DNA from: Bacteroidia bacterium
GTDB lineage: Bacteria > Bacteroidota > Bacteroidia > J057
NCBI GenBank assembly: GCA_019695295.1
Contig: JAIBAH010000012.1
Span: 1 to 64,000, forward strand
DNA: 64,000 nt
Direction of reading: 5' to 3'
Part shown: positions 1 to 64,000 of the stretch, in pieces
Position numbering within the stretch: the first letter of the stretch is position 1
Layout of the letters: each line of letters begins with the position of its first letter
Notes under the pieces: model-generated
What the model was told of the DNA's origin: nothing
The model's input: only the letters and a program-made list of their open reading frames with translations
Databases searched by the model: none
Position numbers and translations under genes: made by a program

Positions 1-3000
1 CAGGTGGTGATTAATGAATATACCGCCGCAAATTATAACGATTACGCCACAGGAGCAGGAGATTTCAGAGATTGGATAGAACTATACAATACCGGAGCGG
101 CAGCCGCAAATATTGGCGGATACTATCTGTCTGACGATGTTGCTAATCCTATGAAATGGCAGATTCCCGCAGCAGTATCTATTCCGGCAAATGGCAGAAT
201 GATTTTTTTCGCTTCCGGAGACAACGGATTATTTGGAACCGAATATCATACCAATTTCAAACTTACTCAGTCCAAAAATGAAGACATTGTACTCGCTGAC
301 GCTGCCGGTGTAATCCTTGATCAGATATCCCCCATGCAGCGGCTTCGTTCCAATCACTCTGCCGGAAGGCTCACAGATGGTGGAGCAACCTGGGGCGTTT
401 TCAACAACCCTACTCCCAACGCAGCCAATACAGGAGGCTTTGTGGGTTATACACCGAAACCGGTGATGGATGTAGCTCCAGGATTTTATGCTGCGGCTCA
501 AAATGTTACCATTACCTGTTCAGACCCAACCGTTGAAATTCGCTATACTACTAACGGTCAGGCTCCAACGGCTACTTCTACCTTATATACCGGACCGATA
601 GCCGTAAATACTACTACCGCTATTCGGGCTGCGGCTTATCCTACCGACCCTACCTATCTTCGCGGATTTATTGAAACCAATACTTACTTTATCAATGTAA
701 GCCATACCATGAATGTAATTTCTGTATGTGGTAATTACACCTCTTTATTCGGTGGAAATGATATCGTTTCCAGTTTTGAGTTGTTTGACGACGATACGCC
801 GACACATACATTTTTACATGAAGGGGACGGAGATATGCGCCCGCATGGAAATGACTCCTGGGCTTTTCCTCAGAAAGGAATCCGTTTTTTTCCGAGAGAT
901 GAGTACGGATATGAAAATAATATTGAGCATAAAATCTTCAATACCTCTACAAGAGATGAATTTAACTGTTTGATTATTAAAGCAGGAGCTTCTGATAATT
1001 ACCCTTTTGCCACCACTCAGAACGGATTGCAGAGTTGTCATCTCAGAGATGTATTCTGTCAGACCCTTGCATTAGAGCACGGAATCAATCTGGATGGTAG
1101 AAAGTATGAGCCTTGTGTACTCTATGTAAACGGGCAGTATTGGGGATTATACGAAATGCGTGAGAGAGTGGACAGTGATTTTACGGAATACTATTATAAT
1201 CAAAGCAAAAAAGATGTGGATATTATCCGTTTCTGGGGAGGCTTAATTGTAGATGAAGGAAGTCCCGCAGACTGGAACGCGCTCTATAATTATATCATGA
1301 ATAACAGCATGACCGTTCCGGCAAATTATGCTTATGTGGAAAACGAACTCGACTTTATGAGTTTGATAGATAATTTTATCCTCAATACCTATGTCAATAA
1401 CTCCGACTGGCTAAACTGGAATACAGCATGGTGGAGAGGAAGAAAGGATACCCCCAATACTCCCAAAGTAAAATGGAAATACTGGATGTGGGATCAGGAT
1501 AATACCTGGGACTTAGGCGAAAACTTTACCGGATTACCTTCTACCGGATTTCAGAATGACCCCTGTGAGGTTACAAACCTTCCTCAGTTTCAGAATGCAG
1601 GCCCCAATGAAGGGCATGTCGATATTTTTAACCGTCTGATGATGAATGACAACTTCAAGGCAATGTATGTAAATCGTCTTGCAGACCTTTTAAATACTAC
1701 TCTGAGCTGTGATACTCTGGACGCACACTTTTTCCGGATTGTGAATCGCATGACTCCCGAAATGCCCAATCAAATTGCAAGATGGGGAGGCTCAATGGCT
1801 CAGTGGCAGGCCAATCTCGTGAATATCCGCGATCAGTGGACAGGGAAATGTGCACTGATTGATACACAGGCAGTAGATTGCTATGAAGTCTCCGGTCCTT
1901 TCCCGATTACAGTTGGTGTTACCCCTCCCAACAGCGGAACAGTGACCGTGAGTACCCTTACTCCGGCTGCTTTCCCCTATACCGGAGAGTATTTCGGTGG
2001 GATTAATTTGCCGTTTCTCGCTACACCCGGACCCGGATGGATGTTCGATTACTGGGAAGTAATTCAGGATACGCTCCTGCCTGCCTATACGATTAACGAC
2101 GACAGTGTCGCAATTTATGCGGATAGCCCGGCTACCCTCATAGCCCATTTTAAATCATTATTCGGAATTATTAATAATGATACAAGTGTTTGTGATGGCG
2201 GAAACTTTGTTTTAGTGGTTCAGGGAGGCAATAATTACAACTGGACTACCACTACAAGCAGCACAAGTCTCGGAACAGGTCAGACTTTGGTCGTTTCCCC
2301 TACTGCTACCACCTCCTATATCTGTACTTCAAGCGTAGGGGCTGATACTGTGACGATAACGGTGAACGTTACGCCTCAGGTAAGTCTGGGTGAGGACAAA
2401 CAGTTCTGCGATGTAGCCTCTTCTGTAATTACCCCTCAGTTTGCCGGTGGAATTCCTTTCGGTATGACTTTCTCTTGGCAGGACGGAAGTGCAACTACTA
2501 CTTATAATGCTACCACTACGGGCACTTATACCCTTACAGTGGACAATAACGGATGTTCAGCAACTGACGCTGCTGATTATGTATTCAGTACAACTCCTTC
2601 GGTTAATTTAGGTGCAGACGTTTTGGATTGTAATGGACTGACGGGAATGAACCTCGACGCCGGATTTGTAGGGGGAGCGACCTATCAGTGGCAGGACGGC
2701 TCAGCCCTCAGTACTTATAGCGTTGTGAATTCCGGGGTTTACTGGGTTACCGTAAATAATCAGGGATGTATTGACAGAGATACCATAAATATCGTTCTGA
2801 GTCAGACACCTGTGGTGAATCTGGGTCCGGATGCTATCATTTGTGATGGCACTGCGGTTGTATCCCTTTCCGCTCAGTATTTCCCAACGGCTACCTACTT
2901 ATGGCAGGACGGCTCTTCCGAACCTGATTATACCGTTCAGGTTTCAGGTACTTACTTTGTACTCGCAGACAATCAGGGCTGTAAAGCCTCCGATACAGTT

Positions 3001-3738
3001 TCTTTAATTATCGGTACTCCACCGGCTGCGGATTTAGGTCCGGACAGAGACCTTTGCCCCGGCAAGGAAATTGTGCTGAGTGTAGTGCAGCCTCAGGTGA
3101 ATGCTACCTGGCAGGACGGCTCTGAATATCTTCAGTATTATGTGAAAAATCCGGGTACTTATTATGTTGAAGTAGTAAATACTCAGGGATGTATCAACCG
3201 GGATACCGTTGTCATTACCATGAGCCCTTTGAATACCTTTGAGCTAGGCAACGATGTTTCAATCTGCTTTGGGGATTCAGTCGTGCTAAACCCGGTAGTT
3301 CCGGTCGGTTCTGTCTATTTATGGAGTATGAATGACGCTCCCAATCAGCCGGTTACCATCAAAGAAGCGGGAGTATATGAAATTGAAGTAATTTATGAAG
3401 GTTGTAGAGTAGAGGATAAAATGGAAGTAACTGTTACAGACTGTAAAACCTGTCATGTATATACTCCGAGTGCATTTACACCTAACGGAGATGGCTATAA
3501 TGACGTATTCAGCCTGGGCTCAAATTGTCAGGTTGGAGGTGCTTTTTCTTTCAGTATTTACAACCGTTATGGCGTAAAAGTATTTGAAACGGCTTCCATT
3601 ACAGAAGTATGGGATGGAAAAGTAAAAGGCGCTGACGCTCCTGAAGGAGTTTATACTTTCCGGTTAGATTGTAACCTGATTGATGAAGGTACTGAAAAAA
3701 GATTTCAGCAAGGCGGTACAATTACTCTGGTAAGATAA
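1..3738 (+). CDS. CotH-type T9SS cargo, 5' truncated
   Basis: The reading frame is open at the left edge, so the true start lies upstream. Order of domains visible: a lamin-tail (LTD) domain (about residues 1-140), a chitobiase C-terminal-like module (about 150-225, with IRYTTNG), a CotH kinase-like domain (about 235-620), a short InlB-B-like segment (about 630-715), then five Ig/PKD-like repeats of about 75-80 residues, each opening with LGxD...C and most carrying WQDGS. It ends in a gliding-motility-type C-terminal domain (FTPNGDGYNDVF, about 1155-1244), the type B T9SS sorting signal. It is therefore expected to be exported across the outer membrane and held at or released from the cell surface. 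CotH family members in spores phosphorylate proteins; whether this one is an active kinase is not shown here. A strong terminator follows the stop codon. Confidence 0.88.
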   Translation, partial: QVVINEYTAANYNDYATGAGDFRDWIELYNTGAAAANIGGYYLSDDVANPMKWQIPAAVSIPANGRMIFFASGDNGLFGTEYHTNFKLTQSKNEDIVLADAAGVILDQISPMQRLRSNHSAGRLTDGGATWGVFNNPTPNAANTGGFVGYTPKPVMDVAPGFYAAAQNVTITCSDPTVEIRYTTNGQAPTATSTLYTGPIAVNTTTAIRAAAYPTDPTYLRGFIETNTYFINVSHTMNVISVCGNYTSLFGGNDIVSSFELFDDDTPTHTFLHEGDGDMRPHGNDSWAFPQKGIRFFPRDEYGYENNIEHKIFNTSTRDEFNCLIIKAGASDNYPFATTQNGLQSCHLRDVFCQTLALEHGINLDGRKYEPCVLYVNGQYWGLYEMRERVDSDFTEYYYNQSKKDVDIIRFWGGLIVDEGSPADWNALYNYIMNNSMTVPANYAYVENELDFMSLIDNFILNTYVNNSDWLNWNTAWWRGRKDTPNTPKVKWKYWMWDQDNTWDLGENFTGLPSTGFQNDPCEVTNLPQFQNAGPNEGHVDIFNRLMMNDNFKAMYVNRLADLLNTTLSCDTLDAHFFRIVNRMTPEMPNQIARWGGSMAQWQANLVNIRDQWTGKCALIDTQAVDCYEVSGPFPITVGVTPPNSGTVTVSTLTPAAFPYTGEYFGGINLPFLATPGPGWMFDYWEVIQDTLLPAYTINDDSVAIYADSPATLIAHFKSLFGIINNDTSVCDGGNFVLVVQGGNNYNWTTTTSSTSLGTGQTLVVSPTATTSYICTSSVGADTVTITVNVTPQVSLGEDKQFCDVASSVITPQFAGGIPFGMTFSWQDGSATTTYNATTTGTYTLTVDNNGCSATDAADYVFSTTPSVNLGADVLDCNGLTGMNLDAGFVGGATYQWQDGSALSTYSVVNSGVYWVTVNNQGCIDRDTINIVLSQTPVVNLGPDAIICDGTAVVSLSAQYFPTATYLWQDGSSEPDYTVQVSGTYFVLADNQGCKASDTVSLIIGTPPAADLGPDRDLCPGKEIVLSVVQPQVNATWQDGSEYLQYYVKNPGTYYVEVVNTQGCINRDTVVITMSPLNTFELGNDVSICFGDSVVLNPVVPVGSVYLWSMNDAPNQPVTIKEAGVYEIEVIYEGCRVEDKMEVTVTDCKTCHVYTPSAFTPNGDGYNDVFSLGSNCQVGGAFSFSIYNRYGVKVFETASITEVWDGKVKGADAPEGVYTFRLDCNLIDEGTEKRFQQGGTITLVR

Positions 3739-3771
3739 AAGTCAAACCGATAGATAATACGGATTAAAATC

Positions 3772-3800
3772 AAAACGGCAGGGTTAAATCCTGCCGTTTT
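3772..3800 (+). terminator. Rho-independent terminator
   Basis: An 11-bp perfect stem (AAAACGGCAGG with CCTGCCGTTTT) around a 7-nt loop, with T residues on the 3' arm, 34 nt after the CotH-type gene stop. The A-rich left arm would also let it work from the opposite strand. Confidence 0.85.
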
Positions 3801-3988
3801 TACATTAAACACCTGAGTTACATAGAAAAGAGCTTAATCCAAAACTGAGTATAAAAGTATGAAAGAGTTATACAAAGTAACCATTTCAATCTCAATTGCA
3901 TTTTTTGGGGAACTGCATTTCCGGAAGTATCGTTTATCTGAAAACGTTGCATTTCTGAACGAAAGGACTTTCCCTGATACAGAAAAAT

Positions 3989-4231
3989 CTACGGAAAAAT
4001 AGTCAACTGAACCTTCATCTCTACTTTTTTCCCCTTTAGCAGAATAAAATTGGATGCTTTAAATAGTTCTTTCTGAAGCAACCTGATTTTCTCTTCTTCT
4101 GCTTTTTGTTTTTCTTCATCCGGAACAGTAAGATTGTTTTCATGATGTTTGATTAATACATGAAAAATCCGGGTAATAATATCAAGAGCTTCCCCGTTTT
4201 CAAAGTTTCCCTGAATGATTTCGCTATTCAT
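3989..4231 (-). CDS. Small hypothetical protein downstream of icd
   Basis: An 80-residue charged protein, largely predicted helical, with an EEKQKAEEEKIRLLQKE stretch that could form a short coiled coil. It has no signal peptide or membrane segment. It begins 11 nt after the icd stop on the same strand, so it is probably the second gene of an icd transcript. I do not recognise the family. The close spacing and soluble, charged composition support it as real, but short length keeps the call moderate. Confidence 0.5.
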   Translation of the reverse strand: MNSEIIQGNFENGEALDIITRIFHVLIKHHENNLTVPDEEKQKAEEEKIRLLQKELFKASNFILLKGKKVEMKVQLTIFP

Positions 4232-4242
4232 TGCTTTATGAT

Positions 4243-5679
4243 TTATTGTCCCTGTCCAAGCGAGAACGCGGCTATTCCGTCAAAAGCATACAGATTTTCC
4301 GTTTTTATTGTATCAATTTTATGACTGATTGCATTGGTGAGCAGCTGAATTATGTCATTTCCGCTGATACTACTGTTTTCATCTGATTTAAAACGACATC
4401 TCCAGTGATCGGTACAGAAAGTTTCTTCAAATCCCTCAGGCCATACTTTTATCCCCCGGTTCGTAATCATAGAAAGCTTCAGGTTCTGAGTTTCCATCAT
4501 TTTTGCCTTTTCTGCCAACTCATCAGGATTTGTACCGCTCCAGTGAACAAATATATCTACCCCAACCAGCGATTTCTTTGCGGGTGCTTTTCTTTGGTAT
4601 TTTGGTAAACGAATAATCGAGTCTTTCAGATATTGTACTCCTTTTAGTTTTTCCGGAGTCTTGCCCAGATTGGCAATCACAGCATCCGCAAATTCCATTG
4701 TCCCTACTTTTTGTTTACTTACGTTTTCCTTATAGATATCAGAAGTATGAATCCCGTCTTCGATAGTTTTCAGCCATGCATTGTGGATTTTTTCGGCAAC
4801 TTCTGTCTGTCCGATATGAATCAGCATCATTACCGCTCCCTGAAGTAATCCCGAAGGGTTTGCAATTCCTTTGCCTGCAATGTCCGGTGCTGAACCGTGA
4901 ATGGCTTCAAACATTGCACATTGGTCACCTACATTTGCTGACCCTGCAAGGCCTACGGACCCTGTAATCTGAGCCGCTACATCCGACAAAATATCACCAT
5001 AAAGGTTGGGCATGACAATTACATCGAATTGCTCGGGGGTGTCCGCTACTTTTGCTGCCCCGATATCAATAATCCAGTGTTCATTCTGAATTTCAGGATA
5101 TTCTTTTGCTATTTCATTGAAAACCCGGTGAAAGAGCCCGTCTGTCTGCTTCATGATATTGTCTTTTGTAAAGCAGGTTACTTTTTTTCGCCCATACATT
5201 CTTGCATATTCAAAAGCATACCTTACAATTTTCTCACACCCGGGACGACTAATGAGTTTCAGGCACTGTACTACTTCATCCGTTTGCTGATGTTCTATTC
5301 CTGCATATAAATCTTCTTCATTTTCCCGTATGATTACAATATCCATCTGAGGATGCTTTGTCTTTACATAAGGATGAAGGCTCACGCAGGGTCTTATGTT
5401 TGAGTATAATCCGAGAAACTTCCGGGTCGTTACATTCAGGCTTTTGTATCCTCCGCCCTGAGGGGTTGTAATCGGAGCTTTCAGAAAGACTTTATTATTC
5501 CTGATTACATCCCAGGATGATTTTTCGATTCCTGAGGTATTCCCCGATAGGTAAACTTTTTCCCCGACTTCGATTTCATCCACCTCAATTTTAGCACCTG
5601 CTGCAAGTAGAATTCTTAGTGTAGCATCCATAATCTCCGGGCCGATTCCGTCCCCTTTGGCAACTGTGATTCTTGTCAT
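4243..5679 (-). CDS. icd: NADP-dependent isocitrate dehydrogenase
   Basis: Catalyses oxidative decarboxylation of isocitrate to 2-oxoglutarate in the cytosolic TCA cycle. At 478 residues it matches the long Thermus/Rickettsia-type enzyme rather than the roughly 415-residue E. coli form. Seen: the substrate loop around S80, N82, R86 and R96 (YKSLNVTTRKFLGLYSNIRP), the RENEEDLYAGIEH segment (118-130), the metal-binding NLYGDILSD motif, and the cofactor-binding EAIHGSAPDIAGKGIANP region. About 110 residues after the core form the extra C-terminal domain of this subclass. Cofactor preference for NADP is inferred from the subclass. The small gene just downstream is probably co-transcribed. Confidence 0.93.
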   Translation of the reverse strand: MTRITVAKGDGIGPEIMDATLRILLAAGAKIEVDEIEVGEKVYLSGNTSGIEKSSWDVIRNNKVFLKAPITTPQGGGYKSLNVTTRKFLGLYSNIRPCVSLHPYVKTKHPQMDIVIIRENEEDLYAGIEHQQTDEVVQCLKLISRPGCEKIVRYAFEYARMYGRKKVTCFTKDNIMKQTDGLFHRVFNEIAKEYPEIQNEHWIIDIGAAKVADTPEQFDVIVMPNLYGDILSDVAAQITGSVGLAGSANVGDQCAMFEAIHGSAPDIAGKGIANPSGLLQGAVMMLIHIGQTEVAEKIHNAWLKTIEDGIHTSDIYKENVSKQKVGTMEFADAVIANLGKTPEKLKGVQYLKDSIIRLPKYQRKAPAKKSLVGVDIFVHWSGTNPDELAEKAKMMETQNLKLSMITNRGIKVWPEGFEETFCTDHWRCRFKSDENSSISGNDIIQLLTNAISHKIDTIKTENLYAFDGIAAFSLGQGQ

Positions 5680-5736
5680 ATATTTGTTAGTTTAATTGAA
5701 AATTTACGTTTTGTAATCTGCATCTTTAAAATTGGA

Positions 5737-6498
5737 TTAAAGGATGCTTTTATCCAGCTTATCCTCTCCATGCTTATAGTGTTCATGCGTTATCACTGGG
5801 GGAATATTTTTCGGCTTCATTCTCAACTGAAGTATGCCTACAAAGATAGAAAATGCCATTGCAAAATAAATATACCCCTTGGGAATTTCCACTTCAAAGC
5901 CCTCTGCTACCAGCGTAGAACCAATCAGCAAAAGGAAGGCAAGTGCCTGCATTTTGAAGCCGGGGTGCTTATTGATAAACCCACTGATTGGCTCCGCTGC
6001 AAACAACATAATGATGATGGTAATAACCACTGCGGCATACATTACCCATACCGATTGTACCATTCCTACAGCGGTGATGATAGAGTCTATCGAAAATATA
6101 ACGTCAAGCAGCAAAATCTGTAAAATTACCTGAAGGAAGGTAACCGATTTGATTTTTCCCGAAACATCCCCCTCTTCTCCTTCCATTTTATGATAGATTT
6201 CCTTTGTACTCTTGAATAATAAAAATACTCCTCCGCCAATCAGCACCAAATCCTTGCCTGAAAAATTGTTTTCTAAAACGGAAAACAACGTAATATCCAG
6301 CTTCATGATGTAGGATATCGCCATGAGTAAAAATACTCTGCTCACAGCTGCAACGGCTAACCCGATTTGTCTTGCTTTCTTCTGCTGATTGAGCGGTAGT
6401 CTGGAAGCAAGAATAGAAATGAAGATGATGTTGTCGATTCCCAGTACTATTTCGAGTGCAATCAGACTAATCAGTGAAATAATGTTTTGATAATCCAT
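5737..6498 (-). CDS. TerC family integral membrane protein
   Basis: A 253-residue polytopic inner membrane protein with about seven hydrophobic segments. The two signature acidic repeats are present: EIVLGIDNIIFISILASRLP near the N-terminus and LLDVIFSIDSIITAVGM in the middle, the internal duplication typical of TerC/YkoY/Alx proteins. Family members are linked to metal ion homeostasis, notably manganese export and metalation of exported enzymes; tellurite resistance is the historical name and is not implied. The gene is divergent from the LysR regulator, with a 105-nt AT-rich gap. The 57 nt before icd do not rule out co-transcription with it. Confidence 0.9.
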   Translation of the reverse strand: MDYQNIISLISLIALEIVLGIDNIIFISILASRLPLNQQKKARQIGLAVAAVSRVFLLMAISYIMKLDITLFSVLENNFSGKDLVLIGGGVFLLFKSTKEIYHKMEGEEGDVSGKIKSVTFLQVILQILLLDVIFSIDSIITAVGMVQSVWVMYAAVVITIIIMLFAAEPISGFINKHPGFKMQALAFLLLIGSTLVAEGFEVEIPKGYIYFAMAFSIFVGILQLRMKPKNIPPVITHEHYKHGEDKLDKSIL

Positions 6499-6603
6499 AA
6501 AAATATGTGAATTTTACAAACTTAAAATTTGGCGCTGCAAAATTATGGTAATTATATCATATATTTTTATTTATATTTTCAATAAGTATCATTAATAATA
6601 TTT

Positions 6604-7515
6604 ATGAACTACACCTTACATCAATTACAGATTTTTTTAAAAGTAACACAAACCGGAAGCATAACCAAAGCGGCAGAGGAACTACACCTGACTCAGCCTG
6701 CGGTTTCCATTCAGCTAAAAAATCTTCAGGATCAGTTTGACATTCCGCTTACAGAAGTAATCAAAAGAAAACTTTTTATAACAGATTTTGGGATGGAAAT
6801 TGCCCGGGCTGCCGAAGCTATTTTGAATGAAGTCTATGCAATCAACTATAAAACGCTGGCTTATAAAGGGAAAATGAGTGGCCGGCTTAAAATTTCGGTA
6901 GTCTCTACCGGAAAGTACATAGTACCTTATCTGATTACGGATTTCATGAAAACGTATGGGGATATTGAACTTATTCTGGATGTAACCAATAAAACACAGG
7001 TAATCAAAAGTCTGGAAAATAATGAAATAGATTTTGCGCTACTGTCTGTTATGCCTGAAAAGCTAATGCTCGGAAAAATCGCTATGATGAATAACGAGTT
7101 GTTTCTGATAGCAAACCGGGATTTTGAAACTACAGGGAATGAATATGACCCTCATATTTTGGAATCTTTACCTTTGATTTACAGAGAAAATGGTTCTGCA
7201 ACCCGTCAGCTGATGGAGAATTTTATAGAAATGAGCGGACTTATCGTAAGTAAAAAAATAGAACTCACTTCCAACGAAGCGGTAAAGCAGGCTGTACTTG
7301 CAGGATTAGGCTGCTCTATCATGCCGTTAATCGGGGTAAAAAACGAGTTGTTAAATGGTTCTCTGAAGATTGTTCCTGTTAAAGGGCTTCCAATTGTAAC
7401 GGTATGGAACCTGGTATGGATGAAACAGAAAAAGTTCTCGCCGGTAGCCACAGCGTTTCGTCATTATATTATGCTTCATCATGAGCAAATCATGAAAAAA
7501 CATTTTTCGATTTAA
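6604..7515 (+). CDS. LysR family transcriptional regulator
   Basis: A 303-residue protein with the N-terminal winged helix-turn-helix typical of LysR (MNYTLHQLQIFLKVTQTGSITKAAEELHLTQPAVSIQLKNL pattern over residues 1-41) and a periplasmic-binding-protein-like effector domain from about residue 90. It resembles the CysB/CbbR branch, where effectors are small metabolites, but the ligand cannot be read from sequence. LysR regulators often control the divergent neighbour, which here is the TerC gene; the shared intergenic region is the natural place to look for a T-N11-A operator. A bidirectional terminator separates it from sdhB. Confidence 0.9.
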   Translation: MNYTLHQLQIFLKVTQTGSITKAAEELHLTQPAVSIQLKNLQDQFDIPLTEVIKRKLFITDFGMEIARAAEAILNEVYAINYKTLAYKGKMSGRLKISVVSTGKYIVPYLITDFMKTYGDIELILDVTNKTQVIKSLENNEIDFALLSVMPEKLMLGKIAMMNNELFLIANRDFETTGNEYDPHILESLPLIYRENGSATRQLMENFIEMSGLIVSKKIELTSNEAVKQAVLAGLGCSIMPLIGVKNELLNGSLKIVPVKGLPIVTVWNLVWMKQKKFSPVATAFRHYIMLHHEQIMKKHFSI

Positions 7516-7520
7516 TAAAA

Positions 7521-7556
7521 AACACCCGCCAAAAGTTTCTGTTTCAGGCGGGTGTT
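7521..7556. terminator. Bidirectional terminator between LysR gene and sdhB
   Basis: A 10-bp perfect stem (AACACCCGCC with GGCGGGTGTT) around a 16-nt loop. An A-run lies on its left and a T-rich run on its right, so it can end both convergent transcripts. Confidence 0.85.
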
Positions 7557-7578
7557 GATATTTTTAACCGATGAAAAA

Positions 7579-8346
7579 TTAAATCTGAACCTCAGAAAAT
7601 ATCATTGAGCGGATATAATCAGCATTCATTTTGGAAATATTCAGAATTTTAATTCCTTTTGGACATTCTGCTTCGCAGGCTCCCGTATTGGTACAGTTTC
7701 CAAAACCCGCTTCATCCATGGCTTTTACCATTTTCTGAACGCGGATATTATGTTCGGGTTGACCCTGAGGCAATATTCCCAAATGAGAGGCTTTTGCAGA
7801 AACGAAAAGCATTGCCGAAGCGTTTTTGCAGGTAGCAACGCAGGCTCCGCATCCAATACACTCCGCAGAACTCATCGCTTCATCTGCAATGGGTTTCGGA
7901 ATCAGGATTTCGTTTGCGTCTCTTGCCCCGCCGGTATTTACAGAGATAAATCCGCCGGCATGCTGAATCGTGTCAAAAGTGCTTCTGTCCACCATCAAAT
8001 CCTTGATTACCGGAAATGCTTTGGCTCTCCACGGTTCAACGTAAATGGTATCTCCATCCCTGAACTTACGCATATGCAACTGACAGGTCGTGGTCATACG
8101 GCTTGGGCCATGTGCCTGACCATTTATCATCATCCCGCAACTGCCACAGATTCCCTCTCTGCAATCATGGTCAAATGCGATGGGTTCTTCCCCTTTCCGG
8201 ACAAGCTGCTCGTTCAGCATATCAAGCATTTCCAGAAATGACATGTCCGGAGAAACACCCGATACGGGATATTCCACCATTTTACCTGCGGTTTTGGGAT
8301 TGGTTTGCCTCCAGATTTTGAGTTTTACACTAAATGTATTTTCCAT
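7579..8346 (-). CDS. sdhB: Succinate dehydrogenase iron-sulfur subunit
   Basis: The electron-transfer subunit of complex II (succinate:menaquinone oxidoreductase / fumarate reductase) on the cytoplasmic face of the inner membrane. All three cluster sites are intact: [2Fe-2S] ligands C62, C67, C70, C88 (CREGICGSC); [4Fe-4S] at C163, C166, C169 with C173; and the [3Fe-4S] set C218, C224, C228. Length (255) is normal. The usual partners sdhC and sdhA are not adjacent: the upstream neighbour is a DUF1684 gene and the downstream one is convergent. A TATCTTTG promoter core sits about 40 nt upstream, fitting independent transcription. Confidence 0.95.
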
Positions 8347-8386
8347 ATATAATCAGGTGTAATTACTAATTGAATTTAAAACGGTA

Positions 8387-8394
8387 CAAAGATA
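8387..8394 (-). promoter_or_regulatory. Bacteroidota -7 element before sdhB
   Basis: On the minus strand this reads TATCTTTG, a full match to TAnnTTTG, about 40 nt before the sdhB ATG. No TTG is found at the expected 19-nt spacing, so the -33 element is weak or absent. Confidence 0.5.
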
Positions 8395-8523
8395 GAAAAA
8401 GTTTGTATTTGAATTTGTTTTTTTACGGTAAATTCAGGGAATAATTTAATGTTGTTTTTGGCGATAATTGCTCCCTGATTACCTGAATCCCTTGTTCTGC
8501 ATTGAGTTGTGGATGATTTTACG

Positions 8524-9150
8524 TTAATCTGCTTTATACATCTTCTCTCCTGCAAATAATTCTATCGAAAGCATATTTTCTGCCGGCGGAAGCGGACAAG
8601 AATATTTCTCATTATATACACAGTACGGATTGTAGGCAAAATTAAAATCCAGCATAAAGGAAGAAGGATTTTTGATTTCAACATCCAGATATCTTCCACC
8701 CCCATAAGTAGAAAGGCCGTTGGTCATATCTTTAAAAGGAATAAAATACCGGCTTTCTCCACTTCCTGTTGGCTTGTAGGCTGAGAGCTCATAATCATGT
8801 TTGAATAACTGAAACTGAATTTTTCCCACCCGGATCATTTTCTGAATTTCATTGGAAGTCGTACGCATAAAAAGCGTATCGCCTGAAGGATAAGCCTTAA
8901 AGGAAGCCTGTACTTTATAGGCTTCAGTGGGAGGGAAATAGCTTAGCCCCTTGAACTTTTGGGGTTCTGTAATGGGAGACTCTGTGGATTTTGCAAACTG
9001 ACTGTCTTTCTGAATCCGTAAATTCTGAACGGTAACGTCATAATCTGAAGGATTTTCAAAAAATAAAAACTGTACCAGTAAAATTCCGAAAAATACCACT
9101 CCGATTGCTGCCGTTATATATGTACTGCTTTTTCTGTTATTGATATCCAT
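8524..9150 (-). CDS. DUF1684 domain-containing protein
   Basis: A 208-residue protein with one N-terminal membrane anchor (about residues 11-30, TAAIGVVFFGILLVQFLFF) and a DUF1684 domain. The conserved C-terminal motif is visible as FNFAYNPYCVYNEKYSCPLPPAENML followed by the IELFAGEKMY ending. The predicted domain faces the periplasm. DUF1684 has no firmly established function; the invariant NPYC...CPLPP pattern suggests a structural or metal-binding role (inference). It lies 177 nt upstream of sdhB on the same strand, too far to assume one operon. Confidence 0.85.
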   Translation of the reverse strand: MDINNRKSSTYITAAIGVVFFGILLVQFLFFENPSDYDVTVQNLRIQKDSQFAKSTESPITEPQKFKGLSYFPPTEAYKVQASFKAYPSGDTLFMRTTSNEIQKMIRVGKIQFQLFKHDYELSAYKPTGSGESRYFIPFKDMTNGLSTYGGGRYLDVEIKNPSSFMLDFNFAYNPYCVYNEKYSCPLPPAENMLSIELFAGEKMYKAD

Positions 9151-9396
9151 TTTGTCTGATGTTTTTCCTCAAACCACTTTCAGGCCGGGGATGTTTGATG
9201 GTTACTCTTTCTCTGTTGCCGGTTCCGGTCAGGAGTGCGAAATATTTTCGGCTGATAACGGGAATTGTTTGAAGTAAAATTGAACTAATTAAAATAAATT
9301 CCGTATAAAGTCAAAAACGAAGATATCTTTTGTAAATTCAAAAACAAATTGTATCTTCGTAGGAATTTTTTTGTAAACTTTAATATACATTATAAA

Positions 9397-10398
9397 ATGG
9401 GACTTTTTGATATTTTTGATCAGTTTATTAATGTCATTGAATGGGTAGATAATACCAGAGATACGCTTGCCTGGAAATTTCCGGATAGTAATAAAGAAAT
9501 TAAAATGGGCGCTCAGCTTACCGTCAGGGAATCTCAAGCAGCTATTCTGATAAATGAAGGGAAAATGGCGGATGTATATGCACCGGGACGCTATGAACTG
9601 ACCACCCGGAACATGCCGATTCTTACCACTTTGCGCTCATGGAAATACGGATTTGAGTCTCCGTTTAAAGTGGATGTATATTTCTTTAATACCCGTCAGT
9701 TTACGGATAATAAATGGGGTACGCCTACGCCTGTAACGATTGCCGACAGCAAATTTGGTCAGGTGGAGTTCCGTGCCTTTGGTTCTTATAATTTCAGAGT
9801 CACCAATTTTGAGGTGTTTTTTAAGCAGTTCTGCGGAACGGACCCCGTTGTAACCCTGGACGAAGTAGAAGGTACTTTCAGAGCGAAACTCGTAGATAAA
9901 TTTACGGAAATCGTGGCAAAAATGGCGGAAGGGAATTTCTCTTTCGTACAAATGCAGGCCAATAAATCGGAGTTTATCAATGCTTTATTTCCTGCTATCA
10001 AGCTGTATTTCGAAGGATTCGGTGTAGAAATCACCGACTTTACGATTCAAAGTATCACCCTTCCGGATGAATTGCAGGAATACCTCCGCAAAAATACTCA
10101 GATGAATATGGTTGGTGGGGATATGCAGAAATTCATGATGTTTCAGCAGGCAAAAAGCATAGAAGAAGCCGCCAAAAACGGAGGACACGTTTCTCAGCCC
10201 GGAATGGATATGGCAACCCTTCTGCTCGCCAATAATATGATGCAGAATATGCAAAAACCCAATCCCGAAAGTCAGCCTCCGGTTTCCAAAGACGATATTA
10301 TGAAACTTCTCAAAGACCTCGGCGAACTGAAAAATAACGGTATCCTCACAGAAGAAGAATTCAACGAAAAGAAAAAGGAATTGCTCGCAAGATTGTAA
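9397..10398 (+). CDS. SPFH domain protein with C-terminal SHOCT module
   Basis: I chose the ATG at 9397 (MGLFDIFDQF), 16 codons inside the longest frame, because YdjI-type SPFH proteins begin this way and the upstream codons are AT-rich leader. Of 333 residues, about 1-230 form the SPFH/band-7-like domain (DTLAWKFPDSNKEIKMGAQLTVRESQAA motif), followed by a Q/M-rich linker and a C-terminal SHOCT helix pair (DIMKLLKDLGELKNNGILTEEEFNEKKKELL). SHOCT is a short oligomerisation module. Bacillus YdjI members act in membrane stress with PspA-like proteins; no pspA-like partner is seen here, so the role is open. Confidence 0.85.
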   Translation: MGLFDIFDQFINVIEWVDNTRDTLAWKFPDSNKEIKMGAQLTVRESQAAILINEGKMADVYAPGRYELTTRNMPILTTLRSWKYGFESPFKVDVYFFNTRQFTDNKWGTPTPVTIADSKFGQVEFRAFGSYNFRVTNFEVFFKQFCGTDPVVTLDEVEGTFRAKLVDKFTEIVAKMAEGNFSFVQMQANKSEFINALFPAIKLYFEGFGVEITDFTIQSITLPDELQEYLRKNTQMNMVGGDMQKFMMFQQAKSIEEAAKNGGHVSQPGMDMATLLLANNMMQNMQKPNPESQPPVSKDDIMKLLKDLGELKNNGILTEEEFNEKKKELLARL

Positions 10399-10426
10399 TT
10401 GCCCGTTTTCTGATTCTATAAATTGT

Positions 10427-10463
10427 AAACCGCCCTTTTTCAGTGATGAATGAAGGGCGGTTT
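10427..10463 (+). terminator. Rho-independent terminator after SPFH gene
   Basis: An 11-bp stem (AAACCGCCCTT with AAGGGCGGTTT) followed by a T run. It lies immediately before the deacetylase leader, which argues that the deacetylase starts at 10493 and not at the longer 10466 frame that would begin inside the T run. Confidence 0.85.
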
Positions 10464-10492
10464 TTATGTTTTTGTTTATAAACTCTCTCAGC

Positions 10493-11134
10493 ATGTACTT
10501 CCCCAAAACCCCCGAATGGATTATCCGGATGTTTCCGGGATTGACCTGGAGAATCCCCGGCGAATCTCCGGTGATTTATCTGACGTTCGATGATGGACCT
10601 CATCCCGAAATTACGGATTGGGTGCTGGATTTGCTGGAAAAATACAATGCAGAAGCTACCTTTTTTCTGATTGGAAAAAACGTACGGACTTATCCGGAAA
10701 CTGCTGAAAAAATTCTGAAACGGAATCACCGGATTGGAAATCATACTTTCTCGCACAAAAACGGATGGAATACTCCCCTGAAGGAATACCTCGGAGAAGT
10801 CAGAAATGGGCAGCAGGCAATTGCGGATGTGCTGGGGATTCAGGCACTTTGGTTTCGTCCGCCTTATGGAAAACTAAGGTTCAGTCAGTTGCGGAGCCTG
10901 AAAAATACCCACAAAATCGCGATGATGGACATCCTTTGCGGAGACTTTGACACAACCCGGAATGCCGCTTTCTGCACAGAAAATGTCATCCGGAATTATC
11001 AGAATGGCTCCATTGTGGTATTTCATGATAGCGAAAAGGCTTTTCCGAGATTAAAAGAAACCCTGCCTCAGGTACTTGCTTTTTGTAAAGAGAATGGAAT
11101 TCTTTGTAAAGCCCTTCCGGAAAGCATTGGGTAA
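10493..11134 (+). CDS. Polysaccharide deacetylase family protein (CE4)
   Basis: A 213-residue NodB-homology protein. Motif 1 is TFDDGPHP (catalytic Asp and metal Asp), motif 2 is HTFSH (metal His pair), and motif 3 is RPPYG. Later motifs include the conserved D of DILCGDFD and the FHDSEKA histidine near the C-terminus. CE4 enzymes remove N-acetyl groups from chitin, peptidoglycan or other amino-sugar polymers. There is no obvious cleavable signal peptide after the chosen start (MYFPKTPEWIIRMFPGL); Bacteroidota relatives share this short N-terminal segment. The substrate is not deducible here. Confidence 0.88.
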   Translation: MYFPKTPEWIIRMFPGLTWRIPGESPVIYLTFDDGPHPEITDWVLDLLEKYNAEATFFLIGKNVRTYPETAEKILKRNHRIGNHTFSHKNGWNTPLKEYLGEVRNGQQAIADVLGIQALWFRPPYGKLRFSQLRSLKNTHKIAMMDILCGDFDTTRNAAFCTENVIRNYQNGSIVVFHDSEKAFPRLKETLPQVLAFCKENGILCKALPESIG

Positions 11135-11322
11135 AGTGCTGCTATTTATGGACTTTTACTTCATTGAATGATTGAAATAAAGGCTTTTCAATAATTGATT
11201 ATCATTTATTTGCATATATTAAAAATAGTGATTAATTTTGCCTTCTGTTTTCCTGAAAAGAAAATAAACTACAACAAAACATCAAATTTTGCGTAAAAAG
11301 ACAAACAATAATATAAAAAAAT

Positions 11323-11775
11323 ATGTCACTCAAAGAAATCATCAATAACGATATCAAAGATGCAATGCGTTCCAAAGATCAGATTGCATTAACGGCACTA
11401 CGGGCTATTAAAACGGCTATTTTGTTAATTGAAACGGCCGAAGGAAGACCTGCCGGCGAACTAACCTCTGACGAAGAACTAAAGCTCCTCATCAAGCAGG
11501 CAAAACAAAGAAAAGATTCTATTGAGCAATTTCGTCAGAGCGGCAGGGAAGACCTTGCCGAAAAAGAAGAAAGCGAATTAAAAATTATAGAAAAATATTT
11601 ACCGAAAGCAATGACAACCGAGGAACTCGAATCCGAAATTAAAGCCATCATTGCAGAGACCGGCGCTTCTTCCGCCAAAGATATGGGTAAAGTAATGGGC
11701 GTTGCCTCCAAAAAATTTGCAGGGAAAGCCGACGGTAAGCTAATTTCTGAAATAGTCAAAAAACTTTTGGGATAA
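11323..11775 (+). CDS. GatB/YqeY domain-containing protein
   Basis: A 150-residue YqeY protein with the diagnostic SLKEIINNDIKDAMRSKD start, the TALRAIKTAI helix, RKDSIEQFRQSGREDLAEKEESEL and the C-terminal DMGKVMGVASKKFAGKADGKLISEIVKKLL. This is the tail domain shared with GatB of the tRNA-dependent amidotransferase, where it contacts tRNA. The stand-alone protein has no settled role. It is followed after 74 nt by the CvpA gene. Confidence 0.92.
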   Translation: MSLKEIINNDIKDAMRSKDQIALTALRAIKTAILLIETAEGRPAGELTSDEELKLLIKQAKQRKDSIEQFRQSGREDLAEKEESELKIIEKYLPKAMTTEELESEIKAIIAETGASSAKDMGKVMGVASKKFAGKADGKLISEIVKKLLG

Positions 11776-11849
11776 ATCTGTCAAAAAGGTGTTTGATTCA
11801 ATATATTGAAACGATAACTAAAGGATAAAACTTTAACTGATACAAAACT

Positions 11850-12680
11850 ATGGCAGCCGGCGGTCCTTCTATCAATTTTCTCGACCTTCTGATTGGAGGT
11901 GGAATTCTCTATGGATGTTTCAGGGGATACAGTGACGGCGTAGAAAAACCCATTCAGCGGGCGGCGATTGTCGTTGCGGCTTTATGCGGCATAAAATTCT
12001 ACAGCTTTTTTGACAGTTACTTGTTAAATATGTTTGATATCCCGCCTTCTCTTGCGCCCTATGCGAGCGGGTTGTTGGTGTTTGGACTGGTATTTTTTGT
12101 GCTCCACTTTTTACTTTCCGGATTCAGCAGCTTTGTGACCAAGGTAAGCCCCGTACCTAACAGTATTGGAAAAGCCGTAGGAGTAGTTTGGGGAGCACTG
12201 AAAGCCTCTCTGATTATCAGTTTTGCTGCCCTTCTGCTCAGCAGCGTCAATATGCCTCCCGCAAATATGACAGGCAATTCCGTTTTGTATTCGAGAGTCA
12301 GGGATTTCGGGATGACCTTTGTTTCCAGTGTATTTACAGAAATTCCGCTGATTCAGAAGCTGATAGGAGAAGTCGGAAGGGTGATTAAACCCGCAAACAA
12401 TGATTTCCCGGTAACGCCTGCTCCCGATGACCCTACTGTAAGTACGAACAATAATACACCCACTGTAACCGTAACTCCTCCTGATGAACGAAAAATACCT
12501 TCTCAGACCACAACAATACCTTCTTCCGGAGGAACGCAGGACAGGGAAGTACGTCTGGACAGAACGACCGGCGTATATACTCCCGGATATCCTAAATCAG
12601 AAATTGCAAAGGAAACAGAGCCGGTTAAACCCAAACTGGTTAAACCCAGGACAACTTCCAAACCTCCTACAGTACGCTAA
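11850..12680 (+). CDS. CvpA family membrane protein
   Basis: A 276-residue protein with four hydrophobic segments in the first 170 residues (for example NFLDLLIGGGILYGCFRGYSDG and GLLVFGLVFFVLHFLL), as in CvpA. The C-terminal 100 residues are a Pro/Thr-rich, low-complexity tail (VTPAPDDPTVSTNNNTPTVTV), probably extended. E. coli CvpA is known for colicin V production and purF linkage; Bacteroidota members are common and of unclear function. The next gene (pabA/trpG type) starts 22 nt after its stop, so they are likely co-transcribed. Confidence 0.88.
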   Translation: MAAGGPSINFLDLLIGGGILYGCFRGYSDGVEKPIQRAAIVVAALCGIKFYSFFDSYLLNMFDIPPSLAPYASGLLVFGLVFFVLHFLLSGFSSFVTKVSPVPNSIGKAVGVVWGALKASLIISFAALLLSSVNMPPANMTGNSVLYSRVRDFGMTFVSSVFTEIPLIQKLIGEVGRVIKPANNDFPVTPAPDDPTVSTNNNTPTVTVTPPDERKIPSQTTTIPSSGGTQDREVRLDRTTGVYTPGYPKSEIAKETEPVKPKLVKPRTTSKPPTVR

Positions 12681-12702
12681 AAAGCATTCTGATACACTAT
12701 CC

Positions 12703-13269
12703 ATGATTTATCTGATAGATAATTATGATTCTTTCACCTATAATCTTGCCGATATTGTAAAAAGATATACGGAGGTTACCGTTGTCAGAAATGACGAGCT
12801 TACCACCGAATCACTGATTGACCTTCGTCCCAAAGCACTGATTCTTTCTCCCGGACCGGGCAAACCGGAAGAAAGCGGCATTTCCTGTGAAGCGGCAGCC
12901 TATTTTCTGGATAAAATTCCAGTACTTGGGGTTTGTCTCGGACATCAGATTCTGGCTCAGATTACCGGCTCAGCGATAGTCAAAGCGCGAAAGCCCATGC
13001 ATGGCAAAACTTCGCTCATTTTTCACCAGCAACAGGGAGTATTTAAGGGTTTAAAAAGCCCTTTGAACGTAATGCGTTATCATTCTTTGCTGATAGACCC
13101 TCCATCCCTGGCACAATCCTTTGAAATTATTGCCCAAACAGAGGAGAAAGAGATCATGGCAATCCGTCACAAACAATTTCCCGTTACGGGAGTTCAGTTT
13201 CATCCTGAGTCAATTCTGACAGAAAAGGGAAATATTATGATAAAAAATTGGATTCTTAGTATAAGATAG
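12703..13269 (+). CDS. pabA: Anthranilate/aminodeoxychorismate synthase glutaminase subunit
   Basis: Class I glutamine amidotransferase of 188 residues that supplies ammonia to a chorismate-using partner. The triad is intact: C78 in GVCLGHQ, and H167 and E169 in QFHPES; the oxyanion strand LSPGPGKP is at 49-56. The ATG at 12703 (MIYLIDNYDSFTYN) is the classic family start; a longer frame would overlap CvpA. No trpE or pabB lies nearby, so an amphibolic PabA/TrpG role is likely and the symbol should be read as family level. Confidence 0.9.
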   Translation: MIYLIDNYDSFTYNLADIVKRYTEVTVVRNDELTTESLIDLRPKALILSPGPGKPEESGISCEAAAYFLDKIPVLGVCLGHQILAQITGSAIVKARKPMHGKTSLIFHQQQGVFKGLKSPLNVMRYHSLLIDPPSLAQSFEIIAQTEEKEIMAIRHKQFPVTGVQFHPESILTEKGNIMIKNWILSIR

Positions 13270-13314
13270 TTTATTTTGCCTTTTTATTTTTAAAAAATAC
13301 AGAAAATTACTGCA

Positions 13315-14082
13315 ATGAGCATAATTAAAATCAAGGAAGATGGAGGATTTCGCTATGTCGAAGAAGGGGAAGGTCCGGTTCTTTTGCTTATACATGGTTT
13401 ATTTGGAGCTTTGAGTAACTGGAGGAGCGTGGTAGAGACCTTTACGAGTGACTACAAAGTACTGATTCCGCTAATGCCGATTTACGAAAAACCCGCTTTT
13501 GAGATTGAGACCTCGGTGGAAGGGCTGAAACATTTCATTCATGCGTTTGTAAATTACAAAAAAATAGAAATGCCGGTAATTATCGGAAATTCACTCGGAG
13601 GACACGTTGCCCTGAAATATACAATCTCTTTTCCTCAAAAGGTTAAGGCGCTCGTTTTGACTGGCAGTTCAGGATTGTATGAGTCCGGAATGGGAAGCGA
13701 ATTTCCACGGTATAAATCCTATCCTTTTATAAAAGAGAGGGTGGAATATACTTTCTTTTCTCCGGTTACTGCAACGAAAGAACTTGTGGATGAAGTATTT
13801 GGTATTGTAAATGATAATTTCAAGGCGCTCAGGGTGTTGCGGTTTGCCCGTTCCGCCCAAAAAGAAAACCTCAGCAAGGATGTATCGGGGATTAAAAATC
13901 CGACCCTTCTGGTTTGGGGGCTGAATGATAATATTACCCCTCCGAATGTTGCACATGAATTTAACAGCCTGATTCCGGCTTCTGAGCTTCAGTTTATTGA
14001 TTCCTGCGGACATGCGGCAATGATGGAGCAACCCGAAAAGTTTAATCGTCTGGTAAGAAAGTTTCTGGATAAACTGAAATAG
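13315..14082 (+). CDS. Alpha/beta hydrolase
   Basis: A 255-residue alpha/beta hydrolase with the oxyanion motif HGLFGALSNW, the nucleophile elbow GNSLGG (S93), a late Asp in WGLNDNITPP (about residue 204) and the catalytic His in DSCGHAAMMEQPE (about 233). It has no signal peptide, so it is probably cytosolic. Bacteroidota homologues often carry this N-terminal pattern, but the substrate cannot be inferred. It starts 45 nt after the glutaminase gene. Confidence 0.88.
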   Translation: MSIIKIKEDGGFRYVEEGEGPVLLLIHGLFGALSNWRSVVETFTSDYKVLIPLMPIYEKPAFEIETSVEGLKHFIHAFVNYKKIEMPVIIGNSLGGHVALKYTISFPQKVKALVLTGSSGLYESGMGSEFPRYKSYPFIKERVEYTFFSPVTATKELVDEVFGIVNDNFKALRVLRFARSAQKENLSKDVSGIKNPTLLVWGLNDNITPPNVAHEFNSLIPASELQFIDSCGHAAMMEQPEKFNRLVRKFLDKLK

Positions 14083-14106
14083 CCTGTGGCATAAACCCCA
14101 GGCTAT
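14079..14106 (+). terminator. Terminator after alpha/beta hydrolase
   Basis: The stem ATAGCCTG/CAGGCTAT, extended by GG/CC past one mismatch, overlaps the hydrolase stop codon. It is only weakly followed by U residues. Confidence 0.55.
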
Positions 14107-14203
14107 TCACTGAAAAAAAAGAGATAAAAACAATCTTTGAATTATAAATGTGCCTAACCCCAAAAAAGTATTAATTTTACGCACGAATTAAAAAAATACA
14201 GGG

Positions 14204-15220
14204 ATGTCAAAAAAATATACTTTTCTCTATCTGATACTTTTGCCTTTTTGGGGAATGGCGCAGTTATTTCCGAATCTGGGAGGACAACGTGCCGGTATTT
14301 CGGCTTATACCTTCCTGAAAATGGACATCAGTCCCCGTTCTTCGGGAATGGGAGGAGCGAGCCTGTGTCAGTCAGGTGATGCATACAGTATCTTTGTGAA
14401 TCCGGCCTCACTTTCCGAAGTAGAAGGTACTTCCCTGGGGCTATCTCATACCTTCTGGACTGCCGGCATTAATCAAACCTGGTTTTCGGCTTCCAAACCA
14501 ACTAAAATCGGACACTTTGGCGTTTCTATGAATTATCTGACTTCCGGTGCAATGCCAGTCAGGACAGAGTTTGAGCCTGATGGAACCGGTCAATATTTTT
14601 ATTCTTATTATTCGTCTGTTGGGGCTACTTACAGCAAACAGCTTACGGATTTTTTCCGGTACGGAGTTTCTCTCCACTGGGTCCACGAGCAATTGGCGCA
14701 AACCAGTGCGAATACTGCCACGATAGATTTAGGCTTTTTGTACCGAACCGATTTTAAAGACCTTAGCTTTGGGGTGAATGTACAAAATTTCGGGTTTAAT
14801 TCCCGTCTGAAAGGAGTATGGGAAATTGATTCTGCGTTTTACAATAACCCCATTTCTCTGGATAATTATCCTCCGCCTACGGTATTTCAGCTGGGAGTAT
14901 CCATGATTCCCTATAAGACAGAATCTCAGAGTATTGCAGTTTCCCTTCAGCTGAATCACCCGAATGATAATTCCGAAAATATCAGAATTGGAGCAGAATA
15001 TGCTTACAAAAGCCTGCTCTTTGCCCGTCTGGGTTATAAAATCAATGTAAAAGACCAGCCTTTTCCGACTGCGGGTTTTGGAATCCGTACAAGAATCGGA
15101 AAGCACCCGTTAAAAATGGATTATGCTTTTGAGCCTATGCAGTATCTGGGGGCAATTCATAAAGTGGCCTTGTCCTTTCAGTTTAATCAGGAGAAAAGAA
15201 GCGAAGAACCCACAAAATAA
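14204..15220 (+). CDS. PorV/PorQ family outer membrane protein
   Basis: A 338-residue protein with an N-terminal signal peptide (about 1-19, ending GMAQ) and a FadL/UPF0164-like beta-barrel. The family signature is present: SPRSSGMGGASLC followed by SIFVNPASLSEV. PorV and PorQ belong to the T9SS; PorV shuttles cargo at the outer membrane and PorQ is associated with the attachment complex. The sequence reads closer to PorQ by its opening (GGQRAGISAYTFLKMDISPRSSGMGG), but that assignment is inference. The window has many T9SS cargo genes, which fits. Confidence 0.85.
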   Translation: MSKKYTFLYLILLPFWGMAQLFPNLGGQRAGISAYTFLKMDISPRSSGMGGASLCQSGDAYSIFVNPASLSEVEGTSLGLSHTFWTAGINQTWFSASKPTKIGHFGVSMNYLTSGAMPVRTEFEPDGTGQYFYSYYSSVGATYSKQLTDFFRYGVSLHWVHEQLAQTSANTATIDLGFLYRTDFKDLSFGVNVQNFGFNSRLKGVWEIDSAFYNNPISLDNYPPPTVFQLGVSMIPYKTESQSIAVSLQLNHPNDNSENIRIGAEYAYKSLLFARLGYKINVKDQPFPTAGFGIRTRIGKHPLKMDYAFEPMQYLGAIHKVALSFQFNQEKRSEEPTK

Positions 15221-15223
15221 GAC

Positions 15224-16078
15224 TTACTTTACGGCTTTGTATATCGCCTTAAAGTCTTTTTCTGTCAGCAATCCCCTTTTTAAGGGTATCGTTGAGTAGA
15301 GTAATTCTCCCGTTTTAATCCCGGAAATCCATATTCTTTTATATCCCGGATCAAAGTGCATAAGCGCAGCGTCCGGAGTATCAGCCTGTATTATTTTCTC
15401 AATTGTTTTTTTATCTGTAATGATTACGGGCAATCCGTAGGCTTTCTTTATTTTACCGGCTTCAAGTGTTCCGGGCAGTTCTTCCTGGCAGATATACAAA
15501 GTATGTTTTTTTACCTGATTTTTATTTCTGGTACAATAAACTTTGATTTTTTTCTGAAAATCATTGATATCAACCGGCCCGTTTTTACTGATATAGTTTA
15601 TATAATGCTGAATGGATTTCACTAATACCGGAAGTTGATACAAAATGCTTTCCGGATTGTCCACATCGGCTATATTGACAGAAACTATCTCATCTAACCC
15701 TCCATAAAAACTTACTGAGTCTTTATTGCAAAGTAAAAGGGAAATGTCACTGTGAATCTGAGTGGTGAATTTATCGGCATTGGTTACCTGCCGGAAACTT
15801 TTGATCAGCATGGAGTAGCCCTCCGCAGGAATAAAATCATCCACTTCGGAGTTTCTTTTAAAATCATAATTATTGAGCTTCCAGTATTTTTCCACAGCAT
15901 CCCGAATCGCGTTATTGTACGCCGATTCCACCCCGTTTCGGGTATTATCCAGGATAATTAATGTGGTAGTATTGGCAATATGAACACCATCCGGAGACGC
16001 AAACCGGTTGCCGAGCTGAGCAAATAGCGGAATACCGGATACGATGAAGTAAAAAAACAAAAGCTTTTTGTAAAACAT
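15224..16078 (-). CDS. Secreted hypothetical protein downstream of gldG
   Basis: A 284-residue protein with a cleavable signal peptide (about 1-20, FYFIVSGIPLFAQ). I do not recognise the family. The mature part starts with an alpha/beta-looking segment (TTTLIILDNTRNGVESAYNNAIRDAVEKYW), and the second half carries a VIITDKKTIEKIIQ strand-helix motif. It lies 83 nt downstream of gldG on the same strand, so a gliding or envelope role is possible by context only. It converges with the PorV/PorQ-family gene, with only 3 nt between stop codons. Confidence 0.75.
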   Translation of the reverse strand: MFYKKLLFFYFIVSGIPLFAQLGNRFASPDGVHIANTTTLIILDNTRNGVESAYNNAIRDAVEKYWKLNNYDFKRNSEVDDFIPAEGYSMLIKSFRQVTNADKFTTQIHSDISLLLCNKDSVSFYGGLDEIVSVNIADVDNPESILYQLPVLVKSIQHYINYISKNGPVDINDFQKKIKVYCTRNKNQVKKHTLYICQEELPGTLEAGKIKKAYGLPVIITDKKTIEKIIQADTPDAALMHFDPGYKRIWISGIKTGELLYSTIPLKRGLLTEKDFKAIYKAVK

Positions 16079-16161
16079 AACGATTAATCAGGTTGTATGA
16101 AATTCTGTATGAAAACAGAATCTGTAGAGAGATATTATTTTTTGAAATTAGAATTAACGCT

Positions 16162-17886
16162 TCAGCGCAAAAAGGCGGAATTTCTTTTTTTACGGAGCCA
16201 CATCCGGACAATTCCGAATAGTGCTACCAGAGAAACGGGAAGCAGCAGGTTTATTATTCGGATCAGGAAAGTATTATTTGTGACTTTTTCCCGGTCAAGC
16301 ATACGGATTTTGACTTCTTTTGCCCTGATTTTTGTCAGTGCGTCATCACCGGCGAGGTAATCTACTGCATTCATCAGGATGGTTTTATTATCGTAGGGAA
16401 TATAGCCTCTTTTACCTCTGAAGATTTTACCCATCGGGAAATTGCCATCCGAAATTACGCCAATATGACCCGGCAGGGCACTTCGCTCACCGAAAATGGC
16501 CGAGGGCGGATTAGGAGAAGCCGAATCTACCGGAGCTTCCCTGCCTGCAAACAAAGAAGTAAACATTCCCTCTATCATTACGCCGGTGATTTTATTTCCC
16601 TTATTTTTAAAGAGCTGTACAGGCGGTTTTTCCTGAAGATAAGTATTCAGGTCTATAAATTGCTGACCGTCCACCGTACGGCTATCCGGAGAAGAAGTAA
16701 GAAACACCTGCTTGGTTACTCCTTTCTGAGGAATCGTGTCAATAGAAGAAGCATATCTCAGCAGAACCTGATCTGTATTCCGGGAGATAGGGCTGTTGGG
16801 AAACTGATATACCATTGGATAAAAAATCCAGGGCAGTGACTGAAAACTGCCTCCTCCGGAGCTTTCCGTAAATACTTCTGTTTTTTCGCAGCTTAAATCC
16901 TGAATCAGGTTATAGTTGATTTTGAACCCGTATTTCAGGAATAAATCATCGAGATTAAGTTCCCGGAGCTGGGTAAGGGTAGATCTTTTTTCGAACATAT
17001 CCATATCCACAATTTCCTGCCCGAGAATGAAAAAAATACTGCCTCCCCGCATCAGATACTGATCAATCTCGTATTTTTCCCTTTCAGAAAAAGGCTTTTG
17101 AGGTTGTGCTATAATCAGTACATCAATTCCGCTTCTGTATTTGAGGTTTTCCGGTATATCTTTCCCGATTTTTTTCATGTCTTCCTCCGAAACCGTAGGC
17201 GCAATCCCGTTTCCGGCATTTTTTTTCATATCATACCGGAATACGTTATAGGTATTCTGCATTCCGGTAATCCACTCACCCAGCATTTCAATGGGAATTT
17301 CACCATGCCCCTCAACAATTGCAATATTTCCGGCATTTTCCTTGATTAAGCCCCTGACCGGAGAAACGAGTTTGTATTCCAGGTCTCCCTCTGCACCCGC
17401 AAAATCCAGTTGCCCGTTGGGTAAAACACAGCCTTTCACCAAATCAATGTATTTTTCTTTACCCCGGTAGGAAATATAGGCATAGGGAAACAGTTTTTTG
17501 TTTTCCGTTTCCATCTCGGAGGTTTTGACGGTGACGGGAATCGGGGGCATCCCTCTTTTGGTAAGTTCCTGAATCAGTTCATTATTATTTTTCGGGTCAA
17601 TGAACTCAAAATCCAGATTTCCGTTGGCGTATTGCTGCATTTCCACGAGGGTGCTGCGGATAGCGTCCTGAAAACGGCCAATATTGGGGGGATACTCTCC
17701 CTCCATATAAATCTGAAAGGTCATAGGATATCTCAGAGAATCCATTGTATTTACACTGACCTCAGAAAGGGAGTATCTTTTTTCCTTTGTCAAGTCAAAT
17801 CTTTTGAAATATGCGGAGGATAACAAATTCAGTATAAGGATTATACCAATAATTAGAAAATACCGGATATTTTGCTGATTAAACAT
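16162..17886 (-). CDS. gldG: Gliding motility ABC transporter auxiliary protein GldG
   Basis: A 574-residue protein with an N-terminal membrane anchor (about 10-26), a long ABC_transp_aux (GldG) ectodomain (FDLTKEKRYSLSEVSVN opening; IAIVEGHGEIP; GGSIFFILGQEIVDM; a late LFAGREAPVD segment and the DGNFPMGKIFRGKRGYIP stretch) and a C-terminal membrane segment (IINLLLPVSLVALFGIVRMW) ending in basic residues. In Flavobacterium, GldG works with GldF and the ATPase GldA. Here the immediately upstream gene is on the other strand, so gldF is not beside it. A TAATTTTG -7-like site lies 26-33 nt upstream. Confidence 0.93.
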   Translation of the reverse strand: MFNQQNIRYFLIIGIILILNLLSSAYFKRFDLTKEKRYSLSEVSVNTMDSLRYPMTFQIYMEGEYPPNIGRFQDAIRSTLVEMQQYANGNLDFEFIDPKNNNELIQELTKRGMPPIPVTVKTSEMETENKKLFPYAYISYRGKEKYIDLVKGCVLPNGQLDFAGAEGDLEYKLVSPVRGLIKENAGNIAIVEGHGEIPIEMLGEWITGMQNTYNVFRYDMKKNAGNGIAPTVSEEDMKKIGKDIPENLKYRSGIDVLIIAQPQKPFSEREKYEIDQYLMRGGSIFFILGQEIVDMDMFEKRSTLTQLRELNLDDLFLKYGFKINYNLIQDLSCEKTEVFTESSGGGSFQSLPWIFYPMVYQFPNSPISRNTDQVLLRYASSIDTIPQKGVTKQVFLTSSPDSRTVDGQQFIDLNTYLQEKPPVQLFKNKGNKITGVMIEGMFTSLFAGREAPVDSASPNPPSAIFGERSALPGHIGVISDGNFPMGKIFRGKRGYIPYDNKTILMNAVDYLAGDDALTKIRAKEVKIRMLDREKVTNNTFLIRIINLLLPVSLVALFGIVRMWLRKKRNSAFLR

Positions 17887-17911
17887 AGTTAACGAAAAAA
17901 TAATTTCGGGG

Positions 17912-17919
17912 CAAAATTA
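17912..17919 (-). promoter_or_regulatory. -7-like element before gldG
   Basis: Reads TAATTTTG on the minus strand, 26-33 nt before the gldG ATG. The nearest TTG is 22 nt further upstream, slightly wider than the usual 19, so the promoter call is tentative. Confidence 0.4.
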
Positions 17920-18054
17920 CAATAATCTCCCGATTTTTTAGCAATTTCGCATCTTCAAAATTATTCAGTGAAAATACTTTTTTGTAAAGTAACTGAATTT
18001 TCTGTTTAAATTCCTTTTATTCAGTAATTTAAAAATAATTCAACGCCGGACATA

Positions 18055-19338
18055 ATGAGATTTCTCTATACATTTTTAATTTATGTATATGGCTTAATGA
18101 TAAACGTAGCGGCTTTTTTTACTCCTAAAGCCCGGAAATGGGTAGATGGACGACAAAATTACTGGCACAACCTGGAGTCCGGAGTGAAAAACGTCAATGC
18201 ACAAAGCCCGAACAAGCCCTGGATTTGGTTTCATTGTGCATCTTTAGGAGAATTTGAGCAGGGCAGACCGCTGATTGAGAAAATACACAGGAATCATTGC
18301 ATACATTATAATATATGTATTACTTTTTTTTCCCCTTCGGGGTATGATGTTCGTAAGCATTATCCTTTGGCTGACCTGATTGCCTATCTTCCGCTGGATA
18401 CCCCTGCCAATGCAAAGCGTTTTGTCCGGATACTCAATCCGTCTTTGATTGTCTTTGTGAAGTATGAGTTGTGGCCTAACTTTCTCCGTGCAATCCGTGA
18501 AAAAAATATTTATCACATACTGATTTCTGCAAGATGGAGAAAAAATCACCGGATTTTCCGTTTTCCGCTTCAGTTTTTTTATCAGAAAGTCCTGAGCGGT
18601 TTTTCCGCAATATTTACCCAGGATTCCATCACTCAGGCGCTTTTAAAGCAGCTCAACCCGGATTCAGTCATAGTGGAGGCCGGAGATACCCGCTTTGACA
18701 GCGTTGTTGATACCCTTGAGAAGTTTCAGCCTGTACCGGAGGTCGAAAAATGGGTAAAAGGTGCCGGGCTTGTCATCGTAGGCGGGAGTACCTGGGCAGA
18801 GGAAGAGGCAATCCTGATGAAAGCAGGGGAGAAACTCCCTCCTGAAATAAAATTATTGATTGCTCCTCATGAAATTCATCCGGAAAAAATCCATAAATAT
18901 GTAGAAAAATACCCGGAAGAAAGTGTGGTTTTTAGTGAATTGCTGAAAAATCCGGAGCAATATGCCGAAAAAAAAATCTGCTGGATAGACCAAATCGGGT
19001 TACTTTCCCGTTTATACAAATATGCTGATATTGCACTGGTGGGAGGCGGCTTTAGCGGGAATCTGCACAATATACTTGAACCTTGTGTTTATGGGAGTTT
19101 TATTCTTTTTGGAAGTCATTATAATAAAGGGAAGTTTCCGGAGGCAACCGACCTGACAGAAAAAGGAGGTGCCCTTGGAATTCAGACGGCAGAAGACCTT
19201 GAAAAAGCAATAAAAAAGGCAGGAGAGCAATCTTTTCGGGAAAAAATTCGTTCCATCAATAGACGTTTTGTTCAGGAAAGAACCGGTGCAACAGAGCAGA
19301 TTTACAAATATATACTGGAAGAAATTAAGAAAAAGTAG
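18055..19338 (+). CDS. waaA: 3-deoxy-D-manno-octulosonic acid transferase
   Basis: A 427-residue membrane-anchored GT30 enzyme that adds Kdo from CMP-Kdo to lipid IVA, an essential step of LPS core assembly at the inner membrane. Evidence: an N-terminal hydrophobic anchor (FLIYVYGLMINVAAFF), the acceptor-site motif WFHCASLGEFEQGRPL with the catalytic Glu, KYELWPNFL, STWAEEE, APHEIHPEKI and the nucleotide-sugar site GGGFSGNLHNILEPCVYG. Length matches the family. It is transcribed alone after a long AT-rich leader. Confidence 0.95.
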   Translation: MRFLYTFLIYVYGLMINVAAFFTPKARKWVDGRQNYWHNLESGVKNVNAQSPNKPWIWFHCASLGEFEQGRPLIEKIHRNHCIHYNICITFFSPSGYDVRKHYPLADLIAYLPLDTPANAKRFVRILNPSLIVFVKYELWPNFLRAIREKNIYHILISARWRKNHRIFRFPLQFFYQKVLSGFSAIFTQDSITQALLKQLNPDSVIVEAGDTRFDSVVDTLEKFQPVPEVEKWVKGAGLVIVGGSTWAEEEAILMKAGEKLPPEIKLLIAPHEIHPEKIHKYVEKYPEESVVFSELLKNPEQYAEKKICWIDQIGLLSRLYKYADIALVGGGFSGNLHNILEPCVYGSFILFGSHYNKGKFPEATDLTEKGGALGIQTAEDLEKAIKKAGEQSFREKIRSINRRFVQERTGATEQIYKYILEEIKKK

Positions 19339-19391
19339 TCATATTTTAATATTTAAGCAAAAAACCACATAAATTATAATAAGAATCTAAT

Positions 19392-19745
19392 ATGAGAAAT
19401 GTAATAATACTTCTAATTTTGTGCGCCGGATTAGCAGGGTCTTTTTCGCGTGTACAGGCTCAGGTCTCCGACTATTACGAAGAACCCAGAATGTATATCG
19501 GAAGCGTTAACCCCAGTGGTGAATTTATGGAGGTGAATTATGATATCAATACTGCCGGATATGTAGAACTTCACCTGATAGACTCCAAAGGACAAAAATT
19601 ATGGATTAAAGGGCAATTAAGGTCTAAAAAGGGTCAGTACACATTTAAAATTCCGCTGGAACCAATGGCTAAAAACGAAAAATATGATGTTTTAATCAAG
19701 TTTAAGGGAAAAGAAGAAAAGTCCTACTTCTATACTCCCTCCTGA
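19392..19745 (+). CDS. Small secreted Ig-like protein
   Basis: A 117-residue protein with a signal peptide (about 1-23, ending VQAQ). The 90-residue mature part is all-beta in character, with YDINTAGYVELHLIDSKGQKLW and IPLEPMAKNEKYDVLIKFKG. This resembles the strand order of a FlgD-Ig or type A T9SS C-terminal module but without the sorting signature YPNP or its GxY ending. It could be a periplasmic binding module. Family unknown; signal peptide and codon pattern make it a real gene. Confidence 0.75.
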   Translation: MRNVIILLILCAGLAGSFSRVQAQVSDYYEEPRMYIGSVNPSGEFMEVNYDINTAGYVELHLIDSKGQKLWIKGQLRSKKGQYTFKIPLEPMAKNEKYDVLIKFKGKEEKSYFYTPS

Positions 19746-19825
19746 ATCCTGAATTAATTCATTAAACAAAAAGCCGGCTTTGTTTGTACTAAGTAGAATT
19801 ACCATAATTAATTTTTTAATATTAA

Positions 19826-20587
19826 ATGATGACCAAAAAAAGTATTCTGATGAAAAAAAGCTGGATTTTGATTTGTGGACTTTTCCTGATGAGTCTTACC
19901 GTATTTGCACAGGAAGCTTGTAAGTGTGAAGAAATTCCGGGCTTTAAAAGGGATTTATGCTTTGATAACGAAAAATATCCCGCTGCTTACGCACAGTTTC
20001 AGTCCGGCGTAAATCATTTTTATTTTAAACCGGTAAACGGGAAAAAATATAAAAAAATAGAACTCGCTTCCGATAAATCCACAGAAGACTATCTGATTTC
20101 GCTCGCCAATAATAAAGCCCTGAAAGTGACAGCCAATGACGTGCTTTTTCTTCAGTCTGCTTTGTCTAAATGGGGTACTTTTGAAACAGAATCCCTGATT
20201 AAAAAGGTGGGTGATAATAAACGTACCGAAGCGGATCTCGTCAAACTCGCCACTGAAAAAACGGCCTCCGGTCTGGGTTTCCAACTCATGCGCGCCGGCA
20301 AAGGGAAAATGGCAGAAGCCGGTAAAAAAGTTACCGTTCATTACAGAGGATACCTCACCAATGGACAGATTTTTGATGCTTCCTTTGACAGAGGAGCCCC
20401 TTTTGAGTTCGCTTTAGGCAAAGGTCAGGTAATCAAAGGATGGGATGAAGGAATTGCTAAATTGCATGTAGGGGATCATGCTGTACTGAGAATCCCTGCT
20501 GAATTGGGATATGGTGCACGGAAAGTAGGTTCTATACCTGAAAATTCAGAACTCATCTTCGAAGTGATTTTGCTCGGGGTTCAATAA
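19826..20587 (+). CDS. FKBP-type peptidyl-prolyl cis-trans isomerase
   Basis: A 253-residue exported FKBP. The signal peptide begins at MKKSWILICGLFLM (the ATG at 19850 is an equally good start) and is followed by an unusual region of about 120 residues that starts with CKCEEIPGF and carries a possible disulfide (C28/C30-type pair). The FKBP domain is C-terminal (about 155-253) with the canonical VTVHYRGYLTNGQIFDASFDRG, GQVIKGWDEG and ELGYGAR motifs. It should assist folding of exported proteins in the periplasm. The N-terminal domain is not one I recognise. Confidence 0.92.
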   Translation: MMTKKSILMKKSWILICGLFLMSLTVFAQEACKCEEIPGFKRDLCFDNEKYPAAYAQFQSGVNHFYFKPVNGKKYKKIELASDKSTEDYLISLANNKALKVTANDVLFLQSALSKWGTFETESLIKKVGDNKRTEADLVKLATEKTASGLGFQLMRAGKGKMAEAGKKVTVHYRGYLTNGQIFDASFDRGAPFEFALGKGQVIKGWDEGIAKLHVGDHAVLRIPAELGYGARKVGSIPENSELIFEVILLGVQ

Positions 20588-20653
20588 ATTTTTATACCGC
20601 CATTTTTTATATAATTTACTCATTTTTCCACCACCAAGTAATACCAAAAAAGC

Positions 20654-21745
20654 ATGAGTGTATCCACCGTATCAAAAAAAAGTATTGATATTAAAATTCA
20701 GCCCGTTGAAAAGTCCCGGTTAGCAGATATTGATATGTCAAACGTGGGATTTGGCAGGATTTTCAGCGACCATATGTTTGTATGTCATTATGCAAACGGA
20801 AAGTGGGAAACCCCTGAGATTGTTCCTTACGGAAAGATGGAACTTAGCCCAAGTTTTTCAGCGATTCATTACGGACAGGCTATTTTTGAAGGCATGAAGG
20901 CCTATAAGGGAGAAGATGGAGAACCCCTTTTTTTCAGACCCGACGAAAACTGGAAAAGAATGAATCATTCCGCTTCCCGTATGTGTATGCCTGAAATTCC
21001 CCATGCTCTTTTTATGGAGGGCCTGCACTCTTTGATAGAGTTGGACAAAGCTTGGATACCAGACAATGACAAGGGTCAGTTGTATATCCGCCCGCATATG
21101 TTTGCTACAGATGAATTCATAGGGGTAAGGGCTTCTGATACCTACACATTTGTCATTTTTACCTGCCCCGTAAGTTTTTATTACAAAGACCCGGTAAAAC
21201 TACTGGCTACAAAAGAATATTCCCGTGCAGCAATCGGAGGAACCGGAAACGCCAAAGCCGCAGGAAATTATGCTGCTTCTCTCTTTCCAGATAAATTAGC
21301 CAAAAGTCAGGGCTATGACAATGTGCTTTGGCTTGATGCACGCCTTCATCAGTATATAGAGGAATGTGGAACGATGAATGTCTTCTTCGTAATAGACGAC
21401 GCAGTCGTAACGCCTATCCCTACAGGTACAATTTTAGGGGGAGTTACGCGAGACAGTGTCCTGAAATTACTGAAAGATAATAAAAATATACTGGGCTTAA
21501 ACAGCGTAGAGTTGAGAAGGGTATCCATTTATGAAATAGAAGATGCTTATATGCAGGGGACGCTGCGCGAAGCATTCGGGACAGGTACAGCTGCCACAAT
21601 AGCTCCTATCGCCAAAATCGGATTTGCCGGTAAAGATATGAATCTCTCCGACGAACGCCCGATTTCAACCTGGCTGTACAAGCAGCTTTATGGAATCCAG
21701 ACCGGGAAAATATATGACCCCTATAACTGGGTAGTAAAATTTTAA
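20654..21745 (+). CDS. ilvE: Branched-chain amino acid aminotransferase
   Basis: A 363-residue fold-type IV PLP aminotransferase for Val, Leu and Ile (EC 2.6.1.42). The pyridoxal lysine is K201 in GTGNAKAAGNYAAS; the conserved EECGTMNVFF and GTILGGVTRDSVL motifs follow, along with AFGTGTAATIAPI. The long N-terminus (SIDIKIQPVEKSRL) is that of the eukaryote-like BCAT II branch common in Bacteroidota. A terminator follows directly. Confidence 0.95.
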   Translation: MSVSTVSKKSIDIKIQPVEKSRLADIDMSNVGFGRIFSDHMFVCHYANGKWETPEIVPYGKMELSPSFSAIHYGQAIFEGMKAYKGEDGEPLFFRPDENWKRMNHSASRMCMPEIPHALFMEGLHSLIELDKAWIPDNDKGQLYIRPHMFATDEFIGVRASDTYTFVIFTCPVSFYYKDPVKLLATKEYSRAAIGGTGNAKAAGNYAASLFPDKLAKSQGYDNVLWLDARLHQYIEECGTMNVFFVIDDAVVTPIPTGTILGGVTRDSVLKLLKDNKNILGLNSVELRRVSIYEIEDAYMQGTLREAFGTGTAATIAPIAKIGFAGKDMNLSDERPISTWLYKQLYGIQTGKIYDPYNWVVKF

Positions 21746-21763
21746 AGTAAGATAGGAGATAAA

Positions 21764-21806
21764 AAACAAAAGCAGGTGGTTTTTACAAAACTACCCGCTT
21801 TTGTTT
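21764..21806 (+). terminator. Terminator after ilvE
   Basis: A 10-bp perfect outer stem (AAACAAAAGC with GCTTTTGTTT) continued inward with one mismatch and one G-U pair. The 3' arm ends in TTTTGTTT. Confidence 0.75.
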
Positions 21807-22062
21807 AAATGCCACAGCAAAATTATCTCAATAATTAATACAAAATAGTTATTGCCTGGCAACGGATTTTAAAAAAAAGCGTTTCTTTCTGAAAGGATGA
21901 AACATTGACAGGGAAATATATTAGTATTTTGCCAAAAAATGAATTTTGTACGGGAATCTTACTTTAAACCGGCATTTTTTTTCAAAATTTGTATTTTTAA
22001 TAAAAAACATATAATTTCGCACAATTTCACCTTAATTTTTCAATTTATTTTTTTAATTTATT
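21807..22062. other. Leader region of SprB-repeat protein gene
   Basis: About 256 nt, very AT-rich, with no gene I can support. It contains CATTGACAGGG followed by TTAGTATTTTG near 21905-21932, which looks like a near-miss -33/-7 pair, then a long leader that may be untranslated mRNA of the downstream surface protein. Confidence 0.4.
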
Positions 22063-25035
22063 ATGAGAAAATTATTAATCATCGTAACTTCGCTTTTAGT
22101 AGGCTCAGGCGTTACGGCTCAGAATCAAAGATTCATCTACAAGGGTGATCTTGATAACAGGTCGGTTGCTGTGAAACCTACTGAATCGGTTTTCAGCACA
22201 AACCGTACCGCACCTCAGGTGCAAACCAATACCAATACAGGAAATATGGGTACTGACGCAGTAACCAGTACAGCGATTCTTGTATTACCTAATCCTTACG
22301 GTTATGCAGTTGTAGCTGAGCAAAAAGAGGTATGTGCTATGCCTTCTCTTGATGCAGTAGCTTTCGCAAACCGTCAGGACCCTGCAACTTATGGTGGGGG
22401 TATCAGCGGACACTTCCGTTACTCTGTTTCTACTGACGCAGGTCAGAACTGGACTACCGGTATCGGTGTAACGAATGCTGACGCTCAGACTTTAGGACTT
22501 GGCCGTTATCCGGACAATTATCTTTTTGCCGGCGGTACAAATCCAACCACCAATGATTTGAAATTCCATATCAGCGGACCTACTGTTGATATCAGCGGCT
22601 CAGGTTTCGCAGGACAGGTATTTAATACCGTAACCAGTAATCTTACCAATGCTGCAAGTTTCAACGTTACTCAGGAAGATTATGTAAATCAGGGAAATAC
22701 CTTGTTTTATTCTGAAGGAACTCAGCAAGGCTATGATTCCGGAATTTTCTGGAAAGTAGATGGTACTACTGATGCTGCAGATGATAACCTTTATGTAAGT
22801 AAAGGTACATTCAATGCAACTACTCAGAAATTAGAGTGGACGCTTCACGATACCATTACAGCTACCTGGAATCTTGCAGTTGACGGTGCTTCGCACTGGA
22901 CAAGTGTTAATATCGCTTTCTCTCCTGACGGAAAAAAAGGATTTATCTGTGTTTTAGGGGACATGGTAGGAGGAAGAGACTCTATCTATATGCCTGTTAT
23001 CTGGGAATATGACTTCGCTACTGATTCCTGGATGGCTCCTTATGAAGTAAATATCAACGCATTCCCTGAACTTGCGGGTTATGTTCAGCAGTGGGTGGAT
23101 ACTGCAAACGTATCTATCAGTAATGGTACGGTTACTACCGGCTTTAACTGTGACTTAACGGTTGACAATGACGGAAATCCTCATATCATGGCTGTGGTAG
23201 GACCTGCTTCTTCCGGAACTGCTTCTCCAACTGCTTATTCTATCTCTTCCGGTTTCGGAATGCAGATGATGGACATCACGATTGACCCATGGGGTGACTG
23301 GAACATGATTACCTTAGGCCCAGTTTATACTTTCCGTGAATCTTTAGGAAGTGGTGCCAATGTTGTAAGTCTAGATATTGCTACTCACCTTTCCCGTACA
23401 ATGGACGGAACAAAAATCTTCTATACATGGTGTGATACAGATACTACTGGTATCGGTGGTAATGATAATATTGCTCCCAACCTTTGGGGAAGATTCTATG
23501 ACGTGGATGCAAACCTGATTTCTACTTCAGTTGACTGGACTTTTGATGATGGTTTCTTCGCAACAAAAGCACGTCAGCCAAAAACATCTGAGTATGTTTT
23601 TGAAGCTACTTCTGCTTCTGCATGCGGTATGGTTTATACTGTACCTACCACAGTAGTTGACTTCTCTGACCTTACCAATATGCTTGCACCTGTAACAATT
23701 TACTACTTCGAAGATGTAAGTTACGATTGTTCAACTGCTGATCAGAATCCTACCTGGTTCTATAACTGTGCATCCAATCCTATCTCTGTTACTCCTACTG
23801 TAACTCCTGCAGGTTGTGGTCAGAATAATGGTAGTGCTTCTATCGTGCTTGCTGGCGGTGTACCCGGCTCAACCGGATATACAGTTTCTGTAACTGACGC
23901 AAGTGGTGCAAACGTTCCTTATGCAAACAACATGATTTCCAACGTGGGTGCGGGTATCTATACTGTAATGGTAACCGACTCTTTGGGTTGTATGAGCGAA
24001 ACTTCTGTAAGCGTTACTAACTTGAATGCTCCTACAGTTACAGTTACCAATACGGTTAATCCTGCTTGTTTCAATACAGCTAATGGTGGTGCTACGCTTT
24101 CTATCACTGGTGGAACAGCTCCTTATACTGTAAACTGGTCTTCCGGAGCAACAGGAACCAATCCTACTAACTTACCTAACGGTGTTAATACTTATACAGT
24201 AACAGACGCAGGTCAGTGTATTACTACAGGTCAAATTACTTTAACGGCTCCTCCTGCTATCAATGTAACTGAAAGTGCGGGTAACTTACAGTGTAATGGT
24301 GACAACAGCGGTTCGGTTTCTCTGTTAATCTCAGGTGGTTCCGGTGGAACAAATGTTACCTGGACTCCTGCAAGTGCAGGTACAGGTTCTGTAGTTACAG
24401 GTCTTGCTGCCGGTTCTTACTCTTATACTGTTACTGACGGAAATAACTGTACTGTAACCAACAGTGTAACTATCACTCAGCCTGCTGCTATCGTTGCTAC
24501 AGGTTCTGCTACTCCTAACAGCGTTGCAAGTGCTACAGGCCCTTGGTCTGGAACCTGTACTGTAAATGCTTCCGGTGGAACAGGTGTATTGACTTACTCC
24601 TGGTCTTTACTTTCTAATACAACCAACGTTCCGATTACTACCAATAACCCGGGTACTACTGCATTCCAGTCCGGCTTACCGGGTGGGGTAATGACTATCA
24701 TTATCGAAGACGAAAATGGTTGTTTGGATACAGTTACTCAAACCATTGAAGGATATACTGTTGGTATAGAAGAATCATTAATTGGTATCAATGACTTCAA
24801 AGCTTATCCTAATCCTGCAAACACAGTATTGAATGTAAGCATGACTTTAAATAACGCTGATGATGTAACGGTTTCTTTAGTAAGCCTTAACGGTCAGGTA
24901 ATGATGACCAAAACGGCTAAAAACAGTGCTTCTTTCAACACTCAGCTGAATGTAGCGAATCTTGCTTCCGGTATGTATTTCTTACAGGTAACTACCTCTA
25001 TTGGTACTGCTACCCAAAAGTTAATCATCGAATAA
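22063..25035 (+). CDS. Large T9SS type A surface protein with SprB-like repeats
   Basis: A 990-residue secreted protein with a signal peptide (about 1-20, ending VTAQN), a region of about 550 residues I do not recognise (with beta-propeller-like phrases such as AFSPDGKKGFICV), then about four SprB-like repeats (around 575-905; GCGQNNGSASIVLAGG, CFNTANGGATLSITGG, LQCNGDNSGSVSLLISGG). It ends in a type A T9SS sorting domain (KAYPNPANTVLNV...ASGMYFLQV...KLIIE, about 910-990). SprB is the mobile gliding adhesin in Flavobacterium, but repeats alone do not prove that job. Third positions favour T/C in GGT, GCT and AAC more than in neighbours, as in very abundant proteins. Confidence 0.88.
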   Translation: MRKLLIIVTSLLVGSGVTAQNQRFIYKGDLDNRSVAVKPTESVFSTNRTAPQVQTNTNTGNMGTDAVTSTAILVLPNPYGYAVVAEQKEVCAMPSLDAVAFANRQDPATYGGGISGHFRYSVSTDAGQNWTTGIGVTNADAQTLGLGRYPDNYLFAGGTNPTTNDLKFHISGPTVDISGSGFAGQVFNTVTSNLTNAASFNVTQEDYVNQGNTLFYSEGTQQGYDSGIFWKVDGTTDAADDNLYVSKGTFNATTQKLEWTLHDTITATWNLAVDGASHWTSVNIAFSPDGKKGFICVLGDMVGGRDSIYMPVIWEYDFATDSWMAPYEVNINAFPELAGYVQQWVDTANVSISNGTVTTGFNCDLTVDNDGNPHIMAVVGPASSGTASPTAYSISSGFGMQMMDITIDPWGDWNMITLGPVYTFRESLGSGANVVSLDIATHLSRTMDGTKIFYTWCDTDTTGIGGNDNIAPNLWGRFYDVDANLISTSVDWTFDDGFFATKARQPKTSEYVFEATSASACGMVYTVPTTVVDFSDLTNMLAPVTIYYFEDVSYDCSTADQNPTWFYNCASNPISVTPTVTPAGCGQNNGSASIVLAGGVPGSTGYTVSVTDASGANVPYANNMISNVGAGIYTVMVTDSLGCMSETSVSVTNLNAPTVTVTNTVNPACFNTANGGATLSITGGTAPYTVNWSSGATGTNPTNLPNGVNTYTVTDAGQCITTGQITLTAPPAINVTESAGNLQCNGDNSGSVSLLISGGSGGTNVTWTPASAGTGSVVTGLAAGSYSYTVTDGNNCTVTNSVTITQPAAIVATGSATPNSVASATGPWSGTCTVNASGGTGVLTYSWSLLSNTTNVPITTNNPGTTAFQSGLPGGVMTIIIEDENGCLDTVTQTIEGYTVGIEESLIGINDFKAYPNPANTVLNVSMTLNNADDVTVSLVSLNGQVMMTKTAKNSASFNTQLNVANLASGMYFLQVTTSIGTATQKLIIE

Positions 25036-25060
25036 GCCGGATTGCTTAAGCAATAAAATC

Positions 25061-25088
25061 AATGCCTCTTCCGAAAGGAGGGGGCATT
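25061..25088 (+). terminator. Terminator after SprB-repeat protein gene
   Basis: A 12-bp stem with two G-U pairs closed by a GAAA tetraloop (a very stable GNRA loop), followed by a T-rich run, 26 nt after the stop. Confidence 0.88.
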
Positions 25089-25089
25089 T

Positions 25090-25323
25090 TTATTGTTTAT
25101 AAAAGGGGAGTGGTTCCGTTTGATTTATTGATGTAAGGGGACAAAAGTATCCCTGCAATTGTGGCCATGCCGCAAGCATCTGCAAACTGTCATAAACCCA
25201 TAGTCTGCGGTTTCCTTCAGAACGGTTTATGGTCAGGGGGTAGTTACAATAGGTTTTTGGAGAAACTTTACTGACAAAACCGGAAGCCGAATCACCTGTT
25301 CTAATTCCTCTAAAACAGGAAGA
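25090..25323 (-). pseudogene. Possible gene remnant without start codon
   Basis: An open frame of 77 codons between two stops on the minus strand. Its composition is protein-like (includes YCNYPLTINRSEGNRRLWVY and MLAAWPQLQGYF), but the only ATG is internal, late in the frame, and the upstream sequence is full of stops. It could be the 3' end of a decayed gene whose 5' part was lost, or a chance frame. I do not recognise the family. Confidence 0.3.
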
Positions 25324-25525
25324 TCAGGAAACTTATTTCGTTTTTGTGCAAAGAAAAACCGGAAATGAATAGCACTTCAAATCCGGTTTATAAGTTATCT
25401 GAAAGCAATAAAAAAGGGTTGAAACAATTTGGGCTCACAATGAACCGGAGTCAGAAAACGATTTGTTTTTTCATTTGTATATAAAAAAGTCAGAATTTAA
25501 TATCACATAAAGCAATGTTTCCGAT
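25324..25525. other. Intergenic, no supported gene
   Basis: About 200 nt between the possible remnant and the transglycosylase stop. On the minus strand it opens with MKKQIVF then a stop, and short frames broken by stops follow, which could be more decay of the same ancestor. No promoter or hairpin stands out. Confidence 0.4.
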
Positions 25526-26305
25526 TCAGAATCCCGCTGTATTTACGTATCCGCTTGTGCTTTCGTCTTCGATATTCTTTTTATGCTTTCCGGCTATATA
25601 GGCTTTAGGGAAAACCCTTTGCATTCTTTTATCCACATCACTCACGGTAACTCTTCCGTCTTTGTCCTCATCAAGTCCTGCATTTTGTTTAAAGGCAATG
25701 CTGGGTTTTGCATATAAAGTATAGCAATAATCCCCGCTCAGGGCTTTAGGGTATAAAATTGCGAGGTAGAGTTTGGTAAGGCTGTCAAAATTACCATATT
25801 TGGCTTTAATCATGGATAAATAGGTATAGACATATTCCAGTTGTTCTGTATGTGTCATCGTTTTTAGTTTTTCCGGTGAAGTATTGATTTCGGCTGCTGT
25901 AGCCGGCATAAACTGAATCAAACCTACTGCACCACTGCCTTTTAGATTCACTGCGGCGGCATCAAAGCGGGACTCTGAGTACATTACAGACATCAGCCAT
26001 TCCGGTTGAATATTGAGACGGGTGGATACTTCCCTTACTTTTGCTTCAAAAGCCTGCTTGTCCGACACATAGACAGCCGCTTTATCCATCAGGTATAAAT
26101 CATCCGCATTACTACCGCTGAAAATCGCCGGATTGAAAAAAGAATGAGAAAGCAGGTTGGTGATAATCGCAGTGATGAGCAGAATGCCCATTCCTCTGAA
26201 TTTTACCGGAAATGTGAAACCAAGATGACGAACCAGTGAAGAGCCGGTTTCTGAGTTGATAAACTGAGTTGTTTTCATCGCTTTAGAACTATTAAATTGT
26301 GACAT
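25526..26305 (-). CDS. Lytic transglycosylase (SLT domain) with EF-hand loop
   Basis: I start at the ATG at 26305 (MSQFNSSKAM); the 42 codons before it are Phe/Tyr/Lys-rich translated leader. The 259-residue protein has one membrane segment (about 38-53) and a soluble-lytic-transglycosylase domain (about 85-205). The catalytic Glu is E111 in MYSESRFD, followed by GAVGLIQFMPATAAEI and the LYLAILYP segment. After the domain comes DEDKDGRVTVSD, a textbook DxDxDGxxxxxD calcium-binding EF-hand loop. Such enzymes cleave the peptidoglycan glycan strand in the periplasm. The EF-hand suggests Ca2+ affects stability or activity (inference). Confidence 0.85.
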   Translation of the reverse strand: MSQFNSSKAMKTTQFINSETGSSLVRHLGFTFPVKFRGMGILLITAIITNLLSHSFFNPAIFSGSNADDLYLMDKAAVYVSDKQAFEAKVREVSTRLNIQPEWLMSVMYSESRFDAAAVNLKGSGAVGLIQFMPATAAEINTSPEKLKTMTHTEQLEYVYTYLSMIKAKYGNFDSLTKLYLAILYPKALSGDYCYTLYAKPSIAFKQNAGLDEDKDGRVTVSDVDKRMQRVFPKAYIAGKHKKNIEDESTSGYVNTAGF

Positions 26306-26465
26306 AAAAGACCGTAATTGAAAATAAAAAAACTTAAATAAATAGTATTTGTATAAAAATATTAGCAAATAACGGAGGTATTTTTTATAAAAACAAATTT
26401 TTTGTGAAAAAATTACTATTATTTTTATCAAAAAAATATAAATTGCTTTATCTCAGGGAATTATT

Positions 26466-26495
26466 TTGAGTATTTATGACAAAATATTACTTTTG
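26466..26495 (+). promoter_or_regulatory. Consensus Bacteroidota promoter before DUF4241 gene
   Basis: TTG at 26466-26468, a 19-nt spacer, then TACTTTTG at 26488-26495: an exact match to the TTG-N19-TAnnTTTG primary sigma factor consensus, 26 nt before the ATG. Confidence 0.75.
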
Positions 26496-26521
26496 ACCAT
26501 TGAAACTAAAATAAATAAACA

Positions 26522-27139
26522 ATGAAATATAATGAACTATTATCCCTTACTCATGGGGAATCTGTAAGGGAGAAAGAAGTGGGTATGCTGAATGTGGTTA
26601 CCGGAAAAATTGTTGTTTGTGATCCGGTAACGAATCCCGACCGGACTCCTTTTACTGAAGAAATTCCTGTGGGGGAGTATCCGGTTTCGGTATTTGTACA
26701 TGAGGAAAAGAAAAGTATCGTACTGATTCGGTTGCAGATTCAGCAGAAACCCGTGGCTCAATGGGAGGTGGCTCTGCTTCCGGGTCAGGATTTACAGTCA
26801 CTGGGAGAAGGGGAATATTTTGGTTTTCCGGTGATGACTGGCCTTGGGTGCTATACAGATGAACTGAGTGCCGATTTTTTTAAAGCGATTCAGGAAAGGC
26901 TGCAATCCGAAATGGGAGAGGAGCTGATGGCATATTATAATAATTTTCTTGTCAATGAAATGGCTGCAAATGAAAATCTTTACTGTAATCATTTTCCCTC
27001 ACCGGATTCCCGCCTGAATATGATTGTATTTTCTGCCGGATGGGATGAAGGTACTTTCCCTTCCTATTGGGGCAGGGACGAAAACGGAGCGGTTGTTTGT
27101 CTGATTACCGATACAGGGATTATGAATTTAACCCCGTAA
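26522..27139 (+). CDS. DUF4241 domain-containing protein
   Basis: A 205-residue cytosolic protein matching the DUF4241 pattern: an N-terminal VTGKIVVCDP, the IPVGEYPVSV strand, WEVALLPG, FGFPVMTGLGCYTDE in the middle and SAGWDEGTFPSYWGRDENGAVVCLITD at the end. DUF4241 proteins occur widely as stand-alone genes and also in polymorphic-toxin immunity islands; no toxin gene is adjacent here. It has its own strong promoter. Biochemical function unknown. Confidence 0.82.
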   Translation: MKYNELLSLTHGESVREKEVGMLNVVTGKIVVCDPVTNPDRTPFTEEIPVGEYPVSVFVHEEKKSIVLIRLQIQQKPVAQWEVALLPGQDLQSLGEGEYFGFPVMTGLGCYTDELSADFFKAIQERLQSEMGEELMAYYNNFLVNEMAANENLYCNHFPSPDSRLNMIVFSAGWDEGTFPSYWGRDENGAVVCLITDTGIMNLTP

Positions 27140-27240
27140 TTGAAGAAAATACGGGTAGAATGAAAAAATAATTCACTGAAAAAGAATTATATAAAAAAAA
27201 ATGTATATTTTTACGGGTTAACGATTAATTATCAAATCTT

Positions 27241-30204
27241 ATGAAGCAAAATACTTTACTTTTACTACTATGCTTTGGGTTTTGTCAGATGATATATTCA
27301 CAAAGCGGAATCAATGTAAATGGTCAGCTTGACGCTATTGAAGAGTTTTCGGACATGAAACAGCATGCGATTCTAATGCCTGACGGGATTAAACTCATGA
27401 CAGATATTTACAGCCCGATGACTCAGGATTGTCTGATTATTAATATTGATTTACCGGACCTGGATTTAGGCCCTTTGGGGAGTTTTCCTTTAGGCACTGC
27501 TGACCTTGAGGTAATTCCCCGGGGTACTCCTTTGGTTTATTATGATTCCCTCAACGGGCAGGTGAATCCGAATCCGTTTCAGTATCCGATGATGTTTACC
27601 CGTACCCCCTACAGTAAAAAAGGGGACGTTGTAGGCAGAATTGTGTCCCTCATGGGATTCAATTATGCCCTTCAGGATATGAGGGGAAGATACACTTCCG
27701 GGGGCGTTTACATGCCTATGTTCAGTGATAGCTGGAATAAAAATGCGTATCATAATCAATACAAACACGTTCTGGACGTAACGCCTCTCTCTGATCCCCG
27801 TAACGGAAACCGGCATGAAGATGGATACAATAGTGTAAAGGCTTTGTCCGAAATGAAAAAAATGTACGATCTGGATGAAGACGGAATCCCTGAAACAGAA
27901 AGCTATCTGAATAACGGGGCAATCGGAATGTTTGGTGCTTCTGCTCTCGGGAACACACAGCTACAGGCTGCGGCTGCTCATAAAGTAAATCCGCTTGGAA
28001 GGGGTCTGAAATGCCTTTTCCCGATTGTAGCAACCAATGAGCATTACCGCTATACCGGTTATCAGAATGGAGTATTCCGGGAGAGAATTGTAACCGGATG
28101 GCTAAGGGGACAGATAGCGGATACCGATGATAATGCCAATGCGTACGATTTCAATATCAATGATAGTATTCACAGTTCCAATGATTACAATGCGGCAAGT
28201 AAATTCGTGGCGGCAAATCGTGCGATTGACCACTTTACCACGGTTCGTTATGATCTCAACGGAGATGGAATTCTGGGTAACGGAGAATTGGGGGGGTATT
28301 ATCCCAATTCTGTTGGAAGGGCGGATATGGATGCCAGTCGTGCAATGGTTAATGCCGACGGTGAGTCGGTAGCCGCTGATGGCTTTACCCCTCTGCCCGG
28401 ATTGACCTACAATCGTTATAATAATATGGATGTACCTGCTTATCACCTTACCGGATGGTGGGATATTTTTATTGATGGTCAGTTGCAGACATGGAGAATG
28501 ACCCGTCAACACCTGAAATCAGCAGTTCAGAATGAGAAAAAACAAAAAATAGTAATTGGCCCCTGGGCACATCAGACCATCGGAGGCAGAGAGACGGGCG
28601 ATATGACCTATCCGGATAACGTTGGGGATATTATAGGATTTGCAGTAGATGATGTGGATTTCGAAAATCTGGATGTTAATAAAATTCTTCAGTCTGAAAT
28701 CATTGCATGGTTCAGGTTAAATCTGAATAATAATGAAAACTACAATAAAACCGGTGCGCCGAAAATTCGCATTCCGGAAAGTGATAAGTGGCAGGAAACG
28801 CCGCTGGGAGCAGATGTAAGGGTGCCTTCTCAGGATTTTGTATTTCCATTTGAGGACCTGATTAACTTTGTAGCAGGTACCGGAGGGCTAAAAAACCTTT
28901 CCCTTGAAATCAAAGTCAGTGTTTTTGGTCAGGAAATCAAGCAGGAAATTACGCTGGATGTACCTGCACTTGGCAGCCCGCTGATTCCGGGATTTGGGGC
29001 TTCCGGTCAGGTTACCGCTCCCAAAACGCTGGATTATAACGACTTCCCGAATGTACGCTTCTATGTACCCGGGCCTGTAAATGACGGAGTGCCTCAAAAC
29101 GCAAATGTAGGAAATTACTGGGTTGCTGTGGATACTTTCCCCTTTACCAACGGGATTACCTGGCAAAACTACTACCTCCACAAAAGCGGGGCAATTGATA
29201 AAGCCCTTCCTTCTACCGATGAGGGTGCAGCCGTATTTGTAGATGACCCCAATGATCCGGTCTGGACTGTGGGAGGAGCCAATATGATTGTAGAAACGCC
29301 TCAGGGTGACAGAATGAGTCAGGGACAAATGCAGATGAACTCTCCCGAACTTGCACCTTATTGCCTGGATCGTCCGGGAGTACTTAAGTTTGAAACCGCT
29401 CAGATTCAGGATTCCCTTTGTATAATCGGATACCCGAAAGTGACGCTGTATGCCCGTTCCAATCCTGCCGGTCTTACTTCCGGAGAGACCGACGCAGACT
29501 ATTTTGTAAGGGTCATTGATGAATATCCTGACGGCAGAGAGTTTTTTGTATTTGAAGGGTGTGTAAATGCCAGAGCAAGAGATTATGCCCGTCATATTTA
29601 TCAGACCGGAAACGAAGATCCGAATATCCCGTATTCCAATATTCAGATTGGTCAGGTGTATGAGTATCAGTTTGAAATGATGCCGATTGCCTATACCTGG
29701 GGTAAAAACCACAAAATGAAAATCGTTATTCAGGGTAGTAATAATCCCCGCTACCAGTCCAATCCGCATATTCCGCTGAATCCGAATGAGTTTTTCAGAA
29801 GACAACCCGGAGACGGTCAGGGTTATACCTTTAATGGCGAGTTTATGTTGCCAAGAACAAGCGTTGAAAGGGTCTATTTCGCTCCGGATAAAGCCACCAG
29901 AATTGAGCTTCCTGTATTCAAAGGCAGCAGCACTACCGATATCAGTACGCCGGTGATAGTAACTCCCTCACTTCAGGTAATTGCCTATCCTAATCCTGCA
30001 CATCAGTCTGTGGCGGTATCGGTGAATATGGGCGGAAAAATGCAGCTGGTTTTGAGTAATCTTCTGGGGCAATCCCTGAAAACAAAAGAATTCAGAGAAG
30101 ATACCGCCCTGGATATTTCAGATTTAGCTCCTGGTATTTACACGATTCAGGTAACGGACGAATCCGGACAGCACACTCAGGTGAAAAAAATCTCGGTGTA
30201 TTAA
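27241..30204 (+). CDS. T9SS-exported CocE/NonD family hydrolase
   Basis: A 987-residue secreted hydrolase. It has a signal peptide (about 1-21), an alpha/beta hydrolase domain of the X-Pro dipeptidyl-peptidase (S15)/cocaine esterase family with RTPYSKKGDV, ALQDMRGRY and the nucleophile elbow GASALG, and YHLTGWWDIFIDGQLQTWR in the cap region. The jelly-roll C-terminal domain of this family follows (YFVRVIDEYPDG, MPIAYTWGKNHKMKIVIQGSNNPRY). It ends in a type A T9SS sorting domain (IAYPNPAHQSVAV...LAPGIYTIQV). The loop DLNGDGILGNGE has EF-hand spacing. Probable role: extracellular hydrolysis of an ester or Xaa-Pro peptide. An insertion of about 80 residues near 530-610 with repeated FGQEIKQEITLDVPALG strands is not typical. 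Confidence 0.9.
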   Translation: MKQNTLLLLLCFGFCQMIYSQSGINVNGQLDAIEEFSDMKQHAILMPDGIKLMTDIYSPMTQDCLIINIDLPDLDLGPLGSFPLGTADLEVIPRGTPLVYYDSLNGQVNPNPFQYPMMFTRTPYSKKGDVVGRIVSLMGFNYALQDMRGRYTSGGVYMPMFSDSWNKNAYHNQYKHVLDVTPLSDPRNGNRHEDGYNSVKALSEMKKMYDLDEDGIPETESYLNNGAIGMFGASALGNTQLQAAAAHKVNPLGRGLKCLFPIVATNEHYRYTGYQNGVFRERIVTGWLRGQIADTDDNANAYDFNINDSIHSSNDYNAASKFVAANRAIDHFTTVRYDLNGDGILGNGELGGYYPNSVGRADMDASRAMVNADGESVAADGFTPLPGLTYNRYNNMDVPAYHLTGWWDIFIDGQLQTWRMTRQHLKSAVQNEKKQKIVIGPWAHQTIGGRETGDMTYPDNVGDIIGFAVDDVDFENLDVNKILQSEIIAWFRLNLNNNENYNKTGAPKIRIPESDKWQETPLGADVRVPSQDFVFPFEDLINFVAGTGGLKNLSLEIKVSVFGQEIKQEITLDVPALGSPLIPGFGASGQVTAPKTLDYNDFPNVRFYVPGPVNDGVPQNANVGNYWVAVDTFPFTNGITWQNYYLHKSGAIDKALPSTDEGAAVFVDDPNDPVWTVGGANMIVETPQGDRMSQGQMQMNSPELAPYCLDRPGVLKFETAQIQDSLCIIGYPKVTLYARSNPAGLTSGETDADYFVRVIDEYPDGREFFVFEGCVNARARDYARHIYQTGNEDPNIPYSNIQIGQVYEYQFEMMPIAYTWGKNHKMKIVIQGSNNPRYQSNPHIPLNPNEFFRRQPGDGQGYTFNGEFMLPRTSVERVYFAPDKATRIELPVFKGSSTTDISTPVIVTPSLQVIAYPNPAHQSVAVSVNMGGKMQLVLSNLLGQSLKTKEFREDTALDISDLAPGIYTIQVTDESGQHTQVKKISVY

Positions 30205-30221
30205 TTAAGAAAAGAGACATT

Positions 30222-30269
30222 AAAACAGAATACGGGTTATCCTTAAAAGGGGTAGTCCGTATTTGTTTT
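30222..30269 (+). terminator. Terminator after CocE/NonD hydrolase
   Basis: A stem AAAACA(G)AATACGG with CCGTATTTGTTTT, one bulged base, followed by a T-rich stretch. 18 nt after the stop codon. Confidence 0.65.
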
Positions 30270-30554
30270 AAATAATATTTACTTTTAGCCGCCATATTTT
30301 CTTTCTCAATCTTTTTCAGAAAAAAGTGCGGTTGATAATACAGCACGTTTTGAGCATATAAAATGAAGAGAATTCAGATTTTATTTTAAAAACCAATTTA
30401 TTTAACAAGTCCTAAAATCTTGCAGAGGCAACGAAGAAAAAAAACTTGCTTTTGATAGAAAAAACATTATTATTGTATTTAATACCTTCCTTTATTATGA
30501 TAACAACTAATTTTTTAGTATTTGACCGTGATTTCAGAGAAGCAACTAAAAGGA
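30270..30554. other. Intergenic, no supported gene
   Basis: 285 nt, AT-rich leader of the sensor kinase. An 84-codon minus-strand frame crosses from here into the hydrolase sorting domain, but it is a shadow. No consensus promoter match; a TATTTG site near 30518 is only approximate. Confidence 0.4.
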
Positions 30555-33500
30555 ATGTCTGACAGAAAGAATTTATTGTATTTGAAAAAGAAAATTATGA
30601 AACAAAATCTTACACATAAGTCGGTTTTTTTGCAACTCCCGGATGCCGTGGTTATCACAGATATTATGGGGAGGATTGTAATGATTAATAATGCTGCTGC
30701 GGGTATATTGGGGTTTACAGAAAAGGAAATTACAGGACAAAACATAACGCTCGTTTTCCCGGATTTTCCCTTACAAAAGAAGATAGACTCTCTGATTAAT
30801 GATAAAATCCAGTTGAATGAAAGCGAATATATCGCAAGTAGGAAAAATAAAAATACAATATCTCTGCTAATATCTCCGGCTTTAATAGAAGATGCAGATG
30901 AAAAATGGATTTACTGGGGCTTAAGAAAAAACAAAACCAGTTCTGTGTGCCCTGCAAGTCAGAATCACTATAATTCTTCTTTGCTGGAATCTATTTCTAA
31001 AATCAGTTCACTGCTGATTAATGAGGAAAGTCAGGGGGACGAACTTTCGGAGATATTTGGAATTATCGGTACAGCGACCAACTCAGACCGTGTCTTCTTT
31101 TTTCAGACAGAATTGAGCAAAGATGGTACTGTTTTGATCAATCAAAAGACAGAATGGGTTTCGGACCCCCGGTTTTCTACAATTCAAAATGCTGAATTCC
31201 AGCAAATTTCTTATGATAATTTTGCTTCATTTTTTGACTTTCTCAAAGAACAGGGTGTTTTTCAATCGATAGTATCTGACTTGCCGGACAGCGAATTTAC
31301 CCAAATATTGATTGAGCAGAAAGTATTGTCTATCTTATGTATTCCTGTATTCATTAATGAGCTTTTTTATGGGGTTATTGGTTTCGATGACTGTAAAAAA
31401 GAGAGAACCTGGACAGAAGAAGAAGTGGCTGCGCTGAGGATAATTATCAACAACATTTCTAAAAATATTGAAGTCAGACAAGCTCAGGAAACTTTAAAAA
31501 CCTCCATTGAGCGGTACAATCTTGCGATTTCAGCTACTCAGGAAGGAATATGGGACTGGAATATTCAGACTAATGAAGAGTATTTTTCTCCAAGATGGTG
31601 TGAAATTAATGGGTATGATAATACAGATTCTGAAATTGCTCATAATTACAATAGCTGGTTTGAAGGGATACATCCGGATTACAGGGATTATGTATCAAAT
31701 GCAGTAAAAAATCATCTTGAAAAAAATGAGAAGTACAATGTAGAATATTTGCATTTGCATAAAGACGGGAAATACCGCTGGCAAAAATCGGTGGGTCAGG
31801 CAATATTTAACGAGGAAGGTATCCCTGTCAGGATGGTTGGCTCTATCAGTGATATTACTCAGAGTAAATATTCAGAAGAAGCGTTAAAACAAAGAGAAAT
31901 TTTTTTAGAGTCAATTTTTACACATTCTCCGGTTCCGCTTCTGATTACAGAATTAGATACAGGGATTGTTATTTTGGCAAATCAGCAGTTTGGTCAGTTG
32001 TTGAAAACCGACGTAGCCTCTCTAATCGGGAGTACCGCTTCAATATTCGATGAAAAAAAAGACACAAGGGGGGCGTTTATTAAAGAACTAAAAGAAAAGG
32101 GCGAGTTAAAAAATATTGATCTTGAATTTACTGATCCGGAGGGTATTCCAGTAAAGTGTTTATTATCCTCTTTTCTGATATCTTTGGAAGGCAAGGCTAT
32201 GATATTCACTTCCATAGTGGATATAACCGAAAGACAAAAAGCCGAGACATTAATCAAGGAAAAAGAATATCAGTTAAGGCTGGTAGTTCAGGCTGTAAAT
32301 GCGGGATGGTGGGATATGAATATTGTGGATAATACAGTATTCGTTTCCGATAAGTGGTGGGAAATGAGGGGGTATCTACCCGGGGAAGGAAGTATTGAAA
32401 AAACAGATATTTATCATCCGGATGATATGGCTAAAATTCATGAAATCTATAGTCATGCGCTGAAAAATCACCTGTCCAATTATGACATAGAATACAGAAT
32501 GTTAATCAAGGGAGGAGGCTGTATTCCGGTTTTATCAAGAGCCTATGTGTTGTATGAAAAGGGAAGAGCAGTAAGGGCATCGGGTGTGACAATTGATATC
32601 AGCAACATGAAAAAGGCAGAAAAGGAAATAAAGGATAAGCAGGAGTTGATGAAAACGATGATTCAGACTATGAATGAAGGGGTAATGCTTATGGATACCG
32701 GCGGTGTAGTGCTGATTGTGAATCAGGCAATGCAAACGATATTGGGAAGCAGGATATGCGAAGGCGATTCTCTGGAATGGGCGGAAAGCATAATTATGTA
32801 TCAATCGGGAAATGAATCCCGGATTTTATACGATGATACACCTCCGCTGAGGTTATTAAGAAGGGAATATTGCTCTGAAGAAGAATACAGGATTATTCAT
32901 CCCCAAAAAGGAGAAGTGTATATTGTTTGTTCAAGTTTGCCGGTAAAAGACAGTGAGGGCGTTTTGATAGGAGGGATGCTTGTTTGTCGTGATATTACGA
33001 TTCAAACCCTCGCTTTAAAAAAACTAAGGGAAAGCAACAATCTTCAGCAGGCAATTATCAGCGCAATCCCTGACCTGATGTTTCGATTGTCTTCAGAAGG
33101 AACCTTCATCGGATTTAACGCACCGGATAAAAAGTTTCAGTACATTCATCCCGAAAAATTTACAGGGAAAAAACCCGGAGAAGTTTTACCTCCCCATATT
33201 GCAGATATGATGAATGAAGGATTAGAGAAAGTACTTGCTCTTCAGGAACAAATTCAGTTTGAATTCATGCTGGATATGGACGAGGAGCTACATTTTGAAG
33301 GAAGGCTTATGCCCATTCATACACGGGAAGTACTCATGATAATCCGGGATGTAACCCAGAAAAAAATGGCAGACAAAAAAGTGCTTGAAAATGAAGAGCG
33401 TTTCCGGGCTATGGTCGAATACAGTAAAGATGTTTTTATCATTACAAAACCGGAACAACTGCTTTATGTAAGCCCTAATGTAGAGCGTATTCTGGGATAT

Positions 33501-34445
33501 ACCGTTGAGGAGTTTTTTGCTGTCAACCCTGAAAGTATTATTCATCCGGATGACCTGCCGATGAGATGGGGGGAGTTGAAGGAGCCGGGTAGTTCTCTTA
33601 TGATTGAGTACAGGTTTAAAAACAAAAAGGGTGAATGGCTTTGGCTTGAAGCAATGGGAATCAATCTTTTTCATCTGGACAACATCAATGCGATGGTTTT
33701 TAATCTGAGAAACATCACTGACCGGAAAAATGCCGAGATGCAGCTATGTAATCAGAACCAAAAACTATATTTACAAAATGAAGAACTTGAGCAATTTGCT
33801 TATATTACCTCTCATGACCTTCAGGAACCCTTGCGGACGCTTACGAGCGTAGTGGAATTGTTTAAAATGGAATTTGAGACCCAGCTGAAAGGGGATGGAG
33901 AAAAGTACCTTGACTTTATCAGTAATTCTTCTGAAAGAATGCGACAACTTGTAACGGGTTTGCTGGAATATTCCCGTATTGGTAAAGAAAGAGAAATTTT
34001 TGAGGTAGATTGCAATGAATTGATAAAAGGCTTGCTGGAAGATATGGCTATGAGTATCCGGGAAGCTGACGCTGTGATGAATGTAAGTCCTTTGCCCATT
34101 TTGAAAGGGTATTCTGTTGAACTGAAACAACTTTTTCAGAATCTCATAAGTAATGCCATTAAGTTCCGTAAAAAAAATCAAATACCTCAGATTTCAATAT
34201 CGGTTAATGAAACCAGAACAGAATGGCTTTTTGCTGTTGAAGATAATGGAATTGGTATTGCTGAAGCCGACAGGGAAAAAATATTTATAATCTTTAAACG
34301 GTTACATAACAGAAAAGAATATGAAGGAACAGGTATTGGATTGTCGCATTGTAAAAAAATAGTAGAACTTCACGGCGGAAAATTATGGCATGATTCAAAC
34401 ATTTCCGGAGGCAGCACGTTTAGATTTACAATCCCTAAATCGTAG
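30555..34445 (+). CDS. Multi-PAS sensor histidine kinase
   Basis: About 1296 residues from the ATG at 30555 (an ATG at 30597, MKQNLTHKSV, is an alternative). Soluble, no membrane segments. Order: PAS (about 34-100), GAF-like (138-312), then six more PAS domains (about 315-435, 445-562, 570-685, 695-818, 827-935, 945-1055), most ending in a DITxxK/DVTxKK signature. HisKA follows with the phosphoacceptor in SHDLQEPLRT, then HATPase_c with N (QNLISNAIKFR), G1 (EDNGIGI) and G2 (GTGIGLSHCKKIV) boxes. This phytochrome-like family of DHp/HATPase often pairs with single-domain REC proteins, and one starts 5 nt downstream. Signal unknown; PAS domains 2, 4 and 7 look like PAS_3 types (HPDD motifs). Confidence 0.92.
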   Translation: MSDRKNLLYLKKKIMKQNLTHKSVFLQLPDAVVITDIMGRIVMINNAAAGILGFTEKEITGQNITLVFPDFPLQKKIDSLINDKIQLNESEYIASRKNKNTISLLISPALIEDADEKWIYWGLRKNKTSSVCPASQNHYNSSLLESISKISSLLINEESQGDELSEIFGIIGTATNSDRVFFFQTELSKDGTVLINQKTEWVSDPRFSTIQNAEFQQISYDNFASFFDFLKEQGVFQSIVSDLPDSEFTQILIEQKVLSILCIPVFINELFYGVIGFDDCKKERTWTEEEVAALRIIINNISKNIEVRQAQETLKTSIERYNLAISATQEGIWDWNIQTNEEYFSPRWCEINGYDNTDSEIAHNYNSWFEGIHPDYRDYVSNAVKNHLEKNEKYNVEYLHLHKDGKYRWQKSVGQAIFNEEGIPVRMVGSISDITQSKYSEEALKQREIFLESIFTHSPVPLLITELDTGIVILANQQFGQLLKTDVASLIGSTASIFDEKKDTRGAFIKELKEKGELKNIDLEFTDPEGIPVKCLLSSFLISLEGKAMIFTSIVDITERQKAETLIKEKEYQLRLVVQAVNAGWWDMNIVDNTVFVSDKWWEMRGYLPGEGSIEKTDIYHPDDMAKIHEIYSHALKNHLSNYDIEYRMLIKGGGCIPVLSRAYVLYEKGRAVRASGVTIDISNMKKAEKEIKDKQELMKTMIQTMNEGVMLMDTGGVVLIVNQAMQTILGSRICEGDSLEWAESIIMYQSGNESRILYDDTPPLRLLRREYCSEEEYRIIHPQKGEVYIVCSSLPVKDSEGVLIGGMLVCRDITIQTLALKKLRESNNLQQAIISAIPDLMFRLSSEGTFIGFNAPDKKFQYIHPEKFTGKKPGEVLPPHIADMMNEGLEKVLALQEQIQFEFMLDMDEELHFEGRLMPIHTREVLMIIRDVTQKKMADKKVLENEERFRAMVEYSKDVFIITKPEQLLYVSPNVERILGYTVEEFFAVNPESIIHPDDLPMRWGELKEPGSSLMIEYRFKNKKGEWLWLEAMGINLFHLDNINAMVFNLRNITDRKNAEMQLCNQNQKLYLQNEELEQFAYITSHDLQEPLRTLTSVVELFKMEFETQLKGDGEKYLDFISNSSERMRQLVTGLLEYSRIGKEREIFEVDCNELIKGLLEDMAMSIREADAVMNVSPLPILKGYSVELKQLFQNLISNAIKFRKKNQIPQISISVNETRTEWLFAVEDNGIGIAEADREKIFIIFKRLHNRKEYEGTGIGLSHCKKIVELHGGKLWHDSNISGGSTFRFTIPKS

Positions 34446-34450
34446 AATTT

Positions 34451-34849
34451 ATGAGAACGAAATTTAAGTCGGTTTTGTTGATTGATGATGACGACGCAAC
34501 CAATTTTATCAATCGTAAATTTATTGAATTTTCAGGAATAGCAGAATCTGTCACCGTTGCACTGAATGGAAGTGAAGCAATTTCTCTGCTTAAAATGCTT
34601 AAGGCGAACCAACCCGCTTTAATCCTTCTGGATATTAATATGCCTGTGATGGATGGGTGGGTTTTTCTCAAAGAGTATTCCAAACTTGATGAAATCCCTA
34701 AAGAAAAAACCACGATATATTTACTCACCACTTCGGTGAATCCTGATGACATCGAAACCGCAAAGCAGATTCCCGTTGTAACCGGTTTTTTAGACAAGCC
34801 TCTTTCTATAGACAAACTGAAAAATATTCAGGTCAGTGCGGGTTTGTAA
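34451..34849 (+). CDS. Single-domain response regulator
   Basis: A 132-residue stand-alone REC domain of the Rcp1/CheY-like type. The acidic pocket is IDDDDATN (11-18), the phosphoacceptor is D61 in LLDINMPVMDG, the switch Thr/Ser lies in YLLTTSVNP and the conserved Lys in FLDKPL. It starts 5 nt after the multi-PAS kinase and is surely its partner. With no output domain, it must signal by protein contact or act as a phosphorelay intermediate. Confidence 0.93.
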   Translation: MRTKFKSVLLIDDDDATNFINRKFIEFSGIAESVTVALNGSEAISLLKMLKANQPALILLDINMPVMDGWVFLKEYSKLDEIPKEKTTIYLLTTSVNPDDIETAKQIPVVTGFLDKPLSIDKLKNIQVSAGL

Positions 34850-34872
34850 AAACAGAGTGATGGATGAATTTG

Positions 34873-35214
34873 TTACTGGTATTTCATTACCTTCCCTTTT
34901 TCCTCCAATATATCCCTCACTTCTTTCCATGATGGGAGGGTTTCTGAAGTATAATGAAAAGTCCTGACTTCTGTTGCTATTTCTTTTGATTGTTTCATTG
35001 CGTTGAGATGTGCTCCCTGCTTATAAAACCGCCGGATATCCTCTTCTGTTTCCCAAACGCTGAGGGTGTAATGGTCATATCCCCAGCCTGTATTTTTCAT
35101 CCGGATAAATCCTTTTTCCTTGCGAAGCTGATGCTGGATTTTGGCTCCGTGAATCGTGAGGCGGAAAAAATACCACCATTTTCTGAGCTTTATGGATGTG
35201 ATGCTGATAATCAT
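34873..35214 (-). CDS. Dimeric alpha-beta barrel (DUF3291/ABM-like) protein
   Basis: A 113-residue protein with ferredoxin-like barrel features: an alternating hydrophobic N-terminus (IISITSIKLRKWWYFFRL), the YDHYTLSVWETEEDIRRFYKQGAHLNAMKQ core, and a TFHYTSETLPSWKEVRDIL end. This pattern (SVWExxEdixxFyxxgaH) is typical of DUF3291 and spheroidene-monooxygenase-like heme-binding barrels and antibiotic-biosynthesis-monooxygenase relatives. Function is not assigned. A TATCTTTG core sits about 22 nt upstream on the same strand. Confidence 0.75.
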   Translation of the reverse strand: MIISITSIKLRKWWYFFRLTIHGAKIQHQLRKEKGFIRMKNTGWGYDHYTLSVWETEEDIRRFYKQGAHLNAMKQSKEIATEVRTFHYTSETLPSWKEVRDILEEKGKVMKYQ

Positions 35215-35236
35215 CGTACTAAAGAAAAAATTTCGG

Positions 35237-35244
35237 CAAAGATA
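35237..35244 (-). promoter_or_regulatory. -7 element before DUF3291-like gene
   Basis: TATCTTTG on the minus strand, 22 nt before the ATG at 35214. No TTG at the right spacing, so only the -7 part is supported. Confidence 0.4.
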
Positions 35245-35247
35245 ACT

Positions 35248-35520
35248 TTATAAATCCGGATTCAGGCGTTTTTTTATGAAATAAACTCCCGCTTTGAGAT
35301 GAATCAGGGAAATATAGATACCGTATAAGCATTGAAATATCCTGCTCCGGGCTGATTCATTCCAGTATTTTGAATCAATGGTTCGGCCCTGTAAATCCAG
35401 AATTTCGGCTCTGAGCATACTGATATTGTTTTTACTGATAATCGTCGGTGTTTTATGGGTTGGGTAAACCTTAATGGCTGAATTTATAATGTCATTGCCG
35501 GTGGGAGTGGTAAAGTACAT
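35248..35520 (-). pseudogene. Orphan, degraded T9SS type A sorting domain
   Basis: The 90 residues read like the end of a T9SS cargo: KVYPTHKTPTIISKNNISML, then AEILDLQGRTIDSK, then LKAGVYFIKKRL. These are the expected blocks of a type A sorting domain (YPNP, AxIxDxxGR, LxxGxYxxKI), but YPNP has become YPTH and an extra FQCLYGIYISLIH stretch precedes the last strand. There is no signal peptide and no cargo body upstream. Most likely the tail of a decayed cargo gene; a short functional protein is possible. Confidence 0.5.
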
Positions 35521-35667
35521 GTTTTCATTGAGTTTTCCAGAAAAAAATAATTAATCATAAAGAGAAGGTAATAACAACTTTTACATTCATTTAAACGTTA
35601 TAGGTTGATTGGGGGTAAATTACTTATATAGAAAATTTATCCCGACAGAAGTATAAGTAAAAGAATT

Positions 35668-35696
35668 TTGTGTTTCGGAAATAAATTATACTTTTG
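35668..35696 (+). promoter_or_regulatory. Promoter upstream of the DabA/DabB/SulP cluster
   Basis: TTG at 35668-35670, an 18-nt spacer, and TACTTTTG at 35689-35696, a good match to the Bacteroidota consensus. It lies 24 nt before the ATG of the small membrane protein that heads the cluster. Confidence 0.65.
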
Positions 35697-35720
35697 TGTC
35701 AAAATTACCGGGTAAAAATT

Positions 35721-36098
35721 ATGATGCGCTGGATATTAGTTTTACTTTTGACTACGGGCTACCTTACTATGACCTTACCGGTTATTTCAGGGAGCAATGC
35801 AGGAGACAATCCTGTATATACGCAGTGGGTAAATGAACCCGGTGTATTACAATTGAAAGCTACCGAATCCTCCAAAAAACATTTTTTATCTTATCTTTTT
35901 GATATATGGGCTGAAACAGAATCTGAAGACTCAGAAGATAAGCTGGAAATACTGGGATTACTTTTATTATTTACAGGGGTACTAACGCTGTTTCTATTCC
36001 AGGGTATTAATATCCGTAAGATATTTTCTTCTTATTTTTTTACGGGGTTTCGCCAGAATATCCCCATTTTCCTTCTTTTCAGGAACTTACGGAATTGA
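35721..36098 (+). CDS. Small membrane protein heading the Dab cluster
   Basis: A 125-residue protein from the ATG at 35721 (MMRWILVLLLTTGYLTM; a TTG start upstream would overlap the promoter). A signal peptide or first membrane helix is followed by a polar stretch with an acidic run (ETESEDSEDKLE) and a second hydrophobic helix (LGLLLLFTGVLTLFLFQGI), then a basic tail. No known domain. It is 193 nt upstream of dabA, same strand, with a hairpin in between. A role as a Dab accessory protein is inference. Confidence 0.6.
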   Translation: MMRWILVLLLTTGYLTMTLPVISGSNAGDNPVYTQWVNEPGVLQLKATESSKKHFLSYLFDIWAETESEDSEDKLEILGLLLLFTGVLTLFLFQGINIRKIFSSYFFTGFRQNIPIFLLFRNLRN

Positions 36099-36234
36099 AT
36101 TTCTATTCTTTGCCACTATGGCCAAAACCGTGTTGTCATTTTAGAAAATGGCAATTTATTTTCTTTTGAGAAAAAAAATCAAGGTTCTGATTTACCCGCA
36201 ATTTCTGTAACAGGAAATTCCCACCATTGTATAT

Positions 36235-36254
36235 AAATCCGGTAATCCGGGTTT
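36235..36254 (+). terminator. Hairpin and T-run between small membrane gene and dabA
   Basis: Stem AAATCCGG with CCGGGTTT (one G-U pair) and a TAAT loop, followed 9 nt later by TTTGTTTTTTT. It could partly terminate transcripts before dabA or act as an attenuator. No second promoter is seen before dabA. Confidence 0.45.
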
Positions 36255-36291
36255 ATGCGTTTGTTTTTTTACAAATAAATTATTTTTTATA

Positions 36292-38793
36292 ATGAAATCT
36301 TCCAATTTAGTATTTCATGAGCAGGATGTTTTGCATAACCTGAAACATTATCTGCCGGCGCAGGCACCCCTGAAAGATTTTATTCATCACAATACGCTTC
36401 ATGCTTTTCAGGACATGAAATTTGATAAGGCGATACACACTGCCTCAGAAATTTTTGGGTATAAAGTATGTCTGTCACTTTTTGAGTACAGGGATCTTTT
36501 CCGGAAAGGACAAATCCGGGAGGATGTACTGGAAAATGTATTAAAGCACAAAAAACCAGGGAAACAACTTGCCGTATGGAGAGAAAATCTCCTATACAAA
36601 GAGTATAATATTGAAAAAAGTGCCAGAATCGGACAGTTACGGTCAATCTGGAAAAAAGACTATTATATAGACCTTGATCTTATCGTACATCCTCTGTTGT
36701 ACCGGATAATATGCTCTTATCTTGATCAGGGAATTTCAATCTGGAAATTTCCCGTGCTCAATCAGGGTTTTCTTTCTTCCATCCGTGAAATGGAGCGCAA
36801 TACATTTGCCAGTTTTTTCAAAACACAAAGAGCGAGAGGCTTGTTATTCAACGGGCAATGCGAGCTTAAAGAGTTGCTTCATATTCTGGTAGGGGATGAG
36901 AAGTTGTATTCACAATACCTTTTTGACCAGCAGTTTACTCATCCGGGTTGGTCAGGAATGGTGTCTTTTCTGGAAGATAGCCCTGATTCTCTGATTGATA
37001 AAAAATCCATTTCCCTCAAAGAGTTAATCACTTTTGAACTGCTCCTGGAGATTGACGCAATGGATAGTAAATTCGGGCAAACATGGGCACCGCTCTGCAC
37101 AAGAGTGGGTAAGATAACCGGTTTGTTTGAAAAAGTCATGGAAACAGAACATACCGAAGTACTTTCCCTTTGGCAGGAGGCTTACGAATGGAGTTATTAT
37201 GATCAGGTATTGGCCGGCGTAAAAAAAAGTCAGTCTCTGAAAAAAGAAAACGGGAATGCCGAAGTGCCCTCTTTTCAGGCTTTGTTGTGTATAGACGACA
37301 GAGAATGTTCACTCAGGCGGTACCTGGAAAAAAATGACCCAAAGTGTCAGACCTTTGGAACCCCCGGTTTTTTTGGGGTTGAGTTTTATTACAAGCCAGA
37401 GCATGGGAATTCTGTCACAAAACAGTGTCCTGCTCCTGTAACTCCCGGATATCTTATAAAAGAAGTAGGGACAAAAAAGAAAAATGAAAAAGAAGTGCAT
37501 TTTTCAAAACATCCCGATACCCTTTTCAGGGGATTGCTCATTTCACAGACACTGGGATTCTGGTCTGCCCTGAAGCTGGCAATCAGTATTTTTCGCCCTT
37601 CAATCAGTCCTGCCACGAGTTCTTCTTTCCGTCATATGGATGAATTTTCCCGGCTAACGATTGAGAATGAATCACCGGAGGATATAGAAAACGGACTTCA
37701 GGTAGGGTTTACGATAGAGGAAATGACGCTGCGGGTGGAGGGCTTGCTGAGAAGTATCGGGCTGATTCATCATTTTGCTCCGGTGATTTATGTAGTGGCA
37801 CATGGTTCTACAAGTGTAAACAATACCCATTACGCAGGATATGATTGCGGTGCCTGCTCAGGAAGGCCAGGTTCGGTGAATGCAAGGGTAATCTCCTACA
37901 TGGCCAACCACCCTAAAGTGAGAGAAAATCTGCGTCACAAAGGGATAATCATCCCTGAAGAAACACAGTTTGCAGGATGTCTTCACGATACAACAAGGGA
38001 TGATATCACCTTTTATGATGAAAAAAATCTTTCTCCTCAAAACTCAGCAATGCACAGGGAACATAAAATGACCTTTCAGAAAGCCCTGGATTTTAATGCC
38101 AGAGAGCGCTCCCGCAGATTTGAGGCAATCGATACAAGCCTTCCCCCTGAGGAAATCCATGAGAAGGTGAGGCGAAGGTCTGTTTCATTATTTGAGCCCC
38201 GCCCTGAATTAAATCATGCTACCAATGCATTGTGTTTTGTCGGGAGAAGAAATCTGACAAACAACCTGTTTCTCGACAGGCGGTCGTTCTTGAATTCTTA
38301 TGATTATCAGATTGATCCGGAAGGAAAATACCTGACCAATATCCTCAATGCGGTAGCACCTGTATGTGGAGGCATAAATCTGGAATATTATTTCTCAAGA
38401 GTGGACAACCATAAACTCGGAGCCGGAACGAAGTTAGCCCATAATGTAATGGGGCTTTTTGGGGTCGCAAATGGAATAGATGGCGATTTAAGGCCGGGTT
38501 TACCCAGTCAGATGGTAGAAGTACATGACCCCATAAGACTGATGGTGATAGTAGAGCATTATCCGGAGGTTGTCCTTGAAACGATACAGAGAAATCCGGC
38601 TACTTTTCAGTGGTTCATGAATGACTGGATACATCTTACAGTAGTGCATCCGGAGACCACCGGATTTCATGTTTTCCGGAACGGGATATTTCATATATAT
38701 GAACCGCTTCTCTCTCAGGTGAATGTGATTTCGGATATTTCAGATTTACTGGTAACCAATCAGGAAAATTTTCCTGTTTATCTGATACAGTAA
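36292..38793 (+). CDS. dabA: Inorganic carbon transporter subunit DabA
   Basis: An 833-residue DUF2309 protein, the carbonic-anhydrase-like peripheral subunit of the DAB system, which couples CO2 hydration to a cation gradient so that bicarbonate accumulates. All four catalytic/zinc residues known from Halothiobacillus DabA can be placed: C333 and D335 (LLCIDDRECSLRR), H504 (VVAHGSTS) and C519 (GYDCGACSGRPG), with the same 15-residue His-to-Cys spacing. Also seen are the N-terminal LPAQAPLKDFIHHNTLHAF and late LFGVANGIDGDLRPGLPSQMVEVHDP blocks. It is immediately followed by dabB (36 nt), the known partner. Cytosolic, membrane-associated. Confidence 0.93.
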   Translation: MKSSNLVFHEQDVLHNLKHYLPAQAPLKDFIHHNTLHAFQDMKFDKAIHTASEIFGYKVCLSLFEYRDLFRKGQIREDVLENVLKHKKPGKQLAVWRENLLYKEYNIEKSARIGQLRSIWKKDYYIDLDLIVHPLLYRIICSYLDQGISIWKFPVLNQGFLSSIREMERNTFASFFKTQRARGLLFNGQCELKELLHILVGDEKLYSQYLFDQQFTHPGWSGMVSFLEDSPDSLIDKKSISLKELITFELLLEIDAMDSKFGQTWAPLCTRVGKITGLFEKVMETEHTEVLSLWQEAYEWSYYDQVLAGVKKSQSLKKENGNAEVPSFQALLCIDDRECSLRRYLEKNDPKCQTFGTPGFFGVEFYYKPEHGNSVTKQCPAPVTPGYLIKEVGTKKKNEKEVHFSKHPDTLFRGLLISQTLGFWSALKLAISIFRPSISPATSSSFRHMDEFSRLTIENESPEDIENGLQVGFTIEEMTLRVEGLLRSIGLIHHFAPVIYVVAHGSTSVNNTHYAGYDCGACSGRPGSVNARVISYMANHPKVRENLRHKGIIIPEETQFAGCLHDTTRDDITFYDEKNLSPQNSAMHREHKMTFQKALDFNARERSRRFEAIDTSLPPEEIHEKVRRRSVSLFEPRPELNHATNALCFVGRRNLTNNLFLDRRSFLNSYDYQIDPEGKYLTNILNAVAPVCGGINLEYYFSRVDNHKLGAGTKLAHNVMGLFGVANGIDGDLRPGLPSQMVEVHDPIRLMVIVEHYPEVVLETIQRNPATFQWFMNDWIHLTVVHPETTGFHVFRNGIFHIYEPLLSQVNVISDISDLLVTNQENFPVYLIQ

Positions 38794-38829
38794 CGATATT
38801 TTATAGACTAAACCAAGATTAATTTTTAT

Positions 38830-40698
38830 ATGAATTATATTCTTTTGTTTTTTATTTTGCTTCCGGTACTTGGCTTTTTGATAAGCCTTTTGGTTCCAAA
38901 AGAAAAAGAATCCTTACTTTCTGGCATTGCATTCTCCACCGCGGGTTTACAATTTAACGGATTTGTGATTTTTTTCCTTTACTGGATGTATCATCAACAT
39001 CCTGCACTGAATCTGAACAGTATCACATTGTTTGAGTCCAGGGAGTACGTATTTTATCTGGATTTTTACTTTGATAAAATTTCTGCTGTTTATTTATTTG
39101 TAGGTGCATTTCTTACTTTTCTGGTTACAATCTACAGCCGGTATTACCTGCACCGCGAGTCCGGATATAAACGATTTTTCAACACGGTTTTATTTTTCTA
39201 TTCAGGATACAATATTGCGGTTCTTTCCGGAAACTTTGAAACGCTTTTTATTGGCTGGGAAGTACTCGGAATCTCTTCCTTTCTCTTGATTGCCTTTTAC
39301 AGAGACCGGTATTTACCAGTAAAAAACGCAATTAAGGTATTTTCGGTTTACAGAATAGGAGATGTAGGGATGATACTGGCGATGTGGGCGAGTCATCATT
39401 TATGGCATGAGAATATCACTTTTATGAAGCTCAATAACTTTGAGCTGGTGCATGAACATCTTGCTTCCCATAGTTTAACGGGAGTCTTTATTTCTGTTAT
39501 GATACTGATTACTGCTGCGACAAAATCGGCTCAGTTGCCTTTTTCTTCCTGGCTACCCAGGGCTATGGAAGGGCCTACTCCTTCGAGTGCAATTTTTTAC
39601 GGGTCACTTTCTGTACATCTGGGGGTTTTTCTGATGATGAGAACTTTCCCTTTCTGGAATCATCAGTTATCGGTGAGAATTCTGATAGCCCTGATGGGAC
39701 TCTCCACAAGTTTGATAGCTTCTGTTATCGGAAGGGTACAGTCTTCGGTAAAGAGTAAAATAGCCTATGCTTCCATTGCACAAATCGGGCTGATTTTTAT
39801 TGAAATTGCAATGGGATTCGAAAATCTGGCATTGCTTCATTTTGCGGGAAATGCATTCCTCAGAACGTATCAATTGCTGGTTTCTCCTTCGGTCGTAAGT
39901 TATTTAATCCGGGAGCAATTCTATCACTATGTTCCCCGTCAGCACACAATAGAGGACTCTTTTCCCAAAAAAATAGAATATACTATTTATTTGCTGAGTA
40001 TCAAAGAATGGAATCTGGATTCAGTGATGAATTACCTCATCTGGAAACCGCTGAAAAATATCGGGAGAAAATTAAACTTCCTTACCATCAGCCGGCTTGT
40101 CTCAATCTTTATACCTGCTTACCTTTTAGGACTGTTCATTCTGTTTAAATCGGATACTATAAGACCTGAGATTGCAGAATACCTTCCTTATCCGTTTTCT
40201 CTTATCGGCTTAGTCATGGTTCTGAAATCTTTTTCGGAAAGGAAAAGACCCAGACTTAGCTGGCTGCTGATTATTATGAATCACTTATGGGTTGTTCTTG
40301 CCATTTCATTCAATGAGCATTTTCAGCCGGAAGAAGCAGCCTTTTATCTAAGTGGGGTACTTGTATCGGGTGTAATCGGATATGTGTGCATTACTAAACT
40401 GAAATCTAAGGAAAAGGAGTATAGCCTGAATCAGTTTTACGGACATTCATACGAGCATCCCGGACTCGCTCTGGTGTTTCTGATGGCTTGTCTGGGTTTG
40501 ATGGCGTTTCCGATTACTCCTACATTTATTGGAGAAGACCTTATATTTAGTCATATACATGAAAATCAACTGGTACTGGCATTCTTTACTGCCCTTAGCT
40601 TTGTGGTAGATGGTATTTCAGTAATCAGAATTTACGCACGTTTGTTTCTGGGACCTCATGTGAAAACGTATCATGAAATTCCTTATAAGTCGGCCTGA
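38830..40698 (+). CDS. dabB: Inorganic carbon transporter subunit DabB (NuoL-like)
   Basis: A 622-residue polytopic membrane protein of the proton-conducting NuoL/MrpA family. Visible: the NuoL-type ETLFIGWEVLGISSFLLIAFY segment and the core motif AQLPFSSWLPRAMEGPTPSSAIFYGS with K in AATKSAQ. In DAB systems this subunit provides the cation path that powers DabA. It directly follows dabA and precedes a porin gene by 34 nt. No other complex I genes are nearby, so it is not a respiratory subunit. Confidence 0.9.
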   Translation: MNYILLFFILLPVLGFLISLLVPKEKESLLSGIAFSTAGLQFNGFVIFFLYWMYHQHPALNLNSITLFESREYVFYLDFYFDKISAVYLFVGAFLTFLVTIYSRYYLHRESGYKRFFNTVLFFYSGYNIAVLSGNFETLFIGWEVLGISSFLLIAFYRDRYLPVKNAIKVFSVYRIGDVGMILAMWASHHLWHENITFMKLNNFELVHEHLASHSLTGVFISVMILITAATKSAQLPFSSWLPRAMEGPTPSSAIFYGSLSVHLGVFLMMRTFPFWNHQLSVRILIALMGLSTSLIASVIGRVQSSVKSKIAYASIAQIGLIFIEIAMGFENLALLHFAGNAFLRTYQLLVSPSVVSYLIREQFYHYVPRQHTIEDSFPKKIEYTIYLLSIKEWNLDSVMNYLIWKPLKNIGRKLNFLTISRLVSIFIPAYLLGLFILFKSDTIRPEIAEYLPYPFSLIGLVMVLKSFSERKRPRLSWLLIIMNHLWVVLAISFNEHFQPEEAAFYLSGVLVSGVIGYVCITKLKSKEKEYSLNQFYGHSYEHPGLALVFLMACLGLMAFPITPTFIGEDLIFSHIHENQLVLAFFTALSFVVDGISVIRIYARLFLGPHVKTYHEIPYKSA

Positions 40699-40732
40699 TG
40701 TCAGAAAGGGTTAAAGTCAAATAAATAATCAA

Positions 40733-42070
40733 TTGCCAAAAATGAAAAATAAAAAAATTCTGTTTTTAATAATTGTGTGTTTCCCCTTCTTTCTGAATGC
40801 TCAGGTCAATGAGTTCAAACTGAAACTCAGCGAAGACGGGGATAAATACATTAAGGCTACTTTTCTGAATCAAACCTGGCTCAGATTGAATGAAAGTAAT
40901 CCGGGGACTTGGGTACAGGGAGAAGCTGCAAATCATACGCTGGATATTGGACTGAGAAGAACAAGAGCACAACTCTTTGGCAAAATTTCAGATCATGTCT
41001 TTTTCTATACTCAGTTTGGAATGAACAATTTCAATTCTTTATCCCAAAATGCAGGAAACCGTAAATTACAGGCTTTCTTCCATGATGCACTGGCTGAGTA
41101 CTGGGTTTTTAAGGATAAAAACTGGCTGAAATTCGGCGGTGGACTGACGATTGCCAACGGACTTTCCCGGTTTTCACAGCCTGCTATTGGGTCAATTATG
41201 ACGATGGACGTACCGGTTTTTGCACAGGCTACCGTTGACCAAACCGATGAATTCTCCAGAAAACTGAGCGTCTATGCGAGAGGACAGGCAGGAAACCTGG
41301 ATTACAGGGTAATTCTGAGTGACCCCTTTCCTGTAAATACGAATGGGCAAGCACTGCCTGCACTGAGTGAGTATGCTACCTTTGCTCAGGTAGGGCATCA
41401 CAAGCAGTATCAGGGGCTTTTTATCTGGAATTTTCTGGAGAAAGAACAAAATACAACGCCTTATATGACAGGAACCTATCTTGGAAAGAAAAAAGTACTG
41501 AATCTTGAGGCAGGGGGAATCTATCAGAAAGCGGCAACCTGGAGAACAGTAACGCAAAATACTGTAAAAGATACCGTCTATGATGACATGAAACTGGCTT
41601 CTTTGGCTATGTACTGGGACACCCCCCTGAATAAAGCAAAAGGGACCGCAATCTCGGCTTATCTTGGCTACTTTTATACCCATTATGGAAAGAATTATCT
41701 GAGAAATAACGGTATCATGAATCCTGCAAACGGACTCTCTCCCTCGGAAAGCAGTTTTAACGGTCCGGGGAATGCATACCCAATGTTTGGTACAGGGCAT
41801 GTAGTGTATGGGCAGGCAGGATTTTTATTACCCGAAAAGCTCATTCAGGGAAGGGGTGTCCTTATGCCTTATCTGTCCGGAAGCTTTAGTGTATATGAGC
41901 GGCTTAATCAGCCTTCTTTTGTGTGGAATACAGGGATTAACTGGTTTATCAGCGGGCATACATCCAAAATTACACTGGACTATCAGCGAAGGCCTGTTTT
42001 TGATAAAGCCACCCTGAAAGTATCCGAATATAAAAGTGGGATGACCTTACAATATCAGGTGTTTTTTTGA
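40733..42070 (+). CDS. Outer membrane porin in Dab cluster
   Basis: A 445-residue protein with a signal peptide (about 1-23, IIVCFPFFLNAQ) and a beta-barrel with alternating strands. LRRTRAQLFGKISDHVFFYTQFGMNNF and the terminal YKSGMTLQYQVFF (aromatic C-terminus) match phosphate-selective porin O/P-like families. It sits between dabB and the SulP gene. A job as an outer membrane passage for bicarbonate or another anion is an inference from position. Confidence 0.82.
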   Translation: MPKMKNKKILFLIIVCFPFFLNAQVNEFKLKLSEDGDKYIKATFLNQTWLRLNESNPGTWVQGEAANHTLDIGLRRTRAQLFGKISDHVFFYTQFGMNNFNSLSQNAGNRKLQAFFHDALAEYWVFKDKNWLKFGGGLTIANGLSRFSQPAIGSIMTMDVPVFAQATVDQTDEFSRKLSVYARGQAGNLDYRVILSDPFPVNTNGQALPALSEYATFAQVGHHKQYQGLFIWNFLEKEQNTTPYMTGTYLGKKKVLNLEAGGIYQKAATWRTVTQNTVKDTVYDDMKLASLAMYWDTPLNKAKGTAISAYLGYFYTHYGKNYLRNNGIMNPANGLSPSESSFNGPGNAYPMFGTGHVVYGQAGFLLPEKLIQGRGVLMPYLSGSFSVYERLNQPSFVWNTGINWFISGHTSKITLDYQRRPVFDKATLKVSEYKSGMTLQYQVFF

Positions 42071-42144
42071 TACGCCACTAAACAAATGTAAAACTCAGAT
42101 TTATTATTTATTCAATTTTTTTTTAAAACAAAGTAATTAAAATT

Positions 42145-43731
42145 ATGTCAAATATTCAGAATAATATTCCTTCAGACGGATTAAAGGGATTGAAAGAAAA
42201 TTTTATGTCCGATTCAGTTTCAGGATTTATTGTATTTTTGCTGGCACTTCCCCTGAGTCTGGGGATTGCAAAAGCATCAGAGTTTCCTCCTTTGATGGGA
42301 CTGATTACCGCAATTATCGGAGGTTTAGTGGTAAGTTTGTTTATGGGCTCAAGGCTTACCATAAAAGGCCCGGCTGCAGGGCTCATCGTAATTGTAGCGG
42401 GAGCAGTATCCGAATTTGGAGGAGGCGAAGCCGGATGGCATCTTGCATTGGGAGCAATGGTGGTTGCAGGTTTAATACAGATTTTATTCGGGGTTTTTAA
42501 GCTGGGAAAATTAGTGGATTTCTTTCCGCTTTCAGCCATTCACGGGATGCTTGCTGCTATTGGCCTGATAATTATCGCAAAGCAGATTCCTGTTTTGCTG
42601 GACATAAATCCTGCACTGACTAAAGGGAAAGGCCCTTTGATTCTACTGGCTGAAATACCGGAGTATATTCGTCAACTTGACCCAAAAGCCACCCTCATTG
42701 GGGTTATCAGCCTTTGGATTATGATGCACTGGCAAAACGTAGAGATTAAATTTCTGAAAATGATCCCTGCTCCGCTTGTGGTTTTAATGATTGCAATTCC
42801 CGCCGAGCTGATAATGGATTTTCAACATACAGAACCTCCCTATGTACTGGTACATATTGGAAACCTGATGGAAAATGTGAAGGTAAACGTTGATTTTTCA
42901 GGCATAGCCCAAACAGGTATTTTTATAAAATATGTAATTATGTTTGCACTTGTAGGTACACTTGAGTCGTTACTTACCGTAAAAGCGATAGATTTGCTGG
43001 ATCCATACAAAAGAAAATCTGATGCAAACAAAGATTTGATAGCAGTGGGAATTGGGAATACGTTATCTGCAATTTTAGGGGGGTTACCCATGATTTCAGA
43101 GGTTGCCCGTAGTTCTTCCAATGTGAATAATGGTGCTAAAACCCGCTGGGCTAACTTCTTTCATGGTTTTTTTATCCTGATTTTTGTCCTGCTGGCCTCC
43201 CGGTTTATAGAGATGATTCCCAATACAGCCCTTGCTGCAATGCTGATTACGGTTGGGATTAAACTCGCTCATCCCAAAGAGTTTATTCATACCTTTAATA
43301 TTGGAAAAGAACAACTTGCCATTTTTCTGGTTACCATTATCCTGACAATGTATGAGGATTTACTGGTAGGTATTGCAACAGGAATTTTACTGAAAATGAT
43401 AATTCATTTGTACAATGGAACTCCTGTCAGTTCTTTTTTTAAAGCTCCTACGGTCGTGTCATTTGAAGGCGATACCTATCTGGTAGAAATTGATAAATCG
43501 GCTATCTTTACCAATTTTATCGGTATCAAAAGAAAACTTTATGAAATTCCTTCCGGGTTTAATGTCATCATAGATTTACAAAAAACAAAACTTGTTGATC
43601 ACTCCGTAATGGAAAGCCTGCATCAGTTTCAGCATGATTATGAGGCTTCCGGAGGTAAAGTGCAGATTACTGGAACGGATGAGCATAAACCCGTTTCTTC
43701 TCATTCCCTCGCTGCCCGCAAGAAAAAGTAA
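42145..43731 (+). CDS. SulP family inorganic anion transporter
   Basis: A 528-residue SLC26/SulP transporter: a membrane part (about 1-425) with VSGFIVFLLALPLSLGIAKAS, GSRLTIKGPAAGLIVIVAG, and the PMISEVARSSSNVNNGAKTRWANFFHG motif, plus a short C-terminal STAS-like end (VIIDLQKTKLVDHSVMESLHQF). SulP members carry sulfate, bicarbonate or other anions; BicA in cyanobacteria is a Na+-dependent bicarbonate example. Next to dabAB a bicarbonate role is the best guess. A strong hairpin ends the cluster. Confidence 0.9.
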   Translation: MSNIQNNIPSDGLKGLKENFMSDSVSGFIVFLLALPLSLGIAKASEFPPLMGLITAIIGGLVVSLFMGSRLTIKGPAAGLIVIVAGAVSEFGGGEAGWHLALGAMVVAGLIQILFGVFKLGKLVDFFPLSAIHGMLAAIGLIIIAKQIPVLLDINPALTKGKGPLILLAEIPEYIRQLDPKATLIGVISLWIMMHWQNVEIKFLKMIPAPLVVLMIAIPAELIMDFQHTEPPYVLVHIGNLMENVKVNVDFSGIAQTGIFIKYVIMFALVGTLESLLTVKAIDLLDPYKRKSDANKDLIAVGIGNTLSAILGGLPMISEVARSSSNVNNGAKTRWANFFHGFFILIFVLLASRFIEMIPNTALAAMLITVGIKLAHPKEFIHTFNIGKEQLAIFLVTIILTMYEDLLVGIATGILLKMIIHLYNGTPVSSFFKAPTVVSFEGDTYLVEIDKSAIFTNFIGIKRKLYEIPSGFNVIIDLQKTKLVDHSVMESLHQFQHDYEASGGKVQITGTDEHKPVSSHSLAARKKK

Positions 43732-43753
43732 TTCTCTTTAATTTAATGATTAA

Positions 43754-43799
43754 GAACAGGTTCAGGATTAAACTTTCCGTTTGTTTCTGAACCTGTTTT
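43754..43799 (+). terminator. Terminator closing the Dab/SulP cluster
   Basis: A 12-bp stem, GAACAGGTTCAG with CTGAACCTGTTT (one G-U closing pair), around a loop of about 21 nt, with TTTT at the 3' end, 23 nt after the SulP stop. Confidence 0.75.
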
Positions 43800-43854
43800 G
43801 AACTTTTGGATAGGTATTAAAGCGTCATGAAGGAATTTTCCGCTGAATAATTCC

Positions 43855-43883
43855 CTGTATTCCAAAAAATCTTGCTACCTTTG
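43855..43883 (+). promoter_or_regulatory. Promoter before AMP nucleosidase gene
   Basis: TACCTTTG at 43876-43883 matches TAnnTTTG, 26 nt before the ATG. The -33 position holds CTG at 18-nt spacing rather than TTG, so the upstream half is weak. Confidence 0.5.
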
Positions 43884-43909
43884 GGAAAAAAACATTAACG
43901 CTTATACTG

Positions 43910-44683
43910 ATGCAAACTAAACAAGAAATCGTTCAGGATTGGTTGCCCCGTTATACCGGCAGACCGCTCGAGACATTCGGGGAATATATTTTACTGACAA
44001 ACTTCATCAATTATGTAGAAATGTTTGCCAGCAAATTTGATGTGGAAGTGCTGGGAAGAGACAAGCCGATGCAGACCGCAACCGCCGAAAATATTACAAT
44101 CATTAACTTTGGAATGGGAAGTGCAATGGCTGCTACCGTGATGGATTTGCTTTCTGCGATTCATCCCAAAGCGGCATTGTTTCTGGGGAAATGCGGCGGA
44201 CTGAAAAAACATCTGAAAGTAGGAGACCTGATTTTGCCGATTGCCGCTATCCGGGGTGAAGGTACAAGCAATGATTATATCATGAAAGAGATTCCGGCTT
44301 TGCCTTCTTTCCGCCTGCAACGCTCGGTTTCCAGTATGATTGTAAAGCATGACCTGGACTACTGGACCGGAACCGTTTATACGACGAACCGCAGAGTGTG
44401 GGAGCATGATGAAACCTTCAAGGAATATCTCCGGAATACACGGGCTATGGGCATTGATATGGAAACTGCTACTATTTTTATTGTAGGGTTTATCAATGAA
44501 ATCCCGCATGGAGCGTTATTGCTGGTATCGGATTTGCCTATGATTGCCGAAGGGGTAAAAACCTCCTCCAAAGACAAATTGGTCACTGCCAGTTTTGCCG
44601 AAAAACACCTTCAGGTTGGAATAGATTCTCTCATTGAACTTGCCCATTCCGGAGAGTCCGTAAAACATTTAAGGTTCGAGTAA
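43910..44683 (+). CDS. amn: AMP nucleosidase
   Basis: A 257-residue enzyme hydrolysing AMP to adenine and ribose 5-phosphate. It is the short Bacteroidota form lacking the long N-terminal domain of E. coli Amn, and keeps the phosphorylase fold: LFLGKCGGLKKHLKVGDLILPIAAIRGEG, the substrate-binding MGIDMETATIFIVGF motif (Glu of MExA type), and LLLVSDLPM with the catalytic Asp. Cytosolic, in adenylate pool control. The M48 gene follows 26 nt downstream. Confidence 0.9.
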   Translation: MQTKQEIVQDWLPRYTGRPLETFGEYILLTNFINYVEMFASKFDVEVLGRDKPMQTATAENITIINFGMGSAMAATVMDLLSAIHPKAALFLGKCGGLKKHLKVGDLILPIAAIRGEGTSNDYIMKEIPALPSFRLQRSVSSMIVKHDLDYWTGTVYTTNRRVWEHDETFKEYLRNTRAMGIDMETATIFIVGFINEIPHGALLLVSDLPMIAEGVKTSSKDKLVTASFAEKHLQVGIDSLIELAHSGESVKHLRFE

Positions 44684-44709
44684 CAATATTTCTGTTTAAT
44701 CCTTTTTTT

Positions 44710-46758
44710 ATGTCCGGAAAAAAAAACTGCTGGGCTTTATTCTGCATTTTTATACTTCTTCTCGGTACTCTGTGTAGTGTTTCTGCACAGACAGCCGGCG
44801 AATACCGCTTGCTGGTACAGCAGGGAGAGATTCCGGCTGATTTTCTGGCTGACAAGGACATGAATCAGGCACTGAATGTATATGGTACAAGAAAAAGTCA
44901 GGAAAAATTTTACGTAAGAAATACTTTTTATCTGAAACAGCTCATCGCAGGCGGAAACGTACTTTTCGGCGATACTGTAACCGCTTATCTGAACAAAGTC
45001 GCAGACATTATTCTCAGTGATTACCCCCAACTTAGAAAGGAGTTACGGTTTTATGCCACCCGCTCGCCGGGAATCAATGCTTTTTCTTCTCAAAGCGGGA
45101 TTATTCTGGTCAATATCGGGCTAATCGCAAATCTGGAAAATGAAGCGCAGCTGGCTTTTATTTTATGCCATGAAATCAGTCATTATACTGCTAACCATCC
45201 CCAGAAATTATTTATTAAGAAAACCGAAGGTGGAAAAAATGTCAATGCAACGGAACAACTGCTGAAAACACAACTTTATACTCCTGTACTGGAACAGGAA
45301 GCGGATTCTATTGGTTTTCTGTTATATATCAAAAGCCCGTATGCTCTATCAGAAGCACTTTCTGCCTGTAAGCTCATCCGGGAAACGGCACTGTATTCTT
45401 CTGTTCCGGAGAATTTCTATAAGAATACTTCTCCTTTTTTTCCGGATACAATCCCGGTTTATTTCCGTTTTCAGGAATCCTTAAAAGAGCTGAGCCCGGA
45501 AGAAATTTTTGCCCGGAAAAGAAAAAACAAACTACTGAAAATGATTCCGGATAAAGCCGTAAAGGGAGAACTCTGCCTGAATTCATCCGTTATGTTCGAT
45601 TATATTCAGAAAATATGCCGGTTTGAAGTATGTGAATATGCGCTCGAAGAACAAGCATACGAAAAAGCAATTTATCTCGCTTCTTTTTGGGCGAATTACT
45701 ATCAGTCAGAAAATGTATATCTCCAGAAAGTAAAAGCGTACGGATGGTACGGACTTGTAAAGTATGCAAATACAGGCAGATTCTGGGAGGTACATGAAGA
45801 TTATCAGGTAAAAGACTCTGCTTACGGGAGGTTTTGCTATACGATTGAACAAATTCAGGGTGAAAATCTGCACTTTCTTGCTCTGAAAAGTGTAATCAAC
45901 AGCCATAAACAATACCCTGATGACCTTCTTCTTCAAAGGGTGGAAGAAGAACTCTGGAAAGAAACCGGCAGATATTATATCAATCAAATCCAAGAAGAAG
46001 GAGAGATACTCTTCAGTGGAGGAATAAAACTGCCGGATTTATGGAGTGCTCAAAGTTCAGTATTTCCGCTTTCGAAGATTCGGTATCTTATGCTGGAAGG
46101 ATACAAATTAAAATATTCGGAAGAAAAAAATATATCCGAAAAAGCCCGGAAACAACAACAAAGAAAACTCATATCCCGGGGATTTAATCTGGGGGTGGAT
46201 ACTATCGTGGCGGTAGAGCCTACCTATCAGCGGGTGGATATCGGTCAAACAGGAGACGATTTCGAAATTTCTACTGCAATGCAGACAGGCCTTGTGCAAA
46301 AAATAGAGGAGTATTCCGCACGCCAAAAACTGAAAACCTATCTGCTTTACACCCGGCAGCTCAGGGAAACACAGGTGAATTCCTTCAGGAGGCTCAGTAT
46401 TCTGAACCAGTGGTTCCGGGAAAAAAGCATCACCAAAGAACTGGGAATTATCGGTTTCCGGCAGGAAGAACTGAAAAAAATCCGTACACATTACGGTACT
46501 CCGTATTTTGCATGGATTGGAGGGGTACATTTATTAAGAAAAACGGATGAAAACAACGGTTTCTCCCTTGAAGAAATTCTGGCACTTCCTTTTAACACCG
46601 CTTCCCGTTACGAAACCCTTTATTATACAATCGTATATGACCTCAGAACGGAAGAGTACCTGATTATTTATCCCCGGTATGTGAGGATGAATAACAGAGC
46701 CGATATTTTTCACTCCGTTATCTATGATATGCTTTTTCAGATTAAGCAAAAATCCTGA
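44710..46758 (+). CDS. M48 family metalloprotease
   Basis: A 682-residue exported protein with a signal peptide (about 1-27, ending VSAQT) and a zincin domain: H154, E155 and H158 (CHEISH) with a third ligand E197 in LEQEADSIGF, as in Ste24/BepA-type M48 enzymes. Beyond about residue 260 lies a long C-terminal region of about 420 residues with no TPR repeats that I can place, ending LRTEEYLIIYPRYVRMN. BepA relatives act in periplasmic outer membrane protein quality control; the distinctive tail leaves the exact role open. Starts 26 nt after amn. Confidence 0.88.
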   Translation: MSGKKNCWALFCIFILLLGTLCSVSAQTAGEYRLLVQQGEIPADFLADKDMNQALNVYGTRKSQEKFYVRNTFYLKQLIAGGNVLFGDTVTAYLNKVADIILSDYPQLRKELRFYATRSPGINAFSSQSGIILVNIGLIANLENEAQLAFILCHEISHYTANHPQKLFIKKTEGGKNVNATEQLLKTQLYTPVLEQEADSIGFLLYIKSPYALSEALSACKLIRETALYSSVPENFYKNTSPFFPDTIPVYFRFQESLKELSPEEIFARKRKNKLLKMIPDKAVKGELCLNSSVMFDYIQKICRFEVCEYALEEQAYEKAIYLASFWANYYQSENVYLQKVKAYGWYGLVKYANTGRFWEVHEDYQVKDSAYGRFCYTIEQIQGENLHFLALKSVINSHKQYPDDLLLQRVEEELWKETGRYYINQIQEEGEILFSGGIKLPDLWSAQSSVFPLSKIRYLMLEGYKLKYSEEKNISEKARKQQQRKLISRGFNLGVDTIVAVEPTYQRVDIGQTGDDFEISTAMQTGLVQKIEEYSARQKLKTYLLYTRQLRETQVNSFRRLSILNQWFREKSITKELGIIGFRQEELKKIRTHYGTPYFAWIGGVHLLRKTDENNGFSLEEILALPFNTASRYETLYYTIVYDLRTEEYLIIYPRYVRMNNRADIFHSVIYDMLFQIKQKS

Positions 46759-46770
46759 TGTATTCAGGGA

Positions 46771-47544
46771 TTATTCATCGGATTCGGATTCGGTTTCCGG
46801 AACCACTTTTTTATTCCTTCTTCTTTTGTCTCTTTCGATGTCAGGATTAAAATAATTTTTCTGATCCCCGCTGTTGAACGTTACGGTCATCTCCAGACTT
46901 ACTGAGTTCCACTTTCCTCCGGGATAAAATCCACAGGAAAAATCTCCGCAGGTCCAGTTTTCCGGTTTATGCCGAACATTCAGCAATCCGATATTATAAA
47001 AAGCTCCAATTCCGATTGTACCAAAACCGGTAAAAAAATCCACCGTAGCCCCAAAAGGCAGCCCAAGATACACCCGGTTTAAGCGAACTGTATCCGGATT
47101 CACATTGGTTGGGTCTATAATATTTTGCTGATTCAGGCGATAGCCCAGAATATATCCGATTTTAGGATTTACAGCCCCGAAACGCGGGCCGAGTCTCATG
47201 TCTAATTCGAGGGAGGTCATCCCGACATCTGAGCGAACTGAATTACCGAGTTGGTCTTTGGCAGGGAAGTCCTGCATCACAAGCGGTAGGTTGGGAAACC
47301 CTTTTCCGTCTTTTGTTCTTTTGTAATTGATACTCAGGCCTACTTCCGCTCCGCCGTAAGCATTATAGGAGCGGTAAAATCCTCCAACCTGACCCGAACT
47401 AAACCAATTGGGAATCAAATCGAACTCCTCCTGATTCGGAAAATGATTAAAATGCGAAGCAAAACGGAAACCAAAGCCCTGCTGTGCAAAGGTGATAGTA
47501 AATAATCCTGCTATCAATAAACAAAACGATATTCCTTTTTTCAT
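46771..47544 (-). CDS. Secreted outer-membrane-like hypothetical protein
   Basis: A 257-residue protein with a signal peptide (about 1-20, ending TFAQ) and alternating amphipathic beta-strands (GGAEVGLSINYKRTKDG, ELDMRLGPRFGAVNPKIGYILGY, GFGTIGIGAFYNIGLLN), consistent with a small beta-barrel. A very charged tail follows (RDKRRRNKKV and an acidic ETESESDE end). Converges with the M48 gene, with 12 nt between stops. Family not recognised. Confidence 0.72.
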   Translation of the reverse strand: MKKGISFCLLIAGLFTITFAQQGFGFRFASHFNHFPNQEEFDLIPNWFSSGQVGGFYRSYNAYGGAEVGLSINYKRTKDGKGFPNLPLVMQDFPAKDQLGNSVRSDVGMTSLELDMRLGPRFGAVNPKIGYILGYRLNQQNIIDPTNVNPDTVRLNRVYLGLPFGATVDFFTGFGTIGIGAFYNIGLLNVRHKPENWTCGDFSCGFYPGGKWNSVSLEMTVTFNSGDQKNYFNPDIERDKRRRNKKVVPETESESDE

Positions 47545-47820
47545 AAAACCTTTTTTTCGAAAATTAATGCATTAGTGCGAATTTTGATGTAAAACTTATC
47601 TCAATCCGTGATTTATTGTAATTGAACTGCAAAATAATGTGTTTTAACCGGATTTTTAAAGGATAAAACTTTTCCATATCGTTACTTGTTTAAACATTTA
47701 TATTTTGGCTAATGTAATAAGTTATGGAATTACCTTACTAATCGCCATTATTAAACGAAGTTTCCGTTTATATGTCCAATTGTACCTAAAACGATTTTTT
47801 TATTAATTCAGCTATATTTG

Positions 47821-50355
47821 ATGAAATATTTTTATTATTTTTTATTTTTGGGGTTGAGTCTTGTTTCTCTGAAAGCCCAGCCTCCCGGCGGAAAACCCGG
47901 CGGAATGCCTCCCGGTATGAGTTTTAATATCGGTAAGGTATATGGAAAAGTGGTGAATCAATCCAACAAACCGCTTGCATACGCTTCTGTAACTTTGTCC
48001 CAGAATTTGAACGGGAAAGATACAATTATCGGAGGAACTTTTACCGCAGAAAACGGGGAGTTTTCCATTGAAGCCCTGCCTATGGGGAAATTTAAATCCA
48101 AAATTGAGTATCTTGGGTTTAAAAATATCGAACAAAATGTCGTAATTTCCATGCCTGATAATCTCGAAATTGATATGGGAAATATCAAAATGACGGAGGA
48201 AGAGGTTACTGCCAGTGAGGTGGAAATTACTGCCGAGAAATCTCAGGTCATGATGGGAATTGACAAAAGGGTTTACAATGTGGATAAAAATCTTACTGCT
48301 ACGGGCGGAACTGCCGAAGATGTACTGAAAAGTGTGCCTTCTGTAACGATGGATACGGAAGGAAATCCTCAGTTAAGAAACAACGGAGCAACTGTATATA
48401 TTGATGGAAGACCTACTCAGCTTACCCTCAATCAGATTCCGGCGGATATGATTGATCAGGTGGAAATCATGACCAATCCTTCGGCCAAATACGATGCCGG
48501 CATTACCGGAGGAATCATCAATTTAGTAATGAAAAAAAACCGGAAACCTGGTTACAATGGCTTTGTGGCCCTGGGCGCAGGAACCGGAAACCGTTACAAT
48601 GGTACAGTGAATTTGAATCTGAAAGTAGGGAAACTGAATTTTACCACATTCTTTAACCGCAATCAGAATGGATTTCCCATCGATGGTTACACCAACCGGA
48701 CTACTTTCTCCAGTGGGGTTCCTACTTCTTATTTTTTACAGGATAATACCACTCTTTTCCGGAATCGTTTTCAGGTATTCCGTTTTGGGGTAGATTATTC
48801 TGTGAACAACAGAAATACCCTGACACTTGCTACCAATATCGTTGGTGGAAAATTTAATGTGTATGATTCCCAGTCCTTCAGTTTGCTTAACGGTGAAAAA
48901 GATACGGTTTCATACGGTACGCGTACAATTGACCCCAATAACCGTTTTGATAATATTACTTTACAGGCAATATGGAAAAAAACGTTTCCTCAGAGAGGGA
49001 GAGAATGGACTACCGATGTAAATTACAATATAGGGTCGAGCCGGCAGCAGAATCAATGGACGACCAACAACTATAACCCGGACGGCAGCCTTCAGGTAAA
49101 CAACCCTCAGTTGCAGAAAATTCACGGGGAAAGCAATGGCTATCAGATTACAGTTCAGTCGGATTATATTCATCCGATAGGGGATAGCTCAAGAGTAGAA
49201 ACCGGTGTACGCTCTTTCTGGAACCTGCGGGATCAGAGCATGTTTATGGATAACTACAATTATCTTACCGGAAACTATGAGCAGATTCCTTTTATCTCTC
49301 AGGATTTCTCTATCCGGGATGTCATCAATGCCGCCTATATCAACTATTCCGGCTACTGGAAAGGCTTTGGGTATCAGGCTGGATTACGGTATGAGCAAAC
49401 CAATTTTAAAGGAACTTCCAAATTAGACAATACCACTTTTGGGTATGATTTCCCTAAAGATATCAATGGAATCTGGAAAGGATTGTTTCCGGCAGTATAT
49501 TTCTCCAAAAAATGGGGGGAAGGGACTGAAATTCAGCTGAATCTTTCCCGCAAAATCACAAGACCGGGATGGATGCAGATAATGCCGATTATTTTTATGG
49601 CTGACGTAAAAAATATACGTGTGGGTAATCCGGCACTTCAGCCTGAATTTATCAATACATCGGAAATAAACTTCAATAAAATCCTTAAAAATGGAAACCT
49701 CCTTTCCTCGCTTTATTTCCGGCTGGAAGAAAATCCGATTGTTCAGATTGCGAGCCCCGCAGGCTATGACTCAACGGTATTGATTACCACCTTCTCCAAC
49801 GGAACAAATGCCTACCGCTATGGAATCGATAATACCATCAAGCAGAATATCGGAAAGAGTCTCGAACTTACACTCAATGCCAATATATTTCATTATCAGG
49901 TACGGGCACTGGAGTTTCAGAATCAGGGATGGGCAGGAAATGCCAAGTTTATCACCAACTACAAATTCCCGAATTCCATGGCCATAAAAATCAGGCAAAA
50001 ACCTGCCATTTTATTCTCCTCTCAGCTTACCGCTTCTTATGAATCCCGTCAGATTTTGCCTCAGGGATACAGGAGAGCAATCGGAACAGGCGATTTTGCC
50101 CTGAAAGCAGAATTATTTAAATTTGCTTCTCTTACTTTCTCCGTAAATGACATCCTCAATGCACGCAGAATGATTTGGGTATATGATGCAGACCCGACTT
50201 ACTCTCAGGAGTTTATGAGAAGAAGAGATGCCCGTTATTTCAAAGTAGCACTTCAGTTTATGTTTGGTAAGCCGGACGCTTCTATCTTCAAGAAGGGAAA
50301 ACAAATGCAGAAAATGCAGCAAAATCAGGGACAAGGCGGCGGAATCGAAATGTAA
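47821..50355 (+). CDS. TonB-dependent outer membrane receptor
   Basis: An 844-residue receptor. Signal peptide (about 1-20, ending LKAQ), a Gly/Pro-rich linker, a carboxypeptidase-like regulatory domain (about 38-115; VYGKVVNQSNKPLAYASVTL), a plug (about 125-235; TAEDVLKSVPSVTMDTEGNPQLRNNGATVYIDG) and a 22-strand-type barrel (OMP_b-brl_3). No SusD-like lipoprotein is adjacent, so it is not a classical Sus-type locus. The start is set at the ATG of MKYFYYFLF; a TTG one codon earlier is less likely. The substrate (siderophore, peptide or glycan) is unknown. Confidence 0.92.
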   Translation: MKYFYYFLFLGLSLVSLKAQPPGGKPGGMPPGMSFNIGKVYGKVVNQSNKPLAYASVTLSQNLNGKDTIIGGTFTAENGEFSIEALPMGKFKSKIEYLGFKNIEQNVVISMPDNLEIDMGNIKMTEEEVTASEVEITAEKSQVMMGIDKRVYNVDKNLTATGGTAEDVLKSVPSVTMDTEGNPQLRNNGATVYIDGRPTQLTLNQIPADMIDQVEIMTNPSAKYDAGITGGIINLVMKKNRKPGYNGFVALGAGTGNRYNGTVNLNLKVGKLNFTTFFNRNQNGFPIDGYTNRTTFSSGVPTSYFLQDNTTLFRNRFQVFRFGVDYSVNNRNTLTLATNIVGGKFNVYDSQSFSLLNGEKDTVSYGTRTIDPNNRFDNITLQAIWKKTFPQRGREWTTDVNYNIGSSRQQNQWTTNNYNPDGSLQVNNPQLQKIHGESNGYQITVQSDYIHPIGDSSRVETGVRSFWNLRDQSMFMDNYNYLTGNYEQIPFISQDFSIRDVINAAYINYSGYWKGFGYQAGLRYEQTNFKGTSKLDNTTFGYDFPKDINGIWKGLFPAVYFSKKWGEGTEIQLNLSRKITRPGWMQIMPIIFMADVKNIRVGNPALQPEFINTSEINFNKILKNGNLLSSLYFRLEENPIVQIASPAGYDSTVLITTFSNGTNAYRYGIDNTIKQNIGKSLELTLNANIFHYQVRALEFQNQGWAGNAKFITNYKFPNSMAIKIRQKPAILFSSQLTASYESRQILPQGYRRAIGTGDFALKAELFKFASLTFSVNDILNARRMIWVYDADPTYSQEFMRRRDARYFKVALQFMFGKPDASIFKKGKQMQKMQQNQGQGGGIEM

Positions 50356-50385
50356 TCCGTATTTTTTACAGTTTTTTTTTATATC

Positions 50386-50416
50386 ATCAGCGGTGAGGCA
50401 GTTTCTCTCCGCTGAT
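50386..50416 (+). terminator. Terminator after TonB receptor gene
   Basis: ATCAGCGG with CCGCTGAT plus an inner GAG/CTC pair past one mismatch, followed by a T run (GATTTTTTATT). Confidence 0.75.
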
Positions 50417-50491
50417 TTTTTATTATCCCTTCCTTGTACCTTCTTCAAGAGGAAATTCCCGGCGGATTTCTCCATTCTTATAATTTCTCCT

Positions 50492-50499
50492 TATCTTTG
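50492..50499 (+). promoter_or_regulatory. -7 element before HD gene
   Basis: TATCTTTG, a full match to TAnnTTTG, 18 nt before the ATG at 50518. No TTG at the ideal -33 spacing. Confidence 0.42.
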
Positions 50500-50517
50500 T
50501 CCTTAAATCATTACTTT

Positions 50518-51744
50518 ATGCACTTTCTTCACGCTTCCAAAATCATCAATGACCCTGTTCATGGGTTTATCGAGATCAACAACAGCCTGATTCTGAATTT
50601 GATTAATCATCCGGTTTTTCAGCGCCTCAGGAGAATCCGTCAGCTTTCACTCAGCTCTCAGGTGTATCCAGGGGCTATGCATACCCGTTTTCATCACGCA
50701 CTCGGAGCTTTGTATCTGATGACTGAAGCCCTGGAAGTGCTCCGCAGAAAACAGATTCCGGTATCCGATGAAGAATACGAAGCCGCCCTGGCCGCAATCC
50801 TTTTGCATGATATCGGTCACGGACCTTTTTCCCATGCACTCGAAAAAGAAATTATCCGGAATCTCCATCATGAACACATGAGTATCGCACTGATGGAATA
50901 CCTGAACCGGGAATTTGAAGGAAAACTGACCTTAGCCATTGAGATGTTTAAAGATACCTACTCCCGTCATTTTTTTCATCAGCTGATTTCCGGTCAGCTC
51001 GATATGGACAGAATGGATTATCTCATGCGGGATAGTTTTTTTACAGGAGTGATGGAGGGCACAATCGGAGCAGACAGAATCATCAAAACCCTGAATGTAA
51101 GTGATAATCAACTCGTGGTCGAATCCAAGGGAATTTATTCCGTAGAAAACTTTATTATGGCCCGCAGGCTGATGTACTGGCAGGTCTATCTTCACAAAGC
51201 CGCAATCGCAGCGGAAGCTATGCTGGTAAAGGTATTGAAAAGGGTGAGAATTCTGGTGGAAAACGGAGAAAAAGTGTTTTTGGGGGAAGACCTGGCATAT
51301 TTTCTTCAGAACCCCTCCGCAAAGGAAAATCTCAGTGACGAAGTTTTGCTGCGTTTTATCCGGCTCGATGACAGCGATATTACCTATTCGATTAAGCAAT
51401 GGCAATTTGCCGGCGACAGAGTACTTTCGGAACTTTGCAAAATGCTGATTAACCGTAGTCTTTTGAAGGTGCATCTGCAAAATGAGCCGGTTTCTCCCGA
51501 ACTACTCCTTGAAGAAAAAATGAAGTTCTGTGAACAACACAATTATACCCCGGAGGAAGCGGCTTTTTTCGTATTTGAAGGGAAGGTTTCCAATCAGGCG
51601 TATGATTATAATAGCGGTGAGCCTATCATGATCTGGTATAAAAATGGGGAAATTAAGGATTTTGCCATCGCCTCTGATATGCAGAATCTTCAGGGGTTAT
51701 CACATGAGGTGGTGAAGTATTATTTATGTAAACCCAAAGCATAA
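50518..51744 (+). CDS. HD domain phosphohydrolase (dNTPase-like)
   Basis: A 408-residue protein from the ATG at 50518 (MHFLHASKIINDPVHGF; the longer frame begins inside the promoter region). The HD metal site is visible as H59 in MHTRFHHALGALYL, H97/D98 in LLHDIGHGPFSH, and a later Asp in QLDMDRMDYLMRDSF. The fold matches SAMHD1-like and YwfO-type dNTP triphosphohydrolases. Likely it trims dNTP pools. It leads a tight set: the next start codon is 24 nt downstream. Confidence 0.9.
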   Translation: MHFLHASKIINDPVHGFIEINNSLILNLINHPVFQRLRRIRQLSLSSQVYPGAMHTRFHHALGALYLMTEALEVLRRKQIPVSDEEYEAALAAILLHDIGHGPFSHALEKEIIRNLHHEHMSIALMEYLNREFEGKLTLAIEMFKDTYSRHFFHQLISGQLDMDRMDYLMRDSFFTGVMEGTIGADRIIKTLNVSDNQLVVESKGIYSVENFIMARRLMYWQVYLHKAAIAAEAMLVKVLKRVRILVENGEKVFLGEDLAYFLQNPSAKENLSDEVLLRFIRLDDSDITYSIKQWQFAGDRVLSELCKMLINRSLLKVHLQNEPVSPELLLEEKMKFCEQHNYTPEEAAFFVFEGKVSNQAYDYNSGEPIMIWYKNGEIKDFAIASDMQNLQGLSHEVVKYYLCKPKA

Positions 51745-51768
51745 TTCCCTTTTTCAGGCCCGGAAAAC

Positions 51769-52719
51769 ATGACGCATTTTCACTATCAAATGATTCTTCC
51801 GCTCTGTAATCCGGATTTGCTTTTTCATTCCCGGATTCATCCGCTGCCTTCTTTTTCGGGGGAGGAAGTTTCCGTTTGGGTAAAACGGGAGGATGAGTCC
51901 GGTTTTGGAATATCGGGTACAAAAAAAAGAAAATACGCCTCCCTGATTCCCTGGATTCTTGCTCAGAAATTCCGGAAAGTGATTATAACCGGAGGTGAAA
52001 ATTCCAATAATGTAACCGGATTGGTGCAAATGATGCATGAATTCCGTATTCCTTACATGTTGTATCTCAAAGCGCAAAAAGATTCGGTCAAAAAAGGAAA
52101 TGGGGCTTTGCTTCATCTTCTTACGGAGGGGAAAAGGATTCGATGGGTAAATACGGAGGAGTGGAATGCGGCGGAAGCCCTCGCAAAAATGGAAAATCCT
52201 GAAACGGATACGCTTTTTATCCCCGAAGGAGGAAGTCATTTTGCGGCAATACCGGGATTGATTACATTGGGTTTGGATATTGAACGAAATGAACAAGCTA
52301 AAAATATTCATTTTGACCATATTTTTATCGATTCGGGTACTGCACTGACTTCTGCCGCTTTAGCATACTGGAATGTCGCAATAGAAAGGAATACGCTGAT
52401 TCATGTCGTACACGTTGCAGGAGGAGAAGCAGATTTTGAAAAACAGTTTGCTTTGTGTAATGATTTTTTTCAAACAAACCTGAAACCTAAGGGAGTGAAT
52501 CATCATTTGCCCGTTACGGCAAAGTCTTTTGGAAGTGTGAATGCGGGGGTGCTTGATACTGTCCGGAGGCTTGCTTTGAATGAAGGGCTATTTACTGACC
52601 CGATTTATACGGCAAAATTATTTATGACCGCTGAAGAGATTATCCGCAAAACCGGTCTCAGTGGAAACGTTTTAATCATACATACGGGAGGCGGTACAGG
52701 CCTGATGGGATTTCTGTAA
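51769..52719 (+). CDS. ACC deaminase/D-cysteine desulfhydrase family PLP enzyme
   Basis: A 316-residue fold-type II PLP enzyme. The PLP lysine lies in GTKKRKYASLIP; GGENSNN binds the cofactor phosphate region; IDSGTALTSAALAYW and the terminal IHTGGGTGLMGFL are the family hallmarks. The pair 'ACC deaminase or D-cysteine desulfhydrase' cannot be separated by sequence alone. Coupled to the HD gene (24 nt) and to the next gene (7 nt), so it sits in a small operon. Confidence 0.87.
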   Translation: MTHFHYQMILPLCNPDLLFHSRIHPLPSFSGEEVSVWVKREDESGFGISGTKKRKYASLIPWILAQKFRKVIITGGENSNNVTGLVQMMHEFRIPYMLYLKAQKDSVKKGNGALLHLLTEGKRIRWVNTEEWNAAEALAKMENPETDTLFIPEGGSHFAAIPGLITLGLDIERNEQAKNIHFDHIFIDSGTALTSAALAYWNVAIERNTLIHVVHVAGGEADFEKQFALCNDFFQTNLKPKGVNHHLPVTAKSFGSVNAGVLDTVRRLALNEGLFTDPIYTAKLFMTAEEIIRKTGLSGNVLIIHTGGGTGLMGFL

Positions 52720-52726
52720 TTAAACC

Positions 52727-53482
52727 ATGAAAATACAAATAGCTGTAAATACTTTTTCTATTGAATGCGGGGAGGATATTAACTACTCTAAAAATATGCC
52801 TTTCCATAGCAAATTGTATTTTAATGCAGAATCTCTCCGGAAAACGGAAGGAACTGGGCAAAGTCCCGGAGTAGAACCTTTGCCGGATTGTACTTACCGG
52901 ATTTCAGGAAAAGTTATTTTTAAAGGAGAATATTTACTGATTATCGAACACGAAATCAGAATCGGGCTCGTGCTGAATCAGGAGTTTATATTCGGAAATC
53001 ACCTGCTGCTGGGAAACAAAGAAATAGACCACACTGAAATTCAGGTTGGGGAGTATGTTGAAGCAACCGGATATTTTAAGTTTGCCAATATCTACCTTTC
53101 GATTTTTACTTTTCTGCCAGATGAAATAGGCATCCCTGATACAGATTATTTGTGGGCTATCCGCCGAATTTTTCATATAGGATATCAGTGGGAGGATATA
53201 GACTTTCGGGATATTTCCAGCCTGAAAGAAGTGAACGTCATAGATACTAATACTCAGACGATAGAAGATTTTTATGTACTGGAAATAGAACTCGTCAGCA
53301 ATATTCCGGAACCTTTGGGGAACTATAGTGGATTTAGCGGTTGGGTTCAGTCTAGTTGCTGGATTACCGAAAATGAATGGATTATTAATTGTGAAGGCCG
53401 AATAATAGACGGAGTAAAACAAGGGGAATGGGTTTATTTTGATAAATCCGGAAGTGAAAAAAAGGTAATTATTTATCCCTGA
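52727..53482 (+). CDS. Hypothetical protein with a YwqK-like C-terminal repeat
   Basis: A 251-residue cytosolic-looking protein. Most of it has no recognised family; the last 30 residues (GVKQGEWVYFDKSGSEKKVIIYP) match one MORN-like/YwqK repeat of the kind found in many Bacteroidota and toxin-antidote-type proteins. It starts 7 nt after the PLP gene. Also notable is the acidic, aromatic-rich middle (YLWAIRRIFHIGYQWEDIDFRDIS). Confidence 0.75.
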   Translation: MKIQIAVNTFSIECGEDINYSKNMPFHSKLYFNAESLRKTEGTGQSPGVEPLPDCTYRISGKVIFKGEYLLIIEHEIRIGLVLNQEFIFGNHLLLGNKEIDHTEIQVGEYVEATGYFKFANIYLSIFTFLPDEIGIPDTDYLWAIRRIFHIGYQWEDIDFRDISSLKEVNVIDTNTQTIEDFYVLEIELVSNIPEPLGNYSGFSGWVQSSCWITENEWIINCEGRIIDGVKQGEWVYFDKSGSEKKVIIYP

Positions 53483-53544
53483 TTACTCTGATATTCACAA
53501 AAATCGTGATTTAGTATTTTCTAACTCCTTATATAAAGACAGAT

Positions 53545-56500
53545 ATGGAAAAAACAATGAAAATCGTTAAGGTTTTGGGGATTTTTCTTCTCTTAACTAT
53601 TGGGTTAAATCCTCTGGGATATGCTCAGTTCCCGGTATTTGACTCTTTGCTTAAGGCGGGGAAATATAATACAATCGGTGAAATTCGGCCCGGGGGATTT
53701 GCGCTGACTAGCAATTCTCGTAAGGGCGATTTTTACCTCGAAAATGGCCAGAAAATCGTGATTCAAGGATATGAGCCTACGCAAATTCGGAGGGGAAAAT
53801 ACGGATACTTTCATTTTGAGGTGAATCAAAAATGGGGACTGACGAATTCTTTATTCCAGGTAGTGATTCCACCTGAGTATGATGGGCTTGCCCACATCGT
53901 TACGCCAGAATATTTTGTCGTTAAAAATGCGCAATCTGAAGGGCTTCTCCATATTTCAGGTAAGTTTATTTATCCGATTGAATATAAGGAAATTACTTGT
54001 TTGAGAATATTACCTGCCAATACTGTGAAATTTTCGTTTGATTATGACCCTACTCCAATTCCTCCTTTAGTCTGGATTCTTACGGATAACAACAATCAAA
54101 CCTGGCATCATGCCGGTGAAAAAAAATGGAAAATTCCTATTAGAGAAGCAGAAGAGATGGATGCTCCTCGTTTTCTGCAATCAGGCCAACTCCTGCTCAA
54201 AGAACCGAGACAGAATAGTCTTTTATCTTATGGAGATAACCAAGCTGAATTTCAATTCAATGAAATGTTTCGGATTACTTCTGACAGTATAGCATACCTA
54301 TCCGGAGCCGGAATATGGAAAGGAGGAATTCTAATGGTAAATTGGCAGCCCTTAGATACAGCGGGAAACCCTCTCCTTCCTTATCCGGTTCTTGATACCG
54401 ATGTCCTATCCCCAGAATATATCACCTGCGTAAAAGAACTAGAAGGAATTCCTGCACCGCCTTCTAAAGATGAGCATAAACCGTCGGACGAAAACCCCAT
54501 CGGAACGATTATCTGTGTTAAACCCGAAACCGAAGTAAAACCTCCTGAATGGAAAAAAGTACGACAGTTAATTCGCGTAAAAGACCGCAAAGTACTTCAT
54601 GAAATCCCGCTTCTCAGTAATAACTGTTATTATCTTCATCAGCAGCAGCTTATATGTGAGCATAGAGGTGTGGGTTCTCATACTCCTGACACGCTTTACG
54701 CGCTGGATGAAGCGGGGAAACATACCCGTATGCTGTTAGAAGAATACTTTACTCTGTATGCTCAGAGCCCACTTTTCTCGATGACAGAAAACAAAAAGGA
54801 AATTCTCTACAATTTTAAACTAAAAAACAACGGTATTCATTATAAGGAAATCAATCGGTCAGGAGACTTTCTGGAGTGTGAAAAAGGGTTTTATCTTTAT
54901 AAAAAGAGAACCAGACAATCGGGTACGCAGCGAAAGCCGATTTTCTCTATCCGAATTGTGGATTTTTACAGAGATAACCTGAAACGAGAAAAACGATATA
55001 TTCTCCTTCAAGGAAAAGAAGTTTACTGTACCTCCTCAATGAAAACGCTTACCTTTTTGGGGTTTCCCTTGAAGCGCATCAGACTTCATTTTAACGGAGG
55101 AAAAAAACGGATTGTCAGGGCGAGTAAGGTAGAGGAAACAGCGGAAGGCTTCTGGGTATGGCATGAAAAAGGCAAGAAAGAATCCGTGTTTGACATGGAT
55201 GGTAACCGGTTGGTTGACGCTGACAGAATCCCTGAAAACAATATGTGGACTAATAATCCAAAACCTCATCCTTATACTTTGTCCGGCAATCATATTCGAA
55301 GAAAAACGGATGTTTTTGTAAAGAAAGACGAAAAATGGTACGCAAAAAAAGGAAATACGGTAATCGAAATACCGGAAAACTATGATCGCTATTGGATTGT
55401 AGATAACGAAAACGCTGTGGAACCTAATCAAAAAGAGCTGGTAATCTATAATTTTTTACATACGAATTATATCGGTGCTGTCGATACTTTCGGAAACGAA
55501 ATTCTCCCTCCGGTATTTCATTCTTTTCATAAAGAAGGAAAATGGTGGATAATCAAAAAGTCGGAAAAAGAGTATGAATTGAGGGATTCCCTTTTTAATC
55601 CTGTATCCGGCGGGCAATATGAGTTTATTCAGTCTGTATGGGATAAACAATACCTGATTATGAAAAAATCCGGTAAAACGGGCTTGTTTTCTATGGATTT
55701 AAAACCCCTGATTCCGGCTGAGTATGATGGGATTACCCCGGAGGGCAGTGGGAGGGATGGTTATTTTCTACTCAGGAAAGAGGGTAAAATGGGGCTCGCA
55801 GATAACTACTTTAAATTATTGGTTCCGGTAGCGTTTGACTCTGTAGTCAAAATTTCTCCGTACACAGCCCGTCATTTCCCACCCGAAAACCCTTTTGTGT
55901 ATTTGGGGAAGATTCCGGGAAAAGATAAACTGGCAATTTATAATGAAGCCGGAGCTTTGGTTTCCAATGCTGAGTACTCGGGGGCTGGAGGAAGCATACG
56001 AGAGCCTTTTCTTTCCGTAAAAAAAGGGAGAAAATGGAAAATGATTCACGCCGAAACCGGAAAAGAAACGTATGGAAAAAGGCTTTTCTGGTACTATTCT
56101 TATGATGAAAATGACTATGGAAAAACGGTAAAAACTATGTGGGGTAGAAAAATTGTTCCTCGTACCCAAAACCTTAAATTAGAGGAGATAGGAGAATACT
56201 TAGTGGTACAAAAGAGCAACCGGAGATTTGAAATTATGGATACTACCGGTAAAGTCCGGTTTTCCCATAAGGGCAAAATTGATACAAAGTTAGAGCATGT
56301 CAAACTCTTTCCGGTTGAATACAACGGCAGGTTTGCATTGCTGGATTTTCGTGCTTTTCAGTTGGGATTATTTGATTATGAGGAACTGGAGCCGTTGTCC
56401 TACTACGAATGCCCTGCTTTTTGGGCGGTTTCTGAGGGAAAAGGAGGCGTTCTCAATGCCAATACAGGGGAGTGGATAGTGGAACCGGGACCGTATCGGA

Positions 56501-57531
56501 TGGAACCGGAGCCGCCTAACGGATGTGGGTACCTCTGCACGCAAATCGTTTTGTCCCGAAGAGATACGGTATCGCTTTCTGAGGCGGAAGCTACCCGGTT
56601 GTGGCCGGAAAAGAAGGGGAATGAATACGTCAGAAAGTGGGTGTTTGACCTTAATTCAAAGCAATCTGTACTAAGCCCTTACCGTTACATTGGGGCAGTA
56701 AGGTACAATCTTGCTCCGGTTTCAGATGGCAAAAAAGTAGGGGTAATGGATAACCTGAATCGTTTGGTTATTCCTCTGGAATGGGATAATGTGGAGATTT
56801 TGGATTCCAATTTTCTGGCAGCCTATAAAGATTGTAAATGGGCGGTGTATGACAGGCTGGGAAAGGAGATTCACCCTTTGTCTTTTGATGTGCTCATGAA
56901 AGAAGACGAATTTCCTGTTTTTTATTTTGAGTTCAATAAGAATAGTGGTTATTTGAACGGCAAAGGAGAAAATCTTTTTGGGGTGTCGTTGGATTCTGTC
57001 ATAAAGGGTGAAAATATTGAATTATTCAAAGACAATAAAACGGGATTGGGAAATTATAAAGGGGAAATCCTGCTTCCGGTTATCTATGATAAAATCGGGC
57101 CGGGTAGATATAAAGTGGATTTTGTGTTAACCCTGAACGGGAAAAAAGGGATTTGGAATCATGAGAAAGGGGAGTTGCTGCCTTGTGTTTATGATGATAT
57201 CAGGCTGGACGGCTCTGATTATATCCTTACGCTGTTCGGTAAGCAAGGGGTTTATTTTCCTGTAAACGGGGTTTTAATTTCTCCTGAATACAATGCCGTT
57301 AGCTCGGAGAGTCGTGCTTTTATAAGTAGTGAAAAATTTTATCTCCTGAAAAAGGAGGAAGGCACCCGAATCGCAGACGAAGCCGGAAAGGTAATCTTTC
57401 TACATACTTTTAGTGAAGTGGACTTTTTCCCCAAGGAAAACCGGATAAGCGTTGTACTTGGCGGAAAGCGGTACAATGGAATAAAAGTGGTTGACAAATG
57501 GAGGTTGTTTGAGGTTAAGACAGGCGGATGA
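53545..57531 (+). CDS. Large secreted WG-repeat protein
   Basis: A 1328-residue protein with an N-terminal signal peptide (about 1-28, ending GYAQF) followed by many WG-type repeats, each with a G-x-x-D/N-x-x-G-x-x-xxPxxYD... pattern: NQKWGLTNSLFQVVIPPEYDGL, KMGLADNYFKLLVPVAFDSV, KVGVMDNLNRLVIPLEWDNV, KTGLGNYKGEILLPVIYDKI. The first and last thirds are best defined; the middle is more divergent. WG repeats form a beta-propeller-like array of unknown function. No T9SS C-terminal domain, so it is perhaps periplasmic or anchored. A paralogous gene follows (58012). Confidence 0.85.
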   Translation: MEKTMKIVKVLGIFLLLTIGLNPLGYAQFPVFDSLLKAGKYNTIGEIRPGGFALTSNSRKGDFYLENGQKIVIQGYEPTQIRRGKYGYFHFEVNQKWGLTNSLFQVVIPPEYDGLAHIVTPEYFVVKNAQSEGLLHISGKFIYPIEYKEITCLRILPANTVKFSFDYDPTPIPPLVWILTDNNNQTWHHAGEKKWKIPIREAEEMDAPRFLQSGQLLLKEPRQNSLLSYGDNQAEFQFNEMFRITSDSIAYLSGAGIWKGGILMVNWQPLDTAGNPLLPYPVLDTDVLSPEYITCVKELEGIPAPPSKDEHKPSDENPIGTIICVKPETEVKPPEWKKVRQLIRVKDRKVLHEIPLLSNNCYYLHQQQLICEHRGVGSHTPDTLYALDEAGKHTRMLLEEYFTLYAQSPLFSMTENKKEILYNFKLKNNGIHYKEINRSGDFLECEKGFYLYKKRTRQSGTQRKPIFSIRIVDFYRDNLKREKRYILLQGKEVYCTSSMKTLTFLGFPLKRIRLHFNGGKKRIVRASKVEETAEGFWVWHEKGKKESVFDMDGNRLVDADRIPENNMWTNNPKPHPYTLSGNHIRRKTDVFVKKDEKWYAKKGNTVIEIPENYDRYWIVDNENAVEPNQKELVIYNFLHTNYIGAVDTFGNEILPPVFHSFHKEGKWWIIKKSEKEYELRDSLFNPVSGGQYEFIQSVWDKQYLIMKKSGKTGLFSMDLKPLIPAEYDGITPEGSGRDGYFLLRKEGKMGLADNYFKLLVPVAFDSVVKISPYTARHFPPENPFVYLGKIPGKDKLAIYNEAGALVSNAEYSGAGGSIREPFLSVKKGRKWKMIHAETGKETYGKRLFWYYSYDENDYGKTVKTMWGRKIVPRTQNLKLEEIGEYLVVQKSNRRFEIMDTTGKVRFSHKGKIDTKLEHVKLFPVEYNGRFALLDFRAFQLGLFDYEELEPLSYYECPAFWAVSEGKGGVLNANTGEWIVEPGPYRMEPEPPNGCGYLCTQIVLSRRDTVSLSEAEATRLWPEKKGNEYVRKWVFDLNSKQSVLSPYRYIGAVRYNLAPVSDGKKVGVMDNLNRLVIPLEWDNVEILDSNFLAAYKDCKWAVYDRLGKEIHPLSFDVLMKEDEFPVFYFEFNKNSGYLNGKGENLFGVSLDSVIKGENIELFKDNKTGLGNYKGEILLPVIYDKIGPGRYKVDFVLTLNGKKGIWNHEKGELLPCVYDDIRLDGSDYILTLFGKQGVYFPVNGVLISPEYNAVSSESRAFISSEKFYLLKKEEGTRIADEAGKVIFLHTFSEVDFFPKENRISVVLGGKRYNGIKVVDKWRLFEVKTGG

Positions 57532-57605
57532 TAGCCAGTAGAAATAAGCCCGGTGGAAATATTGATGCTTCCTGTTTGCCTGCGTTTCCTGAATCTCTTT
57601 AAAGT
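57532..57605. other. Short spacer before MITE-like element 1
   Basis: 74 nt with no supported gene. Read on the minus strand it carries a protein-like frame (FKEIQETQANRKHQYFHRAYF), which runs from the element into the 3' end of the WG gene. It may be a remnant of a gene split by the element. Confidence 0.3.
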
Positions 57606-57728
57606 AGGACTTACGCAATTTACTGTTTTTAGGCATTTCGACTTAGTTCGGCTTTCGCACACTCACCACCGGTCAATGACGCCAAAACAGTAAATTACCG
57701 ATAAAATAGACCTTTTTGCGTAAGTCCT
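57606..57728. mobile_element. MITE-like element 1, 123 bp
   Basis: Perfect 13-bp terminal inverted repeats (AGGACTTACGCAA at 57606-57618 and TTGCGTAAGTCCT at 57716-57728) and an inner 13-bp inverted repeat (AATTTACTGTTTT with AAAACAGTAAATT). The centre contains a TTCGACTTAGTTCGG...GGTCAATGAC block shared in outline with element 2. No transposase is encoded, so it fits a miniature inverted-repeat element mobilised in trans. Target-site duplication is not clear. Confidence 0.65.
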
Positions 57729-57821
57729 GTAAAGATAAAATCGTACAATCCTGTTGATTTCGCCAAAAAGCAAATCAATTGCGGTACCCGTTTCGGCACT
57801 TTTTTCGGTTAACTTGTTCAT
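57663..57821 (-). pseudogene. Reading frame interrupted by MITE-like element 1
   Basis: Minus-strand frame of 52 codons from an ATG at 57821. The first 31 codons (MNKLTEKSAETGTAIDLLFG and on to RFYLY) lie outside the element and look protein-like; the rest is element sequence ending in TGA. Most simply, the element cut off the 3' part of a small gene. Confidence 0.35.
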
Positions 57822-58011
57822 CTTATAGCGTCAGTTACTGAAAGCGGGTAGATATTTGCCCGCGCTTTGTGCTATTTCTCAGAGATAGAAACCCTTGGGC
57901 TTTCGGAACTCATTCCTGAGAATTACTTCGCCTGCGCAAGTTTTGAAACCAATCAGGGGTAATTGGCGTATCAGTAAGTTGATTTTCACTTTCATTAAAA
58001 CAACTGTATAT
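57822..58011. other. Intergenic before second WG gene
   Basis: 190 nt. I see nothing beyond an AAAGCGGGTAGATATTTGCCCGCGCTTT stretch near 57840-57867, an imperfect hairpin, and AT-rich leader sequence. No consensus promoter. Confidence 0.3.
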
Positions 58012-59649
58012 ATGAATCCTAAATTCATGAAAAAAGTATCAATTGTATTGTGCGTCATCTGTAACATTCTTAATGCTGTTAATCTTTCAGCTCAGGAAAA
58101 TCTGTATAAAATTGTTTCTCCCTCGGGACAGATTATAAAATATGTAGAGTATGATAACTGTTATAACTATTCACATGGGCTTGCACCTGTTCAGTCAGGG
58201 GTTTCCTGGGGCTATATTGACGCAGAGGGGAATCCTGCTATTCCAAAGGGGAAGCCATTTTATTTTGATGCTGCCGAAGAGTTTGGGAAATATGGATTGG
58301 CACTGGTGTGGGCAAAGGGGCAGTACCGGTTCATTAATACCTCAGGAAATAATGCTTTTTCCATGGAATTTGAGGAGGCTTATGGATTTGGAGAAGAAAA
58401 CACCGCAGTGGTCAAACACAACGGACAATATGGCCTGATTGACCTGAAAGGTAATTTTGCTATTCCCGCGAAGTACGAAGGGATTAACCGGTACGGGAAT
58501 CTGGCGGTAATTTATAATGGCGAAAAGTTTGCACTCTTCCATACAAATGGTCAGGCATTGACAGACTTTGTATATGATAATATCGGACTTCAGGAGGGGT
58601 TGATGTTCGAAAATAGAATTCCTGTAAGGCAAAACAATCGCTGGGGTTTTACTGATGAGGGAGGAAAGTTAGTCATTCCTCTTCAATATGAAGAAGTCAG
58701 CCGGTTTTCTGAAGGCCTGGCCGGATTTAGGGAAAACAGTAGGTCCGGGTATTTGGATAAAGAAGGGAAGTTGATTATCCCCCCCGCCTACGAGAATACA
58801 GACCTTTTTTCTGAAGGGCTTGCACTTGTGAGTAAAGATAACCTCTGGGGTTATATCGGCAAAAAAGGGGAGGTGGTAATCCCGCTTGCTTATTCCTATG
58901 CGGGTAGGTTTAATGAGGGAGTAGCCTATGTTTCCAGAGGGGATAATAATTTTTATATTGACAAAACCGGCAGGCAAGTGGAAGAGCCTTCTCTCAGGCA
59001 TACAAATCTTGAAACTCCCAAATTAAGTATTATCGCTGTTGAGGAAAAAATGAATGTTAGCCTGAATTACCCTGATTTACAATTAAGAGTAGATAAATTT
59101 TGGGAAGCCAATAATGGTTCCGCCACAAGCGGCAAAATCTACGACCTGAGAAACAACCAGCTCATTGGGGATGGAGTAACCTTTGAACGGGGAAAAATTA
59201 TCGGAGGAAAATTTTATACCAATGGGCGTACACTCGATATTAACAGGGGTGAGGGTATTTTGCTGGCAGATTTACAAAAAGTAATCGCTGCCGAAGCAGC
59301 AAAACCTGTAGCTAAACCCCAACCCCAAACGGTTATCTCAAAAGAAGAGAACGAGGAAATGATTAAACGCTATACAGAACTGGGTGATTTATTCGATAAA
59401 GCCACTTTGGATTATGATAAATATTATCTGATAGCCCTGGAGTTTGATCTGGAGGCAAGCAATGAAACGGAAAGAAAAGAGAATTTATACAGAAAGATTA
59501 AACCGTTTCAGGAAACTGTGGACAAAATCGTGGAAAAGACCAGTTATTTACTTGCAAATGACACTCGTATGAAGCCCGAAACGAGAAAAGCACTGACCGA
59601 CGCGATTCCCAAATATCAGGCTATGGTTGATAAGTTGCGCAGTTTGTAA
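58012..59649 (+). CDS. Secreted WG-repeat protein with helical C-terminus
   Basis: 545 residues from the ATG at 58012 (an ATG at 58027 gives MKKVSIVLC and is equally plausible). Signal peptide ending LSAQ. The first about 320 residues hold seven or so WG repeats (SWGYIDAEGNPAIPKGK, QYGLIDLKGNFAIPAKYEG, RWGFTDEGGKLVIPLQYEEV, RSGYLDKEGKLIIPPAYENT, LWGYIGKKGEVVIPLAYSYA). A middle beta domain (DKFWEANNGSATSGKIYDLR) and a 100-residue helical, charged tail (NEEMIKRYTELGDLFDKATLDYDK) follow. It lies between the two MITE-like elements and is transcribed in the same direction as the other WG gene. Confidence 0.88.
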   Translation: MNPKFMKKVSIVLCVICNILNAVNLSAQENLYKIVSPSGQIIKYVEYDNCYNYSHGLAPVQSGVSWGYIDAEGNPAIPKGKPFYFDAAEEFGKYGLALVWAKGQYRFINTSGNNAFSMEFEEAYGFGEENTAVVKHNGQYGLIDLKGNFAIPAKYEGINRYGNLAVIYNGEKFALFHTNGQALTDFVYDNIGLQEGLMFENRIPVRQNNRWGFTDEGGKLVIPLQYEEVSRFSEGLAGFRENSRSGYLDKEGKLIIPPAYENTDLFSEGLALVSKDNLWGYIGKKGEVVIPLAYSYAGRFNEGVAYVSRGDNNFYIDKTGRQVEEPSLRHTNLETPKLSIIAVEEKMNVSLNYPDLQLRVDKFWEANNGSATSGKIYDLRNNQLIGDGVTFERGKIIGGKFYTNGRTLDINRGEGILLADLQKVIAAEAAKPVAKPQPQTVISKEENEEMIKRYTELGDLFDKATLDYDKYYLIALEFDLEASNETERKENLYRKIKPFQETVDKIVEKTSYLLANDTRMKPETRKALTDAIPKYQAMVDKLRSL

Positions 59650-59701
59650 ATATCTCCTTGAAACTTTTCTCCTTTTAAAAAGAGTGGATTTGCGGGAAAT
59701 A

Positions 59702-59968
59702 TTAATAGCAGGACTTATGCAAACCTGTGTTTTGGGGTACATTCCGGGTTAGTTCGACTCCGCTCACTAACCCGCCGCTCAATGACCCGAAAACAAATGA
59801 TTCTGAATAAAAATGCGTAAGTCGTGAATAGAAATCATCCTGATTTTTCCTTTTGAAAACTTCAGAATCAATCTTCCTGAAAACTACTGCCGGTTTTGTT
59901 GGGTTTATAATCGTAATGGAATCGGGATTCTCTGGCGGGGAGAGCAAATCGGAATTGTAGCCTGAGAA
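59702..59968 (-). pseudogene. Coding-like frame running into MITE-like element 2
   Basis: An 88-codon minus-strand open frame with only TTG as a possible start. The part outside the element (LLSPPENPDSITIINPTKPA to RKNQDDFYS) is protein-like; the rest is element sequence. As at element 1, the frame enters from the element's right side. It may be the trace of a gene destroyed by insertion. Confidence 0.3.
59710..59825. mobile_element. MITE-like element 2, 116 bp
   Basis: Terminal inverted repeats AGGACTTATGCA (59710-59721) and TGCGTAAGTCGT (59814-59825) pair with two mismatches. An inner pair TGTTTTGGGGT with ACCCGAAAACA has one mismatch, and a 9-bp hairpin arm CGGGTTAGT with ACTAACCCG surrounds TCGACTCCGCTC. 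Overall layout and the central CATT...GTTCGAC...CAATGAC block match element 1, in the same orientation. More diverged ends suggest an older copy. Confidence 0.58.
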
Positions 59969-59981
59969 TCAGATAAATAAA
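59826..59981. other. Intergenic between element 2 and the 82-residue gene
   Basis: 156 nt. Apart from the coding-like frame reported separately, I see no promoter or RNA structure here. Confidence 0.3.
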
Positions 59982-60016
59982 TTACAGGTAAAGACTTTGC
60001 GTGCCTTTACCTGTAA
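59982..60016 (-). terminator. Terminator for the 82-residue gene
   Basis: A perfect 12-bp stem (TTACAGGTAAAG with CTTTACCTGTAA) and an 11-nt loop. Read on the minus strand it is followed by TTTATTTATCT. Confidence 0.7.
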
Positions 60017-60041
60017 ATGTAAACAGAATTTACCCGCCTTT

Positions 60042-60290
60042 TTAGCAGGCATTCATTTCTTCCTCAATTTTTACACTATAGATGATTTTCCTCAACGTAT
60101 CAAACTGAAGATACGGATACTGAGCCAAAACCCGCTCAATCGCATCGGCAGAGCTGATACCGGATTTCCGGAGTGCAATAAAACTCCGTTTAATTTCGAT
60201 ATCGCGGATTGCTTTTTTGTTGAGCAAACCCAAGTGCAAAAGTGTGGAATAAGTATCATCCGAAAGGATGTTCTGAATCGGATTTTTCAT
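60042..60290 (-). CDS. Conserved-looking small hypothetical protein
   Basis: An 82-residue, all-helical, soluble protein (SDDTYSTLLHLGLLNKKAIRDIEIKRSFIALRKSGISSADAIERVLAQYPYLQFDTLRKIIYSV). The alternation IKRSFIALRKSGISSADAIERVL looks like a compact helix-turn-helix pair, but no known DNA-binding signature is certain. Its own terminator and clean codon structure support a real gene. Function unknown. Confidence 0.65.
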   Translation of the reverse strand: MKNPIQNILSDDTYSTLLHLGLLNKKAIRDIEIKRSFIALRKSGISSADAIERVLAQYPYLQFDTLRKIIYSVKIEEEMNAC

Positions 60291-60757
60291 AATCTACGTT
60301 TTTGAAGTTATGTTTAAGCGTGAAAAGTAGAGATTCCCTTCATTGTGAAAAAATGTCATTAAACAATTACGTAGATTTTAAATTACATAGGCAATACCTT
60401 CTGAAAATGATGAAAAATTTCTGTTGAGACTTTGTTTTTTTTTACAAAAATATAAATAGTTTTTAATATTGCAATAAAAAAACAGGGTAAAAAAAAATGC
60501 ACTATGAACTTTACCGGGTATATCGTAAAATAAGTAGTTGATTATTAAGTAAAAATAGAATCTCATCTCCCAGTAATACCAAATACAAAGAGCAGGATTA
60601 CCGGGATTTTCTCCTCGTTTAAAGCCCGAAAATACTTTATTTATTCTCAGTAGGGAGAAGCAGTCATTCCCTGGACTTCCTTGTCTTCAGGGGATAAAAT
60701 CCGGAAGCCAAAGCTACATTTTCGGGTATATGGATGGGGTAAAATATTTGTAAATTA
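60291..60757. other. Intergenic region before polysaccharide cluster
   Basis: 467 nt, AT-rich. No gene I can support. On the minus strand near 60655-60755 there is a short open stretch (RKCSFGFRILSPEDKEVQG, then a stop) that could be the last trace of a gene, but chance is as likely. Several A/T runs occur near 60430-60500. Confidence 0.35.
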
Positions 60758-60787
60758 TTGAAAAATCCGGAAATATCCCTATCTTTG
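60758..60787 (+). promoter_or_regulatory. Consensus promoter of the surface polysaccharide cluster
   Basis: TTG at 60758-60760, a 19-nt spacer and TATCTTTG at 60780-60787: an exact Bacteroidota housekeeping promoter, 34 nt before the glycosyltransferase ATG. Confidence 0.78.
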
Positions 60788-60821
60788 CGCCCTGATTTGA
60801 GGATTCAGTAAAAAAATAAAA

Positions 60822-61586
60822 ATGAAAGTATCCATCATAACGGTTTGTTTTAACGCACAAAAATACATTAAATCCTGTATAGATTCGGTATTAATGCAGG
60901 ATTATCCGGAAATAGAATACATTATAATTGAAGGAAAGTCGAAAGACAACACCGTTGAAATCCTGAAATCCTACGGAGATAAAATCACGCGATGGATATC
61001 AGAGCCCGATAAAGGTTTGTATGATGCCATGAATAAAGGCGTAGCACTTGCTACCGGAGAGGTTATCGGATTTCTGAATGCAGATGACGTAATGGCTTAC
61101 AGCGGGGCCGTATCTGATGTAATCAAAACAATGCAGGAGCAAAAATCAGATGCAATTATCGGAGACGTAGTGCATACCAAAGAAGAAAATCTGGATGAAG
61201 TTATCCGTCATCATCATTCCCGGGGATATAAGCCTTCGCATTTTGAATGGGGAATGATGCCAGCTCATCTGAGTTTTTATACAAGGAAAAAATTTTATAC
61301 AGAGTTTGGAGGGTTTGACACGCAGTTTCGTATCTGCGCCGATTACGATTTGATGATGCGTTTTCTGTATATTCATAAAATCAGCTATCATTATCTCCCG
61401 AAAGTACTGGTTAAAATGCGTACAGGCGGATTAAGCAATCAGGGGCTTAAAAGTATCATTCGCATCAACAAGGAAATTAAAAAATCCTGTATGAAAAACA
61501 ATGTACCTACGAACTGGCTCAAAATTTATTCCAAATATTTTGTGAAAGTATTTCAACTGGTTCAGCGACCGGACGAAAAACAATAA
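60822..61586 (+). CDS. Family 2 glycosyltransferase
   Basis: A 254-residue GT-A enzyme with the N-terminal nucleotide-sugar site (VSIITVCFNAQKYIKSCIDSVLMQDYPEIEYIIIEGKSKDNT), EPDKGLYDAMNKGV, the metal-binding FLNADD, and the acceptor-side CADYDLMMRFL. It resembles WcaA/colanic-acid-type transferases of surface polysaccharide clusters. Cytosolic. First gene of a run with the MBL protein (39 nt) and gmd (27 nt). Confidence 0.92.
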   Translation: MKVSIITVCFNAQKYIKSCIDSVLMQDYPEIEYIIIEGKSKDNTVEILKSYGDKITRWISEPDKGLYDAMNKGVALATGEVIGFLNADDVMAYSGAVSDVIKTMQEQKSDAIIGDVVHTKEENLDEVIRHHHSRGYKPSHFEWGMMPAHLSFYTRKKFYTEFGGFDTQFRICADYDLMMRFLYIHKISYHYLPKVLVKMRTGGLSNQGLKSIIRINKEIKKSCMKNNVPTNWLKIYSKYFVKVFQLVQRPDEKQ

Positions 61587-61625
61587 TATCATTCTCAATA
61601 ACCATTTTTATTATCTGAAGAAATC

Positions 61626-62969
61626 ATGAAAATAGAATTTGTAAATCATGCTTCATTTATAGTAGAACATCAGGGAGTAAGGGTAATGTGTGATCCCTGG
61701 CTTTTTGGCAGTGCTTTCTTTAACGGATGGGATTTAATCTGTAAAACGCAGTTTCAGATGGAAGACTTTAAGAATATTCAGTACATCTGGTTTTCTCATG
61801 AGCATCCTGATCATTTTGCCCCTCCCGTTATCAATAAAATCCCGGAAGAAATCCGAAAAAACATCACCGTTCTTTTTCATGAAACCAATGACAAAAAAGT
61901 AATTGATTTTTGTCAGAAAAAAGGATTCAAAACGCAGGAGTTAACTCACCTGAAAAAATACACGCTTGCACCCGATTTCGAAATTATGTGTGCCGGGGTT
62001 TTGCCCTTTGATTCCTGGATTTGCTTTTATGGGGACGGTAAAAAAATCCTGAACGTAAACGATTGTATTGTGGATGGTGAAGCCAAAGCGGAGCACCTGA
62101 AAGTGCATACCGGAGAAGTAGATGTTCTGTTTACACAGTTCAGCTATGCCGCATGGAAGGGCAATGAAGGAGATATTCAACTCAGAAAAGACTCTGCCGC
62201 ATCCAAGCTTCAGATTGTAACCGACCAGATACATGTATTCAAACCGAAGTTTACCATTCCTTTTGCGAGTTTTGTTTACTTCTCACACGAAGAAAACAGC
62301 TATATGAATAACGGGGTAAATCTTCCGGTGGATGCAATCAATGCCATTACAAAAGCCGGTTCAGCGCCTGTACTTATGTATCCCGGAGATATTTGGGAGG
62401 TGGGGACTGCATGGGACAATACTGCTCCCAATCAGAAATATGAAGCAGAATATGCCGCTTTGCCTGATAAACCCTATCATAAACCCATCAGGAGTTTTAC
62501 GGAAGCCGAGTTGATGAAAAGCTGTGCAGATTATCTGACAAGGTTAAAATCCAAAAACAATTTCTTCATGGTCAGAATGATTAAAATGGTACCGGGTTTT
62601 CACTTTTTCCAACCCTTCAATATTCTGCTTCATGATTTGAATGCCATTTATCAGTTTGATATCACCAAAGGCCTCACCCGTATGCCCGAAGGGACAAAAT
62701 TTGATGTGAGAATGCACTCTGAAAGCCTGGATTTTGTCTTTAAATTTGACTGGGGATACGACACTCTGACCGTAAACGGAAGATTTAATGCAGACATGGA
62801 CGGCTTTGCAAAAATGACCAAAAGTTTCTCCGTAGGTCCTCTGAATAATACAGGAAGAACTATCTCTCTCAAACTGCTTTTTGATTTTGAGATGATTGGT
62901 AATTTTCTCGGAGCATTGTATCGCTTCGGCAAAAGAATGAGAAAAAATAAAGTAAAATTAGCAAATTAA
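61626..62969 (+). CDS. MBL-fold metallo-hydrolase in polysaccharide cluster
   Basis: A 447-residue protein with an N-terminal metallo-beta-lactamase-fold domain. Metal site H58, H60, D62, H63 (SHEHPDHF), the opening HASFIVEHQGVRVMCDPWL typical of UlaG/NAPE-PLD-like hydrolases, and FVYFSHEENSYMNNG. The C-terminal 150 residues (from about 300) are not recognised; they look like an alpha/beta SCP2-like or lipid-binding module. Related proteins accompany CMP-sialic-acid-hydroxylase-like and O-antigen clusters. Substrate unknown. Confidence 0.8.
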   Translation: MKIEFVNHASFIVEHQGVRVMCDPWLFGSAFFNGWDLICKTQFQMEDFKNIQYIWFSHEHPDHFAPPVINKIPEEIRKNITVLFHETNDKKVIDFCQKKGFKTQELTHLKKYTLAPDFEIMCAGVLPFDSWICFYGDGKKILNVNDCIVDGEAKAEHLKVHTGEVDVLFTQFSYAAWKGNEGDIQLRKDSAASKLQIVTDQIHVFKPKFTIPFASFVYFSHEENSYMNNGVNLPVDAINAITKAGSAPVLMYPGDIWEVGTAWDNTAPNQKYEAEYAALPDKPYHKPIRSFTEAELMKSCADYLTRLKSKNNFFMVRMIKMVPGFHFFQPFNILLHDLNAIYQFDITKGLTRMPEGTKFDVRMHSESLDFVFKFDWGYDTLTVNGRFNADMDGFAKMTKSFSVGPLNNTGRTISLKLLFDFEMIGNFLGALYRFGKRMRKNKVKLAN

Positions 62970-62996
62970 TTATAATATTATTCACAGATATTTTTC

Positions 62997-64000
62997 ATGA
63001 AAAAAGCATTAATTACCGGGATTACAGGACAGGACGGGTCATTTTTAACAGAAATTTTGCTGGAAAAAGGATATGAGGTACACGGTATTATCCGTCGGGC
63101 AAGTAATTTTAATACTGACCGTATTGAACACCTGATGAGCAACAAAAGCCTGAAATTACATCATGGCGATTTGTCTGACAGTGCCAATCTGAATAAATTA
63201 ATGTCCACCATAAAACCCGACGAAGTATATAATCTTGGCGCACAAAGCCACGTAGCGGTCTCCTTTGAAGTGCCCGAATATACAGCTCAGGTGGATGCAA
63301 TCGGTACGCTCAGGCTGCTCGACGCCCTGAATAATCACTGCCCGGAAGCAAGATTTTATCAGGCTTCTACCTCAGAACTTTACGGCCTTGTACAGGAAAT
63401 TCCTCAGAAGGAAACGACTCCTTTTTATCCGAGAAGCCCGTATGGAGTAGCCAAGCTCTATGGGTTCTGGATTACCAAAAACTTCAGAGAGTCCTACGAC
63501 CTGTTTGCCTGTAACGGTATTCTGTTTAATCATGAATCAGAAAGACGTGGAAAAACCTTCGTGACCCGAAAAGTGACTGTAGGTTTCAGCGAAATGTTTT
63601 ATGGCCTGAGGGAAACCCTCAGAATGGGAAACCTGGACGCTCAGCGCGACTGGGGCTACGCCAAAGAATATTGTGAAGCCATGTGGATGATGCTTCAGCA
63701 TTCTCAGCCTGAAGACTACGTTATCGCAACCGGCAAAACTTATACTATCCGGGATTTTATCGAAAGAGCTGCCAAATATTGTAACTGGGATATCGTCTGG
63801 GAAGGCGAAGGCGAAAACGAAAAAGGCATTGACCGTAAATCCGGAAGGGTAATCATAGAGGTGGATCCCCGCTATTTCCGCCCTGCTGAAGTAGAGCTGC
63901 TCGTTGGCGATGCTTCCAAGGCAAAGAAAGAACTCGGCTGGGAAGCGAAAACGGACCTGGATGGATTGATTGATATCATGATGAAACATGACCTCATGGA
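62997..64000 (+). CDS. gmd: GDP-mannose 4,6-dehydratase, cut at window end
   Basis: 334 codons are present and open at the right edge; family members are about 345-375 residues, so only the end is missing. Converts GDP-mannose to GDP-4-keto-6-deoxymannose, the first step to GDP-fucose or GDP-rhamnose. The SDR cofactor site is TGITGQDGS (7-15), the catalytic set is T125 (ASTSELYG), Y149 and K153 (YGVAK), and NHESERRG is the GDP-binding family signature. Probably followed by a fucose synthase or similar gene outside the window (inference). Confidence 0.95.

Follow-up and report, generated by a model that had tools for sequence, protein, structure and literature searches.

The window, i.e., the whole stretch of 64,000 nucleotides that was analyzed, carries near its right end two short elements with terminal inverted repeats (TIRs), located on either side of a gene encoding a protein with WG repeats. 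The two elements have the same orientation. The features of this locus are as follows:

57600–57604, no strand: target-site duplication TAAAG, left of element 1
57606–57728, + strand: element 1, MITE copy 1 with the long form of the core (123 bp), carrying TIRs and an inner repeat, member of a 12-copy family
57606–57618, + strand: left TIR of element 1 (13 bp); the base T at 57605 is part of the IS consensus end TAGGACTTACGCA
57617–57629, + strand: left arm of the inner inverted repeat of element 1 (13 bp), with compensatory changes between copies at three pairs
57634–57680, no strand: core palindrome of element 1, long form (CATTTCGACT...GTCAATGAC), delimited by alignment and having free-standing relatives
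57684–57696, − strand: right arm of the inner inverted repeat of element 1, making a perfect inner repeat
57716–57728, − strand: right TIR of element 1, perfect match to the left TIR
57730–57734, no strand: target-site duplication TAAAG, right of element 1
58012–59649, + strand: WG-repeat gene, an open frame with eight WG stretches (PF14903, E = 9e-53), taken as resident and not as cargo
59704–59708, no strand: target-site duplication AATAG, left of element 2
59710–59825, + strand: element 2, diverged MITE copy 2 (116 bp), with 58–67% identity to all other copies outside the core
59710–59721, + strand: left TIR of element 2
59728–59743, + strand: left arm of the inner hairpin of element 2, from RNA folding
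59781–59795, − strand: right arm of the inner hairpin of element 2, from RNA folding
59814–59825, − strand: right TIR of element 2
59827–59831, no strand: target-site duplication AATAG, right of element 2

A sequence-only reading of this DNA had described two MITE-like elements sharing one plan, the first with perfect 13-bp TIRs and a nested inner repeat, the second with more mismatches, and both devoid of transposase. The coordinates agree with this description for element 1, and element 2 follows the same plan, as its TIRs match at 10 of 12 positions (AGGACTTATGCA / TGCGTAAGTCGT) and it likewise contains an inner hairpin. Inspection of the open frames found no credible gene in either element, which confirms the lack of transposase. 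The z-scores of RNA folding are −4.9 for element 1 and −4.5 for element 2, with no shuffled sequence equally stable.

A BLAST search with element 1 alone as query found copies on other contigs (E down to 8e-21), and a search of the whole genome with a model, built partly from elements 1 and 2 themselves, recovered element 1 with E = 1e-26 and element 2 with E = 1e-19. Together with the folding scores, these values place the elements well beyond anything due to chance. The BLAST search with element 1 and a sequence-only family model derived from ten copies revealed that this genome of 4.9 Mb has 12 detectable copies, 10 of full length and two weak (C117 and C176). Such a genome-wide search for like-ended repeats had been proposed in the sequence-only reading, for which an absence of further copies, together with an identical arrangement in all distant relatives, would have pointed to a fixed structure; 12 copies were found instead. 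The members of this family are 90–124 bp long, have TIRs of 12–13 bp and carry no gene; open frames overlap copies only at element 1 and C124, where they are short and antisense. Eight of the 10 full copies (all but C73 and C124) are flanked by a perfect 5-bp duplication located one base beyond the 12-bp repeat, and these eight duplications are all distinct (ACATA, CCTTT, CATAA, TAAAG, AATAG, TAAAT, AATCA and TTAAT). As a control, other offsets gave two matching pentamers in 480 comparisons. The duplications flanking elements 1 and 2 had been missed in the sequence-only reading, whose term MITE-like is nevertheless borne out by the multiple copies, the 5-bp target duplications and the existence of a full-length IS sharing the same ends (see below). 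This MITE family is real and typical, and its members are clear cases of an already known kind of element.

The elements could also be seen as fixed RNA or regulatory structures, such as terminators or mRNA stabilizers, rather than as mobile DNA. The 12 copies all lie in intergenic regions, in five cases between convergent genes, and their strong predicted hairpins show compensatory changes at three pairs, all of which would suit such structures. However, the target duplications at eight of the 10 full copies and the existence of congeners that are devoid of this family, yet carry other MITEs with the same ends, argue for mobile DNA and make a fixed structure very unlikely. Searches for such a structure were empty: the elements have no match in Rfam, and promoter and terminator scans found no site within them. 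The elements may have a secondary effect on neighboring transcripts.

The two elements had also been proposed to bound the WG-repeat gene like the ends of a composite unit, i.e., a composite transposon in which both elements and the gene move together. Their identical orientation, the span of 2.2 kb and the single intact gene inside fit this proposal, and with 12 copies in 4.9 Mb, the expected number of pairs at such a short distance is only about 0.06. However, a composite transposon should be flanked by one duplication outside both elements, whereas elements 1 and 2 are flanked by separate 5-bp duplications, so that the outer sides of the pair do not match (TAAAG vs. AATAG). It should also have near-identical terminal elements, whereas the arms of elements 1 and 2 (outside the core) are only 60% identical. 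The two are not sister copies, the nearest copy of element 1 being C73, with 94% identity outside the core. Furthermore, the GC content of the WG gene (41.4%) is that of its surroundings (40.6% for the window), the unit as a whole is found nowhere else in the genome, and the other genomic matches to the WG gene are weak and partial. Lastly, relatives of the WG protein in two congeners are not bracketed: a full-length relative with 40% identity in G001 is devoid of flanking elements, and a shorter match with 34% identity in a second congener has no bracketing elements. The nearest genomes belong to different species, and their WG proteins show only 34–40% identity. The composite transposon was thus rejected as extremely improbable, on the basis of the separate duplications, the divergence of the elements and the unbracketed relatives in congeners. 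Given the separate duplications and the unequal outer flanks, elements 1 and 2 were inserted separately. The closeness of the two copies, although mildly unusual, can be accounted for without any special cause. More generally, this locus illustrates how separate target duplications decide whether two nearby elements make a composite unit.

Another WG-repeat gene (53545–57531) precedes the gene at 58012–59649 on the same strand, and weakly similar WG genes are also found at G000:C100 and C191. A lone AGGACTTACACA-like sequence lies about 1.3 kb upstream of the WG relative in G001.

Between the arms, the family members carry a core that is either short (CATTTCGACTACGCTCAATG) or long, the long form including a nested second palindrome, and the family alignment shows the core in both orientations with respect to the arms. 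Even where the arms are almost the same, the cores can differ: in length between element 1 and C73, and in orientation between element 1 and C23. The short-core pattern is present at six places in the genome; five of these belong to the MITE family, whereas the sixth, at C222, stands by itself, as does a long-form core at C77. The suggestion that the core is a separate palindrome carried inside the elements is therefore partly right, since its length and orientation vary among copies and since it is found alone at C222, at C77 and in a congener; on the other hand, it is rare outside MITEs in this genome. The core palindrome is thus a semi-independent repeat. In the congener, free-standing copies of the core palindrome (GGTCATTGAGCGAAGTCGAAATGACC) lie outside any MITE at G001:C112 (L114, near 1520–1610). 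The compensatory changes between copies in the inner arms could result from gene conversion between the arms or from selection for the hairpin.

The sequence-only reading had also proposed to search for a transposase gene with the same ends. This search led to a full-length IS, of which only the termini of the coding sequence are assembled. The IS ends AGGACTTACGCA are present at 16 places, each about 80–125 bp from the end of a contig. Eight of these are A ends and eight are B ends; A and B ends have the same terminal sequence followed by two different interiors. The location of these 16 ends close to contig ends indicates a near-identical multi-copy IS, the body of which was collapsed during assembly. 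When A and B ends are matched by their flanking 5-bp repeats, read on the same strand, six of the eight find a partner with an identical repeat, whereas other registers give at most three pairs. The interior of the IS is absent from the assembly, and no more of its transposase can be read than about 13 residues at the N terminus and 38 at the C terminus; the full-length IS is presumably intact in the genome, with its middle unassembled.

The reading frame at the A end has its stop codon within the terminal repeat. Its last 38 residues show 46% identity with the C terminus of a transposase from a Nodularia plasmid, which is a weak database match, but the score of this comparison is 80 compared to a maximum of 49 for 2000 shuffled sequences. 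The gene of this Nodularia transposase sits between the same ends as the IS, and its product matches NF049921 (IS701 family transposase) with 418 bits, above the cut-off. Another genome of the phylum carries a degenerate copy with the same ends (L078), which matches the peptide with a score of 60 compared to a shuffled maximum of 44. Furthermore, a relic at C144 (G000, L075, around 1398–1632) consists of a GGGACTTATGCA end and, behind it, the N-terminal part of an IS701_2-type transposase, namely the first 45 residues of an NF049921-type transposase, which run into unrelated sequence. The 38-residue peptide alone gave no match with family models, and nothing was found with this peptide in 394 other genomes of the phylum, with the B-end DNA in 99 relatives, or in the literature that was searched for the end sequence. 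Judging from these sequence comparisons, the terminal coding sequence of the IS appears to resemble that of an IS701-like DDE transposase (NCBIfam NF049921).

Almost all members of IS701 generate a duplication of exactly 4 bp, and direct repeats of around five bp are reported for the IS701/ISH3/IS1634 group (PMC2266710). Here, the duplications are of 5 bp for both the IS and the MITEs, compared to 4 bp in IS701 proper, and the likely parent is therefore named only IS701-like. The sequence shared by the MITEs and the full IS is confined to the ends, with MITE ends usually being T...G and IS ends T...A. At the start of another contig (G000:C24:82-93, L048), a variant end AGGACTTACGCT precedes a different interior, perhaps that of a second IS of the same type.

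Taken together, elements 1 and 2 belong, with high probability, to a MITE family of about 12 copies and were inserted independently, most likely moved in trans by the resident IS701-like IS. The unassembled interior of the IS, the lack of a family-model match for the 38-residue peptide, the restriction of the shared sequence to the ends, the difference between T...G and T...A ends, and the missing perfect duplication at C73 and C124 weigh against this explanation. The shared ends, the 5-bp duplications and the IS701-like terminal coding sequence indicate that they are probably non-autonomous passengers of this IS701-like element; their mobilization by this particular IS is deduced from sequence and would proceed as follows. 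The IS701-like transposase would recognize the shared ends TAGGACTTACGCA on the MITE, and the element would be inserted into a target whose strands are cut 5 bp apart. The inner arms and the core give the element the form of a long hairpin. The WG gene is an ordinary resident gene located by chance between two insertions. The MITE family and the IS provide a checkable pair of MITE and likely parent in a little-studied lineage.

Several known systems can be compared with this family. IS701-like ISs (NF049921), such as that of the Nodularia spumigena plasmid NZ_CP020115, have the same TIRs as the MITE family, but the MITEs carry no gene and have the ends alone in common with these ISs. Among Bacteroidota, MITECca01 from Cardinium is an IS982-derived MITE (PMC9769881); BrickBuilt/MITE239 from Porphyromonas gingivalis has IS5-type ends, and P. 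gingivalis MITEs have shared ends but unrelated interiors (PMC4596501). Like the present family, MITECca01 and BrickBuilt/MITE239 are short, encode no transposase and have ends in common with a resident IS. However, their end sequences and IS families are different, and the present family is distinguished by a nested palindromic core of two lengths found in both orientations. Nezha, reportedly described by Zhou in 2008 (cited in PMC10969869) as a MITE of cyanobacteria, is also a prokaryotic MITE, and its phylum also includes an IS with the present ends (in Nodularia).

The family model found no close member outside this genome. However, two congeners carry elements of 91–115 bp that have the same 13-bp ends but unrelated interiors. 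A perfect duplication (AGACT) flanks one of these elements but not the others. It is conceivable, although doubtful, that each species of the genus built its own MITE family, with unrelated interiors behind the same 13-bp IS ends; here, the interior would be a hairpin with a REP-like core palindrome that is swapped among the copies and has been extended or turned around in some of them, the MITE thereby acting as a vehicle for a second, smaller repeat. Unrelated interiors repeatedly built behind one IS end would give a modest lead on the origin of MITEs. The TAGGACTTACGCA-ended MITEs with unrelated interiors are L149 and L151 in G001, and L150, L154, L158, L160, L162, L165 and L166 in G002; those of G001 have a long-hairpin build.
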